Assembly: GCA_022729755.1 (NCBI GenBank)
Contig: DZAZ01000007.1
Location: 1 to 41,650, forward strand
DNA length: 41,650 bases
Direction: 5' to 3'
Source of the DNA: Helicobacter cetorum
GTDB taxonomy: Bacteria > Campylobacterota > Campylobacteria > Campylobacterales > BB28
Part shown: positions 1 through 41,650 of the stretch, piece after piece
How the letters are laid out: every line of letters starts with the position of its first letter
Position numbering within the stretch: position 1 is the first letter of the stretch
The notes under the pieces: generated by a model
What the model was told of the DNA's origin: nothing
Seen by the model: only the letters and a program-made list of their open reading frames with translations
Databases searched by the model: none
Translations under genes and position numbers: made by a program

Positions 1-84
1 AAGGTAACAGTTGCGATGAGCATAAGCTTTTTTCGAAATGCTGTTTTGACAGGTTTGGGTAGAATAGACTTCTTGCAAAACTAA
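1..84 (+). CDS. 3' end of a CDS entering from the left edge (KVTVAMSISFFRNAVLTGLGRIDFLQN*), product unknown
   Basis: Frame 1 is open from base 1 to TAA at 82-84; the last codons lie inside the left arm of an inverted repeat. Very short, so weak. Confidence 0.25.
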   Translation, partial: KVTVAMSISFFRNAVLTGLGRIDFLQN

Positions 85-168
85 AAAAATTAAAGTGGTT
101 TACAAATAAAATACACTTAAACTTGTTAGACTATCAATATCATTTAAATGAGTTTTGCAAGAAGTCTA
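65..168. repeat. MITE-like element: perfect 18-bp inverted repeat (16-bp arms plus flanking TA)
   Basis: tagacttcttgcaaaact (65-82) is the exact reverse complement of agttttgcaagaagtcta (151-168). Confidence 0.65.
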
Positions 169-232
169 ATATTATGTCAATTTTCTTTTCATAAAACACC
201 TTTTGTTAAATTTTAGCAGTTTTTTTTAATTT

Positions 233-601
233 TCAATTTAACACTTTTTTATTCAAGATATAAATAAGCCCTAAAACTAATATAAAAATAAAACTAAACA
301 TTTCAGCCACACCTATAAATCCAAGCTCGTGGATACTAACTGCCCACGGATACATAAAAATAATTTCCACATCAAAAAGTACAAATAAAATCGCAATTAA
401 ATAATATTTTATATTATATTGCTGTTTTGCACTCCCAATCATTTTTGAAATTCCACTCTCATAAGGCTCATTTTTTATGCTATTTTGATAGTTTTGTGGA
501 CCTATAAATTTTGTTAAATTAAAAATAACAGGTATTAAAATAGCAATTGACAATAATAAAATTATTGAAAAAATAACTTCCAAATTCATTTTAACCTCCA
601 A
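233..601 (-). CDS. nuoA: NADH-quinone oxidoreductase subunit A (NuoA)
   Basis: 122 aa, three hydrophobic segments, 'YESGI' and 'YYLIAILFVLFDVEIIFMYPWAV' NuoA motifs. Confidence 0.9.
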   Translation of the reverse strand: MEVKMNLEVIFSIILLLSIAILIPVIFNLTKFIGPQNYQNSIKNEPYESGISKMIGSAKQQYNIKYYLIAILFVLFDVEIIFMYPWAVSIHELGFIGVAEMFSFIFILVLGLIYILNKKVLN

Positions 602-1889
602 TCACTTCTAACAACTCTTTTACCACCTCTTTATCACTAAAATGAAGTTTTTTATCGCCTATTATTTGATACTCTTCATCGCCTTTACCTAAAATTAAAA
701 GTACATCATTTTTATCTTGAATTTGCATTGCAAGTTTTATAGCCTCTTTTCTATCTTCAATAAGTGTCACTTTTTGGCTCTCTTTTATTCCACTTAAAAT
801 CTCTTGCATAATCTCTTTTGGATTTTCGCTTCTAGAATTATCGCTTGTAATAATTATTTTTTTAGCAAAAATTTCAGCAACTTTACCCATCAAAGCTCGT
901 TTGCTTCTATCTCTATCGCCTCCAGCTCCAAAAACTACGATTAAATTTTGATTTTTAAAACTATCCAAAACTTGTTTCATTCCATCAGGTGTATGAGCAA
1001 AATCTACGATTATAAGCGGTTTTTCACTCACAATTTCCATTCTACCACTTACACCTGCAAAATTTTCAACCACTTCACAAATCTCTTTTAAAGGCTTATT
1101 TGTGAGTATTTTAACTGCACTAATTCCCGCACATAAATTATATAAATTAAAAAGCCCATAGAGATTTGAGTAAAATGTTTCATTTTCTTCAAAAGCCTTA
1201 ATAACAGCACTTATTCCATCATTTAGCGAATAAGCCATAATTTTAAATACACTAGCACTCTCGATTGAATAAGTATAGGCATTTTTGAAATTAAATTGAA
1301 TATTTTTATCATCTTTATTTAGTAATTTTGGCGACTCATCTTCAAAAAAACTATTTTTTACATCAATATAATTTTGTAAAGTTTTATGATAGTCTAAATG
1401 GTCTTGAGTAATATTTGTGTGAATTTTAAGTGCAAATTCTAATCCCTCTATCCTCTCTTGTTCAATTGCGTGCGAACTAACTTCCATCACAAAAAAATCA
1501 CAATTTTGTTTTGAAGCAAAATCAATATTTGCATAAATTTCAATTAAAGCTGGAGTTGTGAGAGATTTCTCTTTAATTAACTCATCATTTACAAAAAAAC
1601 CTCTAGTCCCAAGTAGTGCGACTTTATAACCTAAATCCAATAAAAGTGAGTAAATTAAGGCTGTTGTTGTAGTTTTACCATTTGTACCTGTAACTCCGAT
1701 TATTTTTATATTTAAATTCAAAAAATCTTTTAAATCATAAGGTGTAAGCGAAATTTTCGCCCCAAATTCTCCAGCCTCTTTAATATATTTGCCAGAACTT
1801 TTAGTTATTAAAAAAGCTGTCTTTTCATCGCACTCTTTTGAATTATCACTGATATATTTAAACTCTTTTGCATTTACTTGTATTTTCAA
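591..1889 (-). CDS. murE: UDP-N-acetylmuramoyl-L-alanyl-D-glutamate ligase (MurE)
   Basis: Mur ligase motif GVTGTNGKTTTT, EVSSHAIEQ, 'DFAHTPDGM', 'FGAGGDRDRSKR', 'TSDNSRSENP'. Confidence 0.93.
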   Translation of the reverse strand: MKIQVNAKEFKYISDNSKECDEKTAFLITKSSGKYIKEAGEFGAKISLTPYDLKDFLNLNIKIIGVTGTNGKTTTTALIYSLLLDLGYKVALLGTRGFFVNDELIKEKSLTTPALIEIYANIDFASKQNCDFFVMEVSSHAIEQERIEGLEFALKIHTNITQDHLDYHKTLQNYIDVKNSFFEDESPKLLNKDDKNIQFNFKNAYTYSIESASVFKIMAYSLNDGISAVIKAFEENETFYSNLYGLFNLYNLCAGISAVKILTNKPLKEICEVVENFAGVSGRMEIVSEKPLIIVDFAHTPDGMKQVLDSFKNQNLIVVFGAGGDRDRSKRALMGKVAEIFAKKIIITSDNSRSENPKEIMQEILSGIKESQKVTLIEDRKEAIKLAMQIQDKNDVLLILGKGDEEYQIIGDKKLHFSDKEVVKELLEVIGG

Positions 1890-1915
1890 TTTTTTACTTC
1901 CCCATAAATTTTATT

Positions 1916-3862
1916 TTATACATCAATTCCTCTATTTTCCACTACTTCCCCATAAATTCTTGCAGTTGCGATATTTACTTCAGTGATTTTTACTCTCAAG
2001 TGGTCAAAAAGTTCTATATTCTTTTCTCTAGGTAAAAATATTCTTGCTCCTGAAATCAACTCTCCTTCGATTTTTGCGATTGGAGTTCTATCTGGTTCAA
2101 CCAAAATCGCTTTTACAATTTTACCTATGTTTTCTTTTGCCCATCTAGCAAAAACTCTATCTAAAAAATCCCACTCAACTCTCATAGCTTCTCGCTCAAG
2201 TTCACTTACTTTCACAGTGACACTCTCCATATTTCTAAGCAAAAATTCTTCTTTTTTCACTTCACCTCTAATAATAGTTTTTAGTAATCTATGAAGTGTT
2301 AAATCTGAATATCGTCTAATAGGCGAAGTAAAATGGGTATAGTGAGTAAATCCAAGTCCAAAATGTCCAATATTGTGATAAGTGTAAGAGGCTTGTTTTT
2401 GGGCTTTAATAATTAATTTATCTACATATTTGGATAAATTTTTCTTTTTAGCTTCAACTTGAATTGCCTCTATTAATTCGTGAATTGAATGATTATGAAC
2501 ATTTGCAAAAATCCCAATAGTTGCCAAATCATTTAATAAATCTTCAATTTTTTCGCTGTCTGGTTCTTCGTGAGTTCTAAATATTCCAACTTTAAACATT
2601 TTCGCAGCAGCTTTATTTGCTAAAAGCATACAATCTTCAATCAATGAGTGCGATGGAGTTTCATCTTCAATTTTTACATCAACCAATTTAAACTCTGTAT
2701 CTAGCACCATTTTAACCTCATCAGAGCTAAAATCGTATCCTTTTTTTAATCTTGATTTTTTTAATTTTGAAGTAATTTCATATAGTGGTAATAAAAATTT
2801 TAAAATCTCTTTTTCAGCATCATCTAAATTTTCAAATTTATTAGCTAGAAATTCATCAACTCTCGCATAAGTAAAGCGTTTTTTAGAGTTTATTACTCCA
2901 TCAAAAAGTTCCTCTTTTTTGACATTAAAATTATCATCTAAGCTAATTTTAAAAATAAAAGCTAATCTATCTTCATTTGGTTTAAGTGAGCAAATATTTT
3001 CACTAAGTTTTCTAGGTAACATTGGAATTGCTTTGTGTGGAAAATAGATACTAAAACCTCGTTTATAAGCCTCTTTATCGATGTTTGAGTTAAGAGCTAC
3101 ATACTCACTTACATCAGCAATTGCAATATAGAGTTCTCTTTTTTCTACATCAAAATAAATTGCATCATCAAAATCTTTTGCATCATTTGGGTCAATTGTA
3201 CAAAAAGGAAGATGAGTTAAATCTCTTCTATCTAAATACATACTTTTATCTACATAATCGCCATAACTACTAGCTTCAGCTTCAGCTTCTTGGCTAAAGA
3301 ATTCACTTTTGTTAAATAGTGCTAATGAAATTTTTTCATCCACATTAGGCTCATCTAACACTCCCAAAACTTCGGTTATTGTAGATGTTTTATTATCTAT
3401 TTTTAAAACTGTATTTGGTGGAAGTTGTTTAAGCGATTTTTGAGTAGCATTAAGTTCAATTGCCATTTCACTTTTGACATTTATTCCAAAAATTCTATCA
3501 CTTATTTTAGTTAAATATACAACACTATATTCAAACTCCTTTTCCAAAATATAGACAACTTTTGCACTAGGTCGACCTTTTTTTCCAAAAATCCTTTTAG
3601 CAATTACTAAATCTTTTCTATTTGCACCATTTAAATCATCAAGCACTAAATCTTTTTGATTTTTGCCAATAATTTCTAAAAATCCTCTTCCACCTCTTGA
3701 AATATCAACTACTCCAACTCTATGTTTTTCATCAAATGTAATTTCGTGTTTTTTGTATTTAAGCACTTTTAATCTAACTAACTCATTTATCAATTCTTGG
3801 TCTTTTCGTGGAATATCTTTAGCATCAATCCCACGAATAAGCTTTATCATCAACTCTTTCAA
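1916..3862 (-). CDS. rnr: Ribonuclease R / RNase II family exoribonuclease
   Basis: RNB motifs 'TIDPNDAKDFDDAIY', 'IADVSEYV', 'FTSPIRRYSDLTLHRLL'. Confidence 0.9.
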   Translation of the reverse strand: MKELMIKLIRGIDAKDIPRKDQELINELVRLKVLKYKKHEITFDEKHRVGVVDISRGGRGFLEIIGKNQKDLVLDDLNGANRKDLVIAKRIFGKKGRPSAKVVYILEKEFEYSVVYLTKISDRIFGINVKSEMAIELNATQKSLKQLPPNTVLKIDNKTSTITEVLGVLDEPNVDEKISLALFNKSEFFSQEAEAEASSYGDYVDKSMYLDRRDLTHLPFCTIDPNDAKDFDDAIYFDVEKRELYIAIADVSEYVALNSNIDKEAYKRGFSIYFPHKAIPMLPRKLSENICSLKPNEDRLAFIFKISLDDNFNVKKEELFDGVINSKKRFTYARVDEFLANKFENLDDAEKEILKFLLPLYEITSKLKKSRLKKGYDFSSDEVKMVLDTEFKLVDVKIEDETPSHSLIEDCMLLANKAAAKMFKVGIFRTHEEPDSEKIEDLLNDLATIGIFANVHNHSIHELIEAIQVEAKKKNLSKYVDKLIIKAQKQASYTYHNIGHFGLGFTHYTHFTSPIRRYSDLTLHRLLKTIIRGEVKKEEFLLRNMESVTVKVSELEREAMRVEWDFLDRVFARWAKENIGKIVKAILVEPDRTPIAKIEGELISGARIFLPREKNIELFDHLRVKITEVNIATARIYGEVVENRGIDV

Positions 3863-3876
3863 ATCTTACCTTTTTT

Positions 3877-5028
3877 TTACTCGTCTCTTAATTGCAATCC
3901 ATCTGAATAAGTTTTCACTTGTTTTGTTGCTTTTGTATCTATTTTATTTTTTAAATTATCTTCAACTCTATCCATTTTATTAATAAACTCTTTTTTATTT
4001 TCACTTATATTTGCACTGATTTTTGAAAGTTTAGAGTTTAACTCATTTAATTGATTTGAGAGTGAATTTAATCTTTGATTGATATTTTTATCATCAAATT
4101 TAACCTCTTTAATAACCTCTTTTTGAATTGGAACACTTGGAGTTGGTGAAACTGGCATAATAGTTGTTGTTTTTGGCTCTTGAGCTTTTATTTCATTTAA
4201 TAGATTTTTAAACTCACTAATACTTTGATTTAAGTTTGCAATTTCGCTTTTTATTGCTTTTGCTTCATTTTCAAACATACTCGTATCAACTTTCACTTTT
4301 TCAGCATTTTGTGAAGTTTTAGTCGTTTGTGGTGAAGCTGGTACAATTCGCTCGATTATTTTAGTCGAACTACCATGTTTTGTTAAATCTTCCATAATTG
4401 TAAGCCCAAAATAGATAACAGCCGCTAAAGTTAAAATTATCATAAAAAATATAACTCTAAACAGTGAGTCGGTTGAAGCTTTTTTGCTCAAAATCGCTTT
4501 TTTGCTATCTTTTTCATCTTCAATCAACTCATTTTTAACATCACTATCATTTTTAGCTTTAGAAACATTAGAAATATTAGAGATATTTGAAATGCTTGTT
4601 TTTATCTCATCTAAATTGCCCTTAATATCTTCACTTTGAACTTTTATTTGACTTTTTAATTTTTCAAACTCTAAGTTAATATTTTCATTTACAACTTTGC
4701 CAATATCCCTATCTTTCAAAATTCCCAAACCAACTTTAAGCTCGTCAATTTTACTCTCTAATGGTTTTAAATCTATGCTGCTAGTATTCATATGATTAAT
4801 ACTTACTTCCTTCTTTTTTTCTTCTGTTTTTGAGGCGAAAAAATCATCTTTTGGATTAGTTTCAGAACTTCCACCAAAAAAATCATCTTTTACCTCTTTT
4901 TTAACCTCATTTTCTGCAAATCCAAAATTTAAATCATCATCATTTTCTTTTGGAGTTGAATCTATATTTTTTTTAGGTTCAAATACATCTTTTACCTCAA
5001 TCCCATCTTTATCAAAACTTATATGCAT
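3877..5028 (-). CDS. Coiled-coil protein with a single transmembrane helix, function unknown
   Basis: 383 aa; TM 'LFRVIFFMIILTLAAVIYFGLTIM' with Lys/Glu-rich coiled-coil on both sides. Confidence 0.7.
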   Translation of the reverse strand: MHISFDKDGIEVKDVFEPKKNIDSTPKENDDDLNFGFAENEVKKEVKDDFFGGSSETNPKDDFFASKTEEKKKEVSINHMNTSSIDLKPLESKIDELKVGLGILKDRDIGKVVNENINLEFEKLKSQIKVQSEDIKGNLDEIKTSISNISNISNVSKAKNDSDVKNELIEDEKDSKKAILSKKASTDSLFRVIFFMIILTLAAVIYFGLTIMEDLTKHGSSTKIIERIVPASPQTTKTSQNAEKVKVDTSMFENEAKAIKSEIANLNQSISEFKNLLNEIKAQEPKTTTIMPVSPTPSVPIQKEVIKEVKFDDKNINQRLNSLSNQLNELNSKLSKISANISENKKEFINKMDRVEDNLKNKIDTKATKQVKTYSDGLQLRDE

Positions 5029-5042
5029 ACTAACACCTTTTT

Positions 5043-5834
5043 TTAATAAAAAATACTACTCATATAACCAACTACACGAGTTTTATCGCCACTTGCATCA
5101 GCACTAGTTCTATAATCTAAAATTTTAGATTTTAACTTCTGAATTTTTGCAACTTCAACTATTGCCTTTAGCCCTATTTTTCCACAAGCTTCACATCCAC
5201 TCTCCAAAATATTTAAATCTAGCTTTTCAACTCCATTTAAACAAAAATTATCAAGTTTATTCGCCTCTTTTAAATTATAAAAGTGACTTAAATCAGTGCT
5301 AATTATAATTAAATTATCATTATCATTTAATATAAACTCAATTATTTTGGATAAATCTCTATAATCGATATCTCCATAAACTAACTCAATCACTTTAATA
5401 TCAGCTAAATAATATTTTAAAAATGGCATTTGAGTTTCGCTACTATGCTCTTTGTGCGCTTCAGGATTGAATTTTATCTTATTAAAACTATTTTGCAATT
5501 TTTTTAAATATTGCAAATCTATCTCTAAATTTCCAAAAGGAGTTTCATAAAAATTAAACTCGCTTCCACTAATATAATTTAAATAAACCCTATGACTAGG
5601 ACCAATCACAATTGCTCGTTTTTTTGCTTTTAGTACTCTATAAGCAAAATTTGCACTAAAACCAGAATAAATATATCCAGCGTGTGGGCAAATTATAGCT
5701 TTTGGAGAAAGTTCTAATATTGATTTATCTTTTAGATATGTATCTATTGTGTTATTCCATTTTTTAATCATATCCTCAATTTCAAGTTTAGAATTTGGAT
5801 AAAACATTCCACTATGAACAGCTTTTCTCGTCAT
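5043..5834 (-). CDS. MEMO1 family protein (AmmeMemoRadiSam system protein B-like)
   Basis: 'AVHSGMFYPNSK', 'ICPHAGYIYSGFSANFAYR', 'SSETQMPFLKYYL', 'STDLSHFY'. Confidence 0.88.
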   Translation of the reverse strand: MTRKAVHSGMFYPNSKLEIEDMIKKWNNTIDTYLKDKSILELSPKAIICPHAGYIYSGFSANFAYRVLKAKKRAIVIGPSHRVYLNYISGSEFNFYETPFGNLEIDLQYLKKLQNSFNKIKFNPEAHKEHSSETQMPFLKYYLADIKVIELVYGDIDYRDLSKIIEFILNDNDNLIIISTDLSHFYNLKEANKLDNFCLNGVEKLDLNILESGCEACGKIGLKAIVEVAKIQKLKSKILDYRTSADASGDKTRVVGYMSSIFY

Positions 5835-5915
5835 TTTAATATCCTTTTAAATCAATTTAAAAATTTAATCTATTTTAAATTATAATAGCTTTTAATTTGC
5901 ATATCAAGGAGTTTT

Positions 5916-6824
5916 ATGAAATATATATTTGGTCCTATTGCTTCTCGTAGGTTTGGTTTGTCGCTTGGAATTGATTTAAGCCCTGATGAGAAAATTTGTA
6001 ATTTTGATTGTTTGTATTGTGAATTGCCTTCAGTTAAGCCAAAAGATAAACAAAGCAATCCCGCAAAATTAGAAGATATTTTAAAAGAGTTAAAAGAAGC
6101 TTTGATTAAATTTAATTATATTGATGTGATAACTATAACGGCAAACGGTGAGCCAACTTTATACCCATTTTTGAATGAGTTGATTGATGAGGTTAATAAA
6201 ATCAAAGACAATAAAAAAAGTTTAATTTTATCCAATGGTTCAACTATTTATAAAGATAAAATTCAAAAAGCACTTAAAAAGCTTGATATTGTAAAGCTTT
6301 CGCTTGATTGTGCTACTAATATTTGTTTTAAAAAACTTGATAGAGCCATTGAAATTGATATCGATAAAACAATTAATGGTATGATAAATTTTAAAAAAGA
6401 GTTTAAAAATTCTTTAATAATAGAAATTTTATTTGTAAAAAATATAAACGATAAAGAGAGTGAAATAAAAGCATTAAAAGAAGCACTTAAAAGAATAAAT
6501 CCTGATAGAATTGATTTAAATTCGATAGATAGACCTCCAGCTTATGAAGTTAAAGGTTTAAGTTATAATGAACTGTTTGAAATTGCTAAAAATTTTGAAG
6601 GTTTTAATATTTCGATTGCTTCAAGAAAAAATGAAAAAGTTATTAAAAGTGAATTTAGTGAAAGTGATATTTTAAATACAATTACAAAAAGACCTTTAAC
6701 ACAAAACGATGTAGATTTACTTTTTTGTGAAAAATCTAAAAAAAATCTTGAAGAGTTGTTAACTAAAAATATTTTGAGTGTTAAAAATATAGCAGGAGTT
6801 GATTTTTTTTGTAAAAACTATTGA
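5916..6824 (+). CDS. Radical SAM protein (COG0731-like)
   Basis: 'FGPIASRRFGLSLGIDLSPDEKICNFDCLYCE' with CxxxCxxC cluster motif and 'TITANGEPTLYPFL'. Confidence 0.88.
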   Translation: MKYIFGPIASRRFGLSLGIDLSPDEKICNFDCLYCELPSVKPKDKQSNPAKLEDILKELKEALIKFNYIDVITITANGEPTLYPFLNELIDEVNKIKDNKKSLILSNGSTIYKDKIQKALKKLDIVKLSLDCATNICFKKLDRAIEIDIDKTINGMINFKKEFKNSLIIEILFVKNINDKESEIKALKEALKRINPDRIDLNSIDRPPAYEVKGLSYNELFEIAKNFEGFNISIASRKNEKVIKSEFSESDILNTITKRPLTQNDVDLLFCEKSKKNLEELLTKNILSVKNIAGVDFFCKNY

Positions 6825-6849
6825 CAAATAAGAAAAATTCTTATATAAT
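6821..6849 (+). promoter_or_regulatory. Consensus sigma70 promoter for tRNA-Asn
   Basis: TTGACA (6821-6826), 17-bp spacer, TATAAT (6844-6849), upstream of the tRNA at 6886. Confidence 0.85.
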
Positions 6850-6885
6850 TCCACCCACATTTAAAGAAACTTCTTTAAGTCTTAT

Positions 6886-6960
<75 letters not shown>

Positions 6961-7017
6961 CTTTTTAAATTAGATCCGATAAAATTTATTTAAATATTAG
7001 CTTAACTTAAGCATCCT

Positions 7018-7025
7018 CCCCCCCC
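7018..7025. repeat. C8 homopolymer tract (poly-G on minus strand)
   Basis: Eight consecutive C (7018-7025) in a very AT-rich intergenic region about 100 bp before the MCP start. Confidence 0.85.
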
Positions 7026-7125
7026 TTTTTTATTCTTTTTTTTCCCTTTTTTAAAGTTTTGTAATAATTTTTATGCTATTTTTTCATATTCACAATGTTT
7101 ATAAAGATTAAAAAAGGTAAAACCA

Positions 7126-8568
7126 ATGCAATATTTAAAACAAATAGATTTAAAATCTACTCTTTTTTTACTTTCATCGATTTTTGTATCAATTTATTTA
7201 ATTTTTTTCTTAAATCAAAATATTTTCGGAGCAATTGTAGTAATAATTTCAATTGTTATTTTTTTCATTCCTTTGGCAAAAAGTGATAACGATAAAGAAA
7301 CTTTAGAGTATATTTTAGATGTTACGATTGAAGCAGCAAATGGTCATTTATCCAAAAGAATTTCAATTGATGATGATAAAAGTATGATAGGTAAAATTGC
7401 TTGGGCGATAAATGATATGCTTGACCAAACTGAAGTAATTTTACGAGAAAGTAGAAACACAATTGATAGAGTAACTAAAGGGGAAATTTATAGAACAGTT
7501 TTTCCTGAAGGTTTACACGATGAGTTTAATACAACTTCTAAAACGATTAAAAGAGCTATTGAGGATATGTGTGATAATGTCGAAAATCAAAGAAGAGGCG
7601 AACTTTCTAAAGAGTTTGAAAAGTTAGGTGATGGAGTTAAGGGGAGTTTGGATGTAATTTCAAGAGATATTGAAAAAGGTAGTATGGAGGCTAGGGAAAT
7701 TTCTAATGAAATGTTAAAAATTTCAACTGAATCTAATCAAACTTTAAATGAAGTTAAAAATGTAAATGAAGAGTTGCATAAATTAAATATTATAATCAGT
7801 GATATGGCAGTTTCTATTAATGCACTTCACGAAAATGTATCTAATATCACTTCAATTATAAATTTAATTAAAGATATAGCCGAACAAACAAATTTATTGG
7901 CACTTAATGCCGCAATTGAAGCAGCAAGAGCTGGTGAACACGGTAGAGGGTTTGCAATTGTGGCTGATGAGGTTAGAAAATTAGCTGAACGAACTCAAAA
8001 AGCTACAAGTGAAATTTCAGTTACAATTAAAAATTTACAACAACAAACAAACGAAATTCAAACAAATTCTGACAATATAAATTCAATTGCAGGACACACA
8101 ACAGAAGTCATAAATGGCTTTGAAATAACAATAAATCACTTTAATCAAAATTTAGATAATGTCTCTGTAGTTGCTACAAAAAGTAGTGCTCAACTTTTTA
8201 TTGCTTTAGCGAAAATTGACCATATTTTTTATAAATCAAAAATTTATACAGCCGTTGTAAACGGAACAATAACAGATGATTTATTTATAGATTCACACCA
8301 GTGTGATTTTGGTCATTGGTATGAACTTGATGGAAAAGAAATATTTGGAGATACTAGAGCTTACAAAGAGATAGATGTGCCTCACCATCAAATTCACGAA
8401 TTAGTACAAGTAAATTTAGAGTGTGCAAAAGAGGGAAAATGTCACTTAATAGATAAAAAGTTAGAAGCAATTAAAAGATTTGAAAAAGTTGAAGAAGCTA
8501 GTAATAAACTTTTTGCTTTACTTGATAGTATGATAGAAGAGAAAGATTGGAAAATTCACTATAATTAA
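7126..8568 (+). CDS. Methyl-accepting chemotaxis protein with C-terminal CZB (zinc-binding) domain
   Basis: Two N-terminal TM helices with a minimal periplasmic loop, signalling hairpin '[44 protein letters not shown]', then '[11 protein letters not shown]...PHHQIHELV'. Confidence 0.92.
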
Positions 8569-8633
8569 TTCTAATAATTTAAGTAATTTTTATTTTGCCG
8601 ATTTTAAAGAGGAAATTATAAAAAAGGCTTATT

Positions 8634-9995
8634 GTGAAGTATAATTTTAGTGAACACGAAGATTTAAACACTCTTTTAAACACGGTTGTTGATGATATAA
8701 GTTTATTTAGTCAAACTCAACTTAGTAAAATAAAAGAGTTAAATCGAATTGGAATGGCACTTTCAGCTGAAAGAGATTTAAATACACTTTTATTTACAAT
8801 TTTATTTCAAGCCAGAAAATTTACAAATGCAGATGCGGGAACTTTATACTTAAAAGATGAAACATATAGAAAATTAAATTTTGAAATTATTCAAAACGAT
8901 ACCTTAAATGAAAAAATGGATTTAAGCAAAATAAAATGGGACCCTTTGAATTTATATAAAAACGATGGTAGTGAAAATAGAGAAATGGTAGCTGTTTTAT
9001 CGTTTTTAAAAGGTGAAATTATAAATATAAATGATGTTTACAATGTTGATGGTTTTAATTTTGAAGGTACTAAAGAGTTTGACAAAGTTACTGGCTACCA
9101 ATCAAAATCGATGTTTGTTGTACCTATGAAAAATTCAAGTAATGATGTGATAGGAATTTTACAACTATTAAACAAAAAAGATAAAAACTCTAAAATAATT
9201 GCTTTTAATAAAGATGATGAAGATTTAATTCTCTCACTCGCTTCTCAAGCAGCTATTTCGATAACTAGGGCAAAACAAGAAGATTTATTAATCCAACAAT
9301 CAAAAGTTGCAGCTATTTGTGAAATGCTAGATGCTATCGCACATCAGTGGAAACAGCCATTAAATGCCATTAGTATGTATGTTACAAGTATTCCATTGCA
9401 GTATGAAATTGGCGAATTGAATAAAGAATTTATCGATAAAAACACACTTAGAATTAATCATCAAATTGAGCATTTAGCAAATACACTAGATGAATTTAGA
9501 AAATTTTTTAGACCAAACAAAGAAAAAAAAGAGTTCAACATAAAAGAAACTATCGCTTCTATGCTGAATTTAGTAAAAGATGAATTTCAAAAATATAATA
9601 TAAAAATAACTTTAAAAGGTGATGATTTAATCGCTTATGGATTTTCAAATGAGTACAAACATATTATTTTAAATATAATTAATAATTCAAAAGATGCTTT
9701 TATAGAAAAAAATATTAAAAATAGAAAAATATTAATCGAATTGAAGGCCGAAGGTGTTAATACAATTGTTGAAGTAAGTGATAATGCAAGTGGAATTGAT
9801 GAGGATATTTTAGCTAATATTTTTGATGCAAACTTTACTACAAAAAAGCTTGATAAAGGCACAGGAATTGGGCTATATATGTCAAAAATAATAGTGCATA
9901 ATATGAAAGGTGAAATTTATGTGCATAACATTTATGATGAAGTTAAACACAAAACAGGAGTTAAATTTATTATAAAAGTGCCACGAGCTTTATAA
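8634..9995 (+). CDS. GAF domain sensor histidine kinase
   Basis: GAF-like N-terminus, H-box 'AIAHQWKQPLNAISMYV', HATPase 'IILNIINNSKDAF', 'GTGIGLYMSKIIV'; TTG start. Confidence 0.88.
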   Translation: MKYNFSEHEDLNTLLNTVVDDISLFSQTQLSKIKELNRIGMALSAERDLNTLLFTILFQARKFTNADAGTLYLKDETYRKLNFEIIQNDTLNEKMDLSKIKWDPLNLYKNDGSENREMVAVLSFLKGEIININDVYNVDGFNFEGTKEFDKVTGYQSKSMFVVPMKNSSNDVIGILQLLNKKDKNSKIIAFNKDDEDLILSLASQAAISITRAKQEDLLIQQSKVAAICEMLDAIAHQWKQPLNAISMYVTSIPLQYEIGELNKEFIDKNTLRINHQIEHLANTLDEFRKFFRPNKEKKEFNIKETIASMLNLVKDEFQKYNIKITLKGDDLIAYGFSNEYKHIILNIINNSKDAFIEKNIKNRKILIELKAEGVNTIVEVSDNASGIDEDILANIFDANFTTKKLDKGTGIGLYMSKIIVHNMKGEIYVHNIYDEVKHKTGVKFIIKVPRAL

Positions 9996-10158
9996 ACTAC
10001 TTTTATTTGCTTTTGGCTCAATTTTTTTAACTCCTTGATTTTTATTCACTAAAACCTATTTTAATCAATATTAAGTGATTTTTTAAACTGCTATTTTATA
10101 TATCTCTTCACTTAAATTAAAAACCTTTTTTTCGCCATTTCCAAAAACTAATAAAAAT

Positions 10159-10731
10159 TTACCTTCTAGTCATATCTTTAACTTCTTCATAAACATATTT
10201 TGGAAGCTCAAAAGAAGATAGATGAATATTACTACTATAGTAGCTAAGTCCATCGATTAACTCTGCTTTTTGAAGAATAATATCAGCTGTTGGATGATAC
10301 TTTTTACTTGCAAAAGTGAAATAAGCTTGTCTAATAATTGAATTTTCAACTCTATAAGGCATCACAATTTTAAAAACTTCACTTAAAGCCCTAAGTTCCT
10401 CTAAAAAAAACTCTTTTTCATCTATAAAACTTCTTTGAGATAAAATTACAATTCCATCATCTTTTAAAATTCTATTTATCTGTGCAACTGGAACTTTATC
10501 TGCTTTTGTGTTTAATAAAACAATATCAAAACTTTTTTCATTTAACTCTTTTAAAGAAGCTTCATCTTTTATAATTGAATTTAAATTTATATTTTTACTT
10601 ATTTCATCTACTAAATTATTATTTTTCCCTATTATTAAAATATCTTTAGGATTAGGATGTGTGCAAATTGGGACATATATAAACATTTCAAGAAAAGCAA
10701 ATTTATCTAAATCTTGTTGAGTGTAAGGCAT
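10159..10731 (-). CDS. Spermidine synthase-like / SAM-dependent methyltransferase-fold protein
   Basis: 190 aa; 'HPNPKDILIIGKNNNLVDEI', 'SFDIVLLNTKADKVPVAQINRILKDDGIVILSQRSF' Rossmann-type pattern. Confidence 0.6.
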   Translation of the reverse strand: MPYTQQDLDKFAFLEMFIYVPICTHPNPKDILIIGKNNNLVDEISKNINLNSIIKDEASLKELNEKSFDIVLLNTKADKVPVAQINRILKDDGIVILSQRSFIDEKEFFLEELRALSEVFKIVMPYRVENSIIRQAYFTFASKKYHPTADIILQKAELIDGLSYYSSNIHLSSFELPKYVYEEVKDMTRR

Positions 10732-10846
10732 AAAACATTCCTTTTATAAAATTTTAATAATTTTAACATTTAATTCCAAAAAATTACAAAATATATTTGA
10801 AAATAAAAGTGCTAAAATTTCTATTTTAATAACTTTAAAAAGGATT

Positions 10847-12076
10847 TTGAAATTGAAATTAATTAGTGCTGATTTTATAATTACTTGTAATGAAAAGTTT
10901 GAAATTTTGCAAGATTTTGCAATTTTATTTGATAAAAAAATATTAAAAATTGCAAATAAAAACGAGCTTTTAAAGGAATATCCAAATATTGAAAGAATTG
11001 AGTGCGATAAAAACTCTATTATTTTGCCTAGTTTTGCTAATCCTCACACACATTTAGAGTTTTCAAGCAATACAACGACTTTAAAATATGGTGATTTTAT
11101 GCTTTGGTTAAATTCAGTTATTAAAAATCGTGAAACTTTAACACAAAATTGCAAAATAGAGTGTATTGAAAAAGCTTTAAATGATATGCTAAAAAGTGGA
11201 ATAACCTCAATTGGGGCGATAAGCAATTATTTATTTGATTTAATGCCTTGTGTAAATTCGCCTATTAAAGTGACTTATTTCAATGAAGTAATTGGCTCAA
11301 AACCTGAAATGCTAGATATGTTATTTCAAGATTTTTTGGATAGATTTAATTACTCTTGCACATTTAATAGCGATAATTTTAAAGCTACAATTGCGATACA
11401 CTCGCCATATTCAGCTCATCCGATTTTGATTAAAAAAGTACTTGAAATTGCAAAAAAAGAGAATTTAATAGTTTCAACACATTTGCTTGAAAGTCAGACA
11501 GAGCGAGATTGGCTTGATAAAAGTGAGGGTGATTTTGTGGAGTTTTTTAAAAATTTTTTAAATCAAAATAAATCTTTTATCACACCAATTGAATTTATAA
11601 AACTCTTTGATGGAGTAAAAACTTTATTTGTACATTCACTTTATGCAAATGAAAATGAGTTAAATGAAGTGGCTAATATTGGAGGTAAAGTTATAACTTG
11701 TCCAATTTCAAATCGGCTTTTAAATAATAAAATATTAAATTTAAATTTAGTTGAAAATTTATCAATTGCAACTGATGGCTTAACTTCAAACTATTCATTA
11801 AATATGTTTGAAAATATTAAAATAGCACTCTTTTCATATCCAAATTATGATTTAAATGAATTAGCAAAAAAGCTTTTATTAATGGCAACAAAAAATGGTG
11901 CAAATGCCTTAGGTTTAAATTCTGGAGAAATAAGTGAGGGTAAAAATAGTGATTTTATAGTTGTGAATTTAATTGATGAGAGTAGTGTTGATGATGTAGT
12001 TTTAAATTTATTACTTCATAGCAATGAAGCAAATATGGTATTTATCGATGGAGTTGAAAAATGCAAAAAGAGTTAA
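10847..12076 (+). CDS. Amidohydrolase-superfamily metal-dependent deaminase (aminofutalosine deaminase-like)
   Basis: 'LPSFANPHTHLEF', 'IHSPYSAHPIL', 'STHLLESQTERDWL', 'SIATDGLTSNYSLNMFENIK'; TTG start. Confidence 0.78.
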   Translation: MKLKLISADFIITCNEKFEILQDFAILFDKKILKIANKNELLKEYPNIERIECDKNSIILPSFANPHTHLEFSSNTTTLKYGDFMLWLNSVIKNRETLTQNCKIECIEKALNDMLKSGITSIGAISNYLFDLMPCVNSPIKVTYFNEVIGSKPEMLDMLFQDFLDRFNYSCTFNSDNFKATIAIHSPYSAHPILIKKVLEIAKKENLIVSTHLLESQTERDWLDKSEGDFVEFFKNFLNQNKSFITPIEFIKLFDGVKTLFVHSLYANENELNEVANIGGKVITCPISNRLLNNKILNLNLVENLSIATDGLTSNYSLNMFENIKIALFSYPNYDLNELAKKLLLMATKNGANALGLNSGEISEGKNSDFIVVNLIDESSVDDVVLNLLLHSNEANMVFIDGVEKCKKS

Positions 12077-12777
12077 TTTCACTACAATTTAAGACAAATA
12101 TTGATTTTGAAAAAAATTTAAAAAAATTAAAGTTACTTCTTTCAAAAACTCCTAAAAATTCTATTATTGTCGCTCCTGAAGTGAGTTTGACAAATTTTTG
12201 TTATGATAGATTTGATGAGGGTGTTTTATTTTCACAAAATGCGATGGAATTAATAAAACCACTCACAAAAGAGCGAATTTTTGCGATTACAATTTTAGAA
12301 AAAATTAATAATAACTATTTCAATACATTAAAAGTGTTTTATGATGAAAAAATACTCTATTCTCAAAGTAAATTTAAACTTTTTCCTTTGGGAGATGAGC
12401 ATAAATATTTTAGTGCAGGTGATGAAGAAGAGATTAAAATATTTGAGATAGATGGGATTAAGTTTGCTTCGTTGATTTGTTTTGAGCTTAGATTTTGCAC
12501 TCTTTGGGAAAAAATAAAAGGTGCTGATGTGATTTTAATTCCTGCTATGTGGGGAAAACCTAGAAAAGAGCATTTTGAGACTTTAACAAAAGCATTAGCA
12601 ATTGCAAATCAGTGTTTTGTGGTGGCTTCAAATAGTGCAAATGATGATATGGCAAAAGGTGGTGGAGTAATAAGCCCATTTGGAAAAGTTTATAAAAGCC
12701 AAAGTGAAACAACAATTGCAAAAGTGGATTTTAATGAAATAAAAACAATGAGGAAATATATAGATATAGGGCTTTAA
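12061..12777 (+). CDS. Carbon-nitrogen hydrolase (nitrilase) family protein
   Basis: Glu-Lys-Cys triad context: 'IVAPEVSLTNFCYD', 'SKFKLFPLGDEHKYF', 'ASLICFELRF'. Overlaps the preceding gene. Confidence 0.85.
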   Translation: MQKELISLQFKTNIDFEKNLKKLKLLLSKTPKNSIIVAPEVSLTNFCYDRFDEGVLFSQNAMELIKPLTKERIFAITILEKINNNYFNTLKVFYDEKILYSQSKFKLFPLGDEHKYFSAGDEEEIKIFEIDGIKFASLICFELRFCTLWEKIKGADVILIPAMWGKPRKEHFETLTKALAIANQCFVVASNSANDDMAKGGGVISPFGKVYKSQSETTIAKVDFNEIKTMRKYIDIGL

Positions 12778-12778
12778 G

Positions 12779-13009
12779 TTACTTTTTTTGGTCAATATTT
12801 TTTATATTTTCTACAACACTAGAAATGCGATTTAATCCATCACTTATTGTTTGAATACTTTGATTAATCTCTTTTTTTAATTTAATATTTTCAATTTCGT
12901 TAATATCAAAATTAAGCAACTCTAAATGCCCCTTTATATATGTAAGAGAAGTGTTAATTTCGTGGATAACTTCTGGCAAAAACTCTTTTTTTATTTTTTT
13001 ATTTTTCAT
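12779..13009 (-). CDS. Short stand-alone histidine-kinase DHp (HisKA-like) protein
   Basis: 76 aa; 'FLPEVIHEINTSLTYIKGHLELL' H-box pattern, no HATPase domain. Confidence 0.6.
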   Translation of the reverse strand: MKNKKIKKEFLPEVIHEINTSLTYIKGHLELLNFDINEIENIKLKKEINQSIQTISDGLNRISSVVENIKNIDQKK

Positions 13010-13185
13010 AACTATTCTTAACTTTTTTTATAGATTATATACGAGTTTTTTTAAGAGTAAATTAAAATTAAATATTTTTGAAGTATTTTTAAAATATAAT
13101 AATTTTTAGAAGTTAATAAAAACTACGAAGAAGTGCTATTTTCATTTCTACAATACTTTAAATTATAAAATCAAAGAAGGAAATT

Positions 13186-14493
13186 ATGACAGTAGATAAA
13201 AGTCAAACCCAAAAAAAAACAAGAACACATATTCCTGTAGATGGATATACAATAGATGATTTAAGAGTAAAAACATTAGATGACCTTTTGGATTTGGCAA
13301 ATGAACTTGCAATCGAAAATCCTCAAGAGTTGAAACGACAAGATTTAATATTTGAAATACTAAAATCTCAAACAAAAAAAGGTGGTTATATTCTTTTTAC
13401 GGGTATTCTTGAAATGAAAGCCGAAGGATATAGCTTTTTAAGAGCTATTGATGCAAATTTTAGTGATAGTTTAAATGATGCTTATGTTTCATCTACTCAA
13501 ATTAAGAAGTTTGCACTTAGAAATGGTGATATTGTAACAGGACAAGTTAGACCTCCAAAGGACCAAGAGCGATATTATGCACTGCTAAAAATCGAAGCTA
13601 TAAATTATCTTCCACCAGAAGAGTCAAAAAATAGACCTCTATTTGATAATTTAACTCCACTTCATCCAAAAGATAAAATTAAACTTGAATATAATCCTAT
13701 GAAATTAACAGGACGAGTAATTGATTTATTCGCACCAATTGGAATGGGACAAAGAGCCTTAATCGTGGCACCTCCTAGAAGTGGTAAAACTGAACTTATG
13801 AAAGAATTGGCTCACGGCATAAGTTATAATCATCCTAATGTTGAATTGATAGTGCTTTTAGTTGATGAACGACCTGAAGAGGTAACTGATATGCAAAGAA
13901 GTGTAAAAGGCGAAGTTTATAGCTCAACTTTTGACCAACACGCGACAAATCACGTAAGAGTAGCTGAACTTGTAATAGAAAAAGCAAAAAGAATGGTAGA
14001 AATGGGTAAAAATGTTGTAATTTTACTTGATTCAATCACAAGACTTGCAAGAGCTTATAATACAGTAACTCCTTCAAGTGGCAAAGTTTTAAGTGGTGGA
14101 GTTGATGCAAATGCACTTCATAAGCCTAAACGATTTTTTGGAGCTGCTAGAAATATTGAATTTGGTGGAAGTTTAACTATCATCTCAACTGCATTAATTG
14201 ATACTGGAAGTAGAATGGATGATGTTATTTTTGAAGAGTTTAAAGGTACAGGAAACTCTGAAATAGTCCTAAGTCGCGATATTGCTGACCGTAGAATTTA
14301 CCCTGCAATTGATGTTATAAAATCTGGTACTAGAAAAGAAGAACTTTTACTTGACCCAGAGTTACTACAAAAAGTTTGGGCGCTAAGAAATGCGATGAAT
14401 ACAATGCAAGAGATAGAGGCACTTAAATTTTTATACTCTAAAATGTTAAAAACTAAAGATAATGCTGAATTTTTAAGTATTATGAATGCATAA
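13186..14493 (+). CDS. rho: Transcription termination factor Rho
   Basis: '[25 protein letters not shown]', '[13 protein letters not shown]', '[13 protein letters not shown]'. Confidence 0.97.
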
Positions 14494-14495
14494 AA

Positions 14496-15248
14496 ATGGT
14501 AGCTGGAGTTTTTGATAGTGGTATCGGTGGTCTCACCGTTTTAAAGGCTTTATATGAAGCGAAAATTTTTGAAAAAATTATATACTTTGGCGATACGGCG
14601 AGAGTTCCTTATGGTGTAAAAGATAAAAATACAATTATTCGCTACTCGCTTGAAGCGCTTGAATTTTTTACAAATTTCAATATTGATATTTTTATAATCG
14701 CTTGTAATACTGTTAGTGCTTATGCTATTAAAGAGTTACAAGAGGTTAGTAAAGTGCCTGTTGTAGGTGTAATTGAAGCTGGAGTTTTAGCTCTAAATCA
14801 AATAAATATAGATAAAAAGAGCAATATTTTAATTATTGGCACAAAAGCTACGATTAACTCAAATAAATATGAAACACTACTAAATCAAAACGGCTTTTTT
14901 AATCTCACTTCAAAAGCGACGGGGCTTTTTGTTCCAATAGTTGAAGAGGGAATTTTTAACGGTGCAATTTTAAATGAAACAATGCACCACTACTTTAACG
15001 ACTTAGCTAAACCTAAAGCTATAATTTTGGGTTGCACACACTTTCCACTTATTGCAAATGAAATTTCAAGCTATTTTGGAGGAGTAAATTTAATTCATTC
15101 AGGTGAAGCGATAGTTGAGCATTTAAAGAGTAAATATATTCAACCTAAACACTTTTTTTATGAAACAAAATTAGAATTTTTCGCATCGGAAAATCCAATG
15201 GGATTAAAAGAGGTGGCTAAAAAATGGTTAAATCTTAAGGATATTTAA
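14496..15248 (+). CDS. murI: Glutamate racemase
   Basis: 'GVFDSGIGGLTVLKAL', 'YFGDTARVPYG', 'ACNTVSAYA', 'LGCTHFPLI'. Confidence 0.96.
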   Translation: MVAGVFDSGIGGLTVLKALYEAKIFEKIIYFGDTARVPYGVKDKNTIIRYSLEALEFFTNFNIDIFIIACNTVSAYAIKELQEVSKVPVVGVIEAGVLALNQINIDKKSNILIIGTKATINSNKYETLLNQNGFFNLTSKATGLFVPIVEEGIFNGAILNETMHHYFNDLAKPKAIILGCTHFPLIANEISSYFGGVNLIHSGEAIVEHLKSKYIQPKHFFYETKLEFFASENPMGLKEVAKKWLNLKDI

Positions 15249-15310
15249 TAATTTTTTAAAGCAAAAGTTTTTAAATTAAAGAAAATAATAATATTTTAAA
15301 AGAGAAGACA

Positions 15311-16432
15311 ATGAAAAATCGAATTTTTTTATCACCTCCACATATGGGTGGAAATGAGCTAAAGTATATAAATGAAGCATTTGAGAGTAATTACATTGCA
15401 CCAGTTGGGGAGAATTTAAATAAATTTGAAGAAGCAATAAAAAGTTTTAGTGGTGCAAAGTATGCACTCGCCCTTAGTAGTGGCACAAGTGCAATTCATT
15501 TAGCATTGCGATGTTTAGGGATAAAAGAGGGTGATGAAGTGTTTGCTTCAACTTTTACTTTTATCGGTTCAGTTGTGCCAATTTTATATGAGAGAGCCAC
15601 ACCATTTTTTATTGATAGTGAGCTTAAAAGTTGGAATTTAGATGCAAATTTGCTTTATGAAGAGTTAAAAGAGCGACATAAAAATAATCAAAGCTTACCA
15701 AAAGCTTTGATTGTTACTCATCTTTACGGGCAATGTGCTGATATTTTGACGATAAAATCAATTTGTAATGAGTTTGGAGTGATTTTAATCGAAGATGCAG
15801 CCGAATCGCTTGGAGCTACTTTTGAAAATAGACAAAGTGGAACTTTTGGAAAAGCTGGAATTTACTCATTGAATGGCAATAAAATCATAACTACAAGTGG
15901 TGGTGGGGTTTTGGTTAGTGATGATGAGAGCTTAATAAAAGAGGCTAGATTTTTATCAACTCAAGCTAGAGAAAATTATTTGCATTATGAGCATAACACT
16001 TATGGTTATAACTATCGAATGAGTAATATTGTGGCAGCAATTGGGCGAGGTCAAATGGAAGTTTTGAGCCAAAGAATTGAAAAAAAGCGAGAAATTTTTA
16101 ATTTATATAAAAACTTTTTAGGTGAAGAAGTTGAGTTTATGCCAGAACTTGCTAACTCAAAAGGTAATAGATGGCTTAGTGCGGTCTTATTTAAAGAGCC
16201 AAAATTTGTAAATAAAGTAATAGAAGCACTTGAGAGTGAAAATATCGAATCGCGACCACTTTGGAAACCGATGCACACTCAACCTGTTTTTAAAGATACA
16301 AAATCAAGATTAAATGGTGTGAGTGAAGATTTATTTAGTCGTGGGATTTGTTTACCAAGTGGCACAAATATGGGTGAAAATGAAGTGAAATTTGTAAGCG
16401 AAATTATAATAAAAACTTTAGCAAGAGATTAA
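15311..16432 (+). CDS. DegT/DnrJ/EryC1 family aminotransferase (PglE-like)
   Basis: 'RIFLSPPHMGGNELKYINEAFESNYIAPVG', 'ALSSGTSAIHLAL', 'IEDAAESLGA', 'SLNGNKIITTSGGG'. Confidence 0.92.
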   Translation: MKNRIFLSPPHMGGNELKYINEAFESNYIAPVGENLNKFEEAIKSFSGAKYALALSSGTSAIHLALRCLGIKEGDEVFASTFTFIGSVVPILYERATPFFIDSELKSWNLDANLLYEELKERHKNNQSLPKALIVTHLYGQCADILTIKSICNEFGVILIEDAAESLGATFENRQSGTFGKAGIYSLNGNKIITTSGGGVLVSDDESLIKEARFLSTQARENYLHYEHNTYGYNYRMSNIVAAIGRGQMEVLSQRIEKKREIFNLYKNFLGEEVEFMPELANSKGNRWLSAVLFKEPKFVNKVIEALESENIESRPLWKPMHTQPVFKDTKSRLNGVSEDLFSRGICLPSGTNMGENEVKFVSEIIIKTLARD

Positions 16433-16484
16433 ACGAAATTTAATTAACTTTTGTTGCAATCTGAGAAAACAAAAAGGTTGTTCT

Positions 16485-19400
16485 TTGAAAAATAAAGATA
16501 GTGATTTATATGTAGTTGGAATTGGTGCAAGTGCAGGTGGATTGGAAGCTTTGCAACTATTTGTAAAGCAATTAGCTGAAAAGTCTGATATGGCTTATAT
16601 TGTGGCTCAACATTTAAGCCCAACTTATAAATCTATGATGGTAGATTTAATTGCAAGAGAGACACATAAAAAAGTTTTTGAGATAAAAAATGGGATGGTT
16701 ATCCAAAAAGATACAATTTATATAACTCCTCCAAATAAAGATGTTTTTATCAAAAATGGTATTTTAGAGCTTAAAATTCCCCAAGAGGCAATCGGTCCTA
16801 GACCCTCAATCAATCTATTTTTTACTTCTCTAGCTCAATCAGTTGGAAATAAAGCAATAGGGATAATACTCTCTGGAACTGGAACTGATGGGAGCTATGG
16901 GATAAGAGCAATTAAAGCTGAAGGTGGGATTACAATTGCTCAAAATCCTCTTAGTGCAAAATATGATGGAATGCCAAATTCGGCTATTAATACTGGAAAT
17001 GTAGATTTAATTTTAAATCCTGAAGATATGGGAAGCGAACTTATTGAAATTGTGAAATATCCTAAAAATATCTCAATTATAAATGATACTTTAGAAACAA
17101 ATGGCGGAATGGAAAAAGTTTATAAAGAGTTATTTGCAACTACTGGGATTGATTTTAGCCAATACAAAACAACAACGATAAACAGGCGACTTGAACGGCG
17201 AATGTCGGCACTAAAATTGATGAATTTAAGTGATTATGTTAATTTTTTATCAAAAAATAAAGATGAAATTAATAATTTATTTAAAGATATATTAATCGGT
17301 GTAACTTCATTTTTTAGAGATAGAGAGTGTTTTGAGGATTTAAAAATTCAACTTGGCAAAATGATTGAAAATAAAAAAGATAAATCGATTAGAATTTGGA
17401 TAGTTGGATGTTCTAGTGGTGAAGAGCCTTACTCAATTGCAATATTGCTTAGCGAAATTTTGGGAATTAGAATTTCTGAATATGATATTCAAATATTTGC
17501 AACTGATGTTGATGTGAATGCACTCTTAACAGCTAGAAAAGCGATTTATCCAGAATCGCTAGTTGAAGATTTGCCAAAAGCGATTTTAAAAAAATATTTT
17601 TTAGCCAAACAAAATGGATTTGAGCTTATCAAACCAATTAGAGAAATGTTGATTTTTTCAAAACACGACATCATAAGCGACCCTCCTTTTTTGAAAACTG
17701 ATTTAATCACTTGTAGAAATTTATTAATTTATTTTAACACTGAACTTCAAAAGAAAATTTTTTCTATTTTTCACTACTCTCTAAACGATACAGGATTTTT
17801 ATTTTTGGGTAAATCTGAATCGGTTGGGCAAACTTCAGAACTTTTTGAAATTTTAGAAAAAAGAAGTAAAATTTTTACTCCAGTTTATAAAGGAAAAAAA
17901 GAGTTATATAGAAATTTTAATATTTTAAAATCAAAGACATTTTATGCAATTCCTAAAAAAGAGATTAGTGAAAAATTTAATCCTGAAGAGATGTTGATTG
18001 AAAATTTATCTAATATTTTAATTTCAAGTTCTATTTTATTAAACGATACACTTGAGTTGATATATAAAAAAGGTAAAAATAGTTATTTACAAATTCCAGA
18101 TGGTGTGATTACTTCAAATATTTACAAATTAATTCACTCTGAACTTACACTTGATTTGCGAACTGCACTTCATAAAATAAATAAAGAAGAGTTGCCATAT
18201 ATCAAAACTCCATTTAGAGAGATTGAAATTGGTAATGGTGGAGTTAATTTTGTGAGAATTATTATCTCAAAAACTAAAAGAAATGAGAGAGTTTTTTACA
18301 TTTTATATTTTCAAGAAGAACTTAACTCTTATGGATTTTTCAAAGCTCTTGCAAAAGAGGGAATAAACTCAAGAGAAGAACAACTTGAGTTTGAGCTAAT
18401 AAAGACAAAAGAGCAACTTCAAGCAGTTATTGAAGAGCTTGAAACCACAAATGAAGAGATGCAAAGCTTAAACGAAGAGCTTCAAAGCTCTAATGAAGAA
18501 CTTCAAAGCTCAAACGAGGAACTTGAAACTACAAATGAAGAGTTGCAATCTACAAATGAAGAACTTCAAACTGCTTATTCTGAATTAAAAGTTAGTTATG
18601 ATGAGCAAAAAAATCAACAAATTGAGTTAAAACAAGTTGAATCTTTACTTAATGAAACAGGAAAAATTGCCAAAGTTGGTGGTTGGGAATTTTATCTTGG
18701 AGATTTAAAAACAAAATGGACAAAAGAGATTTATAATATTTATGAAGTTGATTTTAATTTTAAACACATAATTGAAAATATGTTAATGTTTTATCTCCAA
18801 AAAGAAGAGATGGAAAAGGCTTTAAATAATTTAATTAAAAATGGTGAAAGTTTTGATTTAACAGTTCCAATAATTAGTGCAAAGTCAAATAAAAAAATAG
18901 TTAGGATAACTGGAAATGCGGAGTTTCAAAACAATAAACCAAATAAACTTTATGGAATTATTCAAGATTTAACCGAAGAGTTTAAGATTAAAGAAGAGCT
19001 TGAAAATTATAAAACTTTTTTGGAACAAAAAGTAACAGATGAGGTTAATAAAAATAGAGAAAAAGATAAAATCTTAATCCAACAAAGCAAATTAGCGGCA
19101 TTAGGTGAAATGTTAGGTGCAATAGCTCATCAATGGAGACAACCACTAAATACAATTAATTTAAGTTCTTATTTGATTGAGGAGTTAAACAAAAAAAACC
19201 AAAATCAAAATACTTCAATTCAAAAATATATTAATCAAATTATAGAAACAACCGAGTATTTATCAAATACAATTGATGATTTTAGAAACTTTTTTAAACC
19301 AAATAAAGATAAAGATGTTTTTGATGTAGTTGAAATTGTTAAAAGTTCTATAAGTTTAATTTCAGCTCAACTTACAAATCATTCTATTAAAGTTGAATTA

Positions 19401-19781
19401 AATGTTAAAGAGGGTGGTAATTACAGACTTAACTCTTATCCAAATGAGTTTAAACAAGTTTTAATAAATATTTTCAATAATGCTAAAGATTCTATTATTT
19501 TGAAAATGCAAAAGGAAAATATTGAAATTGGAGTTATAACTATTTCTATTTGTAATAATGATAACTCAATTAAAATTGAAATAAATGATAATGGAGTTGG
19601 GATTGATAAATCTATAATAGATAAAATATTCGAGCCATACTTTAGCACAAAATTTTCTGCCCAAGGTACAGGAATTGGGCTTTATATGTCAAAAAGTATT
19701 ATTGAAAATAGTATGAATGGCACCTTGAATGCAAAAAGCAAAAAAAGTGGGGCTGTATTTATAATAAAAATTCCATTTTAG
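16485..19781 (+). CDS. CheB-CheR-coiled coil-PAS-histidine kinase fusion protein
   Basis: CheB 'GIGASAGGLEAL', 'AQHLSPTYKS', 'LSGTGTDGSYG'; CheR 'GVTSFFRDRECFEDL', 'GCSSGEEPYSIAI', 'CRNLLIYFN'; 'TTNEELQSTNEEL' repeats; 'AIAHQWRQPLN' and 'GTGIGLYMSKSII'. TTG start. Confidence 0.93.
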   Translation: MKNKDSDLYVVGIGASAGGLEALQLFVKQLAEKSDMAYIVAQHLSPTYKSMMVDLIARETHKKVFEIKNGMVIQKDTIYITPPNKDVFIKNGILELKIPQEAIGPRPSINLFFTSLAQSVGNKAIGIILSGTGTDGSYGIRAIKAEGGITIAQNPLSAKYDGMPNSAINTGNVDLILNPEDMGSELIEIVKYPKNISIINDTLETNGGMEKVYKELFATTGIDFSQYKTTTINRRLERRMSALKLMNLSDYVNFLSKNKDEINNLFKDILIGVTSFFRDRECFEDLKIQLGKMIENKKDKSIRIWIVGCSSGEEPYSIAILLSEILGIRISEYDIQIFATDVDVNALLTARKAIYPESLVEDLPKAILKKYFLAKQNGFELIKPIREMLIFSKHDIISDPPFLKTDLITCRNLLIYFNTELQKKIFSIFHYSLNDTGFLFLGKSESVGQTSELFEILEKRSKIFTPVYKGKKELYRNFNILKSKTFYAIPKKEISEKFNPEEMLIENLSNILISSSILLNDTLELIYKKGKNSYLQIPDGVITSNIYKLIHSELTLDLRTALHKINKEELPYIKTPFREIEIGNGGVNFVRIIISKTKRNERVFYILYFQEELNSYGFFKALAKEGINSREEQLEFELIKTKEQLQAVIEELETTNEEMQSLNEELQSSNEELQSSNEELETTNEELQSTNEELQTAYSELKVSYDEQKNQQIELKQVESLLNETGKIAKVGGWEFYLGDLKTKWTKEIYNIYEVDFNFKHIIENMLMFYLQKEEMEKALNNLIKNGESFDLTVPIISAKSNKKIVRITGNAEFQNNKPNKLYGIIQDLTEEFKIKEELENYKTFLEQKVTDEVNKNREKDKILIQQSKLAALGEMLGAIAHQWRQPLNTINLSSYLIEELNKKNQNQNTSIQKYINQIIETTEYLSNTIDDFRNFFKPNKDKDVFDVVEIVKSSISLISAQLTNHSIKVELNVKEGGNYRLNSYPNEFKQVLINIFNNAKDSIILKMQKENIEIGVITISICNNDNSIKIEINDNGVGIDKSIIDKIFEPYFSTKFSAQGTGIGLYMSKSIIENSMNGTLNAKSKKSGAVFIIKIPF

Positions 19782-19791
19782 GAAAAAAGCT

Positions 19792-20622
19792 ATGAAATAT
19801 AAAGAGTTAAAAGAAGAAAATAAAGCCTTAAAATTGAAAATTAAAAATGAGATTGAAGAGAAGCGAACATTACAAACTATATTAATTCAAGAGAGTAAAA
19901 TGGCTGAAATGGGTACAATGCTTGGTGCAATTGCCCACCAATGGAAACAACCATTAAATATAGTAGCACTTGTAATTCAAAAGTTAGCACTAATTCATCA
20001 AAGAGGTTTTTTAAAAGATAGCGATATTGTAGAAACAACTGATAAAATCTTAAAACAAGTCTATTTTATGTCAAATACAATTGATGATTTTAGAGATTTT
20101 TTCAAACCAAATAAAGAAAAAATTCAATTTAAACTCTCTGATATTATCGAAAATATCGTAAATCTTTTGAGTGTGCAATTAAAAAATTATTTAATAGAAG
20201 TAAGAATTTTTAAAGATGAAAATTTAAAAGATGATATTTTAGGTTATCCAAATGAGTTTAAGCAAGTAGTTCTAAATATTTTAAATAATTCAAAAGATGC
20301 AATAATTGAAAATATTGGAATTGATAGTTATATTATTCAATATATTGATATTACAATTAATGATAATAAAGAGTTTATAATTATTGAATTTCAAGATTAT
20401 GCGGGGGGAATAAAAGAGACAATTATAGATAAAATTTTTGATAATTACTTCTCTACAAAAACTAATAATTCAATGGGAATTGGGCTTTTTATCACTAAAT
20501 CTATTATAGATAAAATGAGTGGAACTATTTTTGTTGAAAATAAAATTAATGACAAAATTGATATTAATAATGGTCTTGATAAAGGTGCATTATTTAAAAT
20601 AATGTTAAAAAAGGAAATTTAA
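19792..20622 (+). CDS. Sensor histidine kinase, no obvious input domain
   Basis: 'MGTMLGAIAHQWKQPLNIVAL', 'NEFKQVVLNILNNSKDAI', 'MGIGLFITKSII'. Confidence 0.87.
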   Translation: MKYKELKEENKALKLKIKNEIEEKRTLQTILIQESKMAEMGTMLGAIAHQWKQPLNIVALVIQKLALIHQRGFLKDSDIVETTDKILKQVYFMSNTIDDFRDFFKPNKEKIQFKLSDIIENIVNLLSVQLKNYLIEVRIFKDENLKDDILGYPNEFKQVVLNILNNSKDAIIENIGIDSYIIQYIDITINDNKEFIIIEFQDYAGGIKETIIDKIFDNYFSTKTNNSMGIGLFITKSIIDKMSGTIFVENKINDKIDINNGLDKGALFKIMLKKEI

Positions 20623-20634
20623 AGGAGAATTTTT

Positions 20635-20850
20635 ATGACTGTAACAGTAAAAGTAAAAGATGACTTTCAAAATGAGTTTTTTGAAATTTTAGAAAATTTA
20701 AAAAATAGAGTTATAGAGAGTTTTGAAATTAATCAAGACAATAGCAATGAAATAAAAATTATAAAAGAGGCTTTGATAGAAAAAGAGTTAATTTTAAAAG
20801 GCAAAAAAACATATTCTGAAGAAGAATTTTGGGATTTAATCAATGATTAG
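20635..20850 (+). CDS. Putative antitoxin of a type II toxin-antitoxin pair
   Basis: 71 aa, 8-bp overlap with the downstream RelE-like gene; C-terminal 'GKKTYSEEEFWDLIND'. Confidence 0.6.
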   Translation: MTVTVKVKDDFQNEFFEILENLKNRVIESFEINQDNSNEIKIIKEALIEKELILKGKKTYSEEEFWDLIND

Positions 20851-21160
20851 TTTTTCAGAGCTTTTTATTAAAGACACCAAAAGACTAATAAAAAAGTATC
20901 CTTTGATTAAAAATGATATAAAAAAATTAATAAAAAATCTAAAAGAAAATCCAAAAATAGGTGTTTCTTTGGGAGATGATTTATTTAAAATTAGAATTTC
21001 AAATTCTTCTGTTCCAACTGGTAAAAGTGGGGGATTTAGAGTTATAATTTATCTCTCAATTGAAAATAATAGAATAATTTTAATGAGAATTTATTCAAAA
21101 ACAGAAAAAGATGAAATATCAGACAAAGAGTTAAAAGAGATTTTGGAGAATGTAAAATGA
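20843..21160 (+). CDS. RelE/ParE-superfamily toxin-like protein
   Basis: 105 aa; 'KDTKRLIKKYPLIKNDIKKLIKNLKENP...FKIRISNSSVPTGKSGGFRVIIYLSIENNRIILMRIYSKTEKDEISDKELKEIL'. Confidence 0.78.
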   Translation: MISFSELFIKDTKRLIKKYPLIKNDIKKLIKNLKENPKIGVSLGDDLFKIRISNSSVPTGKSGGFRVIIYLSIENNRIILMRIYSKTEKDEISDKELKEILENVK

Positions 21161-21528
21161 ATGATGATATTTTGGATAAAAAAGTTTTAATAGTTGATGA
21201 TGATATAACTTTACTTGAACTTATGAAAGAGTTTTTTAGTTTTAAATTTAGCAAAGTTTTTATTGCTGAAAATGGTAAAATCGCACTAGAAGAGTTTAAA
21301 AAAATAAATCCAGATTTAGTAATTACTGATTTAGTTATGCCCGTTTTAAACGGTGCTGAAATGGCAAAAGAGATTAAAAAAATTTCACCAAAAACTCCAG
21401 TTATCGCAATAACAGCTTTTAAAGATGATGAATTTGATAAAAGTGGGATTGATTTTAGCTTTTCAAAACCAGTTAATAGAAATAAACTTTTTGAAGTTAT
21501 TAATAAACTTTTAAGGTCTTTAAACTGA
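21157..21528 (+). CDS. Single-domain response regulator (REC)
   Basis: 'KVLIVDDDITLLELM', 'PDLVITDLVMPVLNG', 'VIAITAF', 'FSKPV'. ATGA overlap with the toxin gene. Confidence 0.92.
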   Translation: MNDDILDKKVLIVDDDITLLELMKEFFSFKFSKVFIAENGKIALEEFKKINPDLVITDLVMPVLNGAEMAKEIKKISPKTPVIAITAFKDDEFDKSGIDFSFSKPVNRNKLFEVINKLLRSLN

Positions 21529-21591
21529 AATATAATACAATATTGCTATTTATAATATGAGGTTTTAAAGTTTAAGAAAAAGGGGTTTATA

Positions 21592-23067
21592 GTGAAAGTT
21601 TTAATCGTCTCTTCGGAGGTTTATCCATTTGCAAAAACTGGTGGTTTAGCTGATGTTATTGGTTCATTACCAAAAGAGTTAGCAAAAGAGGGTTTAGAAG
21701 TAAAAGTTATAATGCCACGATATTATGTAATTGATAAAGTTAAGTATAATTTAAAGCCATTACTTGGGGCTTTGGGTGTACCAATGGGGGTAATAGGTGA
21801 ATTTTGGTCAAAAGTATATGAGGGGTTTATGCCAAATTCAAATGTTAGTATCTATTTTATTGAGTATGAAGAGTATTTTGGTAGAAGTGGAATTTATAAC
21901 GATGAAAACGGTAAAGGATTTGATGATAACGATAATAGATTTATCTTTTTATCAAGGGCTAGTTTACAACTTTGCAAAAAATTAGACTTTACACCAGATG
22001 TAATTCACATAAATGATTGGCAGAGTGCTCCTGTTGCAACTTTTGTAAATTCAATCTACAAAAATGACCCACATTTTAGCCAAAGTGCCGTTTTACTCTC
22101 AATTCACAATATGCAATATCAAGGCGAATTTTATAAAGGTGTTATGGATGTGCTTGGAGTTAGTTGGAGCCATTTTAATCACAATGAACTTGAATATCAC
22201 GATAGAGTGAACCTTTTAAAGGGTGCAATTGCTATTTGCGAAGTGATTACAACTGTAAGCCAAAAGTATGCAAAAGAGATACAAACTAGCGAATATGGAT
22301 ATGGTTTAGATGGTGCAATTTTAGCAAGGGCTGAAGATACTTTTGGAATTATAAATGGGGTTGATTATGATGAGTGGAACCCTGAACACGATAAATATAT
22401 TAAAGCAAACTATTCAATCAAAGATTTGTATGGTAAAGTGGTTTGTAAAGCTGATTTGCAAGAGAGTTTTGGATTACCTCAAATTGATGTACCGATAATT
22501 GGGATGGTTAGCCGATTGGTTGAACAAAAAGGGGTTGATGTTTTAGCGAGTGTTATTCATCAATTGCTGGATTTAAATTTACAATTTATACTTATTGGAA
22601 ATGGTGATAAATGGGTTCAAGATTTCTTTTCTTATGTTGCAAGTGAGAGAGCAAACTTTAAATGCTACATTGGATATAACAATGAATTAGCCCATAAAGT
22701 TGAAGCTGGAAGTGATTTTTTCTTGATGCCTTCAAAATTTGAGCCGTGTGGATTAAATCAAATGTATAGTTTAAGATATGGCACACTTCCGATAGTTAGA
22801 GCAACTGGTGGGCTTGATGATACAATTGAAAATTTTGATGATAAAGCTAAAACTGGAGATGGATTTAAATTTTATGATTTAACAGGCGAATCAATTTATA
22901 ATACCGTAGGTTGGGCAATCCATACATATTATAATGATAAAGTAGCGATGCAAAATCTAATCCAAAATGCGATGAGAAAGCGATTTACTTGGAAAAATTC
23001 AGCCAAAGAGTATATTAAACTTTATGAGTTAGCAATAGAGAAAAAAAGAGGCAAATTATTGGATTAA
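21592..23067 (+). CDS. glgA: Glycogen synthase (GT5)
   Basis: 'SSEVYPFAKTGGLADVIGSLPKEL', 'HINDWQSAPVATF', 'VSRLVEQKGVDVL', 'PSKFEPCGLNQMYSLRYGTLPIVRATGGL'; GTG start. Confidence 0.95.
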   Translation: MKVLIVSSEVYPFAKTGGLADVIGSLPKELAKEGLEVKVIMPRYYVIDKVKYNLKPLLGALGVPMGVIGEFWSKVYEGFMPNSNVSIYFIEYEEYFGRSGIYNDENGKGFDDNDNRFIFLSRASLQLCKKLDFTPDVIHINDWQSAPVATFVNSIYKNDPHFSQSAVLLSIHNMQYQGEFYKGVMDVLGVSWSHFNHNELEYHDRVNLLKGAIAICEVITTVSQKYAKEIQTSEYGYGLDGAILARAEDTFGIINGVDYDEWNPEHDKYIKANYSIKDLYGKVVCKADLQESFGLPQIDVPIIGMVSRLVEQKGVDVLASVIHQLLDLNLQFILIGNGDKWVQDFFSYVASERANFKCYIGYNNELAHKVEAGSDFFLMPSKFEPCGLNQMYSLRYGTLPIVRATGGLDDTIENFDDKAKTGDGFKFYDLTGESIYNTVGWAIHTYYNDKVAMQNLIQNAMRKRFTWKNSAKEYIKLYELAIEKKRGKLLD

Positions 23068-23069
23068 AA

Positions 23070-24638
23070 ATGCTAAAAATATATGAAAACTTAATAAATG
23101 ATAGTCCGACTATAATCGTTACACTTGATGAGAAAAAGACTATTTTGACATTTAATGAGTATGCTTCAAAAATAACTGGATATAAAAAAGAAGAAGTTAT
23201 TGGCAAAAATTGGTTTGATATTTTTATTGAAAATGAAATTAAAGATGAAATATTAGGTTTTTATGAGTTAACTAAAAAGTTACATAAATCGGAGAAAATA
23301 AATGCTATTGTTTGCAAAGATGGCTCAAAGAAAATAATTGAGTGGAAAAATTCAGTTATAGATGAAGAGCAAACTATTATTTTAGCAATTGGTGTTGATT
23401 TAACTGACATAGTTAAACAAAATGAAGAGTTAACACTTCAAAAGAATTTCTCGCAATTAGTAATCGATGTAACTCCAAATATAGTAATCACAACTTTTAG
23501 TGGCGAAAGGCTTTATACTGCAAATAAAGCTTTTTTTGAATTTACCAAATATAAAGATGTAAGTTCATTTTTGAAAGATTATAAATGTATTTGTGATATG
23601 TTTGAAAATGTTAATGAGAGTGATTACATTAAGCCAATAATGAAGTATAAAAATAAAGATATAACTTGGTTTGATTATGTTGTTAAATTTCCAGAAAAAA
23701 CTCACAAAGCATCGATTAAAAAGGATAATAAAAAACATATCTTTAAAGTGAGTGGAACTAAATTAAGTATTGATGAGCAAAAGATAGGTAATGGGCTTGT
23801 CATTTTTACAGATATCACAAAATTAGAATGTTATGAGCAAAACTTAAAAAAACAAGTAAATTTAAGTATTAACAAAATAAAAAAACAAGAGCAATTTTTA
23901 ATTCAACAATCAAAGATTATTTCAATGAGTTCTTTAATTAATATGATTGCTCATCATTGGCGACAACCGTTAAATTTAATTTCGCTATTAATTGGTAATT
24001 TACAACTTAAATATGAATTAAATGAGCCGATAAATGACATAGAAGCAAATGATACATTTATAAAAGTTTTAAATACAGTTGACTCGCTTTCAAGTACGAT
24101 TAATGATTTTTCAAGCTTGTTTAAAAAAAGTGATGATAAAACTACTTTTAATATTGTTGATGCGATTTCAACTCTTATCTTTTTTGTTTCAAAAGAGCTT
24201 GAGTGCAAAAATATTGAAATAATTGTTAGAAATTTAAATACAGAGGCGATTAGTATAACAACTTATTATAATGAACTTAGGCACTGTTTACTTAATATGA
24301 TTGAAAATTCTAAAAATGCGATATTAAAATATCAAGAAGTGAAAAATCAACCTGATTATATTGGTAAAATTTTAATTACAATCCAAAAAATTGATAATTA
24401 TGTTTATATAAAAGTGCGAGATAATGGCATTGGAGTTGATAATAAAATTCAAGATAAAATATTTGAGCCATATTTTACAACTCAAGAAGTTGGCAAAGGA
24501 ACGGGGCTTGGACTATATTCAAGCAAAAATATTATTGAGATGAATATGGGAGGTTTACTAACTTTTCAAGATATCAAAGATGGAGCAGAATTCACGATAA
24601 AATTGCCCATTAATTGTATTAGTTGTGGGGTAAGTTAA
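23070..24638 (+). CDS. PAS domain sensor histidine kinase
   Basis: PAS-like 'NEYASKITGYKKEEVIGKNWFDIFI', H-box 'MIAHHWRQPLNLISLLI', 'GTGLGLYSSKNII'. Confidence 0.9.
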   Translation: MLKIYENLINDSPTIIVTLDEKKTILTFNEYASKITGYKKEEVIGKNWFDIFIENEIKDEILGFYELTKKLHKSEKINAIVCKDGSKKIIEWKNSVIDEEQTIILAIGVDLTDIVKQNEELTLQKNFSQLVIDVTPNIVITTFSGERLYTANKAFFEFTKYKDVSSFLKDYKCICDMFENVNESDYIKPIMKYKNKDITWFDYVVKFPEKTHKASIKKDNKKHIFKVSGTKLSIDEQKIGNGLVIFTDITKLECYEQNLKKQVNLSINKIKKQEQFLIQQSKIISMSSLINMIAHHWRQPLNLISLLIGNLQLKYELNEPINDIEANDTFIKVLNTVDSLSSTINDFSSLFKKSDDKTTFNIVDAISTLIFFVSKELECKNIEIIVRNLNTEAISITTYYNELRHCLLNMIENSKNAILKYQEVKNQPDYIGKILITIQKIDNYVYIKVRDNGIGVDNKIQDKIFEPYFTTQEVGKGTGLGLYSSKNIIEMNMGGLLTFQDIKDGAEFTIKLPINCISCGVS

Positions 24639-24866
24639 ACTATTAAGTTTCTATATGCGGCTTAGATTAGCTTATAGTTTCAGATTTTTTAGGACTCAAA
24701 AAAGAGTGTTAAAAAAAATAGAAATCTTGAGAGTGTCTTTACTATTTGCTAAAGTCAAAAGTTATGAGAAAAGTTTATTGTAGTGAAAGTATAAATTAAC
24801 TTTTTATACAAATTGGAGTATAATGAAAAGTACAATTTGGGCTAGTATTGAAATTAATGATGAAGG

Positions 24867-25673
24867 ATGTGGTTGATGATTAGGTTTTTATCTAACTTTA
24901 AGAAGTTGGTGTTTATTTTGATTGCTAGAGTGTTGAGTGGTGTTATTCGGTTGTTGCCATATAGAATAGTGAGTGAGATACAGAATAGGATTCAGGTGAC
25001 TAAAAAATTAGACTATGGAAATTACAAAATTAATATAAATTCAGAGTTTGAATATGGAATGAGATTAAATTCTGCCAAGGCAGAACCTGAGATGATTAAA
25101 TGGTTACAAGAAGATTTAAAAGATGGTGATATAATGTTCGATATTGGTGCAAATGTAGGGACTTACTCATTAATAGCTTCATCAATAAAAAATAATTTAA
25201 AGATATATTGTTTTGAACCAAGTTTTTTAAATTTTTATCAACTATGCAGAAATATTATAATTAATGATTTAACAAATAAAATTTTTCCATTAAATATTGC
25301 ACTAAGTAATCAAAATTCAATACAAGAATTTAAATATCAAAATTTAATTACTGGTGGAGCAATTCACTCTTTAGGTCAAGTAAATTTTGAATCAAAATTA
25401 ACACAACTTATGCCGTCTTTTACTGTAGATTATTTAATAAGAAATGAATTTATTTTATGTCCTAATGTAATAAAAATAGATGTAGATGGACATGAGTTAG
25501 CAGTTTTAATTGGAATGAAGGATACATTAAAAAACAGTAGTTTAAGATCTATATATATAGAAGTTGATGATTCAAATGAAAAGGATGTATATGAAATTCT
25601 TTATGAATGTGGCTTTTATTTAAAACAAGCATTTACTTACAATAAAATTTTTGTTAGAGGTAGAGGTATTTGA
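24867..25673 (+). CDS. FkbM-family methyltransferase
   Basis: 'GDIMFDIGANVGTYSLIASS', 'CFEPSFLNFYQLCRNI', 'VIKIDVDGHELAVLIGM'. The ATG at 24876 is an alternative start. Confidence 0.85.
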   Translation: MWLMIRFLSNFKKLVFILIARVLSGVIRLLPYRIVSEIQNRIQVTKKLDYGNYKININSEFEYGMRLNSAKAEPEMIKWLQEDLKDGDIMFDIGANVGTYSLIASSIKNNLKIYCFEPSFLNFYQLCRNIIINDLTNKIFPLNIALSNQNSIQEFKYQNLITGGAIHSLGQVNFESKLTQLMPSFTVDYLIRNEFILCPNVIKIDVDGHELAVLIGMKDTLKNSSLRSIYIEVDDSNEKDVYEILYECGFYLKQAFTYNKIFVRGRGI

Positions 25674-27467
25674 ATGCTTACAGCGGAATTTCGACCTAAT
25701 TTTGATCAAAATGATGTAGGGGAGCATACAAATTATTTACATATTAGTTCTTTAGCCATTAATGGTGACTTCAACTTTGAAACAAATTTTTTAATGGGCT
25801 ATTGGTGTCTTCCAAGAGATGAGTTATATAAAAATAATTATAAAATTTTGTGTGACTCAAAAATAAGTAATGCTTCATTAATAAAATTTGAAAATTATAC
25901 ATCGCAGGTTTACAAGCAATGTTTACATGATTTGTCTAATTCTTTAAATGAATTTCATGATGTAAATTATTCACTTAAGTTTTGGGAAGTTTTAACATCT
26001 GGTTGGTTAACTGCAACGATTGATCAGTTGCATTTTTACTATAAAAAAATACTTGAAATAGATGCATTAAATATTAAATTTTTAGTTGAAACAGACGAAA
26101 AAGTTTTAAATATTAGAATTTCAACAGTAATGGAAAATTTAGGCATTATATACGATGAATATATACATAACATGATTTCATTTATAATCAAGAATAGTAA
26201 TTTAGATAATATAAAATGGAGAGATGTTAATTTAATTAAAAAGCATAGTGATTTAATTTCAGAGTTAATTGAGAAAAGGGGTTCAATTAATAATAGTTTT
26301 TTCAAAAAATTAAAATGGAAACTTCTAGATTCTAATAATCCAAAAGTAATTATTTATGGAATTTTAGGAGTGGAATTAAAAGAGATGATCATATCAAAAA
26401 TTTTTGATTTTGATATGAATATAAAATATACATATAAGAATAGAAAAACTTTTCCATCTAATTATTCTCGCAATGAATTTAAATTAAATAAAGATATTGA
26501 TGACGAGTTTAAACGATTATTATATTTATATATAGAAAAAAGTTTACCAATTAATTTAATTGAAAATTTTACAATATTAAAACAAGAAGCACGAAGTTAT
26601 CCATCATGTAAAGTGGTAATTCCATCTCCTGGCTTTTATCAAGATGAACAACTAATAGAAATAGCTTTTTTAGTAGAACATGGTGCAAAATTAATACAAA
26701 TTGAAACTGGAGATGGTATTTTTTCAAAAGTAAATAGCATAAGGAAAGTAGCAATTGAAACAGGCGATAAATTTTTATCATTTGGTTCAAAAAATTTAAA
26801 CTTTAATATAAAAATTGAAAAAACTTCATCTACTCTTTTTTCAAAAAATTATAATCAACACAAAGAAAAGTATGATAATATTTTATATTTAGCCTCAAAT
26901 ATTTATATACATGGAATTATATATAATTCTGATTGGATCAGAGGTCTCGAGTATGTTAAAGGAAGAGTGGAATTTATAAAAAGTATAAATGATTCTTATA
27001 TAAAAGAGAAGTTAATTGTAAAATCACATCAAAGTAGAAAATATGTTGTAAAAGATGATGATAGTTTGATAATGAATTCTTATGATATTAAATACAATGT
27101 GTATAATAATTCTAATTTATATATTCATAATTGTGGTATAATCTACATAGATTATTTAACATACACAATTCATAAAGCAATGGTCATGAATACACCGACT
27201 ATTATGTGTATGGATTATAATATATCTTTACCAAATGACGAACTAAAAAGGGATTTGGATGCATTTGTAAATGCTGGTTTTTGTTTTCATACTCCAAAGG
27301 AAGCAGCTGATAGGGTGGTTGAGATATATAAAGATAGAGAGAGGTTTTGGTCTTCCAAAGAAATACAAAAAGTACGAAATGATTTTTTAAATAGGTTTGT
27401 AGGGGTAAGTAAAGAACCTTTTAATGATGTTTTAAAAAAAATTAAAAATATGGATATAGAACAATGA
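25674..27467 (+). CDS. LIC12162-family putative transferase (surface polysaccharide type)
   Basis: 597 aa; 'NTPTIMCMDYNISLPNDELKRDLDAFVNAGFCFHTPKEAADRVVEIYKDRERFW' C-terminal pattern and 'FLMGYWCLPR' N-terminal pattern recalled from that family; no search run. Confidence 0.55.
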   Translation: MLTAEFRPNFDQNDVGEHTNYLHISSLAINGDFNFETNFLMGYWCLPRDELYKNNYKILCDSKISNASLIKFENYTSQVYKQCLHDLSNSLNEFHDVNYSLKFWEVLTSGWLTATIDQLHFYYKKILEIDALNIKFLVETDEKVLNIRISTVMENLGIIYDEYIHNMISFIIKNSNLDNIKWRDVNLIKKHSDLISELIEKRGSINNSFFKKLKWKLLDSNNPKVIIYGILGVELKEMIISKIFDFDMNIKYTYKNRKTFPSNYSRNEFKLNKDIDDEFKRLLYLYIEKSLPINLIENFTILKQEARSYPSCKVVIPSPGFYQDEQLIEIAFLVEHGAKLIQIETGDGIFSKVNSIRKVAIETGDKFLSFGSKNLNFNIKIEKTSSTLFSKNYNQHKEKYDNILYLASNIYIHGIIYNSDWIRGLEYVKGRVEFIKSINDSYIKEKLIVKSHQSRKYVVKDDDSLIMNSYDIKYNVYNNSNLYIHNCGIIYIDYLTYTIHKAMVMNTPTIMCMDYNISLPNDELKRDLDAFVNAGFCFHTPKEAADRVVEIYKDRERFWSSKEIQKVRNDFLNRFVGVSKEPFNDVLKKIKNMDIEQ

Positions 27468-28315
27468 ACTTAAAATTTTTACTTAGACATTTAACATTTC
27501 CTTTTTTTATCAATAAAGTTGAAGAGATTTATGTTCCTAGTGTTTATGAAAAAACTGGAACAATAGTTGATAATTGGATTGAAGAGTTGGATAAGAATGG
27601 CTTTTGTATAATTGAAAATTTTTATGATGAAAAAGATTTAGAATTATTGTTATTAGAAATTCAAAAAATAGAAGATAATTCCAGAAATGGTAAATATAAA
27701 AGTAATTTACAAGATAGCAATGGTATTTGGGAAATTTTTCATAAAGGTTCTTTAAGAGTTTTTGGAATAGATAAAATTTCTGATACAATTGCAAAACTAT
27801 TTTCAAGAAATGAATTATTTACTAAAGTTACTGATGTTTATACGGGAACAATTGACAATTTTAGTTGGACCCTCTATCAAAAGACTTCTTATAGTAAGGG
27901 TTTGGGTGTACAAGATTTGTATGGTGGTTATTATCATATAGATTCAGCAAGGCGTCAATTAAAAGTTTTTATCTATTTAAGTGATGTAGTTGAAGAAAAT
28001 GGTCCATTTTATTATGTTCCAGCTTCACATAAATTAGATGAATTGAAGTTAAAATATATAAAAAATAGTTTTATTAATGGTAATAATTGTTTTGATAGAA
28101 GCATTACTGAAAGAGATGGAAATGATTATGGTGTTTTTTCTAAAGCTATACCTTTGATAGGAAAAAAAGGAACTGTTATATTGGCCGATCCTAGAGGTTG
28201 GCATGCAGCAGGTAATATATGTAGTGGCGAGAGGAAGGTTTTAGTTAATTATAATCATAAATCTCATATTAAACCAATTAAATTTTTTGGTAAACAAATT
28301 ATGATGGGTATATAA
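27464..28315 (+). CDS. Phytanoyl-CoA dioxygenase (PhyH)-like Fe(II)/2OG oxygenase
   Basis: 'GFCIIENFYDEKDLELLL', 'YYHIDSARRQLKVFIYLSDVVEENGPFYYVPASHK', 'GWHAAGN'. Confidence 0.8.
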   Translation: MNLKFLLRHLTFPFFINKVEEIYVPSVYEKTGTIVDNWIEELDKNGFCIIENFYDEKDLELLLLEIQKIEDNSRNGKYKSNLQDSNGIWEIFHKGSLRVFGIDKISDTIAKLFSRNELFTKVTDVYTGTIDNFSWTLYQKTSYSKGLGVQDLYGGYYHIDSARRQLKVFIYLSDVVEENGPFYYVPASHKLDELKLKYIKNSFINGNNCFDRSITERDGNDYGVFSKAIPLIGKKGTVILADPRGWHAAGNICSGERKVLVNYNHKSHIKPIKFFGKQIMMGI

Positions 28316-28332
28316 AAAATAGGAAATTAAAT

Positions 28333-29268
28333 ATGTTAATTAATAGTGAAATAAGATTTGAAGTTACGAATAGATGTGGTTATAGCTGTGTTATGTGTCC
28401 TAGAGAGAAACTTACAAGAAAACAAGGAAATATGTCCTTTGAACTTTTTAAAAAAGGTTTCGATGAAGGAATGAAACTTGGTATGAATTCAGCTAGTTTA
28501 GAAAATTTTGGTGAAGCATTTTTGGATCCAACTTTTTTTGAAAAAGTTAAATATGCAAGAGAAATTTTTCCTGAAGTTTATTTAATGACGATAAGCACTG
28601 GCGGTGTACTTACAAAAGAGAAATGCGATTTATTGCTTCATTATCAATTTAATAAAATTAGATTTAGTTATTATGGATTAACAAAAGAAGTTTATCAAAA
28701 AATTCATGGAGTGAGTGGTGAATTTTTTGAAACAGCGACTAAAAATATTGATTATTTGATAAATGAAAAAATTAGATTAAATCTCAAATATCCGTTAATT
28801 GAAGTTTATTTTTTAGAGCTTGAAGAAAATAAACATCAAGTTGAGGATTTCAAAAAAAAGTTTGAAGGTAGGGCAAATGATATTTCAATTTGGAAGCCAC
28901 ATAACTGGAGTACTGGTAGAGATTATAGAAATTTAAATGAATTAGGTAAACAAAAAAGGAGTTGCGGTAGACCAAATACAGGTCCAATTCAAATTCAATG
29001 GGATGGAAAATTAGTTCCTTGTTGTTTTGATTATAATAGTGAAATAGTATTAGGTGATTTAAATAAAAATTCTCTTAAAGAAATTCTTAATAGTAAAGAA
29101 TATAATGATTTGAGGGATGCTCATAATAAAAGGGAGTTTGATAGATATCCTTTTTGCAATAAGTGTGATCAATTATATGAGAATGAACAAGCTATGATTT
29201 ATACAACAATAAAAAATTCAAAATATGGTGTTTCTAATACAAATCAATTGGATTTATTAAAAAAATAA
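28333..29268 (+). CDS. Radical SAM/SPASM domain protein
   Basis: 'EVTNRCGYSCVMCPRE' (CxxxCxxC) and C-terminal 'CGRPNTGPIQIQWDGKLVPCCFDYNSEIVLGDLN...CNKC'. Confidence 0.88.
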   Translation: MLINSEIRFEVTNRCGYSCVMCPREKLTRKQGNMSFELFKKGFDEGMKLGMNSASLENFGEAFLDPTFFEKVKYAREIFPEVYLMTISTGGVLTKEKCDLLLHYQFNKIRFSYYGLTKEVYQKIHGVSGEFFETATKNIDYLINEKIRLNLKYPLIEVYFLELEENKHQVEDFKKKFEGRANDISIWKPHNWSTGRDYRNLNELGKQKRSCGRPNTGPIQIQWDGKLVPCCFDYNSEIVLGDLNKNSLKEILNSKEYNDLRDAHNKREFDRYPFCNKCDQLYENEQAMIYTTIKNSKYGVSNTNQLDLLKK

Positions 29269-29285
29269 TTAAGAAGGGAAACTTA

Positions 29286-30518
29286 ATGGTTAAAGTTTAT
29301 AATGAGGCTTATTCTGGAGCTAATTTATTTATTAATTCAGGAAATGGAGCTTATATTTATGGTGAAACTGATAAAAAATATATAGATCTAAGCTTAGGTT
29401 CTGGAACAATGATTTTAGGACATTCAAACGAAATTATAAAAAAAGTTTTTAATGAAACAGATGGAACAATTTTTACAGCTCCAAATAGAAATACTTTTGA
29501 ATTTTCGAATACATTGGCAATGGCATTAGAAACTCAAAAAGATTTTGTATTTGCTAACTCTGGAACAGAAGCAAATATGAGAGCAATTAGATTAGCAAGA
29601 GCAATTACTAATAAAAATAAAATAGCTTTTTTTAGTGGTGGTTGGCATGGTGGAATGGATATGTTTTTATTTGAAGAGGATTATGTTAGCGAAAAAGTAC
29701 CAAAAAAAAAGCTTAAATCAAGTGGTATTGATAAAACAATTATAAATGAAACTATTCTTTTACCATATAATGATGAATTAGCATTTGAAATTATAGATAA
29801 AAATAAGGATGCTATAGCAGCAGTAATTATAGAACCAATACAAGGTTCTAATCCAAGAGATGACATAAAAAATTTTTTAGATAATTTAAGAACAATAACA
29901 GAACAAAATAATATATTGTTAATATTTGATGAGATGATTTCGGGATTTAGAGTAAATTTAGCTGGTGCAAAGAAAATATTCAATATCGAACCAGATTTAT
30001 CAACATATGGAAAAATAGTTGGCGGTGGCTTAGGAATAGGTGTGCTTGCTGGTAAAAGAGATTATATGCAAGAGATTGATAATAAAAAAGTTTTTATGGG
30101 CGGAACATTTTCAGCAAATCCGCTGACCATGAAATTGGGGAATGAAACAATTAAATATTTATTAAACAATCAAATTTTATATAATCAATTATCTGAAAAT
30201 GCTGAAAAAATGAAGATGGCTATAAATAGTTATTGTATAGATAATAAAATTCCTTGTAGATTAACTGGAGTTGAATCTTTTTTAAGATTAATTTTTACAG
30301 ATAAATCTATAAAATCAAGAAAAGAAAGAGATTTTTATGAAATACTTTATGAAATTCAAAGTAAATTTTATTATGAATTACTAGTTAGGGGTATATATAT
30401 ATCATCAAATAGAATAATTTTTTTATCAACTCAACATAATAATTTAATTATAGATGAAGTTATTAAAAATATGATTGAAGTGTTTGAAAAATTAAAAAGT
30501 GAATTGAGAAGTTATTAA
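29286..30518 (+). CDS. Class III PLP aminotransferase (glutamate-1-semialdehyde aminomutase-like)
   Basis: 'FANSGTEANMRAIRLARA', 'GGWHGGMD', 'LLIFDEMISGFRV', 'YGKIVGGGLGIGVLAG'. Confidence 0.88.
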   Translation: MVKVYNEAYSGANLFINSGNGAYIYGETDKKYIDLSLGSGTMILGHSNEIIKKVFNETDGTIFTAPNRNTFEFSNTLAMALETQKDFVFANSGTEANMRAIRLARAITNKNKIAFFSGGWHGGMDMFLFEEDYVSEKVPKKKLKSSGIDKTIINETILLPYNDELAFEIIDKNKDAIAAVIIEPIQGSNPRDDIKNFLDNLRTITEQNNILLIFDEMISGFRVNLAGAKKIFNIEPDLSTYGKIVGGGLGIGVLAGKRDYMQEIDNKKVFMGGTFSANPLTMKLGNETIKYLLNNQILYNQLSENAEKMKMAINSYCIDNKIPCRLTGVESFLRLIFTDKSIKSRKERDFYEILYEIQSKFYYELLVRGIYISSNRIIFLSTQHNNLIIDEVIKNMIEVFEKLKSELRSY

Positions 30519-30545
30519 AAGATATTAAATTTAAAAAGGCTAATA

Positions 30546-31499
30546 ATGTGTGAAAAAAAGTGTATATGGTGTTCAAGTGCTAATTTAACACTGAAGCATA
30601 ATGTATTTAGGGATAGTAAGAAAATAAATGCATTTGAATGTAGAGATTGTAATATAGTTTTTTCAGAAAAAGTTTTTTATACAACACAAGAAGAATTAAA
30701 TAAATTTTATGAAAATGATTATTTAAATAATTATTATAAGGGTGAAAAAGCAAACATAGAAAAAAATTTTTTAGATCAAAGACCTTATCAAGAAGTTAGA
30801 ATTGAGCGAATAAAAGATATTTTAACAAATTCAAATTCTTTATTGGAAATAGGTTGTGGGCCAGGATATTTTTTAGATGCAGCTAAAAAGTATATTAAAA
30901 ATATTGTAGGATTAGAAAAAAACGAAGCAGAATCCAATTATGTAAGAGAAAAATTAAATATTCCTTGCTTTAATGATATCACTCAATTAAATCAAAAATT
31001 TGATGTTATTGTTTTTAATCATGTTTTAGAACATGTTTTAAATCCTCAATTATTTTTAAAATCATATTTAAAATTTTTAAATAAAGATGGTTATTTAATT
31101 ATAGAAGTTCCAAATTTAAACGATTCAATAGTTTCTCTTTATGATTCCACCTTTTTTAAAAATTTTTGGTATCAAGAACCACATTTATATTATTTTAACA
31201 AAACTAGTTTACAAAATATTATTGCAACTCTTACAAAGAGTGATGTATATATAAAAATATATCAAGAAACATCTTTTATAAATCATTTTAATTGGGTGAT
31301 GTATAACACTAAAAGCAATATCCGTTCTGAAGCTATTTCTAATAATTTTCCTATTCCTATACCAGTTATTGCTGATGAAAATAAAATCATCTTTGATGAG
31401 TTGCAAGGATTATATGAAAATTTTAACGAAGTATATAAAAATATACTCCAAAAAAATGGATACGGCGATATAATATTGGCAATTACACAGATTAAATAA
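30546..31499 (+). CDS. Class I SAM-dependent methyltransferase with N-terminal zinc-ribbon-like Cys pairs
   Basis: 'CIWCSS...FECRDCNIVF', 'LLEIGCGPGYFLDAAKK', 'FNHVLEHVLNPQLFLKSYLKFLNKDGYLIIEVPN'. Confidence 0.87.
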   Translation: MCEKKCIWCSSANLTLKHNVFRDSKKINAFECRDCNIVFSEKVFYTTQEELNKFYENDYLNNYYKGEKANIEKNFLDQRPYQEVRIERIKDILTNSNSLLEIGCGPGYFLDAAKKYIKNIVGLEKNEAESNYVREKLNIPCFNDITQLNQKFDVIVFNHVLEHVLNPQLFLKSYLKFLNKDGYLIIEVPNLNDSIVSLYDSTFFKNFWYQEPHLYYFNKTSLQNIIATLTKSDVYIKIYQETSFINHFNWVMYNTKSNIRSEAISNNFPIPIPVIADENKIIFDELQGLYENFNEVYKNILQKNGYGDIILAITQIK

Positions 31500-31518
31500 T
31501 AGACTGATCAAAATTTCA

Positions 31519-32667
31519 TCAAGAGGTTATAGTTTTCTTTTGTAGGCATGATAATACAGAAATATACTTCTCAACCACAACACTCACATCAAACTCTTTT
31601 TTTGCTTTAATTCGTCCATTATTTCCAAACTTTTCTCGTAAATTTTTATCATTTATTAAAATTTCTATTTTTTGAGCTAAATCTTTTTCATCATAAAGTT
31701 TAACTAAAAAGCCGTTTATATTATTTGCAACAACTTCACGACATCCGATAGTATCGGTTGTAACGATTGGTTTTGCCATTGATGAGGCTTCAAGTAAAGT
31801 TCTTGGAACTCCCTCGCGATAACTTGGAAGTACAAAAATATCACAAATCGAAATCAACTCTCTTATATCGTTTCGTTCATTAAGCCAAATCACATTTTTA
31901 TCATTTTCCAAAAACTCCTTTGGCACGGCTGAATGATTGCCAAAATCAACTCCACCAACTAAATAAAATTTAATATTTTTATACTTTTGATTTAGTATTT
32001 TTGCACTCTCATAATACTCTTTTATGCCTTTATGCCAAATAGCTCTAGCTACCATTAAAACGACAATTTCATCACTTAAATTTAACTCTTTTTTTAAATT
32101 TTTATTGGCCAAAATTGGCTTAAAAACTTCCGTATCAACTCCACTACTTTTAACTAAAAATGCTTTTGATTGATTAATTAGCAATTTTTCTACAAAATAG
32201 TTCAAATCATCACTATTTTGAAAAATCACTCCATCAACTTTTTTAAAAACGATTTTATAAAGAGTTTCAATTATAAATTTTATAACTTTTGCTTTTATTG
32301 AAGTGTCAATATAAAAACTTCCCATTCCCGTAATTGTGGCTATTTTAGTTGGGATTTTTGCAAAAATTGCTGCAATTATTCCATAAATATTTGGCTTAAC
32401 TGTAAAACTATGCAAAATATCAAGTTTCAGTGGTTTTATGGCTTTATAAATATTTTTTATAGTTTTTAATTCATTAAATGGATTTAAACTTTGTCGCTCA
32501 ATTGAATATTCAACCGTTTTAATCCCAAATTCGCTAAACTTTTCAAAATACTCACCTTTTGGAATAACCGCATAAACTTCGTGACCTTCACTTAATAATT
32601 TTTGCATAATAGGAAGCCTGAAAAGATATAAATTTATGTCAATATGGCTTAAAAATGCTATTTTCAA
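31519..32667 (-). CDS. Glycosyltransferase family 4 (PglA-like)
   Basis: 'FLSHIDINLYLFRLPIMQKLLSEGHEVYAVIPKG', 'HSFTVKPNIYG', 'VLPSYREGVPRTLLEASSMAKPIVTTDTIGCREVV'. Confidence 0.88.
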   Translation of the reverse strand: MKIAFLSHIDINLYLFRLPIMQKLLSEGHEVYAVIPKGEYFEKFSEFGIKTVEYSIERQSLNPFNELKTIKNIYKAIKPLKLDILHSFTVKPNIYGIIAAIFAKIPTKIATITGMGSFYIDTSIKAKVIKFIIETLYKIVFKKVDGVIFQNSDDLNYFVEKLLINQSKAFLVKSSGVDTEVFKPILANKNLKKELNLSDEIVVLMVARAIWHKGIKEYYESAKILNQKYKNIKFYLVGGVDFGNHSAVPKEFLENDKNVIWLNERNDIRELISICDIFVLPSYREGVPRTLLEASSMAKPIVTTDTIGCREVVANNINGFLVKLYDEKDLAQKIEILINDKNLREKFGNNGRIKAKKEFDVSVVVEKYISVLSCLQKKTITS

Positions 32668-32687
32668 ATTTTTACCTTTAAATTGAT

Positions 32688-33179
32688 TTAATAAAATTCC
32701 GCCTCTTGATAGAGTGTTTCAAAATAATTTTTAAATTTTTTAGTTAAATTTACATCATCTTTAATATAAAAAAACTCATAACTTTCATTAAATGCAGATT
32801 TTGTAAAACTCAAACTTCCAAACATAATGATATTTTCATCGATTGTTATAAAATTTAAGTGCATTTTTGGTAAAAAAATTTTACATTCAATATTTTCTAT
32901 CTTTGCCAAATTCCCAATTTGTGAATACTCATTTGAATTTGAAGCGGACAAAATTTTTATTTGCACCCCTCTTTGTGAAGCTTTTTGCAACTTTTTTGCA
33001 ATTTCTTTGTGAGTAAAAATATAAGAAGTTACATAAATTGAACTTTTTGCTGAATTTAACTTTTTATCCAAATTTCGTAGTAATTTTTGAGAGTCAAATG
33101 GTAAAAAAAAGACTCCATCACTAGCAATTAAATTGAAATTGAAAATAAGTAAAATCATCAATATTTTATAATTTTTCAT
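32688..33179 (-). CDS. Phospholipase D-like (Nuc-type) protein with signal peptide and degenerate HKD motif
   Basis: N-terminal 'MKNYKILMILLIFNFNLIAS', 'SAKSSIYVTSYIFTHKEIAKKLQKASQRGVQIKIL', 'KMHLNFITIDENIIMFGSLSFTKSA'. Confidence 0.8.
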   Translation of the reverse strand: MKNYKILMILLIFNFNLIASDGVFFLPFDSQKLLRNLDKKLNSAKSSIYVTSYIFTHKEIAKKLQKASQRGVQIKILSASNSNEYSQIGNLAKIENIECKIFLPKMHLNFITIDENIIMFGSLSFTKSAFNESYEFFYIKDDVNLTKKFKNYFETLYQEAEFY

Positions 33180-33258
33180 AAATTAACTCAACCTAAAGCA
33201 AAAATAAATGTAGAGAATTATACAATAGTACAAAACAAAAATAAGTAAAATTCGGAGT

Positions 33259-35097
33259 ATGGGAATGAATATACTACTCTTAAATAGAAATCCTATTGTA
33301 TCTAGGCTTACAAAATTAAGCGCTCAAAAATTGAACTTTCAGGTAGATGAGTTTTCAAGTATAGACGAAATAAGTGGTGGTAATTACACTTTTATATTTG
33401 TGGATAATGAAGTTTATTCAAGCGAATTATTAGATAAATTAAAAGGTATTGAATACTCAAAAGTGGGATTTATTTTACCACGAGGAAAAGATAAGCCTGA
33501 TGGATTTGATTTTTATGTAGAAAAGCCTTTTTTACCAACAGAATTAGTAGATATTTTAAAAAATAGTGACTTAAGTGTAAGTAAAAATACTATTATAGAG
33601 GATGAGATGAAATTAGATGATAATGACGGAATATCAGAGTTAGACGATACTTTAGATGATTTTGATAATAATGAGTTGCAAGAAAATGTTGCTTTAGATG
33701 ATGATTTATCTTTAGAAGATAGTGCAAATGAATTGCCAAGTTTAGATGATTCTGATGACTTAAATGTTTTAGATTCTAATGATTTTGGTGATTTAGATAG
33801 CGATTTTGGAGAACCAAACGAGTTAAAAGATGTTGATTTAGGTGAAGATTTAAATATGAGTGAATTAGATGATGATTTGAGTTTAGATGGAACTGAATTA
33901 AGTGATGATTTAACTTTAGAAGAACACAAAGATGAAGAAGATTTATCGCTTGATTCACTAGAAGAAGATTCATTAGAAAGTGATGATTTAGGTGATTTAG
34001 AAGGCTTAGATGATTTGGAAGACCATAAAGATGAAGAAGATTTATCGCTTGATTCACTAGAAGAAGATTCATTAGAAAGTGGTGATTTAGGTGATTTAGA
34101 AGGCTTAGATGATTTGGAAGAACACAAAGATGAAGAAGATTTATCGCTTGATTCACTAGAAGAAGATTCATTAGAAAGTGATGATTTAGGCGATTTAGAA
34201 GGCTTAGATGATTTGGAAGAACACAAAGACGAAGAAGATTTATCGCTTGATTCACTAGAAGAAGATTCATTAGGAAATGATGATTTAAGCTTAGAAGAAC
34301 CAAGTGATTTAGGCGATTTGGAAGAAGATTCGATTGAAGATAATTCGTCGTTAAATGATTTGGAAGATTTAAAAACTGAAGATTTAGAATTAGAATCAAG
34401 TGAAGAATTAATTGAAGATGAAGAGATTGAAGATGTGGATTTAGAAGCAAAAGGTGTACCTGAATTAGGGGAAGATTTAAACTTAGAAGAAGATATAAGT
34501 CTTGATGAGCATTTAGAAGATTTAAGCGAAATAGAAGATGATGTTATAGAATCTAAAAGTGATGGCAGTGAAAATGGAAATATTGCAGCAGCGATTATGG
34601 GCGATATTCACGAAGAACTTACAGATATTGAAGATACAAATATAGAAGATATAGATTTAGATAATTTTGGTTCAGACATTTTAGAAGATGATAAAGTAGA
34701 TGAAAAAGTTGAAATTAAAGAAGAAGAAATGCAAGAAGATGAACTATCTGAATTAAATGAAAGAGGCATAAAAGAGGCTTTAGGTGAGGAAGTTCCCGAA
34801 GAAGAAGAGCTTGTTGCACCATCTAAAGATGATAATAATTTAGAGGATGTTGCAGCAATAACAGCAGGTGCAATGGCAGTTGGTGGAGTTGCTATGGCAA
34901 GTCAATCTTTCAAAGAAGATGAGATAAAACCTATTCAAACTACTCAAAATGAAAATATGCAAACTCCTGTTGAAACAATTGCAAATACCAATGCTATGGC
35001 TAGTGTTATGAAAAGCTTGAATATTGAGGCATTACGGGAACTTTTAGCTGGAGCTGAAGTAAATATTAAGATAAATTTTCCAAAAAAAGATAGTTGA
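33259..35097 (+). CDS. Highly acidic repeat protein upstream of gmk
   Basis: 612 aa, extremely Asp/Glu/Leu/Ser-rich; same neighbourhood as the 'highly acidic protein' beside gmk/tatA/argS in Campylobacter. Confidence 0.8.
   Translation: MGMNILLLNRNPIVSRLTKLSAQKLNFQVDEFSSIDEISGGNYTFIFVDNEVYSSELLDKLKGIEYSKVGFILPRGKDKPDGFDFYVEKPFLPTELVDILKNSDLSVSKNTIIEDEMKLDDNDGISELDDTLDDFDNNELQENVALDDDLSLEDSANELPSLDDSDDLNVLDSNDFGDLDSDFGEPNELKDVDLGEDLNMSELDDDLSLDGTELSDDLTLEEHKDEEDLSLDSLEEDSLESDDLGDLEGLDDLEDHKDEEDLSLDSLEEDSLESGDLGDLEGLDDLEEHKDEEDLSLDSLEEDSLESDDLGDLEGLDDLEEHKDEEDLSLDSLEEDSLGNDDLSLEEPSDLGDLEEDSIEDNSSLNDLEDLKTEDLELESSEELIEDEEIEDVDLEAKGVPELGEDLNLEEDISLDEHLEDLSEIEDDVIESKSDGSENGNIAAAIMGDIHEELTDIEDTNIEDIDLDNFGSDILEDDKVDEKVEIKEEEMQEDELSELNERGIKEALGEEVPEEEELVAPSKDDNNLEDVAAITAGAMAVGGVAMASQSFKEDEIKPIQTTQNENMQTPVETIANTNAMASVMKSLNIEALRELLAGAEVNIKINFPKKDS
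33925..34275. repeat. Tandem 99-bp (33-aa) coding repeat, three full copies and a partial fourth
   Basis: HKDEEDLSLDSLEEDSLES(D/G)DLGDLEGLDDLE(E/D) copies start at 33925, 34024, 34123, 34222 (exact 99-bp spacing). Confidence 0.93.
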
Positions 35098-35711
35098 TGC
35101 AAGGTAGCATTTTGATAATTTCAGGTCCAAGTGGAAGTGGAAAAAGTACACTTTGTAAAAAAATGTTTGAAAAAGTTTCAAACTCTTTTTTTTCTATTTC
35201 TACCACAACTCGCCAAATGAGAGATGGCGAAAAAGATGGGATTGATTACTATTTTGTTTCAAAAGATGAATTTTTAAATGGAATTAAAGAAAATAAATTT
35301 TTAGAGTGGGCTGAAGTTCACGGAAACTATTACGGTACAACTTTAAAAAGTGTTAAAGAAGCTCTAAAAAATGGGAAATTAATAGTTTTTGATATCGATG
35401 TTCAAGGTTTTGAGTTAGTTAAAAAGTCAGTTTTTGGCGAACTTTGTACTTCAGTTTTTATCTTACCCCCAAGCTTTTCAACTTTGCAAACTAGATTACA
35501 CTCAAGAGCCACAGATTTAAAAGAGACAATAAAAGAGAGATTGCAAAATGCAAAGGAAGAGTTAAATTATATTTATAAATACGATTATTTTATAATAAAT
35601 AGTGATTTAAATCTAGCTTCAAATGAGTTGATAAATATTGCAAAATCAGCAAAACTTAAGCCAAACTCTTATGAGTTAGATAGTTTTTTGGATAGTTGGT
35701 TGAACTCTTAG
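35097..35711 (+). CDS. gmk: Guanylate kinase
   Basis: 'ILIISGPSGSGKSTLCKKM', 'STTTRQMRDGEKDGIDYYFVSKDEF', 'FLEWAEVHGNYYGT'. ATG overlaps the TGA of the preceding gene; the ORF track begins at an upstream TTG. Confidence 0.95.
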   Translation: MQGSILIISGPSGSGKSTLCKKMFEKVSNSFFSISTTTRQMRDGEKDGIDYYFVSKDEFLNGIKENKFLEWAEVHGNYYGTTLKSVKEALKNGKLIVFDIDVQGFELVKKSVFGELCTSVFILPPSFSTLQTRLHSRATDLKETIKERLQNAKEELNYIYKYDYFIINSDLNLASNELINIAKSAKLKPNSYELDSFLDSWLNS

Positions 35712-35769
35712 AATTCTAACAGAATATAAAAGATATAATTTGAAACTAAAAAAATATTAAGGAGTTATT

Positions 35770-35997
35770 ATGAGTATGCCAGGTGGATTAGAGTGGATAG
35801 TAATTTTAGCTGTTGTTGTGTTGCTTTTTGGTGCGAAAAAAATACCAGCATTAGCTGAAGGTTTGGGAAAAGGAATTAAAAATTTTAAAAATGCGATGAA
35901 AAGTGAAGATGAAAAAGTGGCAGAAGGTGGACAAGTTGAGCAACAAAAAACAACTACTACTTCAACTCACTCTACACAAGAGATTAAACCAGCTTAA
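35770..35997 (+). CDS. tatA: Sec-independent protein translocase TatA
   Basis: '[43 protein letters not shown]'. Confidence 0.95.
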
Positions 35998-36006
35998 GGG
36001 AACTTT

Positions 36007-37596
36007 TTGGAAAAAAGAGTTTTAAATATTTTAAAAAAATATATAAATCAAGATAACATTGTATTAGAAAAGCCTAAAACTCGCTCTTTTGGGCATTTTG
36101 CAACTCCTGTTGCATTTAATTTAGCAAAAGAACATAAAAAAGCTCCAAAAATTATTGCCGAAGAACTTGCAAAACTACTTGAGAGTGAAGAGATATTTGA
36201 TGAAGTAACTTCTCTCAATGGCTTTATAAATATAAAATTAAATGAAGAGTTTTTAGATGAGTATGCCTCTTGGGTGATTTTAAATCAAGATGAGTTTGGA
36301 AGTGAACTTCATAGTAGCTCTATTTTACTTGAATTTGTAAGTGCAAATCCAACAGGTCCACTTCATATAGGTCACGCAAGAGGTGCGGTTGTTGGAAATG
36401 CACTCCTTAAAATAGCAAAACATTTAGGTTATAAAATCACAAGTGAATATTATATTAACGATGCAGGAAACCAGATAGAACTACTTGGATTATCTATGTT
36501 TTTGGCGGGATGTGAGCATATTTTAGGCTTAGATGTAACTTATCCGCAACAGTATTATAAGGGTGAGTATATTATCGATTTAGCAAAAGAGGCTGAAGTT
36601 GAATTTGGCAAAGAGATTTTTAATGATGAAAAAAATATCCAAACTTTAAGTGAATTTGGCAAAGATAAAATGCTTACACTTATAAAATCAAATTTGGCTG
36701 AAGTTGGAGTTGAGTTTGATTATTTTATTAGCGAAAAATCACTTTATGATAGATGGGATTTTATAAGAGAAAAATTAACAACAAATTCAGGTTTATATGA
36801 ACAAGAGGGCAAAATTTGGCTAAAATCAGCTGAACACGGTGATGAAAAAGATAGAGTAATCGTTAGAGAAAATGGCGAACCAACCTATTTAGCAGGAGAT
36901 ATAATTTATCACGATGATAAATTTTCACGTGGATATGATAAATATATCAACATTTGGGGAGCAGACCATCACGGCTATATCGCAAGAGTTAAATCAGCTG
37001 TAAAGTTTTTAGGTTATGATGAAAATAAGCTAGAGATAGTTCTTTCTCAAATGGTGGCACTTTTAAAAGGTGGTGAGCCATATAAAATGAGTAAACGTGC
37101 AGGTAATTTTATTTTAATGAGCGATGTTGTGGAAGAGATTGGTGCAGATGCTCTTAAATTTATCTTTTTGAGTAAAAAATGTGATACTCATCTTGAGTTT
37201 GATGTTGAAGATTTAAAACGACAAGATAGCTCAAATCCTGTCTATTATGTGAATTATGCTTATGCTAGAATTAATTCAATTTTTACAAAAGCTGATAAAA
37301 AATTTGAAAATGTGGCAAATATAAAACTTGAAGGCTTAAGTGAGGGTGCAAAAGATTTACTCTTTAGTGCATTGGGGCTTTCAAAAGTTTTAAAAGATGC
37401 ATTTCACTCAAGACAAGTTAATAAATTAACTGATTATCTTCAAGCCTTATCTTCAGAATTTCATAGCTTTTATAATGAAAATAGAGTTATTGGAAGCGAA
37501 AATGAAGAGAAATTTTTAAAACTCTTTGCAGTTGTTGCAATTTCTCTAAAACTAGGCTTAGAACTCCTTGGAATAAAACCTCAAGAAAAGATGTAA
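36007..37596 (+). CDS. argS: Arginyl-tRNA synthetase
   Basis: 'EFVSANPTGPLHIGHARGAVVGNAL', 'YYINDAGNQIELLG', 'GADHHGYIARVKSA', 'KMSKRAGNFI'. Confidence 0.96.
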   Translation: MEKRVLNILKKYINQDNIVLEKPKTRSFGHFATPVAFNLAKEHKKAPKIIAEELAKLLESEEIFDEVTSLNGFINIKLNEEFLDEYASWVILNQDEFGSELHSSSILLEFVSANPTGPLHIGHARGAVVGNALLKIAKHLGYKITSEYYINDAGNQIELLGLSMFLAGCEHILGLDVTYPQQYYKGEYIIDLAKEAEVEFGKEIFNDEKNIQTLSEFGKDKMLTLIKSNLAEVGVEFDYFISEKSLYDRWDFIREKLTTNSGLYEQEGKIWLKSAEHGDEKDRVIVRENGEPTYLAGDIIYHDDKFSRGYDKYINIWGADHHGYIARVKSAVKFLGYDENKLEIVLSQMVALLKGGEPYKMSKRAGNFILMSDVVEEIGADALKFIFLSKKCDTHLEFDVEDLKRQDSSNPVYYVNYAYARINSIFTKADKKFENVANIKLEGLSEGAKDLLFSALGLSKVLKDAFHSRQVNKLTDYLQALSSEFHSFYNENRVIGSENEEKFLKLFAVVAISLKLGLELLGIKPQEKM

Positions 37597-37710
37597 TTTC
37601 TTCCCTTTTCTTTTGCTTTAATTAATTTCCTACTTTAGCTATAAATACACCTTTTAGCTTATTTGTGATTTAATTTCTATTAATATTAAATTTATAAAAA
37701 GGGAGTATGA

Positions 37711-40700
37711 ATGGGTAAGTTTAAATTCATAAGTTTAGTGGCTTCTTCGCTTTTAGTTAATTCGTTAATGGCGGTTGAGACACAAACAATGTTTTTAGAG
37801 AGTGGTTGGAATTTAAAAGGTTCAAAATTAAATAGTGCGAAAGTAAATGGCGATAATATTACAAATACATTAAAATATAATGCAAGTGGTTGGTCTCAGG
37901 ATAAGGGCGATGGAACACTATCTTTAAATGCTGGAGAAGGTTTTTGGATTAAAGCTACAAAAGAGAGTGCAATATTTTTAAAAGGTGATATTTCAAGTGA
38001 AAGTGTTAAATTTGATAAAGCTGGATGGCATTTAGCAACTCCAATAGACGGAAGTTTAAGTTTATCTACACTGAATAGCGAAAATTTATCTTCAATTTGG
38101 ACTTACAAAGCTGGTCAATGGCTTGATAAAGATAAGATGTCAAAAGCAAACATCACAAAAATAGAAGTTGGTGATGGATTTTGGGTAAAAACTTCAAAAG
38201 ATAATTTAACAATAGATACTTTAAGTGCAACTACAACAGCAGTAGCTTCTGGTTCAATTGATTTAAGTTCTATAATTAATCCTGTAACTGGCGAAGCAAT
38301 GGGTGGGCGAAGCTTAAGGGATGAAGTTGTTAATCCACTAAATGGACAAGTTATTCCAGATGAGGCTAGTGTTCAAGTATACGAAGCTGACGATACTAGT
38401 TTTTCAAAACCACTACTTAAAAAATCTGTTACTATTAATCCTTTGACGGGTGAGTATGTGATTGAAAAAGATAATTTAAATGATAGTATCAGCAATGATG
38501 AAGTTGTTAATCCTTTAACTGGCAAAGTTATCAGGGTTATAGCTAAGAAAAATGATAAAAATTATGAATTATCGGCACTTGCAACAGATTCAAAAAGAGT
38601 TGATGTAAATCCAATTACAACTACTATTAGAACTCAAATTATCGACACAATCAAAACAATGTTTGGTGAAGAGTTTGTTAAAGAGATGAAGGAAAATAGT
38701 TCAATTATGAGCGCTATTAACTCTTTGGCTAGTACTTTAGCAACTAAAGTTGCTCAAGATATCAAAGATAGCAAACTCTCTCTTAGACAAACAGATTTTG
38801 AAACAGATAAAACTCCTGATAAAATCATAAATCCTTTAACTGGTGAAGAGGTAGTTGCAAAAGCTGAAAAAGAGGAGAAATTAAAAACTCAATTAAAAGA
38901 TTCTTCATCAAGTACAGATGTTGCACAATTTGAAAATAAAGTTAGTTATGCGAAAAAAGAGAAAATCGATACTACAAATGTGGATTTAACTAAGAGTGGG
39001 ACAAATGTAGATTTCGCTATTTTAGAGTATGATATTATTTCAACTTTTGCAAAAATGAATTTAGCAGTACACGATGGTAATGGAAGATTAGTTCTATTTT
39101 TACCAGTACCATCTGAACATTTTAATAAATTACCTGGAGAAAAATTTAGCAAAAAAGTTAAAAAAGATGATGGTAGTGAATTTGTGGTGGGAAATGACCC
39201 TGCACTTAGAGTAATCGATTTAGAAAAAAATCTTAAAAATGCAAATGGTTCTGAAATATGGGCAAAAGATTTAGTTAATACTTTACTTTATAATCCGATT
39301 GTACCTTATGAAGTGATTAAAACTTTAGTTAAAAAAGATATGCACACTACAAAACTTACGAGCTTGGGTGAGTTTTTATTAACTCAAAAAGACCCATATG
39401 GTGAGGCACTTGTTCAAATTAATCCAATGGAGCCTTTAATAAAAAATAAAGTAACACTCTCTTCAAATCCTGATGAGTCTGTAAAACGAATTATTAAATC
39501 TTATATGGAGCCAATTGTTGCCTCAAACTTACTTTGGATGCAATATGATTTATTATTTAATGCACTTGATACAAAAAGTACTATAGATTTTATGAAACTT
39601 TTTGGAATTTCAAAAAGTGATAATGTTGGTAATTTTATTAATAGATTTCAAGACTCTAAAGAGTTTCGTTCTTTCTTAAAAGATATCGGTGTTCCGTTAA
39701 TTACGGCTATTCCTCCATTTGCAAAAGATGAAAATGCAATTCAGTTAAAAGATGGTTATCAAATTAATGAAAACTCAACAATAGTTCCAAAAACTGGTAT
39801 TGCACTTACAAATTTAGTTCTTTCTACATCTGGACTTGCTGAAATTATTATAACTAAGAAAAAAATCTCTGAAATTATAGGAGAAGAGTTTTTACCTGAA
39901 AATGTAAAAGATTTAGCTGATAAAGAGATTTGGTGGGCTGTTGATAAAAAACAAATGAATGAGATGGATGCTAGAGATGTAGATGAAATTGACACAATTA
40001 GTTGGATGAAAGATTTTATTTTAGCACTATCAACTAAACTTAGTGGAGAGAGTATCAATGCTGAAACAAGATTTGCAAAAATTATAAGCGATGTTAATAA
40101 TTATGTAAAAGCATTTGAAGAAAAAGTGTTCGAGAGAGAATATAATGTATTTGAAGAACAATTAGCAAAAGAAGCAAAGGTTGTGAATAGTGTTATCAAA
40201 TTCCAAGTTGTAGATTTTGAAAATAATCCAATTGAAGCTGTTTCACAAATTACATTTATTCCTCACATTGAAAATAAAAAAACAGGTGAAATAATTGCAT
40301 TACAAGATAAATCAAAAGCAATGTCTCCAGTTGATAGTGAAGCTAGATTTAAAGATACGATGATATTAACTCCATCAGAAATGTTTGTAAATGAAAATGG
40401 GGATGTTGATGAAAATGGAAAATGGAGATATTTAACAGATTACAATGTAAAACTTACCCTAAGTGATGGTAGTGAATTTTTCTTAGATTATCCAATTGCA
40501 CTATTTCCTATCGAGTATAATAATTTAAATTTCATCTATGTTAATACTAACTTTGGTGCTGAAGAGTTCAATACTGGAATGGATAGTTTTAGCCAACAAG
40601 TGCTACATAATGGCGATAAAGTATATTATCCATTACTAGATAGAGATTTAGCAGTTTATTCTGAATTTAAATTCATTGCAAGAGAAGGTATAAGATTTGG

Positions 40701-41650
40701 AGTTTTGGCTAAAGATTGGGAAGAACAAGATAAAGTTTGGAGTTCATCAACAATTCAAAAACCAAAAGAGAGTGAGTTAATACATCAGTTTGATATAGGT
40801 AATGGAATAAATGAGGGTGCATTAATTATGATTGATGTACAACCAAAAAATCAAATGGCAAGACAAATTAGTGGCAAAAATACACAACTTTTAATGACTA
40901 TTGATTATATTGATAGAGAAAATAAACAAGTTAGTATATATATTGAACCTATGATTGTCGATAAGGTTGAAAATAAAGTTCCAACTTGTTTCGCACAAGA
41001 AAAAGAGATTACATTACCAATGAGACTTGATGGAACATATCCATATCCTGGAGACCCTGATTATCCAAAAGAGTGTATGGGTGAAGTTAACAAATTTGTA
41101 CCAACTGATTGTAAAGGAAAAGAGTTTCCATTTGATGAAGCAGCAAATAAATACTATTTACCAAATGAAGAGAATAAAAACACTATCTTTGTTGGATATG
41201 ATTTAACTTGTATGACAGATAACAATTATTTTGGTGATTTTCAAGATAAAATCAAAGACAAGTGCGACTTTAATGGTGATGGCAATGTTGATGAGACTGA
41301 AAAACAAAAATGTAGCAATATAATGGATAATACAACTTCAAATATGCCTATTGACAAATGCGATACTAATAAAGATGGCAAAGTTGATGATGTTGAAACA
41401 AAACAGTGTGCTAATATGACGGGTACAACAACTACTACAAACGATTTTATCACTAAATGCGATACTAATAAAGATGGTTTTGTTGATGAAACTGAAAAAC
41501 AACAGTGTGCTAATATGGTGAGTTCAACTACTCAAGTATTTGATAAATGCGATACTAATAAAGATGGCAAAGTTGATGAAACTGAAAAACAACAATGTGC
41601 TAATATGGTGAGTTCAACTACTCAAGTATTTGATAAATGCGATACTAATA
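37711..41650 (+). CDS. Large secreted protein, 3'-truncated by window end: signal peptide, GW/GFW repeats, NPLTG motifs, C-terminal Cys-flanked EF-hand array
   Basis: ATG at 37711 after a GGGAG ribosome-binding site; I translated line by line and found no in-frame stop to 41650 (at least 1313 codons). Signal peptide MGKFKFISLVASSLLVNSLMA. Not in the ORF track because it has no stop in the window. Confidence 0.9.
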   Translation, partial: MGKFKFISLVASSLLVNSLMAVETQTMFLESGWNLKGSKLNSAKVNGDNITNTLKYNASGWSQDKGDGTLSLNAGEGFWIKATKESAIFLKGDISSESVKFDKAGWHLATPIDGSLSLSTLNSENLSSIWTYKAGQWLDKDKMSKANITKIEVGDGFWVKTSKDNLTIDTLSATTTAVASGSIDLSSIINPVTGEAMGGRSLRDEVVNPLNGQVIPDEASVQVYEADDTSFSKPLLKKSVTINPLTGEYVIEKDNLNDSISNDEVVNPLTGKVIRVIAKKNDKNYELSALATDSKRVDVNPITTTIRTQIIDTIKTMFGEEFVKEMKENSSIMSAINSLASTLATKVAQDIKDSKLSLRQTDFETDKTPDKIINPLTGEEVVAKAEKEEKLKTQLKDSSSSTDVAQFENKVSYAKKEKIDTTNVDLTKSGTNVDFAILEYDIISTFAKMNLAVHDGNGRLVLFLPVPSEHFNKLPGEKFSKKVKKDDGSEFVVGNDPALRVIDLEKNLKNANGSEIWAKDLVNTLLYNPIVPYEVIKTLVKKDMHTTKLTSLGEFLLTQKDPYGEALVQINPMEPLIKNKVTLSSNPDESVKRIIKSYMEPIVASNLLWMQYDLLFNALDTKSTIDFMKLFGISKSDNVGNFINRFQDSKEFRSFLKDIGVPLITAIPPFAKDENAIQLKDGYQINENSTIVPKTGIALTNLVLSTSGLAEIIITKKKISEIIGEEFLPENVKDLADKEIWWAVDKKQMNEMDARDVDEIDTISWMKDFILALSTKLSGESINAETRFAKIISDVNNYVKAFEEKVFEREYNVFEEQLAKEAKVVNSVIKFQVVDFENNPIEAVSQITFIPHIENKKTGEIIALQDKSKAMSPVDSEARFKDTMILTPSEMFVNENGDVDENGKWRYLTDYNVKLTLSDGSEFFLDYPIALFPIEYNNLNFIYVNTNFGAEEFNTGMDSFSQQVLHNGDKVYYPLLDRDLAVYSEFKFIAREGIRFGVLAKDWEEQDKVWSSSTIQKPKESELIHQFDIGNGINEGALIMIDVQPKNQMARQISGKNTQLLMTIDYIDRENKQVSIYIEPMIVDKVENKVPTCFAQEKEITLPMRLDGTYPYPGDPDYPKECMGEVNKFVPTDCKGKEFPFDEAANKYYLPNEENKNTIFVGYDLTCMTDNNYFGDFQDKIKDKCDFNGDGNVDETEKQKCSNIMDNTTSNMPIDKCDTNKDGKVDDVETKQCANMTGTTTTTNDFITKCDTNKDGFVDETEKQQCANMVSSTTQVFDKCDTNKDGKVDETEKQQCANMVSSTTQVFDKCDTN
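38278..38850 (+). repeat. Dispersed NP(L/V)(T/N)G(E/K/Q) peptide motif, five copies
   Basis: NPVTGE (38278), NPLNGQ (38332), NPLTGE (38437), NPLTGK (38509), NPLTGE (38830). Confidence 0.8.
41263..41650 (+). repeat. Tandem Cys-flanked EF-hand/dockerin-like repeat array, continues past window end
   Basis: C-D-T-N-K-D-G-K-V-D-E-T-E-K-Q-Q-C units with first Cys codons at 41263, 41359, 41458, 41548, 41638 (spacing 96, 99, 90, 90 bp). Confidence 0.92.

Follow-up and report, generated by a model that had tools for sequence, protein, structure and literature searches.

The closest described counterpart of the repeat analysed here is found in the EC domain of SPARC/BM-40 (PF10591, SPARC_Ca_bdg), which is extracellular, has the architecture C-[12-residue EF loop]-x3-C in one of its EF-hands, and for which the disulfide is documented: in insect SPARC, a disulfide linking Cys 258 to Cys 274, 16 residues apart, reportedly stabilises EF-hand II (PMC9531499), and a disulfide bridge in EF-hand 2 has likewise been described for Drosophila SPARC (PMC12002606). 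Among other systems, dockerin type I (PF00404) carries Ca2+ loops in extracellular bacterial proteins, and thrombospondin type 3 repeats (TSP3; PF02412) combine arrays of DxDxDG sites with disulfides. The Excalibur domain (PF05901) is an extracellular bacterial EF-like loop with cysteines, in which the Cys lies inside the loop motif itself (DxDxDGxxCE). Rigden et al. catalogued the Dx[DN]xDG loop in 16 structural contexts (PMC3123361), in a text from which the words disulphide, disulfide, and cysteine are all absent, and our own literature search, with subscription journals mostly outside its reach, returned no paper describing bacterial Cys-bracketed EF arrays.

The array and the protein that carries it

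The window (i.e., the whole stretch of 41,650 bases analysed here) comprises bases 1–41,650 of a 50,523-base contig from a 2.1 Mb genome assembly (G000; 132 contigs, 88% complete). A gene for an exported protein begins at 37711 (forward strand, on which all features of this gene given below lie), and its reading frame is still open at the window end (37711–41650, 1313 residues in the window); past a run of 100 Ns, it continues to a stop codon at position 4360 of locus L003. Translation and alignment with an orthologue indicate a Sec-type signal peptide (MGKFKFISLVASSLLVNSLMA, 37711–37773) without a lipobox, the cleavage site being placed by eye. The protein body (38218–40980) is free of cysteine and belongs to no Pfam family, giving only weak matches below the cut-offs; residues 1–1092 contain not a single Cys, and the cysteines of the array occur as pairs. 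A PDB sequence search found no relative of the body, its structural model (mean pLDDT 47, from a three-sequence alignment) is too poor for interpretation, and a PHROGs match (phrog_17512, E 0.008, function unknown) is uninformative.

As translated from ORF 37711–41650, the array region contains four complete copies of a unit with the architecture C-[12-residue EF loop]-x3-C, namely CDFNGDGNVDETEKQKC (unit 1, 41263–41313), CDTNKDGKVDDVETKQC (unit 2, 41359–41409), CDTNKDGFVDETEKQQC (unit 3, 41458–41508), and CDTNKDGKVDETEKQQC (unit 4, 41548–41598). Successive units are 96, 99, and 90 bp apart (i.e., 32, 33, and 30 residues), and all four complete loops carry the canonical EF positions (D1, N3, D5, G6, a hydrophobic residue at 8, D9, and E12). 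A fifth unit begins at 41638–41650 (CDTN) and is broken by a scaffold gap at the window end. The first-pass annotation, which was made from the sequence of the window alone, had described tandem EF-hand-type Ca2+ loops with one Cys directly before and another three residues after each loop, and this description is borne out; its statement that KQQ precedes the second Cys in each unit applies only to units 3 and 4, the others having KQK or TKQ.

The gap (L003 4052–4151) lies within the array. Beyond it, the sequence picks up in exact register with the remainder of a unit, followed by one further unit (CDTNKDGKVDDVERQQC), a tail (TDGTSTTSMGGGMMK), and the stop codon, from which we infer that the array forms the C-terminus of the protein and has at least six units; because a run of 100 Ns is the default scaffold gap and arbitrary in length, six is a minimum count. 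When its two flanks are read together, the gap-flanking unit differs from unit 4 at 0 of 51 motif bases, and a comparison of the 90-bp repeats of units 3 and 4 gives 5 differences in 90 bases, in line with the roughly five differences between the last copies counted in the first-pass annotation. Its view of a young, expanded array is also supported, and the guess that the array would prove longer than the window turned out to be right. The near-identical copies probably caused the assembly break, and copies would be gained or lost when the 90-bp repeat slips or recombines.

Two further Cys-bracketed modules lie ahead of the EF array: a C-x28-C module (CFAQEKEITLPMRLDGTYPYPGDPDYPKEC, 40987–41076), related to modules that are repeated in the orthologue from a congener (G001), and a second module (CKGKEFPFDEAANKYYLPNEENKNTIFVGYDLTC, 41110–41211) that is conserved in G001. 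The pattern C..EI.L..R.DG.YP.PGDPDYP.EC, together with a variant, accounts for one to two copies in this part of the window (40987–41211) and for more copies in the G001 orthologue (L005, about 4747–5271); it has no Pfam match. Elsewhere in the protein, a nonapeptide-like motif, NP[LV][TN]G[EQK] (e.g., VVNPLTGKV), occurs in five dispersed copies (window 38278, 38332, 38437, 38509, and 38830), none of them present at the aligned positions of the G001 orthologue; their codons differ, so they are not recent DNA copies.

Occurrence in the phylum and beyond

The sequence suggests that the phylum is Campylobacterota. In a 398-genome sample of it, a degenerate DNA pattern of the unit has five matches in G000, all in the array gene, and three in G001, which again share a single gene; the remaining 396 genomes have no match. 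The reversed (backwards) control pattern has no match, and the unit matches are far above chance; an EF-loop pattern without the cysteines finds only the same five places across the whole G000 genome. The G001 gene is the orthologue of the array gene (49% protein identity) and is found at the same position, after gmk and argS (guanylate kinase and ArgS being recognised by eye). Both Cys are kept in all three loops of the orthologue, the linkers have changed, and the spacing is 39 residues. Directly upstream of gmk and argS in the window, ORF 33259–35097 contains a 99-bp tandem repeat (33915–34287, 3.8 copies, 95% matches) whose product is an acidic, Asp/Glu/Leu-rich stretch.

Relatives of the protein body occur in only 4 of the 400 genomes in a sample of the order, the more distant ones being in G055 and, in part, in G019, with none elsewhere in that sample. 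The G019 relative is a mere fragment at a contig end. The G055 relative (L006), the most distant of them, has no EF array and ends in a different terminal repeat; it has a lipobox (TGCGGGSS) and its C-terminus is (GDPS)n, so that, within this family, one kind of short repeat is exchanged for another at the C-terminus. MMEGERPEGK repeats form the tail of a G001 relative.

Searching other genomes for the pattern, a check that the first-pass annotation had put forward, found the unit in many phyla. The scan covered 85,462 species, with one genome per species and with Asp fixed at loop position 5, and found the unit in at least 120 stretches; the matches listed span Proteobacteria, Desulfobacterota, Myxococcota, Actinobacteria, Patescibacteria, Gemmatimonadetes, archaea, and others, and among them most are single units and some are TSP3-like (CDxDxDGDLxxNExDNCP). 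Long arrays were found in Beggiatoa sp. SZUA-411 (L067, 1013 onwards), where 53 of 54 loops have both Cys, in Thioploca sp. (L084, 34–738; 13 of 13 loops), and in a Gemmatimonadetes contig (L051; 10 of 18 loops), and arrays of four to six loops were found in L129, L146, and L110. The initial claim of novelty is reduced to this extent, as units with the same spacing, single or arrayed, occur in many bacterial and archaeal phyla. Many of the Beggiatoa and Thioploca units are 18 residues apart, leaving one residue between the Cys of successive units (C-x-C). Judged by this spacing, the gammaproteobacterial arrays have no room for EF helices, so a helix-loop-helix fold may not be general, and the L067 and L084 arrays could possibly form a helix-free disulfide-calcium rod.

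According to a crude, home-made signal-peptide score, 75 of 103 unit-bearing proteins among the matches listed have signal-peptide-like N-termini, whereas among the remaining 1,014 ORFs at these loci 177 do (odds ratio 12.7). This shows that the unit is usually extracellular; since the comparison group consists of these other ORFs and not of Cys-free EF-hands, the enrichment does not show the cysteines to be its cause.

Disulfides, calcium, and rival readings

We consider it fairly probable that the array is an extracellular C-terminal tail of tandem EF-hand Ca2+ sites with one intra-unit disulfide each, as in SPARC EF-hand 2. Each 30- to 33-residue unit would consist of the canonical 12-residue loop with a short helix on either side, and its single disulfide would join the Cys just before loop position 1 to the Cys at the fourth residue past loop position 12. 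Such a staple would hold the loop ends together, allowing each site to fold and to bind extracellular Ca2+ without a partner EF-hand, with one Ca2+ per unit bound outside the cytoplasm. Because the ligands are canonical in every loop, Ca2+ binding is strongly predicted, and a disulfide in each unit is likely, given the spacing, the joint conservation of the two Cys, and export. The helix-loop-helix fold is a low-confidence prediction from a model of the array with a helix on both sides of every loop (mean pLDDT 52), whose fold matches (EF-hand proteins on top, best E 0.14) were not used as evidence. A structural or adhesive role of the tail outside the cell is weakly suggested. The stalk on the cell surface envisaged in the first-pass annotation is unsupported: the array is a C-terminal tail in which no surface anchor was identified, and there is no sign that it is rigid.

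Alternatively, the array cysteines could join neighbouring units or separate molecules, as a TSP3-like disulfide chain or a cross-linked surface layer, with no staple within each loop. Some of the pattern-matched units elsewhere are indeed TSP3-like, and the tight C-x-C junctions in L067 and L084 would permit pairing between neighbouring Cys; the units in the window, however, do not show the TSP3 signature, and the Pfam search gave no match to PF02412, on which grounds membership of the thrombospondin type 3 family was rejected. The linkers, moreover, vary (30, 32, and 33 residues, and 39 in G001) while C-x15-C stays constant, which fits pairing within the unit, and SPARC, with identical spacing, has its disulfide within the loop. 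We therefore regard pairing between units as improbable.

A second alternative has the cysteines in reduced form within the cell envelope, binding metal or idle, with the tail acting as an EF-hand Ca2+ buffer of the ordinary kind. In its favour, and as the weak point of the stapled reading, DsbB, VKOR, DsbA, and Thioredoxin_4 have no match in the G000 genome, and DsbB is missing from 9 of the 15 genomes checked in the order, so that other oxidases may serve or the array cysteines may stay reduced. The G000 genome is incomplete (88%), however, and the congener G001 (99% complete), itself without DsbB and VKOR, has one thioredoxin-fold CPFC protein. The strict retention of the two Cys together in arrays from different phyla and the strong enrichment of the unit in exported proteins argue for a structural disulfide, and we judge the reduced state to be unlikely.

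Finally, the possibility that the tail is a recently inserted, fast-varying, low-constraint repeat without a specific job would agree with the near-identity of the last 90-bp copies and with the different short repeats in the family's paralogous tails ((GDPS)n in G055, MMEGERPEGK in G001), but is very unlikely, as every G000 and G001 unit retains its full set of Ca2+ ligands and its two Cys while the linkers have changed and overall identity is 49%.

Comparison with known calcium-binding families

The favoured reading, EF-hand sites each closed by its own disulfide, places the array next to several known families. All four complete loops have the EF-hand length of 12 residues, with ligands at positions 1, 3, 5, 9, and 12, Gly at 6, and a hydrophobic residue at 8, and a PDB search with a profile built from the array and its relatives gives matches to calmodulin-type chains. 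The best Pfam EF-hand score of the array protein is below the curated cut-off (EF-hand_5, 22.0 versus 25.9); the Thioploca and Beggiatoa arrays score above the EF-hand cut-off, and Pfam assigns L067, L084, and L146 to EF-hand only. Along with L051, L129, and L110, these proteins share tandem Cys-bracketed EF units with the array described here, and L084 and L146 have a signal-like N-terminal stretch and L129 a lipobox-like one. They are otherwise unrelated to the array protein, and L067 and L084 differ further in having 13 to 54 units, often at a spacing of 18–25 residues.

Dockerin type I membership was rejected (PF00404, 20.4 bits versus a cut-off of 22.9), and the array differs from dockerin in that every loop is bracketed by Cys and that there are six or more loops. 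RTX (PF00353), a glycine-rich nonapeptide repeat as opposed to the 30- to 33-residue repeat here, gives no match and was likewise rejected. The pairing of loop and cysteines thus differs from both dockerin and RTX, as the first-pass annotation had stated, but the same pairing is known from SPARC/BM-40. The Excalibur domain is set apart by the position of its Cys, and the array protein has no PF05901 match. The XopAW calcium-binding effector (NF041410) scores 43.4 bits (cut-off 120), the match being confined to the EF loops, and was rejected as well.

We put forward, as a tentative and rather doubtful generalisation, that disulfide-stapled single Ca2+ loops form a widespread, unnamed class of bacterial extracellular repeats in which the disulfide replaces the EF helices and the partner hand, so that loops could follow one another at any spacing from 18 residues upwards and in arrays exceeding 50 units. 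Such a general class would be more interesting than a single array gene. If the staple makes each loop independent, the unit would be a minimal, repeatable extracellular Ca2+ module, unnamed in the libraries searched, and arrays of it could serve as envelope Ca2+ stores, as Ca2+-stiffened spacers, or as metal-binding repeats in biotechnology.

The nearest match is SPARC/BM-40, whose EF-hand 2 (CDLDNDKYIALDEWAGC) has a C-x15-C bracketing of the EF loop identical in spacing to that of the array units (PDB: 1sra, 1bmo, 1nub, and 2v53; the PDB chains matched the query sequence letter for letter). On the array protein, PF10591 scores 15.0 bits, below the cut-off of 22, and SPARC-family membership was rejected; in SPARC, a single stapled hand is packed against the first EF-hand and a follistatin domain, whereas the hands of the array are in tandem. 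The array may work like SPARC EF-hand 2 but is not a member of the SPARC family. By its sequence, it represents EF-hands with a probable SPARC-type staple, in tandem in a bacterium, an under-described variant and not a new type, which would correct the notion that stapled EF loops of the SPARC type are confined to animals.
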